57,120 nucleotides of DNA, from the NCBI GenBank assembly GCA_017538365.1, contig JAFYIZ010000010.1, positions 1 through 57,120 of the forward strand. Reading direction: 5' to 3'. Source of the stretch: a bacterium. Its GTDB lineage: Bacteria > UBP6 > UBA1177. The position numbers and the translations under genes are program-made. Below, one piece after another: positions 1 to 57,120 of this stretch (positions within the stretch are counted from its first letter, which is position 1; the number at the start of each line of letters is the position of its first letter). Below the pieces are notes generated by a model. It was not told where the DNA came from and searched no databases. It worked only from the letters and a program-made list of their open reading frames with translations.

Positions 1-1758
1 AATGAAAACATCTTGCGGAATAGAAACGATTAACAAAATCTTCGCTCTGCTTTCAACAAATTCACGCACTTTTTGAAGGTTAGAGTTGTTTAAAACACCT
101 TCAGGCAAAACAATCCCCATTCTACCACCAGGTTTCAATAGATTAAGACAACGCTCAATAAATAATACTTCAGTAAGTCCGTTGTCTATCTTGTAAAGGC
201 TCAAAAGTGGTTTCCCGACATTGTCGTTGACTTGTTTCAAAGCTTCTTTGTATGCCTCACCGTATCGCTTGATATACTCATTAATTTTATCTTTATCTGT
301 AAATCTGTCAGCTTCTGATATTTTCAAATCTTTTTCCACTCTTGAGCCAAATGGCGGGTTGGTCAGAATCACATCGAAACGGTTTTCGAAAATGCCGTTT
401 ACATTAAGCAATCCATCGTGGTGATGCACTCCGCCATGACCGTCACCGTGCATGATCATATTCATCTTTGCAGTGCGCGCCATTCGTGGATTGGCATCTG
501 TACCGTAAATGCAATCAAATGACAAAGTGCGAAGTCGTCCTTTATTATTGTTAATGTCAAGCTCTTCATTCAGATGTTCAAAGGCTTCAGACACTTTCGA
601 TTCAATATGTTGTTTCTTCTTTTCCGAAAGAGTGTCGAAATCTTCTCCGTAATATTGCTGCTTAATGGCTTCTTTTTGTTTTTCTACATCTTTTTCAATA
701 TTTTCGCGTACATATTCAAAAGCCTTAATCAAGAAACCGCCGCTGCCGCAGCACGGATCACAAATGTACTCTCCTTCTTGCGGGTCAAGAACAGAAACCA
801 TAAAGTCAACAATCGTGCGTGGGGTAAAGAATTGACCAAGCTCGCCGCGGAACGTTTTTCCCAAAAATTTTTCAAATGCGATGCCTTTTACATCGTCAGA
901 AGTTGTGGAAAGGTTGTATATTTCCAATTCTTTAACAATCTGTTCAAAGCTGTTCTCACGAATCTCGATTTTGGCATTGTCATTGAATAGATGGTCTTTT
1001 TCAAAATCTTTTTTTGTATTGCTGAATAATTCCTGATAGAAAGCATTTGAAGTCGCACTTTTTGTTAAGTCCCAAGCTTCTTTAAGTCGTTTGAATGCTG
1101 CTAATGAAAAAATTTGAGAATTAGAATTCATTCGCTCATAGCGTATTTTCATAAACAGAATTTTGCTTATCTCATCAAATGCAGCTTCCGGAGAGAGTTT
1201 ATCGTTATTGCGAATGATATTATGACATTTGAAAAGCAACCTTGAAAATTCATCACGAGTAAAAGCCTTGGTTTGTGTCAACAATTTATCAATTTCTTTT
1301 TGATTGTTGGCCTTTGCTGCATCTGGAATATCAACGATTTCTTCAAGTTTGTCAGGAATTTCACCTTTTACAAGCTTGAAAATTTTTGTTTCTTTCAAAT
1401 TGGTTGTCACAAAAAAGTCAGCATGAGACCATGATGCGTAATTCATTCCTTGATAATAGTCTTCTTTGTGAATAGTAACTGATGCAGCCTTGCATTCAAC
1501 AATGATAAGAGGATATTTGTTTTTCTGCTTATCTTCTTTACTGCGCCAAACCGCAATATCAGCTCGTGCAGCACCTTGCCCGCGTTGAGAATTGTTTACT
1601 TTTAATTCTTGATCCATTTGCTCAATGGCAAATCCATAGTTGTTTACCAGCCTGCAAATATATTTTTGCCTTACTTCTTCTTCAGGTTTTTTGACAAGCC
1701 ATTTGCCTTTCAATGGTGCAAATATTTCATTGCCTTTGATTTTTATTTCAAGTGCCAT
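1..1758 (-). CDS. Fused nuclease-N-domain / N6-adenine methyltransferase (HsdM-like), partial
   Basis: The gene begins at ATG 1758 after a good AGGAGA site and runs off the left edge, so about 586 N-terminal residues are visible and no stop is seen. Near residues 65-90 there is a restriction-endonuclease-like motif of the HsdR N-terminal type (ADIAVW, then IIVECK; D67, E88, K90). The second part is a type I/IIG adenine methyltransferase: GQFFTPR around residue 315, the SAM-binding DPCCGSGGF near 334 and the catalytic NPPFG near 467. It therefore probably both modifies and cuts DNA, or is the M subunit of a type I-like system whose specificity subunit would lie to the left. The base composition is more AT-rich than the housekeeping genes, which suggests acquired DNA. 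Confidence 0.88.
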   Translation of the reverse strand, partial: MALEIKIKGNEIFAPLKGKWLVKKPEEEVRQKYICRLVNNYGFAIEQMDQELKVNNSQRGQGAARADIAVWRSKEDKQKNKYPLIIVECKAASVTIHKEDYYQGMNYASWSHADFFVTTNLKETKIFKLVKGEIPDKLEEIVDIPDAAKANNQKEIDKLLTQTKAFTRDEFSRLLFKCHNIIRNNDKLSPEAAFDEISKILFMKIRYERMNSNSQIFSLAAFKRLKEAWDLTKSATSNAFYQELFSNTKKDFEKDHLFNDNAKIEIRENSFEQIVKELEIYNLSTTSDDVKGIAFEKFLGKTFRGELGQFFTPRTIVDFMVSVLDPQEGEYICDPCCGSGGFLIKAFEYVRENIEKDVEKQKEAIKQQYYGEDFDTLSEKKKQHIESKVSEAFEHLNEELDINNNKGRLRTLSFDCIYGTDANPRMARTAKMNMIMHGDGHGGVHHHDGLLNVNGIFENRFDVILTNPPFGSRVEKDLKISEADRFTDKDKINEYIKRYGEAYKEALKQVNDNVGKPLLSLYKIDNGLTEVLFIERCLNLLKPGGRMGIVLPEGVLNNSNLQKVREFVESRAKILLIVSIPQDVFI

Positions 1759-1796
1759 ATTCTCTCCTTGCTGACATATAAAAAAACAACCGCGCA

Positions 1797-1824
1797 ATTA
1801 TCTCGATTTTTGCACTAAAATCAA
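1797..1824 (-). promoter_or_regulatory. Predicted promoter of the R-M gene
   Basis: On the minus strand TTGATT (1824-1819) and GATAAT (1802-1797) are separated by 16 nt, about 40 nt upstream of the start codon at 1758. Confidence 0.5.
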
Positions 1825-1900
1825 TGCAAAACTTCCTGAAAATCACTATTTTCTGCACTTAGGAAAAATCAATAGATGCGAATAGGAGTGGGGGAAGTGT

Positions 1901-1975
1901 TGCTTCGACAAGCTCGGCAACCGAACGAGGCAGGCTCAGTAACCGGTAAATTTGCGGGCGAGCCGCCCGCGCTCC
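1901..1975. repeat. GC-rich dispersed repeat with a perfect hairpin
   Basis: This block is much richer in GC than its surroundings. It holds GCGGGC (1954-1959) and GCCCGC (1965-1970), a 6-bp perfect stem with a 5-nt loop, preceded by a TTCGACAAGCTC type segment that I recognise as a common dispersed intergenic repeat in environmental bacteria. The minus-strand segment 1975-1944 aligns with 38639-38670, with compensatory changes in the stem. Confidence 0.6.
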
Positions 1976-2191
1976 GGCAAAACCAGAATAAATCGGTTGA
2001 AAATATTTGATAATGAAGAAAAAGTTGTTCCTCAAAAAAAATCACATTTCGGGGCCTTGAAAGATAAAATATCTTATATTGCTCCCGATTTTGATGAATC
2101 TGTAGGCGAAGTCGAGGAAATGGAAAAAAATCCTTCTCTCGGGAAAACCTATACCGATGTTGACCAGATGATGAAGGAAATTCTTTCCTAA
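1952..2191 (+). pseudogene. Remnant of an antitoxin-like gene
   Basis: An open frame ends at the TAA at 2189-2191. Its last 65 residues (from about 1997) are acidic and end in TYTDVDQMMKEILS, a tail style common in RelB/Phd-like antitoxins. The first 15 codons come from the GC-rich repeat next to it, and neither a ribosome site nor a convincing start is visible. I read it as the 3' part of a small antitoxin-like gene whose 5' end was replaced by the repeat. No toxin partner is adjacent. It could also be an intact small gene starting at TTG 1997, but no Shine-Dalgarno sequence supports that. Confidence 0.35.
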
Positions 2192-2212
2192 TGTATTTCA
2201 TTCAGATCTGTT

Positions 2213-2407
2213 TTAAAAATCTTCCAGTGCCCTCTTTTCTTTTTCTTCGACAGTTTTGACTGCGTCGTTGAGCTTCTGCTGCGCTTCTTCTTTCATTTCG
2301 ATCATTTTCTGAGCCTCGGTGGCGGGTGTAGGCGGCTGCTTTCCGCATGAAATAAGGAAAAGGGAAAACAAAAGAACCAAAATAAGCGCGATAGATGATC
2401 TTTTCAT
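2213..2407 (-). CDS. Small lipoprotein of unknown function
   Basis: A protein of 64 residues with a clear lipoprotein signal (MKRSSIALILVLLFSLFLISC, cut before C21), followed by a short Pro-rich linker and one charged helix of about 30 residues (EAQKMIEMKEEAQQKL...EEKEKRALEDF). Start 2407 is preferred over upstream ATGs because it has a GGAG site and puts the signal peptide at the N terminus. The small size and single amphipathic helix recall Lpp-like or entericidin-like periplasmic lipoproteins, but no family is recognised. Confidence 0.7.
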   Translation of the reverse strand: MKRSSIALILVLLFSLFLISCGKQPPTPATEAQKMIEMKEEAQQKLNDAVKTVEEKEKRALEDF

Positions 2408-2528
2408 TGCTGACTCCGTGATTCGCATGGTAAAAAACAAAGCTGAAAATTATAATTGACGCTCTTTTTTTCGCAAAAGTTTTGGGAGATATTTCGCTAA
2501 ACTTTTCTATGTCGATATCGCTTTTCTC

Positions 2529-2556
2529 TTGTTTTATCGGGTTTTTCCAGTATAAT
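2529..2556 (+). promoter_or_regulatory. Predicted promoter of the DUF3791/DUF3990 module
   Basis: TTGTTT (2529-2534), 16 nt, TATAAT (2551-2556, perfect -10), about 30 nt before the first gene of the module. Confidence 0.6.
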
Positions 2557-2584
2557 CCGCAGGTTTTTTTGAATGGAGCTGATT

Positions 2585-2800
2585 GTGAGCAGAAATGAGT
2601 TCGAGTTTGTTGTTTATATGATTCATGCATGTGCCAACAAATGGAACAGAACCCCGGCTGATGTCTATAAACAGCTGCGGATGAACAAGTGCATCACGGA
2701 TTATCTGATTCCTTTTTACGATGTCCTGCACACGCAGGGAACTTCGGTCGTCGTAAGTGACATCGAACAATACAGCAAATTTCCGGAGAGTTCGAAATGA
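2585..2800 (+). CDS. DUF3791 family small protein
   Basis: A protein of 71 residues. The segment ITDYLIPFYDVLHTQG followed by VVSDIEQY is the hallmark of DUF3791 proteins, small helical proteins usually next to DUF3990 genes. I place the start at GTG 2585 (MSRNEFEF...) because GGAG lies six bases upstream; an ATG at 2573 in the same frame would add four residues. Its stop codon overlaps the start of the next gene by four bases (ATGA), so the two are translationally coupled. Its role is unknown; by position it is a candidate antitoxin or accessory factor for the downstream DUF3990 protein. Confidence 0.82.
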   Translation: MSRNEFEFVVYMIHACANKWNRTPADVYKQLRMNKCITDYLIPFYDVLHTQGTSVVVSDIEQYSKFPESSK

Positions 2801-3276
2801 TAGTTTACCACGGTTCGACAGTCATTGTGAAAAATCCGGACATCAGGCATTCTGCCCATCCGCTGGATTTCGGCAAAGGTTTTTATGTGACAACGAATAA
2901 GGAACAGGCTGTCCGCTGGGCCCGCAGGAAAGCCGGGATACTTCACGCTGAAAAGTCGTTCGTCAATATCTACGACATGAAAGAGGAGCTGGACGGACTT
3001 AAATTAAAGGTTTTTCCTGAAGATCTGCATGAATGGATCGATTTTGTCTGTCATTGTCGTGATAACGGAACGGATTATCTGCAGTTTGATCTGATCAGCG
3101 GAATGGTCGCTGATGACAAAGTTTTCCGTGTCGTTGACCTGTATCATAGCGGGATCTGGGATAAGGAAAGGGCTTTGCAGGAAATAAAAGTTTATCCAAA
3201 CTATGATCAAACGGCTTTCATTACACAGATTGCTATAGATAAACTGCTCACTTTCAAATCGTATGAAGAGGTGTGA
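2797..3276 (+). CDS. DUF3990 family protein, ADP-ribosyltransferase-like
   Basis: A protein of 159 residues starting at ATG 2797 behind GGAGAG. It opens with YHGS (residues 4-7), then DFGKGFYVTT and EQAVRWARR, the pattern of DUF3990, which I understand belongs to the ADP-ribosyltransferase fold group (His and Tyr of an H-Y-E type site; the later acidic or amide position may lie near NYDQTAF, residues 137-143). It has no signal peptide, so it should act in the cytoplasm. It is coupled to the DUF3791 gene before it and to a third small gene after it. Role inferred, not proven: a toxin-like NAD-dependent enzyme within a small defence or toxin-antitoxin module. Confidence 0.82.
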   Translation: MIVYHGSTVIVKNPDIRHSAHPLDFGKGFYVTTNKEQAVRWARRKAGILHAEKSFVNIYDMKEELDGLKLKVFPEDLHEWIDFVCHCRDNGTDYLQFDLISGMVADDKVFRVVDLYHSGIWDKERALQEIKVYPNYDQTAFITQIAIDKLLTFKSYEEV

Positions 3277-3277
3277 T

Positions 3278-3502
3278 TTGGACGGCGAAACCTTGGAAAA
3301 ATTGTATCAGGAGAGATTGGAAGAACGGATAATCTCTTATCTTGCCGAAAAACACAAAATCGACTGCCTTGATGCGATGGATTGGTATTACAACAGCGAA
3401 CTTGCCGAAAAAATACACACCGGAGAAAACGGCATTCAGTATCTCGATTACAAACTGCTTGCCGATATTCTGGCAGAAACGGAACCGAAATATCCTGCAT
3501 AA
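3278..3502 (+). CDS. Small helical protein, third gene of the DUF3990 module
   Basis: A protein of 74 residues beginning at TTG 3278, six bases after GAGG; an ATG at 3263 in the same frame lacks a ribosome site and would overlap the previous gene by 14 bases. The protein is acidic and helical, with an ISYLAEKHKIDCLDAMDWYY core and a GIQYLDYKLLADIL tail. I recall proteins of this type next to DUF3990 genes but cannot name a family. Its spacing (one base after the DUF3990 stop) puts it in the same operon, so a role as immunity, antitoxin or accessory protein is plausible. Confidence 0.7.
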   Translation: MDGETLEKLYQERLEERIISYLAEKHKIDCLDAMDWYYNSELAEKIHTGENGIQYLDYKLLADILAETEPKYPA

Positions 3503-3530
3503 CATTAAGCTTTCTACATAAAAGGTGCTC

Positions 3531-4076
3531 ATGGAACTTGTTGAAGTCAAAAATACGGAATTTGAGTGGTCACGTCTGGAGCGGCTTTACACCGGGGCTT
3601 TCCCTGCCGGAGAGAGGTTTCCGTTTTCGCTTCTTAAAAAGCGCGCGCTTTCCGGAAAAGCCGACTTCTGGAATCTGGTCGAAAACGGCGAGTGGGTCGG
3701 GATGGCCTATCTCGTGCGGCATGAAGATCTCGTTTATCTTTTTTATTTTGCGGTGGATGCGGAAAAACGCGGCCGCGGACACGGAACCGCCGCAATAAAG
3801 GCGATGCTTGAGCGATACAAAGGAAAAAGGTTTTTTCTCGCTCTTGAAAACTGGCTGGAAGAGTGCGAAAACCCCGAAGAACGCATCAAAAGACATGATT
3901 TCTACCTCAGCTGCGGATTAAGCGATATCCCGTACAAACTCTGGGAACTCTCGATGAAATACCGTCTGATGGGTGTCGGCGGCAAAGTCGAACCAGAGGA
4001 ATACAAAACGATGATGGGCCGCTATTTCGGCTGGTTCTGGAAACATTTTATCAGAAGCTGCATCGTTAAAGAGTGA
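3531..4076 (+). CDS. GNAT family N-acetyltransferase
   Basis: A protein of 181 residues. The acetyl-CoA binding signature is visible as YLFYFAVDAEKRGRGHGTAAI (beta4, then the RGRGHG pyrophosphate loop), so it should transfer an acyl group from acetyl-CoA to an amine; the substrate cannot be told. ATG 3531 is preferred over GTG 3525 because AAAGGTG lies just upstream. It follows the DUF3990 module after 28 bases in the same direction, so it might be read from the same promoter, and it converges on the APE-like operon with 17 bases between the stops. Confidence 0.85.
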   Translation: MELVEVKNTEFEWSRLERLYTGAFPAGERFPFSLLKKRALSGKADFWNLVENGEWVGMAYLVRHEDLVYLFYFAVDAEKRGRGHGTAAIKAMLERYKGKRFFLALENWLEECENPEERIKRHDFYLSCGLSDIPYKLWELSMKYRLMGVGGKVEPEEYKTMMGRYFGWFWKHFIRSCIVKE

Positions 4077-4093
4077 TTCAAGAGAGCTTTTGT

Positions 4094-4522
4094 TTATTTA
4101 TTATTTTCGGCGATTTCTCTCACTTTGTTCACGAATACTTCGGGACAGGTAAATTCCGATTCCATTTTTTTGATGTTGAAAGCCATCTGGGTGCTTTCGG
4201 CTTTTGTGGCTAACTCGCCTTTTTCATTGAAGATTTCGTACTTTATTTTGATCATGTTCTCATATTCGATAAGGTGTGAGACTATTTTAGCGTGCTCTCC
4301 GAAAGTGAGCGGTTTTATGTATCTCACTTTGATGTCGGTGACAGGAAAGGCGTAACCGCTTTTCACCATTTCGGTATAGTTGTAGCCGATCTTATCGAGC
4401 AGGGCGCAGCGGCCTATCTCCATATATTTCACGTAGTTGCCGTGCCAGACGACATTCATCGGGTCGAGATCGAAAAAGGCGACCTGAAACTCAGCCGTTT
4501 CGGAGCAGTAGATCTTATCCAT
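4094..4522 (-). CDS. Acyl-CoA/ACP thioesterase, 4HBT hotdog family (APE-like operon)
   Basis: A protein of 142 residues with the 4-hydroxybenzoyl-CoA thioesterase pattern: FFDLDPMNVVWHGNYVKYME near residues 18-37, where Asp and the following WHGNY loop form the active-site helix. It should hydrolyse acyl-CoA or acyl-ACP thioesters. Start 4522 has GGAG seven bases upstream and overlaps the preceding acyltransferase gene by eight bases; the longer form starting at 4552 lacks this support. It is the last gene of the seven-gene minus-strand operon and corresponds in position and type to the thioesterase (ApeK) of aryl polyene clusters. Confidence 0.85.
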   Translation of the reverse strand: MDKIYCSETAEFQVAFFDLDPMNVVWHGNYVKYMEIGRCALLDKIGYNYTEMVKSGYAFPVTDIKVRYIKPLTFGEHAKIVSHLIEYENMIKIKYEIFNEKGELATKAESTQMAFNIKKMESEFTCPEVFVNKVREIAENNK

Positions 4523-5492
4523 CGTTTTCTCCACTATTCTGCCAGAAATCAAAGAAATTATACCATTGATGCGGGTATTTCACGCAGTATTTTTCAAGAG
4601 TTGAAGCATATTCACCGCAGAGCTCAGGAATTTTCGCGCGGGCTTCCCGGCCTGTGCAGCTCGTGAGATCTATTGAGGATCTTTCAACGAAAATGTTGTT
4701 TTTGGGAAAAAGTGCGGCACTTTTCGTGCGGATGCCGAAAACGAAATAGACCGGAGCTTTGAGCAGAGTCGCGATGAGGAAGACTCCGTAGGGAAATTCC
4801 GCCGTTCTGCCTAAGAATTCGTGCTTTACCGTGTGTTTTCCGCCGTGAGCCGAAGTCCTGTCTCCCGTGATGACGACAAGCCCTCCGTTTTCGACTTCAT
4901 TCTGCAGCGCGAATATCGTTTCGGGGCCTATCGTGTCGGGGTCGATCACGTTCGTCACCACTTCGGGGTTTATCTCTTTCAAAGTGTTGTTGAATTGGCT
5001 TGTCACCTTCATCGACATGATCGTCGTGACGCTTATTTTTTTGGAAACTCCCGTCTCGCAGAAACTTGAAAGGCTCCGCATGAGCTCGATATTTCCGAGG
5101 TGCGAGCCGATGAGGAACGCTCCTTTGCCGCTTTCTAAAAGCGAGATGAGTTCAGCAAGCGAATCGTCGTGCCTGATGAGGTTCTCGTATTTTATTTTTC
5201 CGAGCCACCCCTCCATTTTTTCTACTACCGAAAGGGCGAATGAAAGTATCGTGAGGTAAGCGTTCAGCCGCAATGGAACTGCGTTATCCGTAAATTTCCG
5301 CATCTCTTTCTGGAAATCGAGAACGTGTTTTCTCGCACTTTTGGCCCCAAGATAGAAGAAAAAACTGACGGGAAAAACGATAAGATGAACTAAAAACGCC
5401 GGAAGGAATTTGATGAGAAGAAGCGTGAATTTAAGCGGCTTATTGGTTTTCACCACTTCCTGACTATTGCTCCAGTGCCCGCTCTCACTCAT
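4515..5492 (-). CDS. LpxL/HtrB-like lysophospholipid acyltransferase (APE-like operon)
   Basis: A protein of 325 residues with an N-terminal membrane helix (about 22-48) and the acyltransferase motif H(X4)E at H131-E136 in SHLGNIELMR, plus a later GDRTSAHGGKH stretch typical of lipid A late acyltransferases. It likely transfers an acyl chain from an ACP or CoA to a membrane glycolipid. Aryl polyene clusters carry such acyltransferases to attach the polyene to its lipid anchor. The start overlaps the preceding glycosyltransferase stop by four bases (ATGA). Confidence 0.85.
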   Translation of the reverse strand: MSESGHWSNSQEVVKTNKPLKFTLLLIKFLPAFLVHLIVFPVSFFFYLGAKSARKHVLDFQKEMRKFTDNAVPLRLNAYLTILSFALSVVEKMEGWLGKIKYENLIRHDDSLAELISLLESGKGAFLIGSHLGNIELMRSLSSFCETGVSKKISVTTIMSMKVTSQFNNTLKEINPEVVTNVIDPDTIGPETIFALQNEVENGGLVVITGDRTSAHGGKHTVKHEFLGRTAEFPYGVFLIATLLKAPVYFVFGIRTKSAALFPKNNIFVERSSIDLTSCTGREARAKIPELCGEYASTLEKYCVKYPHQWYNFFDFWQNSGENDG

Positions 5493-6238
5493 TTTTTTCT
5501 CGTCAAAGCGTTGAAAAGTATGATGGGGAGACGAGGGATCATTCCTAAGAAAAGGCGCGTGTAAGTCTCTGAGATCCCTGCGTTATCCCAAAACATGCGG
5601 AAGTTGGAGACTCCGTCTTTGGGGTAAGAGATTTTTACCGGCTCCGAGATTATCGGCACGTTAGCCCAGAAAAGGCGAACTAAAATTTCGATGTCGAATC
5701 CCATCCTTTTGTTGATGTAAAGCGTCCTGCGGAGGACTTTCACCACTTTTTCGACAGGATAGATGCGGAATCCGACCATCGCGTCTTTGATCGACTTCGA
5801 AAGCGTAACGATGTGGATCCACATATTGGCGAATTCACGCCCTTTGACGCGGTTTTTCGGCGCATTCTCGTCGTATTCAGGGCATCCGCAGATGACTGAA
5901 TCGGGATTTTCCTTCGAAAGTTCGAGGAAGCGCGGGATCTTTGTCGTATCGTGCTGGCCGTCAGAATCGAGCTGGAAAACGTGGGTGAAGCCGAGCTCAG
6001 CCGCTTTCAGAATGCCAGAAGTCACCGCAGCACCTTTGCCGCCGTTGTATTCTCTCGTCACGAGTATCGCATCTTTTGCGTTTTCAACGGCGCTTTTTAT
6101 AAGTGCTTTATTTTCTTCATCATTTCCGTCATCAACCACAATTGTCGGAAAGCCGTAGCTTTCAAGTTCCTTCAAAACGTCTTTAAGTGCGGCGCCGTGC
6201 CTGAAAACCGGGATGACAAAAGCGAAATTCTGTTCCAT
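5489..6238 (-). CDS. Family 2 glycosyltransferase (APE-like operon)
   Basis: A protein of 249 residues with the GT-A fold of family 2: VIPVFRHG at the N terminus, VVDDGND, the GGKGAAVTSG nucleotide-sugar loop and the metal-binding LDSDGQHD (DXD-like). It resembles dolichyl-phosphate mannosyltransferase-like enzymes without membrane helices. In aryl polyene clusters an equivalent enzyme (ApeJ region) probably adds a sugar to the lipid anchor. Start 6238 overlaps the dehydratase stop by one base (TAATG), so it is translationally coupled. Confidence 0.87.
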   Translation of the reverse strand: MEQNFAFVIPVFRHGAALKDVLKELESYGFPTIVVDDGNDEENKALIKSAVENAKDAILVTREYNGGKGAAVTSGILKAAELGFTHVFQLDSDGQHDTTKIPRFLELSKENPDSVICGCPEYDENAPKNRVKGREFANMWIHIVTLSKSIKDAMVGFRIYPVEKVVKVLRRTLYINKRMGFDIEILVRLFWANVPIISEPVKISYPKDGVSNFRMFWDNAGISETYTRLFLGMIPRLPIILFNALTRKK

Positions 6239-6606
6239 TATTCCTTGTTTACTCCGAAAGTTCCGGTCGAATAAACGAGTTTTGGCAGCGTAAAATCTGA
6301 CATCGTGTAGGTGAGAGTCGATTTTTCTGTGTTGAATTTCATTTCAAGAAGCACTTCTGCACCGGGTAGTATCGGGGATGAAAACTTGATTCTTCTTATA
6401 TCGGGAACGATCCGCTTTGTGTCGAAGTAAACCCCAGAAAGGCGCGTAATCACTTCAAACTGCGCAACTGCCGGAAGAAGTTTGAACTGCGGGAAGTGCC
6501 CGTCGAAGAAATCTGATTCTTCAGTAATGTTGAGTTTCAGGATAACATGATGATTTTCTTTGAGAATTTCCTGCTCGACAACTATGCCGTGAAGATTTTT
6601 TTCCAT
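6238..6606 (-). CDS. FabZ-like hotdog dehydratase (ApeI-like)
   Basis: A protein of 122 residues. It carries the FabZ/FabA-like DFFDGHFPQFKLLPAVAQFE segment, where GHFP and the following helix form the hydroxyacyl-ACP dehydratase site. Start 6606 has a GAGGTG site and overlaps the AMP-ligase stop by one base (TAATG). The expected reaction is dehydration of 3-hydroxyacyl-ACP during polyene chain growth. In APE clusters this corresponds to ApeI. Unusual point: the catalytic Glu/Asp of FabZ (in PGxLxxE) appears as VAQFE here, so activity is likely but not certain. Confidence 0.83.
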   Translation of the reverse strand: MEKNLHGIVVEQEILKENHHVILKLNITEESDFFDGHFPQFKLLPAVAQFEVITRLSGVYFDTKRIVPDIRRIKFSSPILPGAEVLLEMKFNTEKSTLTYTMSDFTLPKLVYSTGTFGVNKE

Positions 6607-8600
6607 TATTTCACCTCGAATAGAGCGGCGATCTCTTCTTTGTGTTTCTTCCCCTGGATGTCGGTCGGGAGCTTGTCCAGGAAACGCCATTTTTTGGGGA
6701 TCACCGTGTTTTCAAAGAATTTCATAAGGTAGTCGTGGAAAAACCTGTTGAGAACTAATTTTTCTTTGCCTGAAAATTCATTTTTTCCTTTTTCGTTGAG
6801 CACGACTGCCGCGGCGAGATACTGCCTGATGTCGTTTGAAAGGGCGATAACTTTGACATCTTCGATAAGTCCGCTTTCCAGAAGCCTGTTTTCGACTTCG
6901 GTAAGAGAGATGCGTTTTTCCTCTATCTTTACTATCGAATCGCTGCGTCCTTTGAGCAGAAATTTTCCGTTTTCAAGCATTTCAGCCATGTCGGCCGTCG
7001 CAAAACCCGCCGGATCTTTGATGTAAGGCGAGATTATACGCAGGCAGCCGTCGTCACCGAGCCAGATCTTCGCGTTGTCGAAAGGAGTCCATACGAGCCC
7101 GTCTTTATCCTGCATCCTGTATGCGATGCCGGAAGTTTCTGTGCTGCCGTAGACTTCAAGCGGGTATATCCCGAAAAGTCTGTCTGTTTTCACAGCAAGT
7201 TCAGGGCTCACCGCGCCGCCGCTCGTGAATATCCATGTGTCGTGCATATCGAGTTTCTCAACTATTTCGACAGTCCTTTTAAGGAAAGCAGGAGTCGCGA
7301 CTATCAAATATTTTTCGTCTGTAAGTTCTTCAAATTCTTCAGGAAATTCTATTCTTTTGCGCCTGAAGGGAGTGCCGGTGGCGAAAGGAAGCGAAAAGCC
7401 GAAAAGAAATCCGAAAATGTGGTGCTGGCTCACGGTGGAAACGAATTTTCTTGCCTGAATTTTGTCGAGCCACTTCGAAATTATGAAGGCGTTGTCCTCT
7501 TCGAACTCCTTCATTCTCTGCGGAACTGCTTTCGGTTTTCCGGTTGAACCCGAAGTGAAGAGGAAAATACGCGTAGTTTCGCCGTTTATTTCAGGTGTCG
7601 TATCTATCTCGTTTTCAGTCGGTGTGTCAGATTTTTCAATTATTTCAGGTATGTTGAGCGAATTTTCGACACCGGCGTCAGTTAAAAGTTCAACTCCTGG
7701 CGTCAGCGCTTCGGAAAGGAAATTTTCGGAGATGTTCTGCGTAAGTTTGACCTCTTTCTGACACTGGAGAAGCGCCGTGAAAGTGACTCCGAAATACCAG
7801 AAATCGGCGCAGTGAAGAATGTAGGAATCAGTGTCGCGGCTTTCTAAAAACTTTCTCATTTTTGCAGTGTCACGCAAAAAATCGCCCCATGTCTTGAAAA
7901 CATTGTCAGACCATTTCCCGTCGTAGCAGACTACAGCCTCTTTCGCTCTGGAAGAGGCTTTGAACTTTGTCAATGGAAATACTTTTACCATTTTTTTATC
8001 CACGAATTTTCTAACTATAAATTCCGCAGCAAACAAAACGCCCATTAAGATATACGATATTCCGCCGTTGTAAAGAGACCAGATTCTGTCGGCGTTTTCA
8101 GGAGTGATTCCGAAAATTTTACCGGCAAAAACGGTGAGAATTGCTATAGAGCCGTTGAAAATGAAGAAAATGCACCAGATGACAGTTACTTTTCTGCAGT
8201 AATTTTCAACCTTTTTTTCGTGAAACGAGCCTTTTACCGACTTGTCCGCAAGAGTTGCAAAACGGAAGATTATATTCGGGCCGCAGAGAAGAGTGCTTCC
8301 GAAAAATGCTAAGAAAATCAGGTTGATAGCTACCGGATAAAGTTTTAAAAATATCGCTTCGTCGGTCATAAAACAGAGAAGACCTGCAAGGAAAAAGAGA
8401 ATTGATGTTGCGAGCGGTTTCCAATCTAAATTTTTATTTCCTTTTTTTGCCGAAAAGCTTAAGAAAAGTGCTGCCGCAAGGGCTATCACGCACAGAGAAA
8501 GGAGCTTCAGCGGAAGTTTGAAAACAACGAGCAGAGTAAAGACGAGTAGCGGATAAAGTACTGAGATTACATAGAAAAATATTCTGATTGCTTTTTTCAT
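6606..8600 (-). CDS. Membrane domain fused to AMP-dependent acyl ligase (ApeG-ApeH fusion)
   Basis: A protein of 664 residues. Residues 1-205 hold about six hydrophobic helices and match the COG4648/ApeG type (LYPVAINLIFLAFFGS, KVTVIWCIFFIFNGSIA, WSLYNGGISYILMGVLFAAEF). The rest is an ANL-superfamily adenylating enzyme: FTSGSTGKPKAV (A3), VYGSTETSG (A5), LKGRSDSIVK (A8) and a C-terminal IQGKKHKEEI with the likely catalytic Lys. It should activate an aromatic or fatty acid starter as an acyl-AMP and load it onto an ACP. Start 8600 is used because the upstream extension lacks a ribosome site and lies in the ACP gene. In the E. coli and Vibrio clusters these are two genes. Confidence 0.88.
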   Translation of the reverse strand: MKKAIRIFFYVISVLYPLLVFTLLVVFKLPLKLLSLCVIALAAALFLSFSAKKGNKNLDWKPLATSILFFLAGLLCFMTDEAIFLKLYPVAINLIFLAFFGSTLLCGPNIIFRFATLADKSVKGSFHEKKVENYCRKVTVIWCIFFIFNGSIAILTVFAGKIFGITPENADRIWSLYNGGISYILMGVLFAAEFIVRKFVDKKMVKVFPLTKFKASSRAKEAVVCYDGKWSDNVFKTWGDFLRDTAKMRKFLESRDTDSYILHCADFWYFGVTFTALLQCQKEVKLTQNISENFLSEALTPGVELLTDAGVENSLNIPEIIEKSDTPTENEIDTTPEINGETTRIFLFTSGSTGKPKAVPQRMKEFEEDNAFIISKWLDKIQARKFVSTVSQHHIFGFLFGFSLPFATGTPFRRKRIEFPEEFEELTDEKYLIVATPAFLKRTVEIVEKLDMHDTWIFTSGGAVSPELAVKTDRLFGIYPLEVYGSTETSGIAYRMQDKDGLVWTPFDNAKIWLGDDGCLRIISPYIKDPAGFATADMAEMLENGKFLLKGRSDSIVKIEEKRISLTEVENRLLESGLIEDVKVIALSNDIRQYLAAAVVLNEKGKNEFSGKEKLVLNRFFHDYLMKFFENTVIPKKWRFLDKLPTDIQGKKHKEEIAALFEVK

Positions 8601-8610
8601 AAAGGTCAGG

Positions 8611-8919
8611 TTAGTTTTCCGCCTTGTCGGAAGGATCTTTTGTCTCGGGAGCTGCAGTCTGAGCTTCGTCCGAAAGGTAGGGGGCAAGCGCTTCGACGAC
8701 GTCTCTGACGGTGCGGACAGTACGCAGAATCGAAGGATCGATGTTGCCTTTCCCTGCAGGGATGTACTCTTTCATCTTGACGAAAAGGTCGATCGCGTCG
8801 ATTGAATCGAGGTTGAGGTCTTCACGCAGAAGCGCGTCCATAGTAACGGTGTCTTCTTCGAGTTCAAATTCAGAAACGAGGATTTTTTTAAGTTCTTTGA
8901 AGATTTCTTCCTGTATCAT
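8611..8919 (-). CDS. Acyl carrier protein (ApeF-like)
   Basis: A protein of 102 residues with the ACP signature LNLDSIDAIDLF; S39 should carry the 4'-phosphopantetheine arm. The C-terminal 20 residues are a disordered, charged extension. A strong AAGGAG site sits six bases before ATG 8919, made from the last codons of the upstream ACP gene (three-base gap). It is one of two ACPs in a row, as in aryl polyene clusters (ApeE/ApeF), and precedes the acyl ligase that probably loads it. Confidence 0.9.
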   Translation of the reverse strand: MIQEEIFKELKKILVSEFELEEDTVTMDALLREDLNLDSIDAIDLFVKMKEYIPAGKGNIDPSILRTVRTVRDVVEALAPYLSDEAQTAAPETKDPSDKAEN

Positions 8920-8922
8920 GAC

Positions 8923-9195
8923 TTACTCCTTGTTTTGGGTTTCTCTTGATGCTGCAATGTATTCAGCCAGCGCGTTTACAGACGCGAAATGTTTGCGGTT
9001 TTCCGAATTTTCCGAAGAAAATTTGATTCCGAATTTTCTTTTGAGCGCGACTCCGAGTTCGAGCGCGTCAATTGAATCGAGACCGAGTCCTTCGCCGAAA
9101 AGAGGCTCCGAATCAACGATGTCTTCGGGCTTGACGTCTTCAAGTTCCAAAGATGAAATAATCACTTTTTTTATCTCTTGTTTAAGCTCTTCCAT
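8923..9195 (-). CDS. Acyl carrier protein (ApeE-like)
   Basis: A protein of 90 residues with GLGLDSIDALEL; S41 is the phosphopantetheine site. Start 9195 follows GAGGG; the longer form from 9222 has no site. It is the first gene of the seven-gene APE-like operon and so defines its 5' end, with a promoter at 9279-9252. Confidence 0.9.
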   Translation of the reverse strand: MEELKQEIKKVIISSLELEDVKPEDIVDSEPLFGEGLGLDSIDALELGVALKRKFGIKFSSENSENRKHFASVNALAEYIAASRETQNKE

Positions 9196-9251
9196 AAATC
9201 CCTCACTGTTTAAAGTAACCACACGGAATAATCCGTTAGAAAAAGCGGGTT

Positions 9252-9279
9252 ATATTAAGGAAAAAAGGGGTTTTTGCAA
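9252..9279 (-). promoter_or_regulatory. Predicted promoter of the APE-like operon, first half
   Basis: TTGCAA (9279-9274), 16 nt, TAATAT (9257-9252) on the minus strand, in the 92-bp gap between obgE and the first ACP gene. Confidence 0.45.
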
Positions 9280-9287
9280 ATTTATTT

Positions 9288-10313
9288 CTATTTGTTTTCT
9301 TCTTTTTCGCGGTTTCTGTATTCGATCACTTTCTGACCGACGAAATCCATCAGTTCCTTCACGCCGTTTCTAGTGATTCCGCTGATTTCGAAATAAGGTT
9401 TTCCTTTGGCAAATTTGCGGAGTTCGTCTCTCAGTTTTTTCTCTTCTTCGCCGTAGGAATCGATTTTATTGAGGACGATTATCTGCTCTCTTTTCGCAAG
9501 TTCGGGGTCGAAAAGTTCAAGTTCGCGGTTGATTGTCTTTATGTCGTCAACGGGTGATTTGCGCGCCGGATTTATTTCGACCAGATGAATGAGAAAACGC
9601 GATCTTTCGACGTGACGCAGAAATCTGTGACCGAGTCCCGCTCCTTCGTGCGCTCCTTCGATAAGTCCCGGAATGTCGGCAACGACGAACGGGATGAAGT
9701 CTTTTCCTTCGACCATGCCGAGATTCGGAACGAGAGTAGTGAAGGGGTATTCCGCGATTTTCGGTCTTGCGTTGCTGATTACGCTGATGAGAGTCGATTT
9801 GCCGACTGACGGAAAGCCGATTATGCCGACATCTGCCATGAGTTTGAGCTCGAGACGCACTTTTCTGCGCTCGCCGGGAAGACCTTCCTGAGCGTAGTGC
9901 GGCGCTTTGTTGACGCTTGTTTTGAATTTTGCGTTTCCTCTGCCGCCGATTCCGCCGTGCGCGACGACGACTTTCTGTCTGTGCTTCGTGATGTCGGCGA
10001 TAAGTTCCGATGTTTCGTGGTCGAAAACGAAAGTTCCGAGCGGAATTTTTACGATCATGCTTTCTCCGCCGCGTCCGTACATGTTGGAACCCATTCCTTT
10101 CTGACCGTTTTCGGCTTTGAGGGTGCGCTGGTAACGGATGTCGTAAAGGGTGATGACGTTCTCGTCGCCTTCAAAAATGACGTCTCCGCCTTTGCCTCCG
10201 TCACCGCCGTCGGGTCCTCCGAGCGGAATGAAAGGCTCACGCCTGAAACTTACGGCTCCGGCTCCTCCGTTGCCTGCTATAACATCGACTATTGCCTGAT
10301 CGACAAACTTCAT
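9288..10313 (-). CDS. obgE: GTPase Obg/CgtA
   Basis: A protein of 341 residues with the Gly-rich Obg fold at the N terminus (GNGGAGAVSFRREPF, GGPDGGDGGKGGDV), then a GTPase domain: P-loop GFPSVGKST, switch region DIPGLIEGAHEGAGLGHRFL and the NKID base-recognition motif. It assists late 50S ribosome assembly and links to the stringent response. The length is near the short end of the family, with no long C-terminal domain. ATG 10313 has GAGGT upstream. It follows rpmA and rplU, the conserved rplU-rpmA-obgE order, but a terminator at 10362-10333 lies between rpmA and obgE. Confidence 0.96.
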   Translation of the reverse strand: MKFVDQAIVDVIAGNGGAGAVSFRREPFIPLGGPDGGDGGKGGDVIFEGDENVITLYDIRYQRTLKAENGQKGMGSNMYGRGGESMIVKIPLGTFVFDHETSELIADITKHRQKVVVAHGGIGGRGNAKFKTSVNKAPHYAQEGLPGERRKVRLELKLMADVGIIGFPSVGKSTLISVISNARPKIAEYPFTTLVPNLGMVEGKDFIPFVVADIPGLIEGAHEGAGLGHRFLRHVERSRFLIHLVEINPARKSPVDDIKTINRELELFDPELAKREQIIVLNKIDSYGEEEKKLRDELRKFAKGKPYFEISGITRNGVKELMDFVGQKVIEYRNREKEENK

Positions 10314-10332
10314 AAAAACCTCAATCTGGAGA

Positions 10333-10362
10333 TAAAAAAAACTCCCGCCTCGCGACGGGAGT
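10333..10362 (-). terminator. Rho-independent terminator between rpmA and obgE
   Basis: On the minus strand a 7-bp perfect stem ACTCCCG/CGGGAGT (10362-10356 and 10347-10341) with an 8-nt loop is followed by eight T residues (10340-10333). It should end most rplU-rpmA transcripts before obgE, or act as an attenuator that lets a fraction through. Confidence 0.85.
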
Positions 10363-10385
10363 ATGAAATTCAAACGAAACGAAAT

Positions 10386-10652
10386 TTATGCTTCGGTGAC
10401 TACGGAAACTCTTCTTCTTGCTCTGCCGTTTTTGTAGAATGTTTCATACTGAACGACACCTTCTTTAAGAGCAAAAATCGTGTAGTCTGTTCCAAGACCT
10501 ACGTTCTCGCCCGGAATCACTGTCGTTCCGACCTGACGGACGATGATGTTGCCCGGAATAACCGACTCGCCGCCGAATTTTTTGATTCCGCGTCTCTGAC
10601 CTGCACTGTCACGACCGTTTCTTGCACTTCCGCCGCTTTTCTTATGAGCCAT
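10386..10652 (-). CDS. rpmA: 50S ribosomal protein L27
   Basis: A protein of 88 residues with the L27 N terminus [19 protein letters not shown] and the [15 protein letters not shown] core. The N-terminal tail reaches the peptidyl transferase centre of the ribosome. It lies 14 bases downstream of rplU in the standard order. No Firmicutes-type cleavable leader precedes the MAHKK start. Confidence 0.97.
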
Positions 10653-10666
10653 GATAACCCTCCGAA

Positions 10667-10978
10667 TTACTTAACAATTTCAAGAACTTTGAGCTGAGTG
10701 AAGCTCTGTCTGAAACCGTTTTTAACTTTGCTGGTTTTTCTTCTTCTTTTCTTGAAAACGATAACTTTTTTGCCTTTATAGTTTTTTACAACTTCAAGTT
10801 TTACAGTTACATCGCTAAGATAAGGTTTGCCGACCATAACATTTTCGCCGTCTGCAAAAAGAAGAACGTTTTTGTTCTCGACAAGTTCTCCTTCTTTCTT
10901 GTCCAGATTATAAACAGACACTTTTTCTCCGGGGACAGCTTTAAGCTGGTTGCCGCCGAAATCGATCATTGCGTACAT
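10667..10978 (-). CDS. rplU: 50S ribosomal protein L21
   Basis: A protein of 103 residues: [18 protein letters not shown] at the start and the [24 protein letters not shown]-terminal part typical of L21, which binds 23S rRNA. ATG 10978 is chosen for its GGAGG site; an upstream in-frame start would overlap the promoter region. First gene of the rplU-rpmA unit. Confidence 0.96.
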
Positions 10979-11021
10979 CAAATCCTCCAATAAAAGAGCA
11001 CACAAAAAAAATAACGCGGGG

Positions 11022-11049
11022 ATTTTACGCAAACTTATGCGAGTGTCAA
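11022..11049 (-). promoter_or_regulatory. Strong predicted promoter of rplU-rpmA
   Basis: Perfect -35 TTGACA (11049-11044), 16 nt, TAAAAT (11027-11022). This is the best-formed promoter in the window, as expected for ribosomal protein genes. Confidence 0.8.
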
Positions 11050-11139
11050 GATTTTTTTGTATTTTTGAGCATTAAAACGAAAACGGCATTTTCCCGGCCG
11101 TCTGAATATAAGATAAGCGGCTTTTTTTAGCGCGAAAAT

Positions 11140-11167
11140 TTGAAAATTTAATGGTTGTAAATACAAT
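11140..11167 (+). promoter_or_regulatory. Predicted promoter of the giant Cys-rich lipoprotein
   Basis: TTGAAA (11140-11145), 16 nt, TACAAT (11162-11167), divergent from the rplU promoter. Confidence 0.5.
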
Positions 11168-11197
11168 AACGGAGCTTTTTTTAATTTGGGGGAAATA

Positions 11198-14100
11198 ATG
11201 AAAAAAACTATTTTTACTGCGGTTATTTTGGTGCTGGTTTTTGCTTTTGTCGCATGCGGCGGAAAAAAGTCAAAGCCGGAAGTCGATGACGATCCGATCG
11301 AAACCGAGGATTCCGACGGTGAATCAGTTGTTCAAGACGGTGACGGCGAAAATGATGATACACCGGTAATTCCGGATAATGATGACACGCCGATAGTTCC
11401 TGACAATGACGGCCCTGCAACAGATCCGTGTGATCCCAATCCGTGCACAGAGGCTAACAAAACTATCTGCACTGTTACCGGAACGGGTTATACCTGCTCG
11501 TGTGACAGGCTGACGTGCGAAATCGACGGCGTCTGCTATGCCGACAGAGACAGAAATCCCCTTAATTCGTGCGAAGAGTGCAACCGCGACTATTCCAAAA
11601 CGGCCTGGTCTCTTGTTGCAGACGGGCATGATTGTGAAGCTAAAGCAGGACTTATGGGAAGCGGTACCTGCAGAAACGGTGTGTGCGGAGGTTTCGGAAC
11701 GTGCGACAACAGAGCTTACGGACTCAAAGCGGGTGCTCCCTGCAACAAGGATGTTGAGTGCGAAACAGGTTACTGCTACACATGGTACGACTGGTCGGGT
11801 AGCAACAGCTACGGTTTTGCGAGAGCTTCGGTCTGCACGGGAACCTGCAAAGAGGACGAGGACTGCCCCAACAATATGACATGTCAGTTTATGGAAAGCA
11901 GAGGTTATCAGTGCATGCCGCTTTTTGTTGCTGGAGTTGAAAGACCGAATCCTAAAATGAAGACTTTCGGGCCGTGCAACGTAAACGAAGACTGCGAAGG
12001 CGGGCTTTGTCTTTCATACGGAGAAGGCGAGAGTTTCTGTTCGGAAGAATGCTCGAAAAACCTGATAAGTGATACCTGCGGATCGTGCGGAAAGTGCATG
12101 GAAGGCGGTTCTGGCAAAGGTTTTAAATATGAAAACTACTGTGTTCCGAAGGGAAGCGGCGCTCTCGGTGACCACTGCCAGTCCGGAATGGACTGCTCAA
12201 GCGGCGGCTGCTACGACGGTTACTGCACGGTTTCATGCAGCGGTATTTTAGGAAGCACGAAATGCTCAGGAAATTACGAGTGCATGGAAGATGTTTATGC
12301 CGAAGGAACCGAAACTTGTATTGACAAAACGCGTTTCAACCTTCCGAACGGAACGTACTGCAACTACGATGACCAGTGTGCAAGCGGTGAATGTATCGAG
12401 TTCGAAGGCGATAAGATCTGCGGCTCGCACTGCACAGACAGCGAAGTTACAGACCCAGAAACGGGCGAAACGACAACTGAAAAGAAGTGTTCGGACGGCA
12501 GCGAATGTCTTCCGGTCAAGAGAATAAGCGATATGGGAAGCACCTACGCCGAATACATTTGTGCTCAGGACAAGATGCTGAAACGTCTGGAATTCGGTGA
12601 AGATTGCTATTCAGACTGGCAGTGCGCGGACGGATATTCCTGTTTCCAAGGGTATTTCTGCAGTAAAGCCTGCACGGAAGACAGCGAATGCGAAATAGAC
12701 AAGACCTGCTACATCTACGGCCAGCAGGAATCCGAAGAGGGTGGTGAACCCGAAAAGTTAGGTGTCTGCATATCGAAAGAACAGCAGAGTTTCAAACCCG
12801 GAGAATACTGCCCCTATTACTGGTCGTGTGAAAACTGCTACCAGGACTACACTATTCAGCAGTTCTACTGCACGAAAAACTGCGAAAGCGACGCCGACTG
12901 CTTCGACATAGGCGGCTGCTACAACGGAATCTGCATGAAGGCTATTCCTTACAGAAGCTACATCTATGCTAACTGCCGTTTTGACGACGACTGCGAAAAA
13001 TACACGAACTGCGAACACGGAATGTGCACGAGTTCATGCTCGACAGATTCCGGCTGTGACGGTTATAAAGCCGTAACTCCGACCGGAACGCAGAAAACAT
13101 GCAAGTCGTGTACAACCGATACCGACTGCAAAAAGGTGTTCTACGATTACGGAATGTGCCTCACAGACTATGACGGCAATAAATACTGCGTCGAAGACTG
13201 TCAGGACAACTACACTCTCTGCCCTGAAGGGACGCGCTGCAACGGCAACTACTGTTATCCGATCTCAGGATCATGCAAAGAGGGCAAAGCTTACTGCAAC
13301 AGCGAGAGCAACTGCGCTATTCCGACTCTGCTTGACGACTGGATCTGCGCTGTAGATAAAGAGTGCAAGAGCGGAAAATGCGCTGACAATTACTGCCAGA
13401 GCGGAACCTGTTCGACCGATTCCGACTGCGGATGCGGATTCAAAGAGTGCAAGAACGGAAGTTGTGTTCCCAAAAAATCTCTCGGAACAGTTGAAGCCGA
13501 GTCCAACGACACGTTTGATGCGGCTCAGGAAGTTCCTGCAGGTTTTGTTTTTGCCGGTTTCGGACACAAAGATAACGTCGAGGATTTCGATTATTTCAAG
13601 TTTAAGGCAAAAGCTGGTCAGTATCTTAAAGTCAGGACTCATCCTTACTGCGGAGAGAATCGCAATGACACATACATAGTTCTTCTGGATTCCAACGGTA
13701 CGCAGATTGCTGAAAACGAAGATATGGACTATTCATATTTCGCTCCGCAGCAGCACTACTATTCCGAAATAATGAACTATAAGGCGCCTTCCGACGGTTA
13801 TTACTATGTTCTTGTAAGACAGTCGCCGATGTACCGCCAGGCTCTTTACAACATGCCTTACATTCTTGAAGTCGACGCATTCGATCCCGATGCTAACAAC
13901 ACTTGCGAAGGTGCAAAGAAACTTGAGCAGGGAACTTATCACGAAAGCGTCAAAAAGGCGGTCGATTCGGTTGATACTCAGAACTGTTCGGGTTACTACG
14001 GCTACGGCCCCGATCTTTTCTACAAAGTAAGCATTCCTGCCGGAAAAGTCATGACTCTGCGCGTAACTCCTGAATCGGAAGCATTCGACCCGACAATATC

Positions 14101-15061
14101 GGTTCTTTCAAGCTGCGGCGAGATTGACGATGTCTGCCTGACGGGCAACGCTTTCGGAAATTTCGGAGATCCCGAAGAAATAATCTACTACAACGATTCT
14201 GAATCCGATGCCGAATATATAATCGTTATAGATACCACGATCAATCCGCTTGAATACGATTTCACGATCCAGCTCGATATCAGTGACAATCCGCCTGTTC
14301 CGGAAAACGACAAAATCGCAGGTGCAACTCTGCTTGAAGGAAGGGGAAACATTCAGGGATTTACGATTTCGGCTGAGAACGACTACACTCCGACTGCCGG
14401 AATCTGTGAAAATGCAACGCTGGCTGGTAAAGATGTCGTCTATTCGATGAATATGGCAGCAGGTGATTATTTCCATGCCGAAATAACATCGTCGTTCGCG
14501 GCTTCGATCTACGTTGTTAAAGAAGATGACCTTGACAACTGTGTCTACGGCGGCGGACTTATCAACTTTGAGACAGATGCAACGACTGCCGGAACATACT
14601 ATCTAATCATCGATTCGACTGACGAAAGCGTCTACGGAACATTCTCACTCTCTTACATCAAAGAGGCTACCGACAAAGATTCCTGCAAGGGAATATGTTC
14701 ATCATCGTACAGAATGTGCCTGTCTGACAAAATCAACTTTTGTTTGTGCGACTCAACGCTCGGTCTGCTTTACACGACTAACTGTGATTCCTTCTGTCGC
14801 TCAGATGAGGTCGGCGGATTAGGCGGATCGTGTGAAACGAGCTACACGGACAGCGGATCGATTAACACAAACGGCTGTGTCTGCACTTACGATTGTTCCA
14901 ATACTGAAAAAGTTGAGGAACTCTGTTCCAGTCGTGAACCTTCAAATTGCACATGCGGAACTGCCGATGTATGTTCATGGAAAAACAACGGAAGCTGTAA
15001 CAAAATGTGCATCGACTTCTTCCCGCTTGATCATTTCGACGACTCGGCTGACTGCCAGTAA
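11198..15061 (+). CDS. Giant Cys-rich, PPC-domain surface lipoprotein
   Basis: A protein of 1287 residues. The signal ends in a lipobox (FAFVAC, C20), then an Asp-rich flexible linker (residues about 25-75; repeats of PDNDDTP). Residues about 80-765 are a long series of Cys-rich modules of the form D-x-D/E-C-...-C-x-x-G-x-C, with dozens of cysteines that must form disulfides outside the cytoplasm. Residues about 770-1125 look like three bacterial pre-peptidase C-terminal (PPC/DVUA0089-like) beta-sandwich domains (VEAESNDTFDAAQE...YFKFKAKAGQYLKVR). A last Cys-rich block ends the protein. No catalytic domain is visible; adhesion or binding on the cell surface is the best guess. ATG 11198 follows GGGGGA. 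Confidence 0.82.
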   Translation: MKKTIFTAVILVLVFAFVACGGKKSKPEVDDDPIETEDSDGESVVQDGDGENDDTPVIPDNDDTPIVPDNDGPATDPCDPNPCTEANKTICTVTGTGYTCSCDRLTCEIDGVCYADRDRNPLNSCEECNRDYSKTAWSLVADGHDCEAKAGLMGSGTCRNGVCGGFGTCDNRAYGLKAGAPCNKDVECETGYCYTWYDWSGSNSYGFARASVCTGTCKEDEDCPNNMTCQFMESRGYQCMPLFVAGVERPNPKMKTFGPCNVNEDCEGGLCLSYGEGESFCSEECSKNLISDTCGSCGKCMEGGSGKGFKYENYCVPKGSGALGDHCQSGMDCSSGGCYDGYCTVSCSGILGSTKCSGNYECMEDVYAEGTETCIDKTRFNLPNGTYCNYDDQCASGECIEFEGDKICGSHCTDSEVTDPETGETTTEKKCSDGSECLPVKRISDMGSTYAEYICAQDKMLKRLEFGEDCYSDWQCADGYSCFQGYFCSKACTEDSECEIDKTCYIYGQQESEEGGEPEKLGVCISKEQQSFKPGEYCPYYWSCENCYQDYTIQQFYCTKNCESDADCFDIGGCYNGICMKAIPYRSYIYANCRFDDDCEKYTNCEHGMCTSSCSTDSGCDGYKAVTPTGTQKTCKSCTTDTDCKKVFYDYGMCLTDYDGNKYCVEDCQDNYTLCPEGTRCNGNYCYPISGSCKEGKAYCNSESNCAIPTLLDDWICAVDKECKSGKCADNYCQSGTCSTDSDCGCGFKECKNGSCVPKKSLGTVEAESNDTFDAAQEVPAGFVFAGFGHKDNVEDFDYFKFKAKAGQYLKVRTHPYCGENRNDTYIVLLDSNGTQIAENEDMDYSYFAPQQHYYSEIMNYKAPSDGYYYVLVRQSPMYRQALYNMPYILEVDAFDPDANNTCEGAKKLEQGTYHESVKKAVDSVDTQNCSGYYGYGPDLFYKVSIPAGKVMTLRVTPESEAFDPTISVLSSCGEIDDVCLTGNAFGNFGDPEEIIYYNDSESDAEYIIVIDTTINPLEYDFTIQLDISDNPPVPENDKIAGATLLEGRGNIQGFTISAENDYTPTAGICENATLAGKDVVYSMNMAAGDYFHAEITSSFAASIYVVKEDDLDNCVYGGGLINFETDATTAGTYYLIIDSTDESVYGTFSLSYIKEATDKDSCKGICSSSYRMCLSDKINFCLCDSTLGLLYTTNCDSFCRSDEVGGLGGSCETSYTDSGSINTNGCVCTYDCSNTEKVEELCSSREPSNCTCGTADVCSWKNNGSCNKMCIDFFPLDHFDDSADCQ

Positions 15062-15099
15062 GGTCTGAAATCAACTAAAATCATAAAAAAATTCATTTG

Positions 15100-15127
15100 T
15101 TGACTTTCTTTATTCCGACATGATAAT
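15100..15127 (+). promoter_or_regulatory. Predicted promoter of the MATE transporter gene
   Basis: TTGACT (15100-15105), 16 nt, GATAAT (15122-15127). Confidence 0.6.
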
Positions 15128-15171
15128 TCGCCGCTTTTTGACGCGATTCTGTGAAGAGGCGAGAGGTTCGT

Positions 15172-16518
15172 ATGAGACGTGAAATAGACATGCTTAACGG
15201 CGGTTTTGCCAAAAAAATATTACAGTTTGCGATTCCTCTTGCTCTGACTGGCATTCTTCAGCAGTTTTTCAACGCGGCAGACGTCATGGTGGTCGGGCGT
15301 TTCGCGAGCAAGATCGCGATGGCGGCTGTCGGCTGTAACACGCCTGTTATCGGTATCGTCGTCAATCTTTTCGTCGGGATCTCTACCGGAGCGACTGTCG
15401 TTATAGCCAAATGCATAGGGAAGGGAGACCGTGACGGCGTGAAAAGGGCGGTTCACACTGCGGTTTTCCTAAGTCTTGTCTGTGGAAGCGTCATGGCACT
15501 GCTTGCTCTTTCTGTTTCGAGCCGCATAATGTCACTTCTTTCTGTGCCCGAAGAAGTCTTTCCGATGGCGCTTTCCTATTTCCGGATCTACATTTCGGGG
15601 CTTCCGGCGATACTTCTTTACAACTTTGAATCGGCGATATTCCGTTCGCGCGGAGACACAAACACTCCGCTTGTCTGCCTTGTTGCAGCAGGGATCGTGA
15701 ATGTTCTGCTCAACCTCTTTTTTGTTCTTGTTCTGAAAATGGGGGCTTCTGGAGTCGCAATAGCCACGGTCATTTCAAATATTTTGAGTTCGGGCGCGAT
15801 GTTCATCGTTCTTCTGCGCTCTAAAAGCGATGTTGGGATCGAATTTCACAAGATCAGAGCCGATCACGCTTCTCTTCTCGAAATCCTGCGCATCGGCATT
15901 CCGGCGGGAGTCCAGAGCATGGTTTTCGCTCTTTCGAACATCATAATACAGTCCGCGATAAACTCTCTGGGAGCCGATGTCATGGCAGCATCGGCTGCTG
16001 CTTTCAACACCGAGATTTTTGCTTACTTCATAGTGAACGCTTTCGGTCAGGCATGCACTGCTTTCATCGGGCAGAATTACGGTGCTAAGAAACTCGACCG
16101 ATGCAGAAAAGTGACTCTTCACGCATTCTGGATGGACTGCGTTTTCACAGCAGCAGTCGCCCTGCCGATAATAATTTTCTCGCGTGAACTTTTGAGTCTT
16201 TTCAACGGAGATCCTGCAGTTATCGAATACGGAAGAACGAGGATACTCTACATCACTTCTTTCCAGCTGCTTAACCTTTCGGTCGAGATTTTTTCTGGAA
16301 GTCTGCGCGGTTACGGAAATTCGCTTGCTCCCGCTCTGATCGCGTTACTCGGCATCTGCGTGACGCGCGTCATCTGGGTTTTTACGGTTTTTCCGATGGA
16401 TCGTACTTACAGCACACTTCTTGCGTGCTACCCGATAAGCTGGAGCATCACTTCTGCGATAATGCTCGGTTACTATTTCTGGTTTATGCGATTTGCGCTG
16501 AATAAAAGGAGGGGTTGA
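15172..16518 (+). CDS. MATE family multidrug/Na+ efflux transporter
   Basis: A protein of 448 residues with twelve predicted membrane helices. The N terminus (DMLNGGFAKKILQFAIPLALTG, then QQFFNAADVMVVGRF) is diagnostic of the MATE/NorM-DinF family, which exports drugs or metabolites in exchange for Na+ or H+. ATG 15172 follows GAGAGG and is preferred over GTG 15151. Its stop overlaps the Nudix start by one base (TGATG), so the two genes are coupled. Confidence 0.92.
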   Translation: MRREIDMLNGGFAKKILQFAIPLALTGILQQFFNAADVMVVGRFASKIAMAAVGCNTPVIGIVVNLFVGISTGATVVIAKCIGKGDRDGVKRAVHTAVFLSLVCGSVMALLALSVSSRIMSLLSVPEEVFPMALSYFRIYISGLPAILLYNFESAIFRSRGDTNTPLVCLVAAGIVNVLLNLFFVLVLKMGASGVAIATVISNILSSGAMFIVLLRSKSDVGIEFHKIRADHASLLEILRIGIPAGVQSMVFALSNIIIQSAINSLGADVMAASAAAFNTEIFAYFIVNAFGQACTAFIGQNYGAKKLDRCRKVTLHAFWMDCVFTAAVALPIIIFSRELLSLFNGDPAVIEYGRTRILYITSFQLLNLSVEIFSGSLRGYGNSLAPALIALLGICVTRVIWVFTVFPMDRTYSTLLACYPISWSITSAIMLGYYFWFMRFALNKRRG

Positions 16519-16916
16519 TGATCGAAGTCGTTGCCGCGCTTATCCGAAATAACGGAAAATTCATGATCTGTCAGCGGCCTGAAAACAAGTCCCGGGCGCT
16601 TTTGTGGGAGTTCCCCGGCGGAAAAGTCGAAGCCGGTGAGACGAAAGAGGCGGCGCTTGCCCGTGAATGCAGGGAAGAGCTTGACATCGAACTTTCAGTC
16701 GGTGCCGTTTTTGCCGACTCGACCTTTGTTTATCCCGATATTTCAGTGCATCTCACTCTTTTGGAAGCCCGTATTGTCCGCGGTGAACCGAAACTTCTCG
16801 AACACAAAGACTTCCGCTGGATAACGCCTGAAGAAGCGCATCTTTTTGAATTTTCGCCCGCAGATGTTCCGTTCGTCGAAAAACTAGTCATTCTGAGTGT
16901 AGCGAAGAATCTCTGA
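16518..16916 (+). CDS. MutT-like Nudix hydrolase with a repeat-encoded tail
   Basis: A protein of 132 residues with the Nudix box GKVEAGETKEAALARECREE (one variant position: Asp instead of the usual Gly after REELx), so it should hydrolyse nucleoside diphosphates linked to X, such as 8-oxo-dGTP. ATG 16518 sits in TGATG after AGGAGGGG. The natural domain appears to end near FVEKL; the last nine residues, VILSVAKNL, and the stop codon are encoded by a dispersed repeat that begins at 16887. The gene has therefore been extended or re-terminated by repeat insertion. Confidence 0.9.
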   Translation: MIEVVAALIRNNGKFMICQRPENKSRALLWEFPGGKVEAGETKEAALARECREELDIELSVGAVFADSTFVYPDISVHLTLLEARIVRGEPKLLEHKDFRWITPEEAHLFEFSPADVPFVEKLVILSVAKNL

Positions 16917-16944
16917 GATCTTTCGGACAAACCTCAAGATGACG
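16887..16944. repeat. Dispersed repeat copy 1 (GTCATTCTGAG...GATGACG)
   Basis: This 58-bp element starts GTCATTCTGAGTGTAGCGAA and ends CTCAAGATGACG; the two ends are imperfect inverted repeats. A second copy lies at 37680-37736. I recognise it as a repeat seen in many unrelated environmental genomes, where it yields the peptides VILSxAKNL and RFFAxLRMT in genes it overlaps. Here it supplies the end of the Nudix gene. Confidence 0.8.
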
Positions 16945-16958
16945 TTCATGCACAAATT

Positions 16959-16987
16959 TTGACCAAGCATTTGATATTATTTATAAT
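16959..16987 (+). promoter_or_regulatory. Predicted promoter of the UbiA-family gene
   Basis: TTGACC (16959-16964), 17 nt, perfect TATAAT (16982-16987), just downstream of the dispersed repeat. Confidence 0.7.
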
Positions 16988-17015
16988 GAAATGTTTTTTG
17001 GGGATGGAGAGTGAT

Positions 17016-17885
17016 ATGAAAGCGTTTTTCAAAATGATCAGACCGCATCAGTACATCAAGAATATGCTTGTCTTTTTTCCGCTTTTTTTCGCGAAAAGAA
17101 TTACCGATGTAACACTTCTTCAAAGCGCGGCGATGGCATTCGTCTCATTTTGCTTTGCGGCAAGTACAATCTATATTTTCAACGATATCCGCGACATAGA
17201 AAAAGATAAAGTTCACCCGAAAAAGAAGCACCGTCCGATTGCAAGCGGAGCTGTTTCGATAAAGGCTGCGGTAATCACCGACGTGATTTTTCTTGTTCTG
17301 GCTCTTGCCGTTTCGTTTGTCACCAGCATCAGAATGGGAATCATAATCCTCATCTATCTCGTGATAAATCTCTTCTATTCGCTGGGAATGAAAAATATAG
17401 CGATCCTCGATATTTTTGCGGTTTCGACAGGATTTCTGCTTCGTCTTCTTTCGGGAACCGAATACGGAGCAGTCGCCGGCGTTCTCCCTTCGCACTGGAT
17501 AATAATCATGACATTTCTCCTCAGCCTTTTCCTTGCAATCGCTAAAAGGCGTGACGACCTTGTCCTTGCAGAAAGCGGACTTGACGTAAGAAAGTCGATA
17601 TCAGGCTATTCGCTTGAATTTATCAACGGTGTCATGAGCATAATGTCGGCAGTGATCATTGTTTCTTACCTTCTTTACACGCTCGATCCGGCGGTGCAGG
17701 CACATTACGGCTCGAAAAATGTTTATGCAACGACATTCTTTGTTCTTCTCGGCTTGCTCAGGTATATGCAGATAACTTTTGTCGAGAAAAAGAGCGGAAG
17801 CCCGACAGACATCGTTTACAAAGACAGATTTCTGCAGATCACGCTGGTCGCCTGGGTCGCGTCTTTTCTTTTCTTTGTTTACTGA
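17016..17885 (+). CDS. UbiA-family prenyltransferase, decaprenyl-phosphate phosphoribosyltransferase type
   Basis: A protein of 289 residues with about eight membrane helices. MIRPHQYIKNMLVFFPLFF at the N terminus and the prenyl-diphosphate motif NDIRDIEKDKVHPKKKHRPIA (NDxxDxxxD) place it in the UbiA superfamily. The wording of the motifs is closest to polyprenyl-phosphate phosphoribosyltransferases of the Rv3806c type, which make the donor for ribose or arabinose in envelope polymers; other UbiA substrates remain possible. ATG 17016 follows GGAGAG. It converges with the ketosynthase gene across a 52-bp gap that contains inverted repeats. Confidence 0.85.
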   Translation: MKAFFKMIRPHQYIKNMLVFFPLFFAKRITDVTLLQSAAMAFVSFCFAASTIYIFNDIRDIEKDKVHPKKKHRPIASGAVSIKAAVITDVIFLVLALAVSFVTSIRMGIIILIYLVINLFYSLGMKNIAILDIFAVSTGFLLRLLSGTEYGAVAGVLPSHWIIIMTFLLSLFLAIAKRRDDLVLAESGLDVRKSISGYSLEFINGVMSIMSAVIIVSYLLYTLDPAVQAHYGSKNVYATTFFVLLGLLRYMQITFVEKKSGSPTDIVYKDRFLQITLVAWVASFLFFVY

Positions 17886-17889
17886 TTGC

Positions 17890-17933
17890 CGAGATATCGA
17901 GATCTCGTGATTACGATCCGGGATTCCGTGATC
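17890..17933. repeat. Inverted repeats between convergent genes (palindromic family copy A)
   Basis: Two stems: CGAGAT/ATCTCG (17890-17895, 17902-17907) and GATTACG/CGTGATC (17909-17915, 17927-17933, one G-T pair). The second resembles the element at 31266-31299. Between two convergent genes it could act as a bidirectional transcription stop, though no long T-run follows. Confidence 0.55.
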
Positions 17934-17937
17934 CTGT

Positions 17938-19197
17938 TTATTTGAATTTCTTGAAAATCAGTGACGTGTTGATCCCGCCGAAAGCGAAGTTGTTCGACAT
18001 GACGTATTCGCAGTCCATTTCCATGCCCTGACCTTTGATATAGCCGAGCGGCGCGCACTGCGGATCAAGTTCGTCGAGGTTTACGTTCGGGTGATACCAG
18101 TTTTCATTCATCATGTTTATCGTGACCCAGCTTTCAACTGCGCCGCAGGCTCCCAGCAGGTGTCCGACGTAGCTTTTTGTCGATGAAAGGGGAACCGGAC
18201 GCTTGAAAACGTTGTGAACGGCGGTCGTTTCCGAAATGTCTCCGTAATAAGTTGCCGTACCGTGCGCATTGACGTAGCCGATATCGTCTGAAGTGATGTT
18301 CGCATTCGCAAGTGCCGCTTCCATGCAGATCCCCTGAGTGTAGTAGTTTGGGCTCGTGATGTGGAATCCGTCGGAATTCGTTGCGAAACCGGCAACTTCG
18401 CAGAATATCTTTGCACCGCGCTTTACCGCGTGTTCAAGGTCTTCAAGGATCAGAGTTCCGGCGCCTTCGCCGATGACGAGGCCGTCGCGGTCTTTGTCAA
18501 AGCATCTCGGAGTTGCTTCCGGAGTTTTGTTTTTGAAGCTTGCCTGCCCCAAAGTGTCGAAAATAGCTGCGTTGGGAGCGGAAAGTTCTTCTGCGCCGCC
18601 GCATATCATCATATCCTGTCTGCCGTCGGCTATTGCTTCATATCCGTAACCGACTGCCTGGCTTCCCGAAGTGCAGGCGGTGTCGGTGATTATCATTCTG
18701 CCGCGGATCTGATAAAAAACAGAAAGGTTGCACGCATTCGTCTGCGGCATCGCCTTGATGTAGGTCTGCGAATCAAATTTCGAGGTGTCGCCGGTCGTCA
18801 TCATCGTGGCAAGGGCGTTTACGGCATCCAGGCTTCCCATGCAGGTTCCGTAAGCGATTCCGGTGCGTCCGTTTTTGAGCTCTTCGATTACGTCTCCGTT
18901 TTCAGCGAGAAGCCCTGCAACTCTGAGAGCATCCTCTGTTGCCACAAGCGAAAGGAGCGCGACTCTTCCCATTCCGCGGATTTTTTTGCGCGGGTAAGTC
19001 GGAAGCTCCTCGTTGTATGGCGAAGCGAGGCGAGTATTCATCTTCGTGAAGCGCTCCCATTCGGGCATATATGAAATTCTGTTTCTGCATGCTTTTAAGT
19101 TGGTGAAAGCCTCTTCCCAGCTTCTTCCGAGAGAAGAGAGCATTCCGCCGCCTGTTACTACGACACGGCGTTTGCCGTCATGTCTTATAAAGTTCAT
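17938..19197 (-). CDS. Beta-ketoacyl-ACP synthase, FabF type (ApeR/ApeO-like)
   Basis: A protein of 419 residues with the full ketosynthase triad: C175 in DTACTSGSQ, H312 in NAHGTATYYGD and H346 in SYVGHLLGACG, and K341. It condenses malonyl-ACP with the growing acyl chain. The start overlaps the ketoreductase stop by four bases. The order dehydratase-ketoreductase-ketosynthase is that of apeP-apeQ-apeR in aryl polyene clusters, and the sequence is less like housekeeping FabF (no usual QAMDNGRV-type text). Confidence 0.9.
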   Translation of the reverse strand: MNFIRHDGKRRVVVTGGGMLSSLGRSWEEAFTNLKACRNRISYMPEWERFTKMNTRLASPYNEELPTYPRKKIRGMGRVALLSLVATEDALRVAGLLAENGDVIEELKNGRTGIAYGTCMGSLDAVNALATMMTTGDTSKFDSQTYIKAMPQTNACNLSVFYQIRGRMIITDTACTSGSQAVGYGYEAIADGRQDMMICGGAEELSAPNAAIFDTLGQASFKNKTPEATPRCFDKDRDGLVIGEGAGTLILEDLEHAVKRGAKIFCEVAGFATNSDGFHITSPNYYTQGICMEAALANANITSDDIGYVNAHGTATYYGDISETTAVHNVFKRPVPLSSTKSYVGHLLGACGAVESWVTINMMNENWYHPNVNLDELDPQCAPLGYIKGQGMEMDCEYVMSNNFAFGGINTSLIFKKFK

Positions 19198-19943
19198 TCC
19201 ATTCCTCCGTTTACAGAGATCACCTGTTTTGTGATATAGCCGGATTCTTCCGAGAGTAAAAACAGTGCGAGTGATGCGATTTCTTCAGGTTTACCGATTC
19301 TGTTCATCGGTATGCTTTCGACTATCTTTTCATACATTTCAGGGATTATTCCTTTTATCATATCAGTTTCGATAAGCCCCGGCGCGATGCAGTTTACCGT
19401 GATTCTCCTTGATGCGAGCTCCATTGCCAGAGCTTTTGCCGCGCCGATTATTCCGGCTTTTGCCGCGCTGTAGTTTACCTGTCCGCGGTTTCCGATGATG
19501 CCGGTTATTGAAGAAATCACGATTATTCTGCCTCCGCGCTTGTTGCTTCTGCGAGCCATCGGCATTACAAGCGGCTGAATCACGTTGTAGAAACTGTCGA
19601 GATCAGTTCTGATGACGTCATCCCATTCGTCGCCTTTCATTGCGGCAAAAACGTTGTCGCGGGTGATTCCGGCGTTGCTGACGATTCCCCAGAGAGGGCC
19701 TTTTTCTTCGGTTATTTTGTTAAGTATTTCTCTGCATTCTTCGCGGTTTGTCACGTCGAATTTCAAAAGTTCGCCGTTTCCGCCTGCTTCTTTTATAAGG
19801 TTTAAAGTTTCCTGAGCGCGCTCAACGCCTCTGTTGTAGTGGCAGATTACAAAATAACCTGACGCAGCCGCTTTAACTGCGATTGCTCTTCCGATGCCGC
19901 CGCTTGCACCTGTCACGAGTATGGTTTTGTCGGAATTACTCAA
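19194..19943 (-). CDS. 3-oxoacyl-ACP reductase, FabG type (ApeQ-like)
   Basis: A protein of 249 residues, classical short-chain dehydrogenase: cofactor loop TGASGGIG (11-18), NAG (90-92), S144/S145, Y158 and K162 of the catalytic set, and a PGLIETDM segment. It reduces 3-oxoacyl-ACP with NADPH. Overlaps with both neighbours (8 bases upstream, 4 bases downstream) show a tightly coupled operon. By synteny it is the ApeQ equivalent. Confidence 0.92.
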   Translation of the reverse strand: MSNSDKTILVTGASGGIGRAIAVKAAASGYFVICHYNRGVERAQETLNLIKEAGGNGELLKFDVTNREECREILNKITEEKGPLWGIVSNAGITRDNVFAAMKGDEWDDVIRTDLDSFYNVIQPLVMPMARRSNKRGGRIIVISSITGIIGNRGQVNYSAAKAGIIGAAKALAMELASRRITVNCIAPGLIETDMIKGIIPEMYEKIVESIPMNRIGKPEEIASLALFLLSEESGYITKQVISVNGGME

Positions 19944-20445
19944 GATAACGCCCCCTTATTTCCTTTAATTGTTCAAGACTTTCTATTTCTATCGCCGAAA
20001 TTTTCGCCGTAACGACCGGTTCTTCGCCGCCGTCAGATGTGAAAAGCTCTCCGATGTAGTTGTAAAGCGCCGATTCTGCATCGCAGTAGTCTTCAGTCAT
20101 CCTCATTCTGACTGTTTCGCCTGCTTTGAACCACTCTCTTTTCGTTTTGAAACCGGTGACCGAAAGAATCATTCCGGGAAGAATTTTGCGACCGAAAAGT
20201 TTGTGGGCGATTCCCGTAAGAGCGCAGACAGTCTGTGCCATAAGCTCAAAACTGACCCAGCTCGGGATGCCGTCTGCATCTTTTTCATAAAAAATGCACT
20301 CTTTCGTGATATCGTATTCGCCCGTTATGATGTGTTTTTCAATGTCGTAACTGACTATGCGCGAGAGCAGAAGCATCTTTCCGCGGTGCGGCAGATACTC
20401 TTCAATCTCGTTTTCGCCAATAAATTCAGGAACTTTGGCATTCAT
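19936..20445 (-). CDS. ApeP-like hotdog dehydratase
   Basis: A protein of 169 residues with the EYLPHRGKMLLL segment of the ApeP/FabA-like 3-hydroxyacyl-ACP dehydratase group and a WVSFELMAQTVCAL helix that matches the hotdog central helix with its acidic residue. It likely works with the ApeI-like protein at 6238-6606, as the ApeI-ApeP pair does in aryl polyene synthesis. It is the first gene of the three-gene operon, divergent from tRNA-Pro. Confidence 0.85.
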   Translation of the reverse strand: MNAKVPEFIGENEIEEYLPHRGKMLLLSRIVSYDIEKHIITGEYDITKECIFYEKDADGIPSWVSFELMAQTVCALTGIAHKLFGRKILPGMILSVTGFKTKREWFKAGETVRMRMTEDYCDAESALYNYIGELFTSDGGEEPVVTAKISAIEIESLEQLKEIRGRYLE

Positions 20446-20474
20446 CGTTATTCCCTCTCAAAATGCAGGCGCGT

Positions 20475-20501
20475 ATTACACAATTTTTAGGGAAGTGTCA
20501 A
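20475..20501 (-). promoter_or_regulatory. Predicted promoter of the second APE-like operon
   Basis: Perfect TTGACA (20501-20496), 15 nt, TGTAAT (20480-20475). The spacer is short, so strength is uncertain. Confidence 0.5.
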
Positions 20502-20523
20502 ACAAAAAAAGAATGAAAAAAAT

Positions 20524-20551
20524 TTGCTATTTGAAAATAAGTTGCTATAAA
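20524..20551 (+). promoter_or_regulatory. Predicted promoter of tRNA-Pro
   Basis: TTGCTA (20524-20529), 16 nt, TATAAA (20546-20551), 17 nt before the tRNA 5' end, followed by a GC-containing discriminator. Confidence 0.6.
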
Positions 20552-20568
20552 GCGTCCGTTTTTTGGGT

Positions 20569-20645
20569 CGGGATGTAGCTCAGCCTGGTAGAGTGCTGCG
20601 TTCGGGACGCAGAAGTCGCTGGTTCGAACCCAGTCATCCCGACCA
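20569..20645 (+). tRNA. tRNA-Pro (anticodon CGG)
   Basis: A 77-nt cloverleaf. The acceptor stem is CGGGATG/CATCCCG (20569-20575 and 20635-20641), with D-loop AGCTCAGCCTGGTAGAG, anticodon arm CTGCG-TTCGGGA-CGCAG with CGG at 20603-20605, T-arm GGTTCGAACC and an encoded 3' CCA. It reads CCG codons. Confidence 0.96.
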
Positions 20646-20662
20646 CTTTTGTTCAAAGTATC

Positions 20663-21340
20663 GTGAAGAAACTAATAATCATACCGCTTTTAATTCCTTT
20701 TATCGTTCTGGCGGTATTCTTTTTATCTTTTTCGACCTATTCCGAAGATGACGGCTGCGTGGTTCTCCTGAACTCGTTCAAAGAGGGTATAGTTTTTGAA
20801 AATATTGTTTTTCTTGAAGCTGACAATGCTGAAAAGTGCAGTAAAAACAATACGTTGATTCTATATACGCTTAAAGGCCGGGATGCTCTGAAATTTGTCG
20901 AGCCTCAGAAAGTGAAAAAGGATAAAATCTCGTTTTTTGTCTCTTCCATTGTTCCGGAACGGCGCGGAGACGATCTTCCGATGGTTCACGGTGAACAGCG
21001 CGACGATGATAAAAAACCTTCGAAAGGCGATATTCCGTCTGATTTGCGTACTCCTCTGCCGGACAAGGGGAGCGATTTTGTCGTTTATTATTTCTACAAC
21101 GATCCTGAATCTTCTGAGGAAGAGCTTGCCGAAGCATTCACCGGCATTCAGGAAAATCCGGTAAATCTTATTCTTACAGGCACTTACAAAGCAGCCCAGG
21201 CAAGTATGATCCGTCCGCAGCTTGCATTGTTCGGTTCAGCAGATAAACCTGAGTTCGCTGTTCTGGTTTTTTCTGTTATCCGGCTCGAAGACGGAGACAA
21301 AAAAGTGCTGGTACGTTCCTTTAACCGCAGATTCATGTAA
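20663..21340 (+). CDS. Membrane-anchored protein of unknown function
   Basis: A protein of 225 residues starting at GTG 20663, 17 bases after the tRNA; no better start is present and the ribosome site is weak. Residues 4-24 form one hydrophobic helix (signal anchor), followed by a soluble domain with a charged, Pro-rich middle (PERRGDD...DDDKKPSKGD). I do not recognise the family. The position suggests read-through from the tRNA promoter, or an unseen promoter of its own. Confidence 0.6.
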   Translation: MKKLIIIPLLIPFIVLAVFFLSFSTYSEDDGCVVLLNSFKEGIVFENIVFLEADNAEKCSKNNTLILYTLKGRDALKFVEPQKVKKDKISFFVSSIVPERRGDDLPMVHGEQRDDDKKPSKGDIPSDLRTPLPDKGSDFVVYYFYNDPESSEEELAEAFTGIQENPVNLILTGTYKAAQASMIRPQLALFGSADKPEFAVLVFSVIRLEDGDKKVLVRSFNRRFM

Positions 21341-21370
21341 AATATGGCGGAATTACAGACTTTTACACGG

Positions 21371-21591
21371 TTTTTCAACACCTCGGAAAGTTTTCCACAT
21401 TTGTGTTGCAAAACCCCGTTTTTTTGCCCGAAATACGCTAAGATATCAAAGGTTTTCTTGATTTGCACAAAAAAATGTGCATCGGTTTTGCTTAATAAAA
21501 TTGCTGTGTTGGCTACTCTCACTGAAGAAATTTTGTGGAAAAATCATATAACTGAATAAAAATCTCAATAATGTTGAAAAAATGTGGAAAA
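21371..21591. other. DnaA-box-like cluster in an AT-rich intergenic region
   Basis: The 303-bp gap between 21341 and 21643 has no gene. It carries three exact copies of TTTTCCACA: 21391-21399 (plus), 21534-21542 and 21583-21591 (both minus), which fit the DnaA consensus TTWTNCACA. Two copies of TTTTTCAACA (21371-21380 plus, 21572-21581 minus) sit next to the outer boxes, in mirror order. The rest is AT-rich. It could be a replication origin or a DnaA-controlled promoter of the helicase gene; none of the usual origin genes (dnaA, dnaN, rpmH) is in the window. Confidence 0.45.
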
Positions 21592-21643
21592 CCTATCATA
21601 TTTTGTTTGATTAGCCGCTAATTATTGTTAATTGGAGCTAAGT

Positions 21644-23653
21644 TTGAATAAAGTGGATAAAAATCTTAGTGCACCGCAGGAAAAAGCGGTAAAAACAACC
21701 GAAGGAGCAGTCCTTGTTTTTGCCGGAGCCGGTTCGGGAAAAACGCGCGTCATAACGCACAGAATTGCGTGGCTTGTCGAAGGACTCGGAGTCAGGCCTG
21801 AGAACATTCTCGCCGTCACTTTTACGAACAAGGCGGCCCGTGAGATGCGCGAAAGGCTCCATTCGCTTCTCGATGATGAAGAAAAGTCTTCGGGAGTCAC
21901 GCTCTGCACTTTCCACGCGCTCGGTCTTTCGATTCTGCACAAAGAATATGAAAAAATAGGTTATCCGGCCGACTTCACGATATATTCTCCTTATGAGCAG
22001 AGTGAACTCATGAAGCGCGTCATGGCTGATGAAAAGGTTTCTGCGGAGCGCTTTTCTGCTCAAGCTTTAGTTTCTGCGATTTCAAAGATGAAAAATGACC
22101 CGACGCTGCGCGGGAAAACCTCGTTTCTTGTTTCAAACCTCACGAACGCTGTCGCAAACAGGCTTTTCGAACCTTACTGCAGGGCTATGAAAGTACGTGC
22201 GGCGCTTGATTTTGACGATCTTATAACTCTGACGCTCGATTTGTTGAAAAAAGACGATGCAGTACGGATAAAATACGCTTCAAAATACAAATATATAATG
22301 GTTGACGAATATCAGGATACAAACCACGCGCAGTTTGAGTTCGTCAAACTCCTTTCTTCCGTCCACAAAAACATCTGTGTCGTAGGTGACGACGACCAGA
22401 GCATTTACAGCTGGAGAGGAGCAAATGTCGAAAACATTCTCAATTTCGAGCGCGATTTTGAGAATGTAACTATAGTCAAACTTGAGGAAAATTACCGCTC
22501 GATAAGCGAAATCGTCGATACTGCGGGAAAACTTATCGCCCACAACGCAAAACGCAGCCCGAAAAAGTGCTTTGCGTCAAGACAGGGCGAAGCAGGCGAG
22601 GGGATAAAGGTCGTAAAAAAGCAGAATGAAAAGGATGAAGCTGAATTTACGGCACAGGAAATCATGCGCTGGAAATCTGAAGGAGTGAAGTACAACGACA
22701 TCGCAGTTATTGTCCGCGCTAATTTTCAGACACGCTTTTTTGAAGTCGCCTTTTCGCAGTTCGGCGTTCCGTTTGTCGTTGTCGGAGGCAGCCGCTTTTT
22801 TGAAAACAAGGAGATCAAGGATATTCTGGCTTACATTCGGATCCTTCTCAATCCGCACGACGAAATAAATCTGCGAAGAATAATCAATTACCCTGCACGA
22901 GGTATCGGCAGCGGCACGATGGAAAAGTTTTTTTCCGTTTCTGCTTCTATGAAGCTTACTCCCATGCAGCTTGTCGAGGATTTCAGCATCTACAAAACGC
23001 TTTTCAGCACGGAACAGACATCAACTCTCGGCGCTTTTTCACTTTTGATGCACGAACTCAGGCAGAAATTCGAATCAGCCGATCCGCTCCAGTTTACCGC
23101 GTTTCTCGTAAAGCAGACCGGTATCGAAAACGAGATAAGAAAAAGTGCCGAAAACGAGGATGTCGCACGTATCAAACTCGACAATATTTCTGCTTTCTTC
23201 GATGCGGTTTCTACCGATCCGTCGCTGCCGGAACACAAGACTGCGAGGGCGTTTTTCGCCCGTTTCGTGAACAATGTCTCCCTTCTGGGAAGCGGAGAAG
23301 AGGAAAGCAGAGAAGGAAAAGTTACGATAATCACGGCTCACAGCGCGAAAGGGCTTGAATTTGACCGCGTTTTCATTCCGGGATTTTATCAGGGCGGTTT
23401 TCCGAACCACCTCGCAATAGAGGAATTCAATGTCGACGAAGAGCGCAGACTTGCTTATGTCGCGTTCACGAGAGCCAGAAAACGGCTTGTGATAACGATT
23501 CCCGAAACTGTATCTTTCCGCGGCAATACCAGAAAAACCGAGCCGTCAGTCTTTATCAGAGAATCGGAACTTAACGGTGAAAAGTACGGCGGACCGCCTG
23601 TAGATCAGAACAAAATGATCGAAGCGATGCTCGCAAAACTCAGAAAAAGCTGA
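21644..23653 (+). CDS. UvrD/Rep/PcrA-type DNA helicase
   Basis: A protein of 669 residues, superfamily 1A helicase, close in length to Rep. Motifs in order: SAPQEKAV (Q motif), VFAGAGSGKTRV (Walker A), AVTFTNKAAREM (Ia), VDEYQDTNHAQ (II), GDDDQSIYSWRGA (III), ENYRS (IV), TAHSAKGLEFDRVF (V) and ERRLAYVAFTRA (VI). It moves 3' to 5' on single-stranded DNA in replication restart or repair. I use TTG 21644 (GGAG six bases upstream) instead of TTG 21632. It sits directly downstream of the DnaA-box-like cluster. Confidence 0.93.
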   Translation: MNKVDKNLSAPQEKAVKTTEGAVLVFAGAGSGKTRVITHRIAWLVEGLGVRPENILAVTFTNKAAREMRERLHSLLDDEEKSSGVTLCTFHALGLSILHKEYEKIGYPADFTIYSPYEQSELMKRVMADEKVSAERFSAQALVSAISKMKNDPTLRGKTSFLVSNLTNAVANRLFEPYCRAMKVRAALDFDDLITLTLDLLKKDDAVRIKYASKYKYIMVDEYQDTNHAQFEFVKLLSSVHKNICVVGDDDQSIYSWRGANVENILNFERDFENVTIVKLEENYRSISEIVDTAGKLIAHNAKRSPKKCFASRQGEAGEGIKVVKKQNEKDEAEFTAQEIMRWKSEGVKYNDIAVIVRANFQTRFFEVAFSQFGVPFVVVGGSRFFENKEIKDILAYIRILLNPHDEINLRRIINYPARGIGSGTMEKFFSVSASMKLTPMQLVEDFSIYKTLFSTEQTSTLGAFSLLMHELRQKFESADPLQFTAFLVKQTGIENEIRKSAENEDVARIKLDNISAFFDAVSTDPSLPEHKTARAFFARFVNNVSLLGSGEEESREGKVTIITAHSAKGLEFDRVFIPGFYQGGFPNHLAIEEFNVDEERRLAYVAFTRARKRLVITIPETVSFRGNTRKTEPSVFIRESELNGEKYGGPPVDQNKMIEAMLAKLRKS

Positions 23654-23662
23654 ATTTTTGAT

Positions 23663-24265
23663 TTACCTCACGCAGCGGACTCCGGCAAAAGAGTCTATAT
23701 CGCAGATGAAGAGACTTGCATCATAAAAGGATATCAGCCAAGCCTGTTCAGGATTCCACGATAGTATGGAAGACCATAGGCGGTCATCTTTGTCATCTAT
23801 TTTGCTGAAAACAACGTCCGATGAGCTATCGTATGAGTATCGACAATTGCACTGGGATGCACAATGAATAGTGTCGGGGAGATAATATCCGGAGTATTGA
23901 GCCTTGTATTCGTCCCAGTTCTCCATTTCTTCCGCCAGACATTCGTCAGTTATTTCGCATGAACCGCCTGTTTCCGTATATGAACAATTCTGGATCAATG
24001 TTCTAAGTTCGTTGACAGTCGGCATACGCCAGTCTGAATATCCGAGTTCGGTCAGATTTTTACAGTAAGAAACGGCATCTTCCCACTCAAGGTCATTCAG
24101 CGATCTCGCGGACCACATGTTGCCGTCAATGACAACGCCGGAAGTTCTTTGCCTTTCGGCTTCTCTGTATGCGATCCAGATCTCATTGTCGTAGTTAGGT
24201 CTTTCGCACGAAACAAAAAGGGAGAGCAGAAGAAAAACGCAGAGTGTAAAATTGAATTTTTTCAT
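23663..24265 (-). CDS. Lcl-domain (DUF1566) lipoprotein
   Basis: A protein of 200 residues: lipoprotein signal (SLFVSC, C20), then one Lcl/DUF1566 domain with the typical MWSARSLNDLEWEDAVSYC, ELGYSDWRMPTVNELRTLI and VRCVR end. Such domains resemble C-type-lectin-like collagen- or polymer-binding folds on cell surfaces. Start 24265 follows AGGTGG. It is the second gene of a two-gene unit with 24275-24736. A paralogue is at 37822-38328 and a fragment at 38439-38606. Confidence 0.85.
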   Translation of the reverse strand: MKKFNFTLCVFLLLSLFVSCERPNYDNEIWIAYREAERQRTSGVVIDGNMWSARSLNDLEWEDAVSYCKNLTELGYSDWRMPTVNELRTLIQNCSYTETGGSCEITDECLAEEMENWDEYKAQYSGYYLPDTIHCASQCNCRYSYDSSSDVVFSKIDDKDDRLWSSILSWNPEQAWLISFYDASLFICDIDSFAGVRCVR

Positions 24266-24274
24266 ATTGTCCAC

Positions 24275-24736
24275 CTAAAATTCAAACCCTACCGCAGCAT
24301 AAAAACCGTCGTTTGAGGGAGTGACTGAGATATTTGTGATAGCAATATCCTCTGTTTTCTCAGCTTTTATCGCGGTCAGTATTATCCCTGTCAGAAAAAG
24401 CTCACCGCCGATTACGGCACTTGCAATCTCAAGAGAACGGTAAGTATTGGCTTTTTTACGGTATTTTCTCGCTCTATCAAGGTATTCAGATACTTTTTCG
24501 CCTTGATTTACAGCTTCTAAAGCATTGTCGTAGTCTTTCATTTTCTTGTATTTGTCGAATTCCTTGTCAGAAGCGAAATGAAAACCTGTGATTCCGCCTG
24601 CGGCAACTACGGTCCCTGCAACGATGAGCGAGATTCCCGCTTTCAGGTGCGGATGATATGTTTCGGCGGCGCTTTCTTCAGCGAAAAGCTGAAACGAAAA
24701 AGCAAAAATGATTAACAGAAAGCAGATTTTTTTCAT
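24275..24736 (-). CDS. Exported protein with a membrane hairpin, unknown function
   Basis: A protein of 153 residues with an N-terminal signal peptide (cut after about residue 19, LFAEES), two hydrophobic segments (about 32-52 and 100-122) separated by a basic helical stretch, and a C terminus ending GFYAAVGFEF, reminiscent of an outer-membrane beta-strand end. I do not recognise a family. ATG 24736 follows AGGTG. The gene lies nine bases before the Lcl lipoprotein, so they are probably co-transcribed. Confidence 0.6.
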   Translation of the reverse strand: MKKICFLLIIFAFSFQLFAEESAAETYHPHLKAGISLIVAGTVVAAGGITGFHFASDKEFDKYKKMKDYDNALEAVNQGEKVSEYLDRARKYRKKANTYRSLEIASAVIGGELFLTGIILTAIKAEKTEDIAITNISVTPSNDGFYAAVGFEF

Positions 24737-24792
24737 GTTTCACCTGATAAAAATCAAAAACAAAAGATTTTAAAGAAAAGCAATTAAAAGGC

Positions 24793-24821
24793 AAAAAAAA
24801 ACGGGCGGATTGCTCCGCCCG
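24793..24821 (-). terminator. Rho-independent terminator of the hydG unit
   Basis: A perfect 8-bp stem, CGGGCGGA/TCCGCCCG (24821-24814 and 24809-24802 on the minus strand), with a 4-nt loop and a run of nine T residues (24801-24793). It lies 41 bp after the hydG stop codon. Confidence 0.9.
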
Positions 24822-24861
24822 CACTTGAAGGCTTGTTGAAAAAATCTATCTAAATTGCGGT

Positions 24862-26250
24862 TTAGAAGTAGAGGTCTCTTTTGCCTTTTTCGATTTCACC
24901 GAGAAGTTCCTGAGTTTTTGCTCTTCTTTCGGGATTTTCGATGTCGTCCATAAGTTTGACGAGAAGTTTTTCGCCTTTCGCCTTGGTTTCGGGAGAAGCG
25001 AAGTCTTCAAGATATTCTTTGAATGTGAGCATTCCGTTCGGAAGGCAGAATTCGTGGATGAGTCCCGGTTTTGCGAGATCCATGAAGTCAGCACCTACGC
25101 GGCCTCTGCGGTAGCAGCCTGTGCAGAATGAAGGAATGTAGCCGCCGTCGATGAGTGAGGAGACGACTTCGTCAACTGATCTGTGGTCGCCGAGAGAGAA
25201 CTGTGCGCCCGCTTCGTCTTCTTCGTATCCGCCCGGATTCGTTCTGCTTGCAGCACTGACCTGGCTGACGCCGTAGTGGAGAAGGCGTGTTCTGATCTTG
25301 TCGTTTTCCCTTGTCGAAAGGATGATGCCGGTGTAGGGAAGGGAAAGTCTGATTACAGCTACCAGAAGCATGAATTCGTCATCACTTACAGGATGCGGGA
25401 TGTTGTATGAAAGCGGAGCTCCTTCCGCCGGCTCGATCCTCGGAACGCTGACCGTGTGCGGCCCGATGCCGTAAGTTTTGTCGAGGTGGTTTGCGTGCTC
25501 GAGAAGTGCAAGAGTCTCGAAACGGTAGTCGGTAAGTCCGAAAAGTGCGCCGATACCGACATCGTTGAGTCCTGCGCGGAGAGCTCTGTCCATAACGAGA
25601 AGTCTCCAGCCGTAGTCAGCTTTAAGTCCGCTCGGATGGAAGGTCGGATAAAGTTTTTCGTCGTAAGTTTCCTGGAAGCAGATGTATGTTCCGATCTTTT
25701 CCTGTTTCAGAAGTCTGAAGTTGTCTTCGCTCTGAGGTGCGATCTCGACATTGATTCTGCGGACGGTGTTGCCGTTCCAGTTTGTCTCGTAAACTTTTCT
25801 GATCGAGTGAGCGTAGTATTCAACGTCCGTTGCTCTCGCTTCGCCGCCGATGACGAGAAGTCTTTTGTGTCCCATTTTGAGGAGCTGTCTTGTCTCGTCC
25901 TGGATCTGTTCGTCAGTGAGGATCGCACGTTTAAGTGCGGTGTTGTCTTTTCTGAACGAGCAGTAAACGCAGTTGTTTGTGCATACGTTGCCAAGATAGA
26001 GCGGTGCAAAGAGGACGATTCTTTTGCCGTAAATTATTTCTTTTGCTTTTCCTGCAGCCTCGAAGACTTTGTTGCGCTGTTTTTCGTCCTTGATGTTGAG
26101 CAGTATCGCAGCGTCTTTGAGGTCAAGCCCTTTGAGCTGCATTGCGCGGTTGAGCACTTCATCGACCTGGCTGTCGGTGACTTTCTGGTCGATAAGGCCG
26201 TAAAGTTTCTCTCTGTCGATAAAAATCTTTTCAGTGTTCAGTGACTTCAT
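24862..26250 (-). CDS. hydG: [FeFe]-hydrogenase maturase HydG (radical SAM tyrosine lyase)
   Basis: A protein of 462 residues. It has the radical SAM CX3CX2C motif at C90, C94 and C97 (CTNNCVYC) and the auxiliary cluster motif CX2CX22C at C376, C379 and C402, which separates HydG from ThiH. HydG cleaves tyrosine to p-cresol, CO and cyanide and builds the Fe(CO)2CN unit of the H-cluster. ATG 26250 has AAGGAG seven bases upstream and overlaps the TM1266-like gene by 20 bases. HydE, HydF and a hydrogenase are not in the window. Confidence 0.95.
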   Translation of the reverse strand: MKSLNTEKIFIDREKLYGLIDQKVTDSQVDEVLNRAMQLKGLDLKDAAILLNIKDEKQRNKVFEAAGKAKEIIYGKRIVLFAPLYLGNVCTNNCVYCSFRKDNTALKRAILTDEQIQDETRQLLKMGHKRLLVIGGEARATDVEYYAHSIRKVYETNWNGNTVRRINVEIAPQSEDNFRLLKQEKIGTYICFQETYDEKLYPTFHPSGLKADYGWRLLVMDRALRAGLNDVGIGALFGLTDYRFETLALLEHANHLDKTYGIGPHTVSVPRIEPAEGAPLSYNIPHPVSDDEFMLLVAVIRLSLPYTGIILSTRENDKIRTRLLHYGVSQVSAASRTNPGGYEEDEAGAQFSLGDHRSVDEVVSSLIDGGYIPSFCTGCYRRGRVGADFMDLAKPGLIHEFCLPNGMLTFKEYLEDFASPETKAKGEKLLVKLMDDIENPERRAKTQELLGEIEKGKRDLYF

Positions 26251-26515
26251 TTTCAACTCCTTCATCTTCTACATACTTGCTTAAAACTGATTTTACTTCA
26301 AAACCTTTGAGTTTCCCGATCTTGCCGGTAAGCGACGCTATGCGGTCAGTCGTGCCGTGAACTACGAGCGAAATGACGTGTGCCGCAGCAAGACCCAGGT
26401 TGAGTCCCATCCTGCCGACGATGATGTCGCCGTGCTGCGAAAGGATCGTGTTTAATTTGGGAACATTTTCTTTTTCGGTAACGATGATCAGAACTGATCC
26501 GACTCTCTTCTCCAT
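26231..26515 (-). CDS. TM1266-like putative regulator of iron-only hydrogenase
   Basis: A protein of 94 residues, ferredoxin-like ACT/NikR-C-like fold: VGSVLIIVTEKENVPKLNTIL, GDIIVGRMGLNL, HVISLVVHGTTDRIASLTGKIGKL. It matches the family called iron-only hydrogenase system regulator (TM1266), typically found beside hydE/hydG. ATG 26515 follows AGAGG. No DNA-binding domain is visible, so it probably acts by binding a ligand or partner. It is the first gene of the two-gene unit with hydG. Confidence 0.88.
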   Translation of the reverse strand: MEKRVGSVLIIVTEKENVPKLNTILSQHGDIIVGRMGLNLGLAAAHVISLVVHGTTDRIASLTGKIGKLKGFEVKSVLSKYVEDEGVENEVTEH

Positions 26516-26585
26516 CAGACACCTCTTTTGGATAAGTTAATAAAAAAACTCTTCGATGCCGAACTTCAGCACCTCGGAACGGCGC

Positions 26586-26613
26586 GATAATACGGTTTAA
26601 AAGGGGCTTGTCA
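26586..26613 (-). promoter_or_regulatory. Predicted promoter of the TM1266-hydG unit
   Basis: Perfect TTGACA (26613-26608), 16 nt, TATTAT (26591-26586). Confidence 0.7.
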
Positions 26614-26630
26614 AATAAATTTTAAAAAAA

Positions 26631-28037
26631 TCACTCTTCCTTTTCGGTCAGCTTTTCGTAGAGGAATTTTTTGATTCTGGTGATGTCTTCGGGGTCGGTC
26701 GCATCGTAGAAAAAGCCGCTTCGGAGCGGGCGCTTTATTTTGATTTTTCCCTTTTTGGAAAACAGCGGAACGATGCTGTGCTTGTCACAGCCGTTTTCGA
26801 TGAGGAGATTTTCGACGAATTTTTTGCGCTCCTCCCAGCCTTTTTCGGTGGAGTCGATGATGTGGAGAATAAGGTCTGACGCGGCGATCTCCGAAAAAGT
26901 CGAGTTGAAGGCGTCGGTTATGTCATTTGACATGTTCGAGATGAATCCGACCGTGTCAAGCAGGAAAAGCGGTTTCCCGAAAAGGCTGAATTTTCGTATC
27001 TTCGGATCGATCGAGCTGAAGAATTTGTTGCTTTCCTTTGTCGCTTCCTCGTTCAGCAAAGCATTGAAAAGTGTTGATTTGCCTGCATTCGTATATCCCA
27101 CAACGGCAACTGTAGCAATCCGGCTTCTCTTTCTGAATTTGCGCTGGAAATCGAGGCGCGAAAATTCGTTTTCAAGCTGTTTTCTGACATTTTTTTCTTT
27201 GTTTTTAAGAATACGCTTGCGCTCTTCCTCTTTTGTTTCGCCTGGTCCTTTAAGTCCGATACCGCCTTTGATCCGGCTGAGTCCCGTGATTTTTTTCCGG
27301 AAGTTTGCCTTTTCTTTTGCAACTACGGCACTTGCGAGCTTCAGTTTGCCACCTGTTCCTTCTGCTCTGGCGTTGAATATCGAAATGATGAGATCATCGC
27401 GCGAAAGTATCGTCCGACCTGTTTTTTCTTCAAGTTTGGCGAGCAGCGATGCGGATGAGTCCGAAAAAACGATTACCCCGTAATCTTGCGGCACATCTTT
27501 TAAAAGTTCGGTCATCCGGTTTATTCCGTTTTTAAGCGACTGTTCCGAGATCACGAAAGTGTCGGTTATCGAAAATCCGGCGTCTTCGGCGAGTTTTATG
27601 TTTTCGGCAATGCTTGTCGAAGCGCTTTCGGATGTGAAAAATGCCGCAGTCGGATTGTCGCAGATCTCATTTTTCTTCGGTTCTTTAAAAAGGAAAAAAG
27701 GGGACGAAATTTTCTGCAGTTTTGCTGCGCTTTTATAAAAAAGTGTAATGCTTTCAGGAATTTTGTCGTCGTCGTAAGTGATGAGTCCCAGATATTTCAG
27801 CAGTTTTCCGTCCATGAAATTGCGAGTTTCGACTATTTTCGGCGCGGTTTTCGCCGCTATTAGAAGAGTGTCGAAATCATTCGACGCTTTGAGTTTTTCC
27901 AGAAAGTCGAAAAGATCCCAGTTCGACACGAAAATGCGGCTTTGAATTACTGAACCCTTGTAAAGAAACACGAGTTTTATCGTGTTTAAAGGATTATCTT
28001 TAATGATTTTAAGGATTTGGTTTTGGTCGAAAATCAA
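26631..28037 (-). CDS. hflX: GTPase HflX
   Basis: A protein of 468 residues. The HflX-specific linker KGGIGLKGPGETKEEE precedes a coiled coil and the GTPase domain (AVVGYTNAGKSTLFNALL, DTVGFISNM). HflX splits stalled or stressed 70S ribosomes. It starts at TTG 28037, whose bases overlap the upstream stop as TTGA; AGGTT lies upstream. It is the third gene of the pssA-namZ-hflX operon. Confidence 0.94.
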   Translation of the reverse strand: MIFDQNQILKIIKDNPLNTIKLVFLYKGSVIQSRIFVSNWDLFDFLEKLKASNDFDTLLIAAKTAPKIVETRNFMDGKLLKYLGLITYDDDKIPESITLFYKSAAKLQKISSPFFLFKEPKKNEICDNPTAAFFTSESASTSIAENIKLAEDAGFSITDTFVISEQSLKNGINRMTELLKDVPQDYGVIVFSDSSASLLAKLEEKTGRTILSRDDLIISIFNARAEGTGGKLKLASAVVAKEKANFRKKITGLSRIKGGIGLKGPGETKEEERKRILKNKEKNVRKQLENEFSRLDFQRKFRKRSRIATVAVVGYTNAGKSTLFNALLNEEATKESNKFFSSIDPKIRKFSLFGKPLFLLDTVGFISNMSNDITDAFNSTFSEIAASDLILHIIDSTEKGWEERKKFVENLLIENGCDKHSIVPLFSKKGKIKIKRPLRSGFFYDATDPEDITRIKKFLYEKLTEKEE

Positions 28038-29209
28038 TCGTAGAACCTGAATTCACTGAATTGTTTTTCAAAATTTTCTTCGCATTTTGTTAAGTACGAG
28101 TCGATTTCGCGGGCAGAAGCGAAGTTATAGAACATCTCTATCAGCGTTTTGTCACCCAGAAGGAGATCCATTGCCGGTATCTTATCTATAAATTCGTAAG
28201 GTTTTGCCCTGAAAAATCCTTCATCGCCGAGTATTCTGCGGAAGACCTGGATTATCGATATGTAAGCTCTGAGCGGTTTCACTTTTTCGCGGTCGGTAAG
28301 CGCGATATAAACGCCGCCGCAGCGCTTCATGGCAAGTTTCTGGAACATCGGGCGGAATTCCATCGGAATGAAAGTGATTCCGGGAATATTTTCTTTATCG
28401 AGCTCTTTCTTTAGTTCGAAAGGATCGATTCCGTGCGTTCCTGCAAGGAGAAAAGGCATAGTTGTGCCGCGCCCTTCCGAAAGTTCTGTTCCTTCAAGAA
28501 GGCAGCCGCCGGGATAGAGTATCGCCGTGTCGATTGTCGGCATATTGGGAGAAGTCGGAAGCCACGGATAGTCGTAATTGTCGGCGTAAGATTTGCGCTC
28601 CCAGCCCTGCAGTTTTGCTATTTTAAAAGGAAAGTCGTACTTTTTCAGTTTGTAATAGTATGCCGCGATCTCTCCGGAAGTCATGCCGTGACGGTGAAAA
28701 AGGGGAACGTAACCTACAAAACTTTTGTAGTTCGCGTCGTCGAGAAGCGAGCCTTCAAATGCGCCTCCGATAGGGTTCATTCTGTCCAGAACGACGAGTT
28801 CGCGCTGGTTTTTCTGCAGCTCGTCCATAAAAATGGCGAGAGTCGCCAAGTAGGTGTAATAGCGCGAGCCGATATCCTGAATATCGTAGACGACTGTATC
28901 GAAAAGGTCAAAAAGCTCTTTTTTAGGAGCAAGAGTCTCAACACTGTTTCCGTAAAGCGAAAAAACGGGAATGTTATTGATTTTATTCTCTGTTCCAACG
29001 CATTCCATGTCCTGTGCGACAGGGAAAAATCCGTGTTCGGGGCTGAAAACCGCAGTTATGCTGAGTCCGCAGTTCACCATTTTTTCGATGAGCGAAACGC
29101 CGTTTTTGTCAATCGAAGTGTAGTTCGCGATAACGGCGACTTTTCTGCCTTTCAGTGAGGAAAAATCGAATGTATCGATTCCCTGAAGAAGTTTTTTCCG
29201 GGAGCTCAA
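28034..29209 (-). CDS. NamZ/DUF1343 exo-beta-N-acetylmuramidase family protein
   Basis: A protein of 391 residues matching DUF1343 (NamZ): ANYTSIDKNG, FSPEHGF, DIQDIGSRYYTYLATL, LDRMNPIGG, SEGRGTTMPF and PTIDTAILYPGG. Characterised NamZ releases N-acetylmuramic acid from peptidoglycan fragments. No signal peptide is present: the start TTG 29209 has a strong AGGAGGAGC site and overlaps the pssA stop as TTGA, so the protein is expected in the cytoplasm, pointing to muropeptide recycling inside the cell. Confidence 0.9.
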   Translation of the reverse strand: MSSRKKLLQGIDTFDFSSLKGRKVAVIANYTSIDKNGVSLIEKMVNCGLSITAVFSPEHGFFPVAQDMECVGTENKINNIPVFSLYGNSVETLAPKKELFDLFDTVVYDIQDIGSRYYTYLATLAIFMDELQKNQRELVVLDRMNPIGGAFEGSLLDDANYKSFVGYVPLFHRHGMTSGEIAAYYYKLKKYDFPFKIAKLQGWERKSYADNYDYPWLPTSPNMPTIDTAILYPGGCLLEGTELSEGRGTTMPFLLAGTHGIDPFELKKELDKENIPGITFIPMEFRPMFQKLAMKRCGGVYIALTDREKVKPLRAYISIIQVFRRILGDEGFFRAKPYEFIDKIPAMDLLLGDKTLIEMFYNFASAREIDSYLTKCEENFEKQFSEFRFYD

Positions 29210-29979
29210 TTCTGCTCCTCCTGTTTTTCTTCAGGATTAAAATCGCTGGTGTTGTTGATCGAAACGGCGATTTTGCGGGTTTTGAGGACTCCCGCAATGA
29301 CAAAAATGATGCTCGCGATGTAGGGAACCCATGGAAGTTTGCGCATGAAAATCAGGCAGCAGAGGAAAAGGAAAAACGAAATTCCGATTACGCGCAGGAA
29401 TTTGTTTTTAGGCATCTTTATTTTCGGATATTTGAAGGGAAGCAGCATGAGGCATGCCTGAATCAGCATCATTCCGGCAACAATGTCGGTTGAAAGCAGA
29501 AATCCGAACATTTCTTTGTTTTCAATTGCGAAAACCATGTATGCCGCAAGCATTCCGCCCGACATTGTCGAAGTGAGACCGCTGAAATAGTCGTGGTCTT
29601 CGCTCTGGAATGAATTGTAACGGGCGAGACGCACAGCGCAGAAAATGACGTAAAGCGGAACTACTGCAACGAAGTAGGGGTGATCCATTATTTTAACATC
29701 GGGAAGTTTGCTGAAGTATGAAAAAACAAGCACAGCCGGAGCGAGCGAAAAGGAAACGAAATCTGAAAAAGAGTCGAATTCAACGCCGAAATCGCTTGAT
29801 GCATTGAAGAGACGCGCCGTTGTTCCGTCGAGTTTGTCAAGCACGGTCGAAAGAAGGATGAGCCAAGCCGCGTTTATGTAGTCCCCGTTTATCGAATAAA
29901 AAATGGAAACCAAGCCGATCAGCATATTCATACCGGTGAAAAAATTGGGAATGAGTATTTTCGGATTTCCCTTCAGCAT
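29206..29979 (-). CDS. pssA: CDP-diacylglycerol-serine O-phosphatidyltransferase
   Basis: A protein of 257 residues with about seven membrane helices and the CDP-alcohol phosphotransferase motif DG(X)2AR(X)8G(X)3D(X)3D in DKLDGTTARL...GVEFDSFSD. It makes phosphatidylserine, the precursor of phosphatidylethanolamine. The overall type is the Bacillus-like integral membrane form. ATG 29979 follows AGAGG. First gene of the pssA-namZ-hflX operon. Confidence 0.92.
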   Translation of the reverse strand: MLKGNPKILIPNFFTGMNMLIGLVSIFYSINGDYINAAWLILLSTVLDKLDGTTARLFNASSDFGVEFDSFSDFVSFSLAPAVLVFSYFSKLPDVKIMDHPYFVAVVPLYVIFCAVRLARYNSFQSEDHDYFSGLTSTMSGGMLAAYMVFAIENKEMFGFLLSTDIVAGMMLIQACLMLLPFKYPKIKMPKNKFLRVIGISFFLFLCCLIFMRKLPWVPYIASIIFVIAGVLKTRKIAVSINNTSDFNPEEKQEEQN

Positions 29980-30021
29980 AAAAACCTCTTAAAAAAGTTA
30001 TTAAAGCGCGAAAACCTGAAA

Positions 30022-30049
30022 ACTATGCTCAAATAAAGAGTTTTGTCAA
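30022..30049 (-). promoter_or_regulatory. Predicted promoter of pssA-namZ-hflX
   Basis: Perfect TTGACA (30049-30044), 16 nt, CATAGT (30027-30022). Confidence 0.6.
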
Positions 30050-30067
30050 TTTGTTGAATGTTGTGTT

Positions 30068-31228
30068 TTAAAGGCTCATTCTGTAGATTTCGACGATATC
30101 TTTTTTGTTCAGTTCTTTGAATGTTCCGATCCTTGAATTTTTCAGTGCCGATTCAGCCATTTCTTCAAATTTCGAATCGTCTATCCCGATTTCGGAAAGT
30201 TTCTGCGGAAGCCCCAGAGATTTAAAGAAATCTGCCGTTTTTTCAATAGCCTGCAATCCCGCTTTCATGTCGTCTTTTTCGGTTATGCCCCAGACGTTTC
30301 TGCCGTATGCCGCGAATTTTGCACAGTTATCCTTATCAATTACTTTTTTCATCCAGCTCGGGGTGAGAATTGCAAGACCGACTCCGTGCGTGATGTCGTA
30401 TTTTGCGCTGAGTTCGTGTTCGATCATGTGAGTTGCCCAGTCACCGTCCTTGCCAAGCTCCAAAAGTCCGTTCAAAGCTACGGTTCCGGCCCACATGATG
30501 TTTGCTCTTGCTTCATAGTTTTCAGGCTCTTCAAGAACTATAGGCGCATTTTCGATCACGGTTTTAAGCACTGCTTCGGACATGTGATCCTGCAAAGCCG
30601 CGTCGGGATAGCTGAAATACTGCTCGAAAACATGGCTCGTGATGTCAGCGATTCCTGCGACAGTCTGATTTTTCGGCAGGGTGAAAGTGTAAGTCGGATC
30701 GAGAATGCTGAATTTGGGTTTCAGTCTGACGCTTCCCATCGGAAGTTTTTCCTGCGTTTCCTCGTTTGTCAGCACGCAGCCGCCGTTCATTTCGCTTCCG
30801 GTAGCTGCCAGAGTGAGGATTGCGCAGATAGGCAGAGCCTTTTTCACGCTCGTTTTACGGATGAAGAAATCCCACGGATCGCCGTTATAATATCTTGCCG
30901 CAGCAATCGCCTTGCAGCAGTCGATTACGCTTCCGGCACCGGCCGCGATGATGAGGTCGACTTTGTTTTCCCGGCAGAGTTCGGCACCTTTTGCAACGCT
31001 CGTGATTCTCGGATTCGGGTCAATTCCCGGAAGTTCCGTGATTTTAACCGAATTTTCATTCAGGATCGAGACGATTTTGTCGTAAAGGCCGCTTCTTTTT
31101 ATGCTTCCGTGACCGTAGGTGAGAAGAACCGATTTTGTGCCTTCTTTTTTAAGCTGTTTTGCAAGAACTTCGATCTGATTTCTGCCGAAAAATATTTCAG
31201 TCGGCATATTGAGCCAGAAATTTCTCAT
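30068..31228 (-). CDS. Iron-containing (group III) alcohol dehydrogenase, butanol dehydrogenase type
   Basis: A protein of 386 residues of the BdhA/YqhD group: N-terminal FWLNMPTEIFFGRNQIE, the dinucleotide-binding GAGSVIDCCKAIAAA (a GGGS variant) and metal ligands in DITSHVFEQYF and the HMIEHELSAKYDITHGVGLA region. It reduces aldehydes to alcohols with NAD(P)H, a fermentation step consistent with an anaerobic lifestyle. ATG 31228 follows GGAGGAG. It appears to be a single-gene unit. Confidence 0.93.
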   Translation of the reverse strand: MRNFWLNMPTEIFFGRNQIEVLAKQLKKEGTKSVLLTYGHGSIKRSGLYDKIVSILNENSVKITELPGIDPNPRITSVAKGAELCRENKVDLIIAAGAGSVIDCCKAIAAARYYNGDPWDFFIRKTSVKKALPICAILTLAATGSEMNGGCVLTNEETQEKLPMGSVRLKPKFSILDPTYTFTLPKNQTVAGIADITSHVFEQYFSYPDAALQDHMSEAVLKTVIENAPIVLEEPENYEARANIMWAGTVALNGLLELGKDGDWATHMIEHELSAKYDITHGVGLAILTPSWMKKVIDKDNCAKFAAYGRNVWGITEKDDMKAGLQAIEKTADFFKSLGLPQKLSEIGIDDSKFEEMAESALKNSRIGTFKELNKKDIVEIYRMSL

Positions 31229-31265
31229 TTTTTTCTCCTCCAGAATGGGGCGCCTGAAAATTTAC

Positions 31266-31299
31266 CGTGATTACGTAATTCCGGGATAACGTAATTACG
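31266..31299. repeat. Inverted repeat CGTGATTACG/CGTAATTACG (palindromic family copy B)
   Basis: Arms 31266-31275 and 31290-31299 are 10 bp with one G-T pair and a 14-nt loop. The left arm and the CCGGGAT core also occur in 17906-17933, so this is probably a small dispersed palindrome. It lies in the leader region of the alcohol dehydrogenase gene. Confidence 0.55.
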
Positions 31300-31346
31300 A
31301 CGGCGCCAAACCATAATATTGAATTGCTTTAAAATTAAGGGATTTT

Positions 31347-31757
31347 TTAAAATTCGCCGGTTTTGTTGACGCTGTAGCCCTGATCTTCTTTCCAGCCTTT
31401 GAGTTTTTTGAGTTCTTTCAAAGCCTCGTTTTTAGCGTCGTCTATCGATTTCGAGCTGAAACCGAATGTGAAACGGTTTTTCAGAACGCCTTCAACCCAG
31501 TAAGCTGTCTGCAGAACTGCGAAAAAACCTCTGTTCAAAGTGGTTGCCGCGCCAACTTTTGCATTTGCATGACCCTGCTGTTTGAGCTGCTTTACCGCAT
31601 TGTTTTTTGCTTTTGTGACATTTTTTCCGTCTTCAAAGGAAAAAGTCCAGGTTACTGAGTTTCCGTCTTTGTCAATAGCCTCGGCAAATGCCGCCGCACC
31701 GAAAACCGGAAATGTGAAAACGAAAAGCACTGCTGCGATAAAAAGCGATTTTTTCAT
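31347..31757 (-). CDS. Exported protein of unknown function
   Basis: A protein of 136 residues with a signal peptide (MKKSLFIAAVLFVFTFPVFGAAAFAEA, cut near residue 20-24). The mature part contains two similar halves, each with an aromatic strand followed by a Lys/Ala/Asn-rich helix (FSFEDGKNVTKAKNNAVKQL and FGFSSKSIDDAKNEALKEL), suggesting a small duplicated domain. No family is recognised. It follows the FHA gene after 15 bases with an AGGAG site, so it is likely in the same operon. Confidence 0.65.
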   Translation of the reverse strand: MKKSLFIAAVLFVFTFPVFGAAAFAEAIDKDGNSVTWTFSFEDGKNVTKAKNNAVKQLKQQGHANAKVGAATTLNRGFFAVLQTAYWVEGVLKNRFTFGFSSKSIDDAKNEALKELKKLKGWKEDQGYSVNKTGEF

Positions 31758-31772
31758 GGTTTTCTCCTGAAA

Positions 31773-33335
31773 TTATAATTTTTCCAAAAGCTCTTTCGCC
31801 TTTTTGTAGCGTTTGCTTGAAGGATCTACCGAATTGATGATTTTCTGAAGCATTTTCTTCGCTTCTTCAGGATTTTCGTCTTTCATGGCGTTGGCTTCCA
31901 TGTAAAGCGTTTTTGCTTCTTCTTCGCTCATTGTTGCTTTTTTAGCCTTTTTTTCGGGAGCCGGTTTCGGCTCGGCTTTCTTTGTTTCAGCCTTCTTGGG
32001 TTCAGCTTTCGGAGTTTCTTTCTTGGGTTCTTCCTTTTTCGGTTCAGCCTTTACTTCTTTTTTCGGCTCCTCTTTAGGTTCTGCCTTAGGTTCTTCCTTT
32101 TTCGGTTCTTCTTTCTTGGGTTCAGCTTTCGGCTCTTCTTTTGGTTCTTCATTCTTCGGCTCTGCTGCTTTCGGAGCTTCTTTCTTGGGCTCTTCCTTTT
32201 TCGGTTCAGCTTTCGGAGCCTCTTTCTTCGACTCTTCCTTTTTCGGTTCAGCCTTTACTTCATCCTTTTGCGGAGCGCTTTTTGCCGGAATTGTAAGAAG
32301 AAGATTCTGCGCATCCTTGTAAAAAATTGATGATGAAGGAATCGATTTAAGATTTCTTTCCGCTTCTTCAGGATTTTTCTGAATGATTTTTTTAGCGTTT
32401 TCGAAAGTCATCTGATTGGGTTTTTCCTTGCCGATGAGTACGAGCTGTTCGTTTATCCATGATTTGTAAGGATTGTCTCCGGAAGTTCTGTCGTTTGCGG
32501 TAAGAAGCGCTTTTTCGGCATTTTTAAGATCTTTCGCATAGATAAGTTTTTCTATCGAGGCTTTGTCGTTTTCACCGAAAACAGCCGATACCGTGGTCGT
32601 TTTGGGCTGACTGTTCTGGTTGTCGAACAGCATGAAGTATGCTACACCGCCTATTCCGATAAGGATGACAACGATGATTGCGACCAGAACAAGAGGAGAA
32701 GAACCTTTCTTTACCGGTTCGTCGTCTTCTTCGACATCATAAGCGGGCTGGAGATTCTGTTTAGTCACTCTCTGAGCCTGTACTTTCGGTTTAAGATCGG
32801 GGTTGAGGATCTCAAACTTTATCTGGCGCGCGCCGACTGAAATTATATCGCCGTCGGAAAGAGTCGCTGAAGTCGTTTTCGAGCCGTTGACTTTGATGCC
32901 GTTTCCGCTTCCCATATCGGAAATAACAAAACGGTCGCCCTCTTTTTTGATTTTGAAGTGTTTTCTTGAAACGGAGATGTCGCTGATTACGAAATCGTTG
33001 TCAAGGCTTCTTCCTGCCAGGATTTCGTCTTTTGTGATCTCGATGTTTTTGCCTGAATCCTTGCCGTCGACGATCGTCAGTTTTGCATCTGCGGCATGAC
33101 CCGAAAGAGCGGAAAGATCGATGATCGCGGTCTTTTCGGAAGCGATCTCTTCATCATCGTCGTCCGAAAGATATTTCGACGATATCGAGGCGATAGACGG
33201 CGGAGTCGGTTCCGTTTCGGCTTTTTTGCCGAGCGCTTCCTTTCTTGCCTTCTCAGCTTTGATTTTTTCGGCAAGTTTTTTCAGGTATTCCTTGTCGATA
33301 GTCGGTTTCGTGCTGTTCTGATTGTTTTCGTCCAT
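31773..33335 (-). CDS. FHA-domain membrane protein with a Lys/Glu/Pro-rich stalk
   Basis: A protein of 520 residues. A charged helix (15-40) leads to a forkhead-associated domain (about 84-178: AGRS at 107-110, SVSRKHF, GSGNGIKVNG), which binds phosphothreonine in the cytoplasm. One membrane helix follows (about 212-236). Outside the membrane there is a helical region, then about 110 residues of EPKKE/APKAEPKK repeats (360-470) and a C-terminal TPR-like helix pair that resembles the C terminus of the 48779-52579 protein (EEAKKLYMEAN, DPEEAKK). It likely links Ser/Thr kinase signalling to an envelope structure. Confidence 0.85.
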   Translation of the reverse strand: MDENNQNSTKPTIDKEYLKKLAEKIKAEKARKEALGKKAETEPTPPSIASISSKYLSDDDDEEIASEKTAIIDLSALSGHAADAKLTIVDGKDSGKNIEITKDEILAGRSLDNDFVISDISVSRKHFKIKKEGDRFVISDMGSGNGIKVNGSKTTSATLSDGDIISVGARQIKFEILNPDLKPKVQAQRVTKQNLQPAYDVEEDDEPVKKGSSPLVLVAIIVVILIGIGGVAYFMLFDNQNSQPKTTTVSAVFGENDKASIEKLIYAKDLKNAEKALLTANDRTSGDNPYKSWINEQLVLIGKEKPNQMTFENAKKIIQKNPEEAERNLKSIPSSSIFYKDAQNLLLTIPAKSAPQKDEVKAEPKKEESKKEAPKAEPKKEEPKKEAPKAAEPKNEEPKEEPKAEPKKEEPKKEEPKAEPKEEPKKEVKAEPKKEEPKKETPKAEPKKAETKKAEPKPAPEKKAKKATMSEEEAKTLYMEANAMKDENPEEAKKMLQKIINSVDPSSKRYKKAKELLEKL

Positions 33336-33378
33336 TTTTTACTCCCGAAATTGAAGAACTAACAAAAAAATACGGTGT

Positions 33379-33407
33379 TGCATACCTTAAAAAGGGTAAA
33401 AAGTCAA
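33379..33407 (-). promoter_or_regulatory. Possible promoter of the FHA gene
   Basis: TTGACT (33407-33402), 17 nt, TATGCA (33384-33379). The -10 is poor. Confidence 0.35.
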
Positions 33408-33422
33408 ATAATGCAGAAAATA

Positions 33423-33450
33423 TTGATTTGCCGTTTTCATTCTGTAAAAT
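33423..33450 (+). promoter_or_regulatory. Predicted promoter of the Sel1-repeat lipoprotein
   Basis: TTGATT (33423-33428), 16 nt, TAAAAT (33445-33450), divergent from the FHA gene. Confidence 0.55.
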
Positions 33451-33485
33451 TATCCGCTCTTTGGTTTTTAATTTAGGAGAGAAAA

Positions 33486-34934
33486 ATGAGAAAAAGTGTT
33501 GTTTTCATGACATTGTTGGCAATCTTCGCATTCGCAGGATGCGGCTCAGTTTCCCTTTTCGAGAAAGGAAACGCGGCAAGAGAAACGGACAAAGTCAAAG
33601 CGCGCGGCTACTACGAGGAAGCGTGTGAGAAGGAAAATCATCTTGAGGCCTGCCACAACGCGGCACTGCTCTGGCAGAACGGCGACGGCATAAGCGAAGA
33701 GAACAAAAAAGCGCGTGAACTCTTCAAAAAGGCATGCGACGGCAAGTTCGACGAGTCATGTTTTATTCTTGCTGATATGTGGGCAAACGGCAAAGGCGGC
33801 GTTTATAAAGACACCGATTCCGCTTTCAATCTTTACAAGGAAACATGCGAACGCGGTCTCGGCAAAGCTTGCAGAGGCGTAGGTCAGATCTATGCAAAAG
33901 GCGGCGGTTCGATTGCAAAAAGCATTGACAAGGCTAAGGAGTATTTCGAGCTTGCATGCAACAAAGGCGATATGAACACATGTGTCGATCTCGGTCAGAC
34001 CTGGTCGAAAAAATTCGACGAGGAGGAAGGTTACAATAAAGTCGTTGCTTTCTGGGGCAAAGCGTGTCAGGAAGGCGGAATGCTCGACATCTGCGAAAAG
34101 CTGGCTGATATGATCGTTGCATCAAAGGAAAAGGAGGAAAAGGTTCCCCTTTCAAAAGGATATTACGAAAAAGCCTGTGACGGCGGTTCGAAAGAGGCCT
34201 GCTACAAACTTGCCCGCGCAATGGTCGAAAATGTTGAAGGTTCCGACGGCGAAGCTCAGGTTTATTACAAAAAGGCCTGTGAGGCAGATCATGCGGAATC
34301 GTGCTACTATATCGGCGTTTATCTGAGTGAGGCTTACGGCGAAACGCTGGAGCTCGACAATCTGAGAGAAATGCACTCTTTCTACGACAAGTCCTGCAAA
34401 AAAGGTTTCGAGGCGTCATGCTCGAGCGCATCTTCGCTGCAGGCTACGATAACAGAGCAGGAAGAGGCTATCCGCAGAGAGGAGGAAGCAAAAAGACTTG
34501 CAGAGGAAGAAGCCCGCAAAGAGGCTGAGAGACTGGAGGCTGAGGCTGCTGAAAGGGAAAGACTTGAAAGAGAAAAAGCTGAACTTGAAGAGAGACTTGC
34601 TGAAGAAGAAGCAAGAAAAGAGGCTGAACGTGAGGAGCGCGAAGAACAGGAAAGAATGAGGCGCGAACGCGAAGAAGCTGAAAGAGAAGCGGCCGAAGCT
34701 GCTGCAGCTGAAGAAGACGAGGACGAGGAGGATGAAGAAGAACCGGCTCCGAAGAAAAATGTCAACAAAAAGAAAGCTCCGGAACCTGAAGAAGACGAAA
34801 TAGACGAAGATGAAGATGAGGACGAAGAAGACGAGGAGGAGCCTGCTCCGAAGAAAAAATCCAAATCAAAATCGAAGTCAAAATCGAAAAAGAAAAGTGC
34901 CGAAGACGAATTTGACGATCTTTTCGACGACTAA
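33486..34934 (+). CDS. Sel1-repeat lipoprotein with a charged coiled coil
   Basis: A protein of 482 residues. Lipobox FAGC (C19), then about eight Sel1-like repeats of 36-38 residues (for example ARELFKKACDGKFDESCFILADMWANGKGG), each with paired Cys. Residues about 325-410 are a long Glu/Arg/Lys coiled coil, and the end is a run of acidic and Lys-Ser repeats (EDEDEEDEEEPAPKKK, KSKSKSKSKSKK). The Cys pairs suggest disulfide-stabilised repeats in the periplasm. It probably acts as a scaffold; no enzyme domain is present. ATG 33486 follows AGGAGAG. It converges on the CorA-type gene with an 18-bp gap. Confidence 0.85.
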   Translation: MRKSVVFMTLLAIFAFAGCGSVSLFEKGNAARETDKVKARGYYEEACEKENHLEACHNAALLWQNGDGISEENKKARELFKKACDGKFDESCFILADMWANGKGGVYKDTDSAFNLYKETCERGLGKACRGVGQIYAKGGGSIAKSIDKAKEYFELACNKGDMNTCVDLGQTWSKKFDEEEGYNKVVAFWGKACQEGGMLDICEKLADMIVASKEKEEKVPLSKGYYEKACDGGSKEACYKLARAMVENVEGSDGEAQVYYKKACEADHAESCYYIGVYLSEAYGETLELDNLREMHSFYDKSCKKGFEASCSSASSLQATITEQEEAIRREEEAKRLAEEEARKEAERLEAEAAERERLEREKAELEERLAEEEARKEAEREEREEQERMRREREEAEREAAEAAAAEEDEDEEDEEEPAPKKNVNKKKAPEPEEDEIDEDEDEDEEDEEEPAPKKKSKSKSKSKSKKKSAEDEFDDLFDD

Positions 34935-34952
34935 TCCTGAAAAATCAAAAAT

Positions 34953-36320
34953 TTAGAACCAATCCTTCTTCTTGAAATACCAGACGACAAGTCCTGAAAA
35001 CATTATTGAAATTATTACGAAAACTGCGAATGCGTAAGGTGATTTGTCACCGGGCAGCTGGATGTTCATGCCGTAGATAGAAGCGAACATGACGGGAACG
35101 GTGAGGACGATCGTGATGATGGTGAGAAGTTTCATGATGTTGTTCAGTTTGTTCGAGATGATCGAACTGAATGCAGTCATCATTTCGCTTACGATGTTGT
35201 TGTAGATTGACGACATTTCGATTGCCTGTTTTGTCTCGATAACGATGTCGTCGATTTTGTCGTCGTTCTCCTCGGTTTCGGGAACCAGACCGATTTTCCT
35301 CAGTTTCATCGCCATGAACTCGTTTGATTTAAGCGCAGTCGTGAAGTAGACGAGACTTTTTTCAAGGTTCAGAAGTTTTGCCAGGTCTTCGTTTCGGCTT
35401 GTTTCCTGAATCTTTTTCTGGACGATCGTGATAATGTTGCTTATCTGTTTGAGGTAAAGCAGGAAAAGCTGCGTCGTATCGTAGAGAATAGAAAGGGTGA
35501 AATCGTCTTTTGCTAGGCTTCCCAAGTATCTTTTCTGCATGTTTTCAATCATTTTCGAAATAAGTTCTGTCGCCATGTTGCAGACGAGAAGGATCGTGTT
35601 TTCGGCAAAAATTATGCCGAGCGGAACTGTTCCGTACATTTCATCCTCGTCGGTCGAATCGTAGTAGGGGATTTTGACGATGACGAGTTTGCAGTTTTCG
35701 TCTTCTTCGATCCTGGCCCTTTCATCCATGTCGAGAGAATAGTCGAAAAAGTCCGCCGGAATTTTCAGCTCTTTGCAGAGAAAGTCGATTTCTTCCTGAC
35801 CAGGATCTGTTACCGTGATGAGTGTTCCTCTTTCCAACTTGTTGATTTGTTTGAGCTTTTTTGCAAAAGGCTTGTAAACACGGATGCTTTCGTGAATGTT
35901 GCCTTCGCGGTCACGGATGATACCGGGCATATTTCCGAAAAGAGCTTCCTGAGCAAGTCTGGACTCTTTATCGATTTCTTCGATTAAATCGTGGATCTCC
36001 GCCTTTTTCTCTTCGCTTAAGATCGAAAGGATCTGCGGATGCATCGTTTCAGGCAGTTCGTAGAGCAGTTCGGCAAGTTCGCGGCTTGAGAGCTGCATGA
36101 CTAACTGATTTTTGACGTCGTCTTCAAAAGCGGAGAATATGTCTGCTGCGATCTCCTCGTCAATAAACGAGAAAATCTTAATAATTTCGCTTATATCCAG
36201 TGCTTCAAAGAAGTTCGCGACAACATCGGGCGGGTTTGACTCGGCAAAATCTTTGATATCCTCAAAGAGACCGTCTTCCAGCATCTCCCTGATTTCTTTG
36301 ACGAGCAGTGTATTTTTCAT
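34953..36320 (-). CDS. MgtE_N-CorA fusion: magnesium/divalent cation transporter
   Basis: A protein of 455 residues with an unusual architecture. Residues about 14-135 are an all-helical repeat (DVVANFFEALDISEIIKIF, EEIAADIFSAFEDDVKNQLV, SSRELAELLYELP) that looks like the cytoplasmic N domain of MgtE. Residues about 145-455 are CorA: a soluble funnel and two C-terminal helices (about 395-415 and 429-447) with the signature YGMN at 416-419. CorA-type channels carry Mg2+ inward. In MgtE the N domain senses Mg2+ to close the pore; here it may gate a CorA pore (inference). The gene has a leader of about 115 nt with its own small reading frame and a hairpin over the AGGT ribosome site. Confidence 0.88.
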   Translation of the reverse strand: MKNTLLVKEIREMLEDGLFEDIKDFAESNPPDVVANFFEALDISEIIKIFSFIDEEIAADIFSAFEDDVKNQLVMQLSSRELAELLYELPETMHPQILSILSEEKKAEIHDLIEEIDKESRLAQEALFGNMPGIIRDREGNIHESIRVYKPFAKKLKQINKLERGTLITVTDPGQEEIDFLCKELKIPADFFDYSLDMDERARIEEDENCKLVIVKIPYYDSTDEDEMYGTVPLGIIFAENTILLVCNMATELISKMIENMQKRYLGSLAKDDFTLSILYDTTQLFLLYLKQISNIITIVQKKIQETSRNEDLAKLLNLEKSLVYFTTALKSNEFMAMKLRKIGLVPETEENDDKIDDIVIETKQAIEMSSIYNNIVSEMMTAFSSIISNKLNNIMKLLTIITIVLTVPVMFASIYGMNIQLPGDKSPYAFAVFVIISIMFSGLVVWYFKKKDWF

Positions 36321-36325
36321 GATTA

Positions 36326-36346
36326 CCTCCCATCGGACGCGGGAGG
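36326..36346 (-). promoter_or_regulatory. Hairpin sequestering the ribosome binding site of the CorA-type gene
   Basis: On the minus strand CCTCCC (36346-36341) pairs perfectly with GGGAGG (36331-36326) across a 9-nt loop. The second strand is the Shine-Dalgarno sequence of the transporter, whose ATG begins at 36320. When folded, it should block translation. Confidence 0.65.
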
Positions 36347-36359
36347 GAAGGGTGGAATA

Positions 36360-36416
36360 CTAATCTCTCCGGCTACCGACTAAAAATTTTGTCACGCTAC
36401 CTAAAGGATCTTCCAT
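36360..36416 (-). CDS. Leader peptide MEDPLGSVTKFLVGSRRD in the transporter mRNA leader
   Basis: An 18-codon frame, ATG 36416 to TAG 36360, behind GAGGG four bases upstream. It lies wholly in the predicted leader between the promoter (36470-36443) and the CorA-type start (36320). The N terminus Met-Glu-Asp-Pro resembles in kind the acidic/proline-rich starts of enterobacterial MgtL-type leader peptides, which destabilise ribosomes when Mg2+ is low. The stop codon is 14 bases before the strand that hides the transporter's ribosome site, so translation of the frame could change folding. Expression is inferred only. Confidence 0.5.
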   Translation of the reverse strand: MEDPLGSVTKFLVGSRRD

Positions 36417-36442
36417 TTTACCCTCAAAAAATAAACCGCGGC

Positions 36443-36470
36443 ATTATAGGGAATTTTGGCGATTTTGCAA
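36443..36470 (-). promoter_or_regulatory. Predicted promoter of the CorA-type transporter transcript
   Basis: TTGCAA (36470-36465), 16 nt, perfect TATAAT (36448-36443). The start of transcription should be near 36436, giving a leader of about 115 nt. Confidence 0.7.
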
Positions 36471-36529
36471 GAAAAAAATGGCGGTGCCGGTTCAGATTTT
36501 AATGTTTTAAGGTGCCGGATTTTTTTAGA

Positions 36530-37531
36530 TTACGCTTTTCCTGCGCTTCCGAGAACGTTGATGTTTTTGTGCTTGTAAAGCTCTTTGAGAGCCTCTCTAG
36601 CCGGTCCCAAGTATTTTCTCGGGTCGAATTCAGCCGGTTTTTCGGCAAGGACTTTTCTGACTGCTGCCGTCATTGCCAAACGGCCGTCGCTGTCGATATT
36701 GATTTTGCAGACTGCGCTTGCAGCAGCTTTGCGGAGCTGTTCTTCGGGAATGCCGATCGCGTCTTTGAGTTTTCCACCGTAAGTATTGATTATTTTTACC
36801 AAATCCTGCGGAACTGAAGATGAGCCGTGAAGGACAATCGGGAAACCCGGAAGTTTCTTTTCGACTTCTTCAAGAATGTCGAATCTGAGAGGCGGCGGAA
36901 GAAGGATGCCCTCTTCATTTCTCGTGCACTGTTCCGGTTTGAATTTGTTCGCACCGTGGCTTGTTCCGATCGAAATCGCAAGGGAGTCAACGCCTGTTTT
37001 TCCGACGAAATCGATGACCTGCTCAGGCGGAGTGTAGGAAGAGTGTTCAGCCGAAACTTCGTCTTCGATACCTGCGAGAACGCCGAGTTCACCTTCGACA
37101 GTGACATAATCCTTCTGTGAATGAGCGTATTCAACGACTTTTTTGGTGAGAGCAACGTTTTCTTCGTAGGGAAGGTGCGATCCGTCGATCATTACCGAGC
37201 TGAAGCCGTTGTCGATGCACTGTTTGCAGATTTCGAAGTCGCCGCCGTGGTCAAGGTGAAGAACAACGGGAATCGGGTAGCCGAGTTCTTTTGCGTATTC
37301 GACTGCGCCGCGCGCCATATTTCTGAGCAGTGTTGCGTTAGCATAGTCACGCGCACCTTTGGAAACCTGCAATATTACAGGAGATTTCGTTTCGACGCAC
37401 GCCATGATGATAGCCTGAAGCTGCTCCATGTTGTTGAAGTTGTAGGCCGGGATCGCGTAACCACCGCGAACCGCTTTCTGAAAGAGCTCTTTCGTGTTTA
37501 CAAGCCCCAATTCTTTGTAACTTACTGTCAT
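36530..37531 (-). CDS. fba: Fructose-bisphosphate aldolase, class II
   Basis: A protein of 333 residues. Zn-dependent aldolase motifs: AIPAYNFNNMEQLQAII, VVLHLDHGGDFE (zinc ligand and catalytic Asp), VEGELG, SIGTSHGANKF and LHGSSSVP. It cleaves fructose 1,6-bisphosphate into two triose phosphates in glycolysis, or runs in reverse. ATG 37531 has GGAG seven bases upstream and is preferred over ATG 37543. It seems to stand alone; the CorA-type gene downstream has its own promoter. Confidence 0.95.
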   Translation of the reverse strand: MTVSYKELGLVNTKELFQKAVRGGYAIPAYNFNNMEQLQAIIMACVETKSPVILQVSKGARDYANATLLRNMARGAVEYAKELGYPIPVVLHLDHGGDFEICKQCIDNGFSSVMIDGSHLPYEENVALTKKVVEYAHSQKDYVTVEGELGVLAGIEDEVSAEHSSYTPPEQVIDFVGKTGVDSLAISIGTSHGANKFKPEQCTRNEEGILLPPPLRFDILEEVEKKLPGFPIVLHGSSSVPQDLVKIINTYGGKLKDAIGIPEEQLRKAAASAVCKINIDSDGRLAMTAAVRKVLAEKPAEFDPRKYLGPAREALKELYKHKNINVLGSAGKA

Positions 37532-37630
37532 TTTAGACTCCATAAAATAGTTGAAAAAACCTTAAACGGCAGAAATTATAATCATGTACGGAAAAAAATA
37601 AAGTAGACATGACCTTACACGGCTCCTTGA

Positions 37631-37673
37631 CCTCGCCCCTTTTGTTCCCCTCTCCATTGTGGCGAGGGAACAA
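37631..37673. repeat. Overlapping inverted repeats upstream of the Lcl lipoprotein
   Basis: CCTCGCC/GGCGAGG (37631-37637, 37661-37667) and TTGTTCCC/GGGAACAA (37642-37649, 37666-37673) form two mutually exclusive hairpins. The style is that of a dispersed intergenic element; it directly precedes repeat copy 2. The 290-bp gap 37532-37821 holds these repeats and no gene. Confidence 0.55.
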
Positions 37674-37679
37674 GATGTT

Positions 37680-37736
37680 GTCATTCTGAGCGCAGCGAAG
37701 AATCTCAGGGATCTTTCGCTAAAGCTCAACATGACG
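37680..37736. repeat. Dispersed repeat copy 2 (GTCATTCTGAG...CATGACG)
   Basis: This 57-bp copy of the element at 16887-16944 shares GTCATTCTGAG, AGCGAAGAATCTC and ATCTTTCG and ends CTCAACATGACG. Here it is intergenic. Confidence 0.8.
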
Positions 37737-37821
37737 ATGGCGTGTGTTGCATTTTAAAAATTGCCTTTATACTTAAAGTACCTACAATTTTCTGTTTTTT
37801 CGGGGGTTGGGAAACTGAAAA

Positions 37822-38328
37822 ATGAAGAAAATTTTTGTGTTTTTCTGCTGTTTCGCATCAATGGTTTTGATGATTTCTTGCGGCGGTGAAGAAGACTGCC
37901 GTTCCATAAATGGCAATATGTGGTCATCGTTGGCCCCGACAGAATTAGTTTGGGCAGAGGCAGATGATTACTGCAACAACCTGAATGAATGTGGTCATAG
38001 CGATTGGTATTTGCCTACAATAAGTGAATTGAGAACTCTATTTAAAAATTGTCCTGAGGTTGAAACTGGCGGATCATGCAAAATTACAGACGAGTGTTTG
38101 TCAACATACTGTGATAATGAAGACTGTTTTATGGACCGTGAAGCATTGTATATTTACAGCAGATTAGGCGACAAAGACATTGTACTTTGGTCTTCATCTA
38201 AAGTCTCAAACCTATCCCATGATGAATTTTGGGTGGCAATTTTTAGTTTGGGCAGAATCTACAGATATTACGCTAGAGGCTATTCCGGCATACCTCTCAC
38301 GGCCCGTTGCGTCAGAAATGCCGATTAG
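37822..38328 (+). CDS. Lcl-domain (DUF1566) lipoprotein, second copy
   Basis: A protein of 168 residues: lipobox LMISC (C20), then an Lcl/DUF1566 domain (NMWSSLAPTELVWAEADDYC, GHSDWYLPTISELRTLF, ETGGSCKITDECL, end TARCVRNAD). It is clearly related to 23663-24265. The ribosome site is weak (GGGGGTTGGG about 14 bases upstream). The stop overlaps the stop of a gene fragment on the other strand by three bases. Confidence 0.85.
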   Translation: MKKIFVFFCCFASMVLMISCGGEEDCRSINGNMWSSLAPTELVWAEADDYCNNLNECGHSDWYLPTISELRTLFKNCPEVETGGSCKITDECLSTYCDNEDCFMDREALYIYSRLGDKDIVLWSSSKVSNLSHDEFWVAIFSLGRIYRYYARGYSGIPLTARCVRNAD

Positions 38329-38435
38329 CGCACTTTATTGATAATTATTTTCCAGTACCCGTTTTTGTCAGCACCGACACGCTGGATAATTCCGTCATTT
38401 TGCAGTTTTGACAGTGCTCTTGTTACGGTTGTACT
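38325..38435 (-). pseudogene. C-terminal fragment of a winged-helix regulator/ATPase-type gene
   Basis: Reading from 38435 to the TAA at 38327-38325 gives ISTTVTRALSKLQNDGII and QRVGADKNGYWKIIINKVR. This is the usual end of AlbA_2/HATPase-type putative DNA-binding proteins with a winged helix. There is no start; upstream sequence switches abruptly at about 38436 into a different broken gene. It is a remnant. Confidence 0.7.
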
Positions 38436-38438
38436 TAT

Positions 38439-38606
38439 GATGAAAACAATCCCGGTCAGTACAGCAAATTCGGAGATACCGGTTGGTTCTGGTCTTCCTC
38501 TACTAAATCAGATAGTACAGATTACGCATGGCTCGTGAATTTCGAGGATGGGAATGTGCACGACCGCAGTAAGGCCCACAGTTTCTATTTTCGTTGTGTC
38601 AGGTAG
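38439..38606 (+). pseudogene. C-terminal fragment of an Lcl-domain lipoprotein
   Basis: The frame 38439-38606 (55 codons and TAG) reads DENNPGQYSKFGDTGWFWSS, then AWLVNFEDGNVHDRSK and ends YFRCVR. This is the second half of an Lcl/DUF1566 domain, with no start codon or signal. It abuts the fragment at 38325-38435, so the junction near 38436-38438 records a deletion or recombination. Confidence 0.8.
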
Positions 38607-38638
38607 AGGTCGTATCCCCGAGCCCGCAATTTTTTGTC

Positions 38639-38712
38639 GGAGCGCACGCGGCTCGCGTGCTGAATTTGCCCTCTCAGTCGCTTCGCGCCAGCTCCCCCGG
38701 AGTGGGAGCCAA
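38639..38712. repeat. GC-rich dispersed repeat with hairpin, second copy
   Basis: GCACGCG-GCT-CGCGTGC (38644-38660) is a perfect 7-bp stem. The segment 38639-38670 aligns with the minus strand of 1975-1944, with paired substitutions in the stem. A second hairpin GCTCCC/GGGAGC (38691-38696, 38704-38709) follows, within a CTCTCAGTCGCTTCGCGCCA block typical of dispersed intergenic repeats. Confidence 0.65.
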
Positions 38713-38723
38713 GCGAGCGAGAA

Positions 38724-38745
38724 GTTTCACAAAACAAGTGCTTGA
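38724..38745. repeat. 22-nt direct repeat, left copy, flanking the YhcG gene
   Basis: GTTTCACAAAACAAGTGCTT and two more bases; it matches 40044-40065 at 20 of 22 positions in the same orientation. It could be a target duplication, attachment site or recombination scar bounding the YhcG gene. Confidence 0.5.
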
Positions 38746-38783
38746 TTTTTCAAAAGATTTCCAAACAGCGGCTTATATTAAAA

Positions 38784-39863
38784 CTATTTCTTATCATTTT
38801 CCTTGCACTGCAATCGAAAAATTTCCTTCTGATGCTCTATCTCCGTCTTAAATATTTCTTTCGAAGGCAGATAGGTAAGATATTTTGCCATAAAAATATT
38901 TTCGCTGTCGTGCAGAATCGAATATCTGGCTATATCCTCGCTGGTTTCAGAGCAAAGAAGTATCCCTATCGTGGGATTATCGCCGTCTTTGCGCTTCAAA
39001 TCATCATACATTCTGACATACATATCCATCTGGCCGACATCCTGCGGTGTCACCGGACCTATTTTCAGATCAATCAGGACATAGCACTTCAATTCAACAT
39101 TATAAAAAACCAAATCGATAAAATAATCCTGAATATCCGTCACAATGTGCTGCTGCCGCGCAACAAACGCAAAACCACGCCCCATTTCTATCAAAAAATC
39201 CCTTATGTGTGACAAAATTGCCGTTTCAAGCTCCGTTTCAGTGTAAGAATCTTCCGTTCTGAAACCCAAAAATTCAGCCACAATAGGATTTTTGAAAATT
39301 TTATATCTGTCAGACTCGTATTCCTCGGTTTTTATCTTCATTTCCTCAATAACTTTTTCTTTCTGCGGAGACTGCAGAAGACGATAATAATATTGTGTCG
39401 CAATATTTCTATCCAAAGTGCGGTAATTCCAGCCTTGTTCGTTGGATTCTTTCATATACCACAACCTGGCGTTTTCATCATGAACTCTCAAAAGAGACCT
39501 GACATGTGTCCACGTCAGATTGTGAACGCATGCGTTCACAATCTTCCAATCAGGAAAATACCCGTAGAATTTCCTGTAATAAAACAGATTCCGTTTGTTG
39601 AAACTTTTGCCGAATTCCTTTGTCAGTTCTATTGAAAGCAGATCTATCAAATGTTTTCCGTATTCAGCGCGTTTCCTGCCGTGCAGCTCCTGCTCCGAGA
39701 TCCGTTTTCCGACATTCCAGAAAGTTCCGATCATTGCGCTATTTACTGCTCCGTAAGCATTCTTTTGTCCTTCCAGAATAATGGCTTTCACATCACTGAC
39801 AAAAACGGATTCCGTTTGATCCATTTTATAATTTTCGATTCCGTCTTCAACACAATTTTTCAT
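38784..39863 (-). CDS. YhcG/DUF1016 family PDDEXK nuclease
   Basis: A protein of 359 residues. The N-terminal DUF1016 part has GTFWNVGKRISEQE, AEYGKHLIDLLSIELTKEFG and LTWTHVRSLLRV; the C-terminal PDDEXK nuclease part has FVARQQHIV, DYFIDLVFYN and LIDLKIG (catalytic D, then DxK). The family is widespread on mobile DNA and near restriction systems; its exact role is unsettled. There is no visible ribosome site before ATG 39863. Codons for IVNACVHNL contain a 26-bp perfect palindrome (39518-39543). The gene is AT-rich and bounded by a direct repeat, so it was probably acquired. Confidence 0.88.
   Translation of the reverse strand: MKNCVEDGIENYKMDQTESVFVSDVKAIILEGQKNAYGAVNSAMIGTFWNVGKRISEQELHGRKRAEYGKHLIDLLSIELTKEFGKSFNKRNLFYYRKFYGYFPDWKIVNACVHNLTWTHVRSLLRVHDENARLWYMKESNEQGWNYRTLDRNIATQYYYRLLQSPQKEKVIEEMKIKTEEYESDRYKIFKNPIVAEFLGFRTEDSYTETELETAILSHIRDFLIEMGRGFAFVARQQHIVTDIQDYFIDLVFYNVELKCYVLIDLKIGPVTPQDVGQMDMYVRMYDDLKRKDGDNPTIGILLCSETSEDIARYSILHDSENIFMAKYLTYLPSKEIFKTEIEHQKEIFRLQCKENDKK
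39518..39543. repeat. 26-bp perfect palindrome inside the YhcG gene
   Basis: The half-site GATTGTGAACGCA is followed by its exact reverse complement, centre between 39530 and 39531. The second YhcG gene has an inverted repeat at the matching codons (56751-56777). Confidence 0.85.
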
Positions 39864-39906
39864 TTTATCAATAATACAAAGTTGAAAAATAACAAAGTCT
39901 AAAGAA

Positions 39907-39934
39907 TATATATAAAATTTTTCGCATAAATCAA
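39907..39934 (-). promoter_or_regulatory. Predicted promoter of the YhcG gene
   Basis: TTGATT (39934-39929), 16 nt, TATATA (39912-39907) in a very AT-rich stretch. Confidence 0.45.
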
Positions 39935-40043
39935 GTTTTTATTTTAGATTTTCATTAAAATATCAATATTAAATATTAGAATTAGTGTAAAAAATATTAA
40001 ACATATTTGATTCAAGTATGTCCGCAACGCTGATCAGCGCACG

Positions 40044-40065
40044 GTTTCACAAAACAATGGCTTGA
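40044..40065. repeat. 22-nt direct repeat, right copy, flanking the YhcG gene
   Basis: GTTTCACAAAACAATGGCTT and two more bases; partner of 38724-38745. The gap 39864-40088 otherwise holds only AT-rich sequence. Confidence 0.5.
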
Positions 40066-40088
40066 GTGGAGAGCCGTTAAAATATTGT

Positions 40089-41525
40089 CTATTCCGCGTC
40101 GGGGCGGTTGACTTTCTGGTGATAATCTTCGGGTTTGTACTGATATTTCAGGTTGAAGCAGGCGAAGCAGAAATCGTCGAAGTTGTGGAGGATCTTGCTG
40201 AAATCGTCGATCTCGATGTGTTTTAGTGTGTCAGCGCCCAAATATTCGCAGATTTCGTCGTGGGTTTTGTTTGCCGCGATAAGCTCTTTTCTCGTCGGGG
40301 TGTCGATGCCGTAGTAGCAGCTTCCGATGACTTTCGGTGAGCCGATACGGATGTGTATCTCTTTCGCTCCGGCGTTTCTCAGCATTCTAGTGATTTTGCG
40401 CAGTGTCGTGCCGCGGACGATGGAGTCGTCGACGAGAACGACTTTTTTGCCTTCGAAGAAGTCGGGAAGGGGATTGAATTTGTGGCGTACGCCTTCGTCG
40501 CGCTGTTTCTGATCGGGTTTTGTGAAAGTTCTGCCGACGTAGTGGTTTCTCAAGAGTCCCATGTCGAAAGAGAGTTTCGCGCTCTGAGCGTAACCCAAAG
40601 CAACGAAGTTCGATGAGTCGGGAACTGCCATGACTACTGTGTCATCGCCGAAACCGAGTTCTTTATCGTAATCTGCAAGCTGTGCGCCGATTTTTTTGCG
40701 GACATCGTAGACTTTTTCGCCGAAAACTTTCGTGTCGGGGCGTGAGAAGTAGATGAGTTCGAATACGCAGTGCTGTGTTTTGCCAGCATTTACTGCGACT
40801 GTGACCATCGGTTTTCCTTTTTCGAGCCTGATTATCTCGCCGGGCTTCATTTCTCTTATCATTCTTGCGCCGACTATGCCGAATGCGCAGCTTTCAGATG
40901 CGAGAACCACGCCTTCCGAAGGAATTTCGCCGTTCAGGTCAGCGTTGTCGTCGAGAGTTCCGATGACATAAGGCCTGTATCCGTGCGGGTCGCGGAATCC
41001 GAACATTTTGTCGCGGTAAATCAAAATTGACGAAAACGCCCCCTTGAGCTGCTTCTGCGCTTCGATTATCGACTCTTCGATCGTAAGTTTTTTGTGGAGA
41101 AGGTAGAAAGCGATGAGTCTGCCGATAAGTTCGCCGTCGTTGTCGCTTTTGAAGGTGAATCCGTAGTCGTTTTCAAGCCACGTGCGGATTTCGTAGTAGT
41201 TGATGATGTCGCCGTTACTGCATATGGCGAGGTGCGGACCCTCCGGAAGCTCTATTACGTGCGGCTGGCTGTTGGTTTCGTCGCTTTTTCCGGCAGTCGG
41301 ATAGCGGACGTGACCAATTGCGATATTTCCTTGATATTTCTTAAGAATTTCTTCAGTGAGAACATTTTTTACAAGTCCCATTCCTTTGTAGCAGAAGATG
41401 TTCCCGCGCTCGTTTCTCGCTGCTAAACCGCAGCTTTCCTGACCTCTGTGCTGAATCGAAAAAAGAAGTTCTGCAACAAAAGTTTCAGCCCCTGAAACAT
41501 TGAAAATACCGGCTATTCCGCACAC
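40089..41525 (-). CDS. purF: Amidophosphoribosyltransferase PurF
   Basis: A protein of 478 residues. It begins MCGIAG, where the Cys after Met is the glutaminase nucleophile, and has the Ntn-glutaminase motifs QHRGQESCGL, VRYPT and NGDI. The C-terminal half carries the PRPP loop VVLVDDSIVRGTTL and a CFACFN segment near the end. It makes phosphoribosylamine, the first step of purine synthesis. It starts at GTG 41525 behind GGGAGG. No propeptide is present, so it is the E. coli-like rather than the processed Bacillus-like form in that respect. Confidence 0.95.
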   Translation of the reverse strand: MCGIAGIFNVSGAETFVAELLFSIQHRGQESCGLAARNERGNIFCYKGMGLVKNVLTEEILKKYQGNIAIGHVRYPTAGKSDETNSQPHVIELPEGPHLAICSNGDIINYYEIRTWLENDYGFTFKSDNDGELIGRLIAFYLLHKKLTIEESIIEAQKQLKGAFSSILIYRDKMFGFRDPHGYRPYVIGTLDDNADLNGEIPSEGVVLASESCAFGIVGARMIREMKPGEIIRLEKGKPMVTVAVNAGKTQHCVFELIYFSRPDTKVFGEKVYDVRKKIGAQLADYDKELGFGDDTVVMAVPDSSNFVALGYAQSAKLSFDMGLLRNHYVGRTFTKPDQKQRDEGVRHKFNPLPDFFEGKKVVLVDDSIVRGTTLRKITRMLRNAGAKEIHIRIGSPKVIGSCYYGIDTPTRKELIAANKTHDEICEYLGADTLKHIEIDDFSKILHNFDDFCFACFNLKYQYKPEDYHQKVNRPDAE

Positions 41526-41555
41526 TTTAACCTCCCAAAAAGAAAAATTCGCGCG

Positions 41556-41584
41556 ACTTTACAATTAAAAAAATTTTTTTGCAA
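41556..41584 (-). promoter_or_regulatory. Predicted promoter of purF
   Basis: TTGCAA (41584-41579), 17 nt, TAAAGT (41561-41556). Confidence 0.45.
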
Positions 41585-41609
41585 GATGCGGGAACAATAA
41601 AATGAATTT

Positions 41610-41637
41610 TTGTTTTTTGCCTTATTTTGGGTATAAT
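41610..41637 (+). promoter_or_regulatory. Predicted promoter of the amidohydrolase lipoprotein
   Basis: TTGTTT (41610-41615), 16 nt, perfect TATAAT (41632-41637), divergent from purF. Confidence 0.55.
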
Positions 41638-41689
41638 ATCCGGTTTTGAGCTGGCGTGTAATAATTTTTTATCTTTATAGGAGGTTTGA

Positions 41690-44600
41690 ATGAAAAAATT
41701 CATGTCTGCAGCACTTGTTTTGCTGCTTCTTTTCTTTGTTGCATGCGACGACGGTGAAAAATCCGATCCTGTATTGGATGACGATGTTATCACTGATGAA
41801 GACTCGGATGACGGTGATACCGATACGGAAAAGCCTGAGTGTGACAGTGATGACTGTGCTGCAGATGATGCTGATACCTATGATGACGGTGATACAGTTC
41901 CTGACGAAGGTGATACTGACGACAGCGACACTGTTCCTGACGAAGGTGACACTGACGACAGCGATACTGTTCCCGACGAAGGTGATACCGATGAAACGAC
42001 CTGTAAAGTTACTGTCGGAAACGGTGCCAAACTCATCAAAGGAAATATTCTTTCCGGAGACAAGGTTTTTACCGATGGTGAAGTATTGATCGGAGAAGAC
42101 GGCTTCATCGTATGCGTCGGAGACAACTGCTCAAACGAAGAAGCGGCAAACGGCGCAACTGTTATCGACTGCCCGGGAGCAACGGTATCTCCCGCTTTAA
42201 TAAACGGTCACGACCATCTGGGTTATGTAAACAACAAGCCTGGTGACTGGAAAGACGAGAGATTTGACCACAGGCATGACTGGAGAAAAGGGAAAAACGG
42301 TCACACGAAACTTAATGTCCCTGGTAACGCATCAACGGAACAGAAGCAGTGGGCAGAACTCAGGCAGCTCATGGCTGGCACTCTTGCGATTGCCGGAAGC
42401 GGCGGTGCAAAGGGATTCTTGAGAAATATCGATCAGAATTTCGTCGATACTTACGGACTTGACGGAATGGATGTCAAATACCAGACTTTCCCGCTCGGCG
42501 ACAGTGACGGAACGATGATTGAAAGCGGCTGCGGCTACAGCAAAATAGACAAGGCGAGCGTTCTTCAGGCTGACTGCTACCTGCCTCACGTTTCTGAAGG
42601 CATAAACAAAGCAGCCCGCAACGAAATGCTCTGCCTTACCGGAAGACAGGATGGCGGAATCGATCTCGCGAAAGAAAATTCGGCGTTCGTTCACTCTGTC
42701 GGTATTATCGCTGAAGACGGTAAGGAACTTGCCGACAGCAAAACTGCGGTAATCTGGTCGGCTAGAACCAACATTTCGCTTTACGGAAACACGGCACCCG
42801 TCACGATGCTCAAACATCAGGGTGTTCTTATCGGTTTGGGAACAGACTGGGTCGCAAGCGGTTCTATGCACATTCTGAGAGAACTCGCGTGTGTCGACTA
42901 CCTCAACAAAAACCACTTCAATAAAACTTTTTCCGACTACGAGATCTGGCAGATGGCGACTGTAAATAACGCTGCTGCGCTCAGAATACTCGATGTTACC
43001 GGTGCAATCAGACCGGGACTTGTCGGTGACATAGTCGTTTTTGACGCGAAAGGTGCGGAAAATCCCTACAGAGCAGTTATTTCTGGACACGAAAAGAGAG
43101 TTGCTCTCGTTCTCAGAGGCGGAAAAGTGCTTTACGGAGATGAAGATGTCGTAAAAGCACTTGATACCAAGAACGAATGTGAAAAAATTTCAGTATGCGG
43201 TGTAAACAAAAAAGTTTGCGTCAAGGATGAAATAGGAATGAGTTTGTCAGAGTTCCAAAGTGCAAACGACAAACAATATAAGCTTTTCTACTGCGGAACT
43301 CCGGACGACGAGCCGACATGCGTGCCGCAGCGTACAAGAAGTCAGGATGAATCCATTCCTTATTCCGGTCCGGAAGACGGCGACAAGGATGGCGACGGAA
43401 TTGCTGACAGTAAAGACAACTGTCCCGATATTTTCAACCCGATCCGTCCTGTAGATAACGGCAAACAGGCTGACAGCGACGGCGACGGAGTAGGTGATGT
43501 GTGCGATCCGTGTCCGCTTGATAAGAACAAAAGCGACTGCGATCCGATAGATTTTGATGACAAAGACGGCGACGGCATCATCAACGCATTTGACAACTGT
43601 CCTTTCAAATCCAATCCGGGACAGGAGGATTCAGACCTCAACGGTATCGGTGACGCATGCGAAAAGATAGCCGAAGAAGTGACGATTTATGAAATCAAGC
43701 AGAAAACCGTGGATGAAGGCACATATCTCAAGGTCGAAGGAATCGTCACTGCATACAATTCTTCGAAAAAGAACTTCTTTATCCAGGTTGCAGCGGCTGA
43801 TCAGGACAGCACTTTGAAGGAAAAGTTCAGCGGACTTTACATCTTCAACTCGACCAAGGCTGTGGCAGTAGGCGACAGGGTAAAAGTCACGGGAACGTTG
43901 CAGTTCTATAAAGACAGCGGAAATTCTGAAATTATTGAGATTTCAAAAGTCAAAAATGTTGAGATAGTATCGTCGAACAATGCTCTTCCGCCTTTTGTTA
44001 CGGTCGATCCGGCAAAAGTCAAAAACGGCGGCGAACTGAAAGACGCATACAACGGCGTTCTTGTCAAAGTCGAAAACGTCAACGTCACAGAAGAAGCCGA
44101 TTCATACAAAGTTTTCGGCATCACCGGCGGACTCAAGGTCGATGATGATTTTTATTCTTACACAACTCCTGCAGTCGGAACACATTTCTCGCTGCTGCGC
44201 GGCGTTTTAGGCGACACTTTCGGCTATTCCAAGATCCTTCCGAGATCGGCAGAAGATTTCGTAATTTACGACTGCACCGTTTCAGGCTGCGAAAACTCCT
44301 GGGAAAAATGCGATGCCACACTCGGCTGCATTGCTAAAGACGGTTTCTGCAATTCAAAAGCTGAATGTCCGGCAGTCGACAAAGTCTGTGATACCGAAGA
44401 CACACACAAATGTATTGACGGCGACCCGTGCGAGGATGTTAGTTGCGACGACAGCTATCAGCAGTGCGATGCGACTATAAGTCAATGTGCTTTGCAGGAC
44501 GGAAAATGTGCAGCTAACTCCGACTGTGCGGCGACAGAAAGGTGCAATACGACAACGCACGAATGTGAAGAAATCCCGTCGATCATCAAAAACGGCGATT

Positions 44601-45034
44601 TTGAGGAGTGGGGAGAAAAAGTTCCGACCCACTGGTCGGAAGAATCGCCCACAAATATCACTATTTCAAATGTCACAAAAGAGACGTCTGAAGTTGATGT
44701 CCATGGCGGATCTTTTGCGCTTAAGATGAAGACGACAACAAGCAACAAGAGACTTGCAACAGAAAAAATGTCGCTTTCACGAGGAAATTATACCTGTAAA
44801 TACTATGCGAAATATAAGGACGGGGTCGCAAAAGTGGCGTTGAGGGGAGTTCACGGAGGAGATAAATATATAGGAAATCTGGATTATATAACTCTTACCG
44901 ATTCGTGGCAGGAACTTCAACAATCTATTGAACTTACATCCGATTTTAGTGATTTTCAACTTACAATCTCAGTGACATCAGATGTTTCCGGTAAGTATGT
45001 AATCGTTGACGACCTCGTCTGCACAAAAGATTAG
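41690..45034 (+). CDS. Multidomain surface lipoprotein with an amidohydrolase domain
   Basis: A protein of 1114 residues. Lipobox FVAC (C19); an Asp/Thr-rich stalk with tandem DTVPDEGDTDDS repeats; an amidohydrolase domain (about 115-500) with the HxH metal motif H174-D175-H176 in INGHDHLGY and D386 in GLGTDW, and the composite-domain end RPGLVGDIVVFDAKG; thrombospondin type 3 Ca2+-binding repeats (DKDGDGIADSKDNCPD, about 560-660); an OB-like domain (VKGIV...FFIQ type); Cys-rich modules (about 865-960); and a C-terminal beta-sandwich starting NGDFEEWGEKVPTHW, like carbohydrate-binding modules. The hydrolase resembles cytosine/guanine deaminase-type enzymes; placing it on the cell surface is unusual. 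ATG 41690 follows AGGAGG. Confidence 0.85.
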   Translation: MKKFMSAALVLLLLFFVACDDGEKSDPVLDDDVITDEDSDDGDTDTEKPECDSDDCAADDADTYDDGDTVPDEGDTDDSDTVPDEGDTDDSDTVPDEGDTDETTCKVTVGNGAKLIKGNILSGDKVFTDGEVLIGEDGFIVCVGDNCSNEEAANGATVIDCPGATVSPALINGHDHLGYVNNKPGDWKDERFDHRHDWRKGKNGHTKLNVPGNASTEQKQWAELRQLMAGTLAIAGSGGAKGFLRNIDQNFVDTYGLDGMDVKYQTFPLGDSDGTMIESGCGYSKIDKASVLQADCYLPHVSEGINKAARNEMLCLTGRQDGGIDLAKENSAFVHSVGIIAEDGKELADSKTAVIWSARTNISLYGNTAPVTMLKHQGVLIGLGTDWVASGSMHILRELACVDYLNKNHFNKTFSDYEIWQMATVNNAAALRILDVTGAIRPGLVGDIVVFDAKGAENPYRAVISGHEKRVALVLRGGKVLYGDEDVVKALDTKNECEKISVCGVNKKVCVKDEIGMSLSEFQSANDKQYKLFYCGTPDDEPTCVPQRTRSQDESIPYSGPEDGDKDGDGIADSKDNCPDIFNPIRPVDNGKQADSDGDGVGDVCDPCPLDKNKSDCDPIDFDDKDGDGIINAFDNCPFKSNPGQEDSDLNGIGDACEKIAEEVTIYEIKQKTVDEGTYLKVEGIVTAYNSSKKNFFIQVAAADQDSTLKEKFSGLYIFNSTKAVAVGDRVKVTGTLQFYKDSGNSEIIEISKVKNVEIVSSNNALPPFVTVDPAKVKNGGELKDAYNGVLVKVENVNVTEEADSYKVFGITGGLKVDDDFYSYTTPAVGTHFSLLRGVLGDTFGYSKILPRSAEDFVIYDCTVSGCENSWEKCDATLGCIAKDGFCNSKAECPAVDKVCDTEDTHKCIDGDPCEDVSCDDSYQQCDATISQCALQDGKCAANSDCAATERCNTTTHECEEIPSIIKNGDFEEWGEKVPTHWSEESPTNITISNVTKETSEVDVHGGSFALKMKTTTSNKRLATEKMSLSRGNYTCKYYAKYKDGVAKVALRGVHGGDKYIGNLDYITLTDSWQELQQSIELTSDFSDFQLTISVTSDVSGKYVIVDDLVCTKD
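41886..41993 (+). repeat. Tandem 36-bp coding repeat (DTVPDEGDTDDS)
   Basis: Three nearly identical 36-bp units GATACAGTTCCTGACGAAGG... encode the Asp-rich stalk of the lipoprotein. Differences are mostly synonymous third-base changes. Unit number may vary between strains. Confidence 0.75.
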
Positions 45035-45105
45035 TCATAACAGATTTTGTAAAGATATTTTCAAACAAATTCCACTTTAAAAACTTTTTTAATACAGTCC
45101 TTAAT

Positions 45106-45122
45106 TGTAAAAAATTTTTACA
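45106..45122. promoter_or_regulatory. AT-rich palindrome TGTAAAAAATTTTTACA upstream of hisC
   Basis: 8-bp arms around one central base, 35 bp upstream of the hisC promoter -35. It could be an operator or a weak terminator for the gene before; it is the only notable element in 45035-45157. Confidence 0.3.
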
Positions 45123-45157
45123 TCGTTTTGAATGAAAAACCTAATCAAATCAACCAC

Positions 45158-45185
45158 TTGTCATGGCACATTTTTTGCTTATTTT
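45158..45185 (+). promoter_or_regulatory. Predicted promoter of hisC
   Basis: TTGTCA (45158-45163), 16 nt, TATTTT (45180-45185). Confidence 0.55.
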
Positions 45186-45220
45186 AGCCGATTTTTTGTT
45201 GTTTAACTTAGGAAAAAAAG

Positions 45221-46351
45221 ATGAAAGGAACTGCTTGTTACAGTAAGACTGAAAGAAATTTTGCTTCCGATTTTATAGAAAATTTAGAGCCGTATTCGCC
45301 GATTTCAAGCCGCGATAAAATCGTTTCAGGGCTTGCAAACTGCGATCTTCCGCCGCTCAAACTCGACTGGAATGAATCGACTCTTCCTCCGTCAGTAGCC
45401 GTTAAAAACGCGATAATAAACGCTCTTGCCTGCAACGACAATCTGCTCAACTGGTATCCCGAGCTTTCGAGCAAGGAGCTTCGCCGCAAACTCGCAGCTT
45501 ATTCGGGGCGCGCGATGGAAGAGATCCTCGTCACGAACGGAAGCGACGACGCCCTTGATTTGATTTGCAAGGTTTTCCTCGATCCTAAAGATGAAGTTGT
45601 TGTTCCTTATCCGACATACACACATTTTCTGACTTATATCCACACCCGCGGCGCTGTTGTTAAAAAAGTAGAAACGCCTGATCCGTTCAAACCGGACATT
45701 GCTTCAGTCCTTGAAAACGTAACTCAGGCGACAAAGATGATTTACGTCGTAAACCCGAATAATCCGACGGGCGTTCTTCTTTCAAAACAGCAGATTGCGA
45801 CGCTCTGTTCGATTGCAAGCCACTGCGTTGTTATTGTTGACGAAGCATACTACGAATTTGCAGGCGAAACGGTTCTCGACCTTATCGACACTTATCCGAA
45901 CCTGATTGTCACACGAACTTTCTCGAAAGCGTGGGCTCTTGCCGGCTTAAGAGTAGGATACCTTCTCACGAATCTTTCACTTATCGCACAGCTTTCAAAA
46001 GTCCTCAATCCGAAAAGCGTCAGCGTTCTTGCTCAGATCGCAGCAACAGCCGCACTTGATGACAAGCAGTATATGGAAAAATACGTTGCCGATGTCAAAA
46101 ACAGCAAGCTCGCAATGCTTGATTTCTTCCGCAAACGCGGGATCACCGCTTTTGACAGCCGCGCGAACTACATCATGGTTCAGCATCCGCATCTGCCTAA
46201 ACTCCTTGAAGAAATGGAACACGAAAATATTTTCGTCCGCGACAGAAGCTCCTTCAAAATGCTTCCTGGCTTCTTCAGAGTCACGCTCGGTGACCATCTC
46301 CAGACAGAAGACTTCCTTTCAAGAATGGCGAAAGTCCTGGAAAGAGTCTAA
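45221..46351 (+). CDS. hisC: Histidinol-phosphate aminotransferase
   Basis: A protein of 376 residues, fold-type I PLP enzyme of the HisC group: KLDWNES at the N terminus, VTNGSDDALDLI, VVNPNNPTGVLL, IVDEAYYEF and the PLP-lysine motif TFSKAWALAGLRVGY (K236). It converts imidazole acetol phosphate to histidinol phosphate. A role on other substrates cannot be excluded because no other his gene is in the window. ATG 45221 follows AGGAAAA. Confidence 0.85.
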   Translation: MKGTACYSKTERNFASDFIENLEPYSPISSRDKIVSGLANCDLPPLKLDWNESTLPPSVAVKNAIINALACNDNLLNWYPELSSKELRRKLAAYSGRAMEEILVTNGSDDALDLICKVFLDPKDEVVVPYPTYTHFLTYIHTRGAVVKKVETPDPFKPDIASVLENVTQATKMIYVVNPNNPTGVLLSKQQIATLCSIASHCVVIVDEAYYEFAGETVLDLIDTYPNLIVTRTFSKAWALAGLRVGYLLTNLSLIAQLSKVLNPKSVSVLAQIAATAALDDKQYMEKYVADVKNSKLAMLDFFRKRGITAFDSRANYIMVQHPHLPKLLEEMEHENIFVRDRSSFKMLPGFFRVTLGDHLQTEDFLSRMAKVLERV

Positions 46352-46444
46352 ATTAAAAAATCCAATTAATTTTATAAAATTTTTTTGTATATTATAGATT
46401 CCTGAGTAAGATTCCGCGTCTGTTGTTTTACTCTGGTGGTTGAG

Positions 46445-47674
46445 ATGGCTTCGGAAATTTTAAACAAAAATCTGCTTCTTATAGTTTCTGGCGGTATTGC
46501 AGCGTACAAATCGGTCTACCTTCTGCGCGAGCTCACCAAACTCGGTGCGTCGGTACAGGTCGTAGGGACTGAAAATTCGCTCAATTTCATCGGAAAATCG
46601 ACTTGGGAAGCACTTTCGGGCAAAATGCCGCTTTTCGATTCTTTCGAAGTCAGGGATTCATCAAAAATCACGCACATCACGCTTGCACAGGATGTCGACG
46701 CAGTTATTGTTGCTCCGGCGACTGCAAATATTATTGCAAAAGCGGCCTGCGGTATCGCTGATGATCTTGCTTCGACTGTACTTTCTGCGGCGACAGTTCC
46801 GGTTCTTTTTGCTCCTGCCATGAATACGGCAATGTATGAAAATCCTGCAAATCTTGAAAATATAGAACGGCTGAAAAAACGCGGAAACATTTATTTTGCA
46901 GAGCCTGAAAGCGGCCTTCTTGCCTGCGGAACGAGCGGAAAGGGTAGGATGGCTGAGCCGGAAGAGATAATTTTCAAACTGGAAGAGATTTTTTATCCCG
47001 TCAAAACAAGCGGCGTCAAGTGGCTCGTTACCGGCGGTGCAACAAGAGAATATCTCGATCCGGTGAGATTTGTAACGAACGGTTCTTCGGGTAAAACCGG
47101 TTTTGCGATATCGCAAGCTGCTCTTAAATCGTGCGGAGATGTCACTTTTATCGGCGTAAACGCTGAGCCGAAATTCAATCCGGGATATTCGGTGATAAAA
47201 ACCGTGACTGCTGCTGAAACAGCCGAAGTAGTTGAAAAAAACGTCAAAGATGCCGATATTTTCGTGATGAGTGCCGCTATCGCCGACTATTCGCCGAAAA
47301 AGAGCGGGCAGAAAATCAAAAAGGGTGAAAACTCGGTAACTGCTGAATTTTTCAGAACAAAAGACATCCTTGCCGAATCAGTCGACTGGACAAAGCCGGA
47401 AGCAGTAAGAATCGGTTTTGCTGCTGAGACTGAAAATCTTGAAGAAAATGCGCGGAAAAAACTCGAAAAGAAAAACCTTGATTTCGTTGTGGCAAATCAG
47501 GTTACGACCGAGTTCAATCCGTTTGGTGCCGATACTAACTCTGTGAAGATCGTTTTTGCAGACCGCGTTGAAGAGTTTAAAAATATAGAAAAATCGCAAC
47601 TTGCTGATATTATTGTTGAAAATGCCTTAAGATTTTATGAGGTAAAGCGCAATGGCAGAAAAAACGAACGATAA
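46445..47674 (+). CDS. coaBC: Bifunctional phosphopantothenoylcysteine decarboxylase/synthase
   Basis: A protein of 409 residues. The CoaC half is an FMN flavoprotein: VSGGIAAYKSVYLLREL, the active-site THITLA, and PAMNTAMYENP with a later catalytic CGTSGKGRMAEP loop. The CoaB half begins WLVTGGATREYLDPVRFVTNGSSGKTG and contains the expected GFAAETE and KKNLDFVVANQV stretches. It joins cysteine to 4'-phosphopantothenate and decarboxylates the product in CoA synthesis. ATG 46445 follows GGTGG; a GTG at 46436 would add three residues. coaD is in the same run of genes. Confidence 0.94.
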   Translation: MASEILNKNLLLIVSGGIAAYKSVYLLRELTKLGASVQVVGTENSLNFIGKSTWEALSGKMPLFDSFEVRDSSKITHITLAQDVDAVIVAPATANIIAKAACGIADDLASTVLSAATVPVLFAPAMNTAMYENPANLENIERLKKRGNIYFAEPESGLLACGTSGKGRMAEPEEIIFKLEEIFYPVKTSGVKWLVTGGATREYLDPVRFVTNGSSGKTGFAISQAALKSCGDVTFIGVNAEPKFNPGYSVIKTVTAAETAEVVEKNVKDADIFVMSAAIADYSPKKSGQKIKKGENSVTAEFFRTKDILAESVDWTKPEAVRIGFAAETENLEENARKKLEKKNLDFVVANQVTTEFNPFGADTNSVKIVFADRVEEFKNIEKSQLADIIVENALRFYEVKRNGRKNER

Positions 47675-48098
47675 AAACCTGACTTCGACTCAGGAAGATT
47701 ACCTTGAGGCGATCCTCGAGCTTACCGAAAAAAGGGTAGTGGCGAGAAACATGGAGCTTTCGAGCAAACTGGGTGTGCGCCGCGCGACAGTCACAAGAGC
47801 GCTCAAACTTCTGACGCAGAAAGGGCTTGTCAACCACGAAATGAACGGATATGTCACTTTGACCGACGAAGGAAAGGCTATAGCAGAGGATATTTTTGCC
47901 AGACATGAGCTTTTCAAACATTTTTTCAGGGATATTCTCAACCTTGAAGAAGACGAAGCTGACGAAGTCGCATGCAAAATTGAGCACACGGTTTCGGGAA
48001 ACGCTCTGCAAAAGTTCAGGCTTTTTATAAAACGCGCCGATGAATGCGAAGGCAAGTGCCCGAATTCATTGAAATTGAAGAAGGAAGAGGTCGAATAA
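47652..48098 (+). CDS. DtxR/MntR-family metal-dependent repressor
   Basis: A protein of 148 residues: winged helix (TSTQEDYLEAILELTEK, LSSKLGVRRATVTRALKLLTQKGLVNHEMNGYVTLTDEG) followed by the dimerisation and metal-binding helices (ARHELFKHFFRDIL, ADEVACKIEHTVS). C102-, E105- and H106-type ligands are present in ACKIEH. It should repress metal uptake genes when loaded with Mn2+ or Fe2+. It overlaps coaBC by 23 bases with GAGGT inside coaBC, and its stop shares a base with the next start (TAATG). Confidence 0.88.
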   Translation: MAEKTNDKNLTSTQEDYLEAILELTEKRVVARNMELSSKLGVRRATVTRALKLLTQKGLVNHEMNGYVTLTDEGKAIAEDIFARHELFKHFFRDILNLEEDEADEVACKIEHTVSGNALQKFRLFIKRADECEGKCPNSLKLKKEEVE

Positions 48099-48757
48099 TG
48101 GAAAAAGAGTTTCTTCCCGGGGAAACAGTGATTCTGTCCGGTGAAATTTCGCCGAACCTTTTTCTGATAAAGCACGGCAGCGTGAAACTTGAAGGAAACG
48201 GGGAGAGCTTTTTCCTTTCAGAAGACGATTTCTTCGGCGAAGAAGGGTGTTTCTTCGGAAAACCGGCGCAGTTCAGCGTGACGGCAAGGGAGGAAACCCA
48301 GCTTCAGCTTATGGAAAGCGCCGAAGCAGAGGAGTTCTTTGCCGGAGATCCGAAGGCTGCGTTTGCTCTTTTCATCAAAAATTCGGCGAGAGCGAACGAA
48401 AAGGAGAAGCCTTTGAACGAAATGAGTCCGCAGCATATCAGGCTTGTTGCCGGACTTCTTCCGTACGTCGTTAAGAAAGAAGGAAGTGATCCGGTTCATG
48501 AAGCGGAGATAGATATTGAAACTCTTGCAACACAAATAGAACTTACGACTGACAACCTGCTGAATTTGTTGAACTTGTCAAAAATGTTCGGCTATGTTTC
48601 GTTTGTTGACGGAAAGATATTTACATGCGGAAAGGATAAGCTGGCAACGCTTTTTAAAAGATATAACAGGGAAGAGATTTTTGCCGGAGTAAAGGGAGAA
48701 AAGGGTATCGGCGCGGTCTCTTTTTTGAATGTTGTTAATCAAAAGACAAAAATATAA
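48098..48757 (+). CDS. Cyclic-nucleotide-binding-like domain protein (Crp/Fnr-like)
   Basis: A protein of 219 residues. The first 115 form a cNMP-binding beta-roll (FLPGETVILSGEISPNLFLIKHGSVKLEG, FFGEEGCFFGKPAQFSVTARE). The second half resembles a degenerate winged helix (DIETLATQIELTTDNLLNLLNLSKMFGYVSFVDGKIF), without a strong DNA-recognition helix. It may be a sensor or regulator paired with the DtxR-like protein, to which it is translationally coupled. Start 48098 follows AGAGGTC; the longer frame from 48044 has no support. Confidence 0.78.
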   Translation: MEKEFLPGETVILSGEISPNLFLIKHGSVKLEGNGESFFLSEDDFFGEEGCFFGKPAQFSVTAREETQLQLMESAEAEEFFAGDPKAAFALFIKNSARANEKEKPLNEMSPQHIRLVAGLLPYVVKKEGSDPVHEAEIDIETLATQIELTTDNLLNLLNLSKMFGYVSFVDGKIFTCGKDKLATLFKRYNREEIFAGVKGEKGIGAVSFLNVVNQKTKI

Positions 48758-48778
48758 ACTTTGGAGAAGGTGGTAACA

Positions 48779-51700
48779 ATGAAAATCGTATGTCCTCACT
48801 GCAGTACGAACTATCAGATAGACGATTCGAAAGTTCCGGAGAAGGGACTTCCTGTAAAATGCTCTGTCTGCGGAAACAAGTTCAGAGTATTCAGAGAACA
48901 GGAAGAAGAAAAGCCGGAACCTCCGCAAGAAGAGGAGATTCAGGAAAACAAAAACTCTTCCGATATGGATTCTCTTTTCGATTCGATGCCTGCCAGCAAC
49001 AATAAGGCGGCTAACGATCTCGATGCCCTTCTTGGCGGTGATTTCGCTCCTAAACATCAGGATGAAACTCCTCAGAATGAAGAGAAACCGGAAGAAAACG
49101 ACGGGATCGAAATCACATCATACCATGATGAGATATCGGATTCGTCACAGTCTTCCGATGCAAAGGGCGTTTCATTGGGCGGGAGCGGAAAATCTGATCT
49201 TGATATTGCGAACGACCGTTTCGACGCAGATGACGATCTCTTTTCCGACAATCCTCAGAAACCGGCGGAAGCTGATCCCGATGCAGATGCACTTTTTTCT
49301 GACACTCCTCAGAAAAGCGCTTCGGCAGATGCTGATTTCGATGATCTTTTTTCGGATCAACCGGTTAAAAACGCTGCAGGTGCTGCTCAGAAAAAAGAGG
49401 ACGACCTTTTCGGAGATGATGGAGACGATGATCTTTTCAGCGATGTTTCTGCAGGTAAGGACAGCGGTTCGGGAGATGATACCGACGATTTCCTGAAAGA
49501 GCTTTTCGGTGACGCACCTTCAAAACCTCAACCTCAGCTGAAGAGTAGTAATAAAATTTATTTCAGAAACAAACAGACCGGTAAAGTGGTCGGTCCTGTA
49601 GATGAATCGCAGGTCGACGAGCTTATGATAAACGGCGAAATTACGGAAGACGACGATATCAGCTACGACGGTGTAAACTGGAACAGCGGCGATGCGCCTT
49701 CCGCTCCGCAGAGTGCTTCTGATTCTTCAAAGCTTTCCCTTGGTCTTGATCAGGCTGAAGATTCGATGGATTCTCTTCTTTTTGAGGAAGGAACCACGAT
49801 CAGCAAGGAAAGCAGCGCTGAAGAAATTAATCTGGATGAAGACGTCAGCAAAGTCGAGCATGTCTATATTCCCGAAGAATTCAACGACACGATGACGGGT
49901 GTGCCGATGGGAAAACCGAGAAAAGAGAGAAGACGCGGCGGCAGTTCGGCTATGTTTTACATCGCTACTTCCGTTGCAACTCTCGCGATACTTGCGATCG
50001 TAATCGGCGGCGCATATTACTTCTATACCAAACGCAACAATTCGGCCGATATTCTCGACAATATAAGTGAGCAGATCGCGGTCAATACCGGAACTCTTGC
50101 CGATGTCAGGGATGCTCTCGACAAGGATACGCCGGAAGACTACATCAACAGTATCGGTATTCTGAAACAGTATATAAAACCGGACGATTCGGCTCCGAGC
50201 GCAGTCGGTCTTGACGGTCAGGTCAAAATGAACCTTCTGATTTCCTACAACAGAAGAATCGAATCATCATCTTCGATAAATGATAAAATAACGGCTGCAA
50301 TGAAGAAGGCGCAGGGTAACATCGACCTCGTCAAAGCGAAGGCTCTCTACCTTTACGAACAGAAGCAGTATGACGAAGCGGCAGAACTTCTTCAGCCCTT
50401 TACCGACAAGAACGATCAGGAAGTTTTCTATATTCTCGGTCTTCTTGCTAGCGGAAAGCAGGATCTCGCAAATGCCGAAAACTTTTTCAACACCGGTTTC
50501 ATTCAGGGCGGCGGCAAAAGCGTAAAAATCATGTACGCTCTTGCAAACATGAAATATCAGAACGGCGACACACAGTCGGCAATGGCATTCATCAACAGGA
50601 TAATTTCTGAGTCTCCGAACTACATCAAGGCTTATCTTCTCAAATCGAAGATATTGATGAACAGCGACAACAAACTCGCCGAAGCCGAGAAGTTCCTTAA
50701 AAATATAGACAACAACATTATTGCTCATGCTGATGATTCGCAAAAGGCTGAATATTATCAGATGCTTGCAAGTATTTCGACGAGAATGGGCGCTTTCAAG
50801 GAAGCTATAAAATACTACGAAAAAGCAGTCGAAATCAATCAGACAGACACCGAAGCTATAACGAAAATCGCCGATTTCTATGTTCAGATTTCCGATTCGA
50901 CAAAGGCTATGGAATACTACGACATGGCTCTGAAAATAGACCCGAAACACGCGGCTTCAATTATCGGAAAGACTGAGATTTATGTTCTGCTCGGTCAGAA
51001 GGAGAAAATATACCTCGAACTTGCAAAACTTGACCTCAAAACTCTTACGAATCCGCAGCTTCTGGCTAGAGTTGCAAAGATTTATTCCAATATCGGCGAC
51101 AAGGCGAAAGCGCTGGAATTTTATGATCTTGCAATAAAATCAGATCCTTCCTATGTCGAACCCTATATTGCCAAAGCTCACATTTTATTGGTGGATTTCA
51201 ATAAGGTAAAAGATCTCGAACAGATTCTTGTCGTTCTCGAAAAACTCGGAAAAGACAGGTATCCGTACCATTTGATAAAGGCTATAATCGACCACAAAAA
51301 TGCTGATTACAAGAGTGCCTCCGAGCATTTCAAACAGGCTGATGCAAAGAACTCGGTCGGAGACGAAAGAGTTTATTTCTTCTACGGCGAATTCCTCAAA
51401 GACCTGAAGAAATATGCCGAAGCGAGCAAAATGCTTGCAAGAGCGCACAAGATAAATCCCGGAAACTACGATTTTATGCAGTCCTATGTCGACAGTCTCG
51501 AAAAGGAAAGAAAGTGGCAGATGATAATATCCATGCTTGAGCAGAAAACTTTTGTCGAAAAGAGGATGTACAGAAGTTATGTTTCGCTTGCCAATTCCTA
51601 TTTCCACGTCAAATCTTATGAAAAAGCGCTCAATGCAATAAACAAGGCGCTTGAGCTTGATTCGCAGAGAACGTCGGTTTACTACCTCAAAGCGAAGATT

Positions 51701-52579
51701 CTATACACTATGGAGCGTTATCCGGAAGCTGAAAAAGAGATTGACACCGCAGTTGTTCTCGACATGAAAAATTTCGACAACTACATGCTTTATGCAAGGA
51801 TTCTGTCGAAGCGCGGCGACTACAAAGGTGCGGTTGAAAAGATCGAAGCTGCTGAAAAAATCGATCCTACTGATCAGGATCTTCTTCTGATGAAAGGCGT
51901 TGTTTATAAAAATCTGGACGATTACAGAAGCGCTCTCAAGTATTTCAACAGAGTTACCGACAATTCTCTGAAGAAAGACGCTTACCTCGAAATCGGAGAA
52001 AGTTATCTTCAGCTGGGTAGCCGCAGCAAAGCTATGGATTACCTCAAAAAAGCGGAAAAATCGGGCAACCGCGGTGCTGTCAAACTTCTTGCCGGAATAT
52101 ATTACGAGTCCGGTGATATCAACAAAGCGATAAATTACTACAAAAAAGTTCTCGCCGGAAATAAGAAAGATGTCGATTCGATGAGTAAACTCGGCTATAT
52201 CTACAAGGAAAGAGGCGATCTGCCGACGGCTCTGCGCTATTTCCAGCGCTGTCTCAAAAACATCAGCGATCCGAACGAGAAAAGCATGATTCAGGACGAA
52301 GTCTACTATATCAAACAGAATATGCCTGCCGGCAGCTCAACGAGTCCGGCTGCGAAAGCCGAAAAAGGCGATTCTCAGGAGGCGATAGAGGAGGCAGAAG
52401 ACCTTTACGAAGAGGCTATGTATGTTATCGACGACGATCCTGAAGAGGCTAAACGGCTTTTCCAGGAAGTTATGAAAACAGTCTCCAAAAGTAACGAATT
52501 TTACAAAAAGGCTGCAAAGGCTCTCAATAAAATCAATGCCGCGCAGGAGAAAAAGCAGAAAGAGGACGAGGCGGAATAA
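48779..52579 (+). CDS. Zinc-ribbon / GYF_2 / TPR membrane protein (1266 residues)
   Basis: N-terminal MJ0042-type zinc ribbon (CPHC at 5-8, CSVC at 28-31), a long acidic disordered region with repeated DDLFSD-like motifs (about 45-250), a GYF_2 domain (about 258-304: KIYFRNKQTGKVVGPVDESQVDELM), one membrane helix (about 389-415) and about 20 TPR-like helical pairs (about 490-1190). The C terminus has an EEAEDLYEEAMYVIDDDPEEAKRLF helix pair like that of the FHA protein at 31773-33335. The N-terminal half should be cytoplasmic and the TPR half periplasmic. Proteins of this design are known to me from Myxococcota, often tied to motility or envelope scaffolds; a precise role is not known. ATG 48779 follows AAGGTGG. 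Confidence 0.85.
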   Translation: MKIVCPHCSTNYQIDDSKVPEKGLPVKCSVCGNKFRVFREQEEEKPEPPQEEEIQENKNSSDMDSLFDSMPASNNKAANDLDALLGGDFAPKHQDETPQNEEKPEENDGIEITSYHDEISDSSQSSDAKGVSLGGSGKSDLDIANDRFDADDDLFSDNPQKPAEADPDADALFSDTPQKSASADADFDDLFSDQPVKNAAGAAQKKEDDLFGDDGDDDLFSDVSAGKDSGSGDDTDDFLKELFGDAPSKPQPQLKSSNKIYFRNKQTGKVVGPVDESQVDELMINGEITEDDDISYDGVNWNSGDAPSAPQSASDSSKLSLGLDQAEDSMDSLLFEEGTTISKESSAEEINLDEDVSKVEHVYIPEEFNDTMTGVPMGKPRKERRRGGSSAMFYIATSVATLAILAIVIGGAYYFYTKRNNSADILDNISEQIAVNTGTLADVRDALDKDTPEDYINSIGILKQYIKPDDSAPSAVGLDGQVKMNLLISYNRRIESSSSINDKITAAMKKAQGNIDLVKAKALYLYEQKQYDEAAELLQPFTDKNDQEVFYILGLLASGKQDLANAENFFNTGFIQGGGKSVKIMYALANMKYQNGDTQSAMAFINRIISESPNYIKAYLLKSKILMNSDNKLAEAEKFLKNIDNNIIAHADDSQKAEYYQMLASISTRMGAFKEAIKYYEKAVEINQTDTEAITKIADFYVQISDSTKAMEYYDMALKIDPKHAASIIGKTEIYVLLGQKEKIYLELAKLDLKTLTNPQLLARVAKIYSNIGDKAKALEFYDLAIKSDPSYVEPYIAKAHILLVDFNKVKDLEQILVVLEKLGKDRYPYHLIKAIIDHKNADYKSASEHFKQADAKNSVGDERVYFFYGEFLKDLKKYAEASKMLARAHKINPGNYDFMQSYVDSLEKERKWQMIISMLEQKTFVEKRMYRSYVSLANSYFHVKSYEKALNAINKALELDSQRTSVYYLKAKILYTMERYPEAEKEIDTAVVLDMKNFDNYMLYARILSKRGDYKGAVEKIEAAEKIDPTDQDLLLMKGVVYKNLDDYRSALKYFNRVTDNSLKKDAYLEIGESYLQLGSRSKAMDYLKKAEKSGNRGAVKLLAGIYYESGDINKAINYYKKVLAGNKKDVDSMSKLGYIYKERGDLPTALRYFQRCLKNISDPNEKSMIQDEVYYIKQNMPAGSSTSPAAKAEKGDSQEAIEEAEDLYEEAMYVIDDDPEEAKRLFQEVMKTVSKSNEFYKKAAKALNKINAAQEKKQKEDEAE

Positions 52580-53067
52580 TGACTAGAACCGCGATTTATC
52601 CGGGCAGTTTCGATCCTTTCACCCTCGGGCATCTCGACATTGTCAACCGCGCCAAAACGATTTTTGACAAGATCTATATCGCGATAGGTGAGAACGGAAG
52701 TAAGAAAAACCTTTTCACTGCGAAAGAGCGCAAGGAACAGATCGAAGAGATTTTCAAGGACGATCCTGCGATAACGGTTATAATTTTCAATGACCTTCTT
52801 GTCGATTTTGCGCGTCAGGTCAATGTTTTTACCGTGATCCGCGGTCTGCGCGCCGTTTCCGATTTCGAATATGAATTCCTTATGGCTTCGACGAACAGGG
52901 CGATGGAACCGAAGATCGAATCGGTCTTTTTCATGACTTCAGACAAATATTCCTTCCTCTCTTCAAGTATTGTCAAGGAAGTCGCTTCTAAAAACGGAAC
53001 TTACCTTTCCCATTTCGTAACTCCCAATGTCGAAAAGGCTTTGCGGGAGAAATTCAGACTGATGTAG
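52579..53067 (+). CDS. coaD: Phosphopantetheine adenylyltransferase
   Basis: A protein of 162 residues with the nucleotidyltransferase motif YPGSFDPFTLGHLDIVNRA (T/HxGH), VIRGLRAVSDFEYEF and the ISSSxVKE-like SSSIVKEVASKNG. It makes dephospho-CoA from phosphopantetheine and ATP. Its ATG shares a base with the stop of the TPR gene (TAATG), so it is translationally coupled. With coaBC upstream, two CoA steps lie in one transcription unit. Confidence 0.96.
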   Translation: MTRTAIYPGSFDPFTLGHLDIVNRAKTIFDKIYIAIGENGSKKNLFTAKERKEQIEEIFKDDPAITVIIFNDLLVDFARQVNVFTVIRGLRAVSDFEYEFLMASTNRAMEPKIESVFFMTSDKYSFLSSSIVKEVASKNGTYLSHFVTPNVEKALREKFRLM

Positions 53068-53092
53068 TGTTTTGAGTGTGCCGGAGTTGTAA

Positions 53093-54685
53093 ATGTATAA
53101 TGAAAAGAAAAATAATATTACGGTTTGGGTCTTTGCAGCGGTAATTGTAGTTCTTGCTCTTCTTGTTGTTTTCTACAAATCGCGCCCTGCGGAAACGACT
53201 GAAAAATCCGCAGAACAAAAAACTGCCGAAACATCAACAGAACAACCGAAACCTGCCGGACAAAAACCTGTAGAACAACCGAAACCTGCCGTAGAGACGT
53301 CTCCAAAACCGTCAACCTCTCCGAAACCAGCAGAAACGTCTCATGATGACGAGCACCGTAAAAATGCCGAAATGCGTGAAAACGAAGAGACAGTGGGGGA
53401 TGCGATTCCAGAATCCAATCCTGCAGAGCAGAAAGAGTCGGAAGATTTGGAATCTGTCGAAATTTCGGAAGGAGTCGATGTCGAAGTAGTCAAGGATAAA
53501 GATTCTACAGCCGATTCAGAAGGTTTCCTGCACGGCAAGATTCTTCCGAAAAAGGGAATAGAAGAAGCGTTACTCAAAGTTCCAGGGCTCCAGCTCAAAC
53601 ACGCGATGGAAATAAGCAACGCGATCAGATACGATGTTGATCTTACGCAGATAAAGGCGGGAGAAGACTTCAAAGTTAAGTTCGATAAAGACGGCAATGT
53701 CGAAGAGTTCGTCTACTATCCCGATATCGTAACTTTCCACATTTTAAAGCGTGACCCGGTTGAAAAAAAGCTGAAATACACGGCAAAAAATCTGCCGACA
53801 GAGCGCAGATTCAGGATTATCGAAGGAAAAATCGACTCGACTCTCAACGAATCTCTGGTTAAAAGGGACGATGTCACGAGAAACATCCGCGCCGTAACGG
53901 TCGGAATCCTTGAATGTATCGTAAGTTTCAGCACCGATGCTCGAAAAGGCGATGAATACAGGATTTTAGTTGAAGACAGATACTACAAAGGCGAAATGGT
54001 GCCCGGTTCGAAAGTTCTTTACGCATCCTACCGCGGCAAACAGGCGGGTTTCAGCGAGGCTTTCAGATACGAGGACGAAGAGCCGAAATCAGCTTTCAAC
54101 GCGCACTATACCGATAAAGGAAAGGCGCTTATTCCGAGTGCTATGAGACTTCCGCTTGATACGATCCGCATTACGAGTCCGTTCGGCATGAGAAGGCATC
54201 CGATAACCGGAAAAATGACGCAGCACCATGGTGTTGATTATGGCGCACCGGTCGGAACTCCCGTTTATGCAGTTGCTCCCGGCAAAGTCATTGAGGTCAA
54301 GCAGACTCCGCTCGGCGGTAAGCAGGTGACAATAAACCACGCCGACAACACGAAAACATACTATCTGCACCTGAACAGCTATAATGTCAGCGTCGGAACT
54401 GCAGTTTCGGCGCGTCAGAGAATCGCTTCGGTCGGAAATACCGGCAGAAGCACCGGTCCGCATCTTCATTTAGGCATCAAAAGTCCGAAAGGCGACTGGC
54501 TCAACCCGCAGAAAGTCAAGATGATTGCGACTCCGCAGCTTGACAACAAGCGTATGCCGCGATTCAAAACGCAGATGAAAGAGATTCTCGCTCTTCTTGA
54601 AAACACGGAGAAGTATCAGGAGTGGATGAGAAAATACGATGAAGGACCGCAACCCGGCGATTTTTATCAGCAGTACAAAGAATAG
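53093..54685 (+). CDS. M23 family zinc metallopeptidase (LytM-type), membrane-anchored
   Basis: A protein of 530 residues. One N-terminal membrane helix (about 9-28), a Pro/Lys/Glu-rich spacer (to about 110), a domain of the OapA/LysM-like Csd type in the middle (VPGLQLKHAMEISNAIRYDVDL), then an M23 domain (about 350-490) with ligands H378 and D382 in HHGVDY and H457/H459 in HLHLG. All catalytic residues are present, so it should be an active DD-endopeptidase or lysostaphin-like enzyme that cuts peptidoglycan cross-links in the periplasm. ATG 53093 follows GGAG. Confidence 0.92.
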   Translation: MYNEKKNNITVWVFAAVIVVLALLVVFYKSRPAETTEKSAEQKTAETSTEQPKPAGQKPVEQPKPAVETSPKPSTSPKPAETSHDDEHRKNAEMRENEETVGDAIPESNPAEQKESEDLESVEISEGVDVEVVKDKDSTADSEGFLHGKILPKKGIEEALLKVPGLQLKHAMEISNAIRYDVDLTQIKAGEDFKVKFDKDGNVEEFVYYPDIVTFHILKRDPVEKKLKYTAKNLPTERRFRIIEGKIDSTLNESLVKRDDVTRNIRAVTVGILECIVSFSTDARKGDEYRILVEDRYYKGEMVPGSKVLYASYRGKQAGFSEAFRYEDEEPKSAFNAHYTDKGKALIPSAMRLPLDTIRITSPFGMRRHPITGKMTQHHGVDYGAPVGTPVYAVAPGKVIEVKQTPLGGKQVTINHADNTKTYYLHLNSYNVSVGTAVSARQRIASVGNTGRSTGPHLHLGIKSPKGDWLNPQKVKMIATPQLDNKRMPRFKTQMKEILALLENTEKYQEWMRKYDEGPQPGDFYQQYKE

Positions 54686-54714
54686 TTTTAACAACAGATT
54701 TTTTGGAGGAAATT

Positions 54715-56259
54715 ATGTCAAAAGTAACTGAAGCAGTCGGAAAATTCAAAAAAGTTTCGATTGATTACGACCATTCGACTTTGTCGGAAGACATCAAAAA
54801 GGCGCTTCCTTACCTTAAAAACGCGATGGACGGCATCACGAGGATCTTTTTGCGCCAGCAGAGTGAAGGTTTGCCTGAAGTTTACGACGAAGTTATGGCG
54901 GGAAACGACGAAGAAAAGAAGGAATTCTTCAAACTTTTCATGGGCCCGTGGGGACAGCTTGAAAACTACAAGTCGCTTTTCGAGGAATATAATGACAGAC
55001 CGCGCACATGCGCTTTCTACCCGGTAGACATCACGAAAGAAGAGTGGGAAGAGGCTCTTGCGGGAATGACCGAAGAGGAAAAAGAGCTTATGATGGACAA
55101 CTATTCCGTCATCGTCCGCGAAAACGGCAAACTCAAGGCAATTCCTTATCACGTTTACTTTGCTGAAGAGCTCGCTGACATATTCGACAATATGGAAGCT
55201 GCGGCAAATGTCGTTGAAAATCAGGAACTTAAAGAATATTTGCTTGCACGTGCCGAAGGTCTTGTTACCGGCAACTACCGCGATTCAGATGCGACATGGG
55301 TACGCATGAAAAACGTTCCGATCGACCCTGTTATCGGTCCTTTTGAAGTCTATGCAGACGATTTCATGGGCATCAAGGCGACTTACGAGGCATTCCTCAT
55401 GGTCGTTGACCACGAAAAAGGCGCAAGACTGCACGAGATCGAGCAGAATCTCAACAAAATTTCCGAGATCTTCCCGCTTCCGGCTGAATCGAAAGCTGCT
55501 GTCGGCGGCATGGCTCCGATGATAGTCGTTCACCAGATCTACACCGGCGGCGAAGCTGCACAGGGCATCATGGCGAGCGCGTTCAACCTTCCGAACGACG
55601 CATGGGTCCGCGGAAACGTCGGCTGGAAACAGATTATGATCTACAACATCATGAAAGCAAAATTCGATACCTGCACCGTAAAAATAGCTGAAGAAGTCTC
55701 CCACGGCAAAATCAAAGCCGATTTCGATCCTTACTTCTACTTTGTTCTCATGCACGAAGTAAGCCACGGCCTCGGCCCGGCGTACAGAAAAGACGGAACG
55801 CCGGTCGCAAAGGCTATCGGCAAAAGCTACACCTCGATAGAAGAGGCGAAAGCAGACACTGGCAGCCTTTACTCGCTCCTTAAATGCGGCGGAAAATACG
55901 GCATCCCCGGTTTCGACAAAGAACGCATCCTCAACAGCTTCTTTGCAGGACTTTTCCGCTCGATGAGATTCGGCGTTCACGAAGCTCACGGCGCAGCAAA
56001 CGTTGTCGAATACAACTGGCTCAAAGAAAAGGGCGTCATCAAAGTCCTTCCGAACGGCGATTTCGAGACAGATGCTACCAACCTCGTCGAAGCGGCTGAA
56101 TCACTTCTTTACGAGCTTTGCAGGATCGAAGCCGAAGCTACTCCTGAAGAAGCTGAGAAGTTCCTCAAGAAGTATGCTGAACCCGGCAAAGATATCCTTG
56201 ACGCGCTCGAAAAACTTGTCGAAATCCCGATCGACATCAGAGTCGAATACGCACTGTAA
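54715..56259 (+). CDS. M49-like (dipeptidyl peptidase III family) zinc peptidase
   Basis: A protein of 514 residues without a signal peptide, so cytoplasmic. The zinc motif is H347-E348-V-S-H351 in HEVSHGLGP, with the third ligand likely E376 or E377 in EEAKADTGSLY. Classical DPP III has HExxGH with one more residue between the histidines; the shorter HExxH form marks a bacterial subgroup often annotated only as a zinc-dependent hydrolase. Text such as FEVYADDFMGIKATYEAFL and SHGLGPAYRKDG fits that subgroup. ATG 54715 follows GGAGG. Last gene of the hisC-to-M49 run. Confidence 0.82.
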   Translation: MSKVTEAVGKFKKVSIDYDHSTLSEDIKKALPYLKNAMDGITRIFLRQQSEGLPEVYDEVMAGNDEEKKEFFKLFMGPWGQLENYKSLFEEYNDRPRTCAFYPVDITKEEWEEALAGMTEEEKELMMDNYSVIVRENGKLKAIPYHVYFAEELADIFDNMEAAANVVENQELKEYLLARAEGLVTGNYRDSDATWVRMKNVPIDPVIGPFEVYADDFMGIKATYEAFLMVVDHEKGARLHEIEQNLNKISEIFPLPAESKAAVGGMAPMIVVHQIYTGGEAAQGIMASAFNLPNDAWVRGNVGWKQIMIYNIMKAKFDTCTVKIAEEVSHGKIKADFDPYFYFVLMHEVSHGLGPAYRKDGTPVAKAIGKSYTSIEEAKADTGSLYSLLKCGGKYGIPGFDKERILNSFFAGLFRSMRFGVHEAHGAANVVEYNWLKEKGVIKVLPNGDFETDATNLVEAAESLLYELCRIEAEATPEEAEKFLKKYAEPGKDILDALEKLVEIPIDIRVEYAL

Positions 56260-56340
56260 TCAAGTCAGATAAATCACAGATTTCGCAAACCCATTTTTTA
56301 CTTCAATTTTTGTCATTTTTAACTTCATTTTTCATAATGT

Positions 56341-56370
56341 TTGTCAATTAACGGTAAAACTTGATATAAT
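56341..56370 (+). promoter_or_regulatory. Possible upstream promoter of the second YhcG gene
   Basis: TTGTCA (56341-56346), 18 nt, perfect TATAAT (56365-56370) in an AT-rich 204-bp gap (56260-56463) without genes. Confidence 0.45.
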
Positions 56371-56403
56371 TATAAATATTTTCAAATAAATATCAAATTA
56401 AAA

Positions 56404-56431
56404 TTGACTTTTACAATCTAATATTTATTGT
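56404..56431 (+). promoter_or_regulatory. Possible proximal promoter of the second YhcG gene
   Basis: TTGACT (56404-56409), 16 nt, TATTGT (56426-56431), 32 bp before ATG 56464. Confidence 0.4.
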
Positions 56432-56463
56432 TATTTTGATTTTTTGTTTCTATGGAGTGAAAA

Positions 56464-57120
56464 ATGAAAGAAATTTCAATCTACATCAAAACAGGGAACA
56501 TTGTTGAAGATGCACGGCAAATCATTGAAAGAGCCCGCAGCAATGCTGTGCGGAGCGTGGATTTCTGCCGGGTTCAGATGTATTGGAACTTGGGGAAACG
56601 AATCTTGGAAGAAGAACAGGACGGCAAAGAAAGAGCTGATTACGGAGCATACATCGTAAGAAAATTGGCAAAAAACCTCGAAGTTGAATACGGCAGCGGA
56701 TTTGGTGTCCGCCAATTAGAGCAAAGTCGTCAATTTTACAAGACTTATCCAATTGCGAACACACTGCGTTCGCAATTAAACTGGAGCCAATACCGAAAGC
56801 TCATTCAAATCTCCGATCCCGATAAAAGGGAGTTCTATGAACTTGAATCCGTAAACAACTGCTGGACAGGACGAGAAACGGAACGCCAGATAAACAGTCA
56901 GCTTTACGAAAGGCTGCTGCTCAGCAATGATAAAGAAACTATTCTTGCAATCGCCCGCAGAGAACGCATTCCCGAAACGCCGCAGGAAATTATCAAAGAG
57001 CCTATGCTTCTTGAGTTTTTAGGACTTGAATCAAAACCGTCTTATCACGAAAATGATCTGGAAAGTGCGATAATTTCGCACATAGCAGACTTCTTACTTG
57101 AAATGGGAAAAGGCTTTTCC
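56464..57120 (+). CDS. YhcG/DUF1016 family nuclease, second copy, partial
   Basis: The gene starts at ATG 56464 behind GGAGTG and runs off the right edge; 219 residues are visible. It has the DUF1016 marks MYWNLGKRILEEE, ADYGAYIVRKLAKNLEVEYGSGF, LNWSQYRKLIQI and LLEFLGLESK. The C-terminal PDDEXK nuclease part lies outside the window. It is diverged from the copy at 38784-39863. The codons around IANTLRSQL carry an inverted repeat (56751-56777) where the other copy has its palindrome. Confidence 0.88.
   Translation, partial: MKEISIYIKTGNIVEDARQIIERARSNAVRSVDFCRVQMYWNLGKRILEEEQDGKERADYGAYIVRKLAKNLEVEYGSGFGVRQLEQSRQFYKTYPIANTLRSQLNWSQYRKLIQISDPDKREFYELESVNNCWTGRETERQINSQLYERLLLSNDKETILAIARRERIPETPQEIIKEPMLLEFLGLESKPSYHENDLESAIISHIADFLLEMGKGFS
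56751..56777. repeat. Inverted repeat inside the second YhcG gene
   Basis: AATTGCGAAC (56751-56760) and GTTCGCAATT (56768-56777), perfect 10-bp arms with a 7-nt loop, just before the LNWSQYRKL motif. Confidence 0.8.

Follow-up and report, generated by a model that had tools for sequence, protein, structure and literature searches.

Leader arrangements in which a ribosome faltering on a short frame unmasks the start site of a Mg2+ transporter gene have so far been demonstrated by experiment mainly in Salmonella relatives. In the mgtQ-mgtB system of Salmonella and its relatives, an 8-codon frame located between genes carries its own Shine-Dalgarno (SD) sequence and early acidic codons, and is combined with three alternative pairings (regions 1:2, 2:3 and 3:4) that exert translational control over the P-type ATPase MgtB. 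The SD of the transporter gene lies in 3:4, the published energies of 2:3 and 3:4 are -16.4 and -12.26 kcal/mol, the alternative stems have been tested by mutation in Salmonella, and acidic codons 2 and 5 are required (PMC8092293). In the mgtL-mgtA system of Salmonella and E. coli, the EPDP sequence at codons 2-5 of MgtL destabilises the ribosome, an effect that EttA counters (PMC11282234) and that higher Mg2+ may counteract (PMC11552253); regulation there proceeds by Rho-dependent transcription termination. The corL frame precedes corA, uses UUG as its start codon in E. coli, has one proline in its conserved N-terminal region, is translated inversely to CorA, and belongs to a longer, Rho-mediated leader with termination near position 220 (PMC11552253). 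The M-box (ykoK) and Mg sensor riboswitches are further examples of leader RNAs that precede Mg2+ transporter genes.

We analysed the leader of a Mg2+ transporter gene in a stretch of bacterial DNA of 57,120 nucleotides (the window). The gene, on the minus strand at 34953-36320, encodes a protein of 455 amino acids that matches Pfam PF03448 and PF01544, in agreement with its identification as an MgtE_N-CorA fusion in an earlier note made from the sequence alone. It is the only CorA gene in the genome, and a search of genomes of the genus for an MgtE channel domain found none. The promoter and the leader frame described in the earlier note are also borne out. A sigma-70-type promoter, TTGCAA-16-TATAAT (36470-36443, 10 of 12 matches), is kept with variation in relatives. 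The leader behind it measures about 116 nt and extends to the transporter start at 36320, with no intrinsic terminator on the minus strand. Within this leader, the SD sequence GAGGG (36425-36421) precedes an 18-codon frame, MEDPLGSVTKFLVGSRRD (36416-36360), that starts with ATG at 36416 and ends with TAG at 36362-36360. The gene upstream in the window encodes a class II fructose-bisphosphate aldolase, other sequence occupies this place in several relatives, and the conserved block starts at the promoter. As a separate observation, a small hairpin (36425-36403) can arise between the frame's SD, as GAGGGU, and the AUCCUU of its codons 3-5; it is kept in most species, with A-U in place of G-U in L002.

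The leader can be divided into four regions with alternative predicted partners. Region 1 (GATCCTTTAGGTAGCGTGAC, 36410-36391) comprises codons 3-9 and is predicted to pair with region 2 (GTCGGTAGCCGGAGAGA, 36380-36364), the 3' end of the frame, which as a putative antisequestor has region 3 as its other predicted partner. Region 3 (36348-36332) consists of the anti-SD arm CCTCCCGC and the SD-hairpin loop, and region 4 is the transporter SD itself, GGGAGG (36331-36326), which together with 36346-36332 forms the sequestering hairpin 3:4.

This organization closely parallels that of mgtQ: a short frame with its own SD, early acidic codons, a transporter SD placed in 3:4, a competing 2:3 helix (weak in leaders L010 and L011) that is the more stable of the two in the window (-15.9 and -10.4 kcal/mol for the 2:3 and 3:4 hairpins), and predicted translational control of a Mg2+ transporter. 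There are also differences: the frame in the window stands in a 5' leader, first behind its own promoter, has 18 codons with adjacent acidic residues followed by proline, and precedes a CorA-type channel with an MgtE_N domain in another phylum. There is no detectable sequence relationship between the two leaders, nor homology by position. The earlier note had pointed to mgtL as its model; the acidic and proline codons after the start (EPDP in MgtL, EDP here) are indeed shared, but the SD hairpin suggests translational control, and mgtQ is the closest counterpart. On the basis of these features, we consider it probable that the leader is an mgtQ-type translational attenuator of independent evolutionary origin.

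To examine conservation, 14 leaders were compared, each from one species-level genome of the genus of the window; a 15th genome was left out as its contig begins inside the transporter gene. The records of the genus are labelled UBP6 or uncultured bacteria and come mostly from ruminant guts. The frame with its own SD (GAGG in all 14) is present in every leader, once per genome and always before the MgtE_N-CorA gene, and is retained even in the several leaders where the upstream gene neighbourhood differs. The acidic and proline-containing start for which the earlier note proposed to search relatives is found in all 14, in the constant form M-[ED]-D-P-[LF]-[GS] (with E/D2 and D3 invariably present), and codons 1-4 vary at third positions only, which yields E/D exchanges and synonymous proline codons. 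The remainder is variable, and the frames of relatives have 15-18 codons: apart from MEDPLGSVTKFLVGSRRD and its I10 or W16 variants, L008 encodes MEDPFSHVTNFLVGSRRD, a one-base insertion in L009 produces the frame-shifted C-terminal part of MDDPFSCAADFFSRL, and in L010 and L011 the C-terminal part is rewritten (MDDPFSSDNLTNIGAESR). Given the frame shift in L009 and the rewriting in L010, constraint on the peptide would apply to its start only. Conservation thus falls on the SD, the start, the [ED]-D-P motif and the downstream RNA, as opposed to the C-terminal peptide. In a comparison of the window with L010, identity at 4-fold degenerate sites of the transporter gene is only 40%, compared with 14 of 18 bases at the frame start (binomial 1.3e-3 against 0.40) and 20 of 21 in the SD hairpin (1.4e-7 against 0.40).

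A covariance-model search of the phylum returned the 14 known sites and otherwise noise, and no relatives of the leader were found among viral contigs and phages. In the sister genera G015 (L028) and G016 (L030), leaders of a few tens of bases retain the TTGCAA promoter element and do not contain the frame, and five f3 genomes examined have no comparable frame, which implies that it was either gained within the genus or lost outside it. Apart from the leader itself, the genome of the window has a single close match to the leader start, GAGGGAAAAATGAAAGATCC (L070:1500-1570, G000:C27:99148). This second match occurs in most genomes of the genus and was rejected, as it is the ordinary start of a gene for a 373-aa product beginning MKDPRIVKIAKNLVNYST.

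The SD hairpin is fully conserved, with GGGAGG pairing with the directly upstream CCTCCC through standard pairs in 100% of cells in every sequence. The competing 2:3 helix, a near-continuous antiparallel pairing, was spotted by eye in the window before the comparison with mgtQ, and L009 and L010 provide the real tests of it. Its duplex energies are -17.2 (window), -18.8 (L009) and -17.9 kcal/mol (L010), and shuffles of region 2 did as well with p of 0.0025 in the window, <0.0005 in L009 and 0.04-0.05 in L010/L011; a second test of the gain in L010 gave p = 0.2. When regions were exchanged between types, region 3 of L009 and of L010 each preferred its own region 2, and region 2 of L010 also paired well with the window-type region 3. 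In alignment A4, 96.9% of the 2:3 cells are paired, as opposed to 38-60% in slid controls. Two-sided changes from G-C to A-U affect pair 1 (L010/L011) and pair 16 (L009), a number equalled by 47 of 500 shuffles, covariation being thin because there are only three clearly different leader types. The support for the pairing therefore comes from three sequence types and appears weakest in the most diverged one. An extra helix proposed by RNAalifold (columns 58-62/75-79 of alignment A3) was discarded, since its two-sided changes stem, in our reading, from a misplaced gap in L010/L011. The 1:2 helix is part of the predicted full fold of window-type leaders and does not outperform shuffles in L009 or L010 (p about 0.47 in L010/L011). 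The fold suggested in the earlier note, ATGGAA of the frame start with TTCCA after the stop, is confined to the window, relatives having, for example, CCTTCACC or TCTTAAACC after the stop; the supported alternative joins the 3' end of the frame to the anti-SD arm.

Folding under constraints indicates how these helices may succeed one another. With region 4 still unmade, 2:3 is the best fold in all five types tested. Covering region 1 while the SD is present leaves 2:3 as the fold of lowest energy, with 3:4 broken, in the window-type leaders folded and in L009, together seven of nine; in L010 and L011, 3:4 remains the minimum-energy fold, ahead by 4-5 kcal/mol. Since placing a ribosome on codons 1-4 still leaves the SD paired in several folds of the full leader, the switch would need folding during transcription. 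Assuming such a mechanism, 1:2 and 3:4 would form when no ribosome occupies the leader frame, hiding the transporter SD, and a ribosome that reaches the stop codon would cover region 2, so that 3:4 forms and the SD is again hidden. At low Mg2+, the ribosome would be paused or destabilised at the Glu/Asp-Asp-Pro codons, and, judging from footprint size, with codons 2-4 in its P site it would cover region 1 largely or entirely; region 2 could then capture region 3 during its transcription, freeing the SD and allowing more transporter to be made. The conserved frame start, the SD hairpin and the 2:3 helix in three types can be read from the sequences themselves; we infer that the frame is translated, that the conserved EDP destabilises the ribosome, that Mg2+ is what is sensed in this way, and which way control runs. 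The ribosome-based sensor envisaged in the earlier note is partly supported, by the conserved acidic-acidic-Pro start before the sole CorA-type gene and by the mutually exclusive folds.

A simpler explanation would be plain translational coupling, in which a ribosome on the frame opens structure near the transporter SD and the EDP codons sense nothing. The frame stop lies 36-47 nt ahead of the transporter start and the frame's SD overlaps free-fold pairings with downstream sequence, both compatible with coupling; however, the SD hairpin survives in constrained folds that place a ribosome at the stop, and coupling does not account for the retained acidic-acidic-Pro start or for the 2:3 helix, which makes this explanation rather unlikely. 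Alternatively, the same 1:2/2:3/3:4 switch might report general translation capacity, through charged tRNA-Pro, EF-P or an ABC-F factor. EttA or EF-P can tune stalling at early acidic/Pro codons (PMC11282234; PMC6460261), but lone Pro codons are not known to cause stalling (PMC8092293) and the target gene is a Mg2+ transporter, so that we regard a signal of this type as distinctly unlikely. The loop of the SD hairpin, like the stem, is conserved, as might be expected of a riboswitch that binds a metal or ligand directly, with the frame being incidental. Nevertheless, the 2:3 helix accounts for the conservation of the loop, Rfam covariance models, including M-box and Mg sensor, gave no match to the leader, and the start codon, SD and acidic codons of the frame are retained, which together render direct binding very improbable. 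That a chance frame resides in a conserved, unregulated leader is scarcely credible, for although short frames are common and some of the conservation could be at the RNA level, this one persists with its own SD in all 14 species-level genomes at saturated neutral divergence.

Returning to the mgtQ-type attenuator, we tentatively propose, as a serious possibility, that bacteria from a rumen candidate phylum arrived independently at a nascent-peptide Mg2+ sensor controlling translation of their only CorA/MgtE-type transporter. If so, evolution would have turned ribosome destabilisation by early acidic residues into a gauge of Mg2+ on more than one occasion, and repeated recruitment is to be expected if the instability of ribosomes at low Mg2+ works as such a gauge in general. 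An mgtQ-like layout in an unrelated leader, before a transporter of another family and in another phylum, would be a direct case of convergence, in which the acidic/Pro start would be the sensor and the rest of the peptide would merely carry the RNA pairing.

Several additional features of the locus were recorded. Codons 1-10 of the transporter gene (36320-36291) are nearly without synonymous change among window-type species, in which 4-fold sites of the whole gene are ~60% identical. The first part of the gene may itself belong to the RNA structure: folding predicts that AAAAAUA, close behind the transporter start, pairs with the 5' U-tract. Both sides of this pairing are near-invariant or coding, and this candidate was set aside as uninformative either way. 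The genome carries an L31 gene; in attenuators of the mgtQ type, ribosome destabilisation at the acidic codons depends on L31 and Mg2+. Finally, on the opposite strand at 33486-34934, a neighbouring gene converging on that of the transporter encodes a Sel1-repeat protein whose C-terminal end consists of long Glu/Asp-rich runs.
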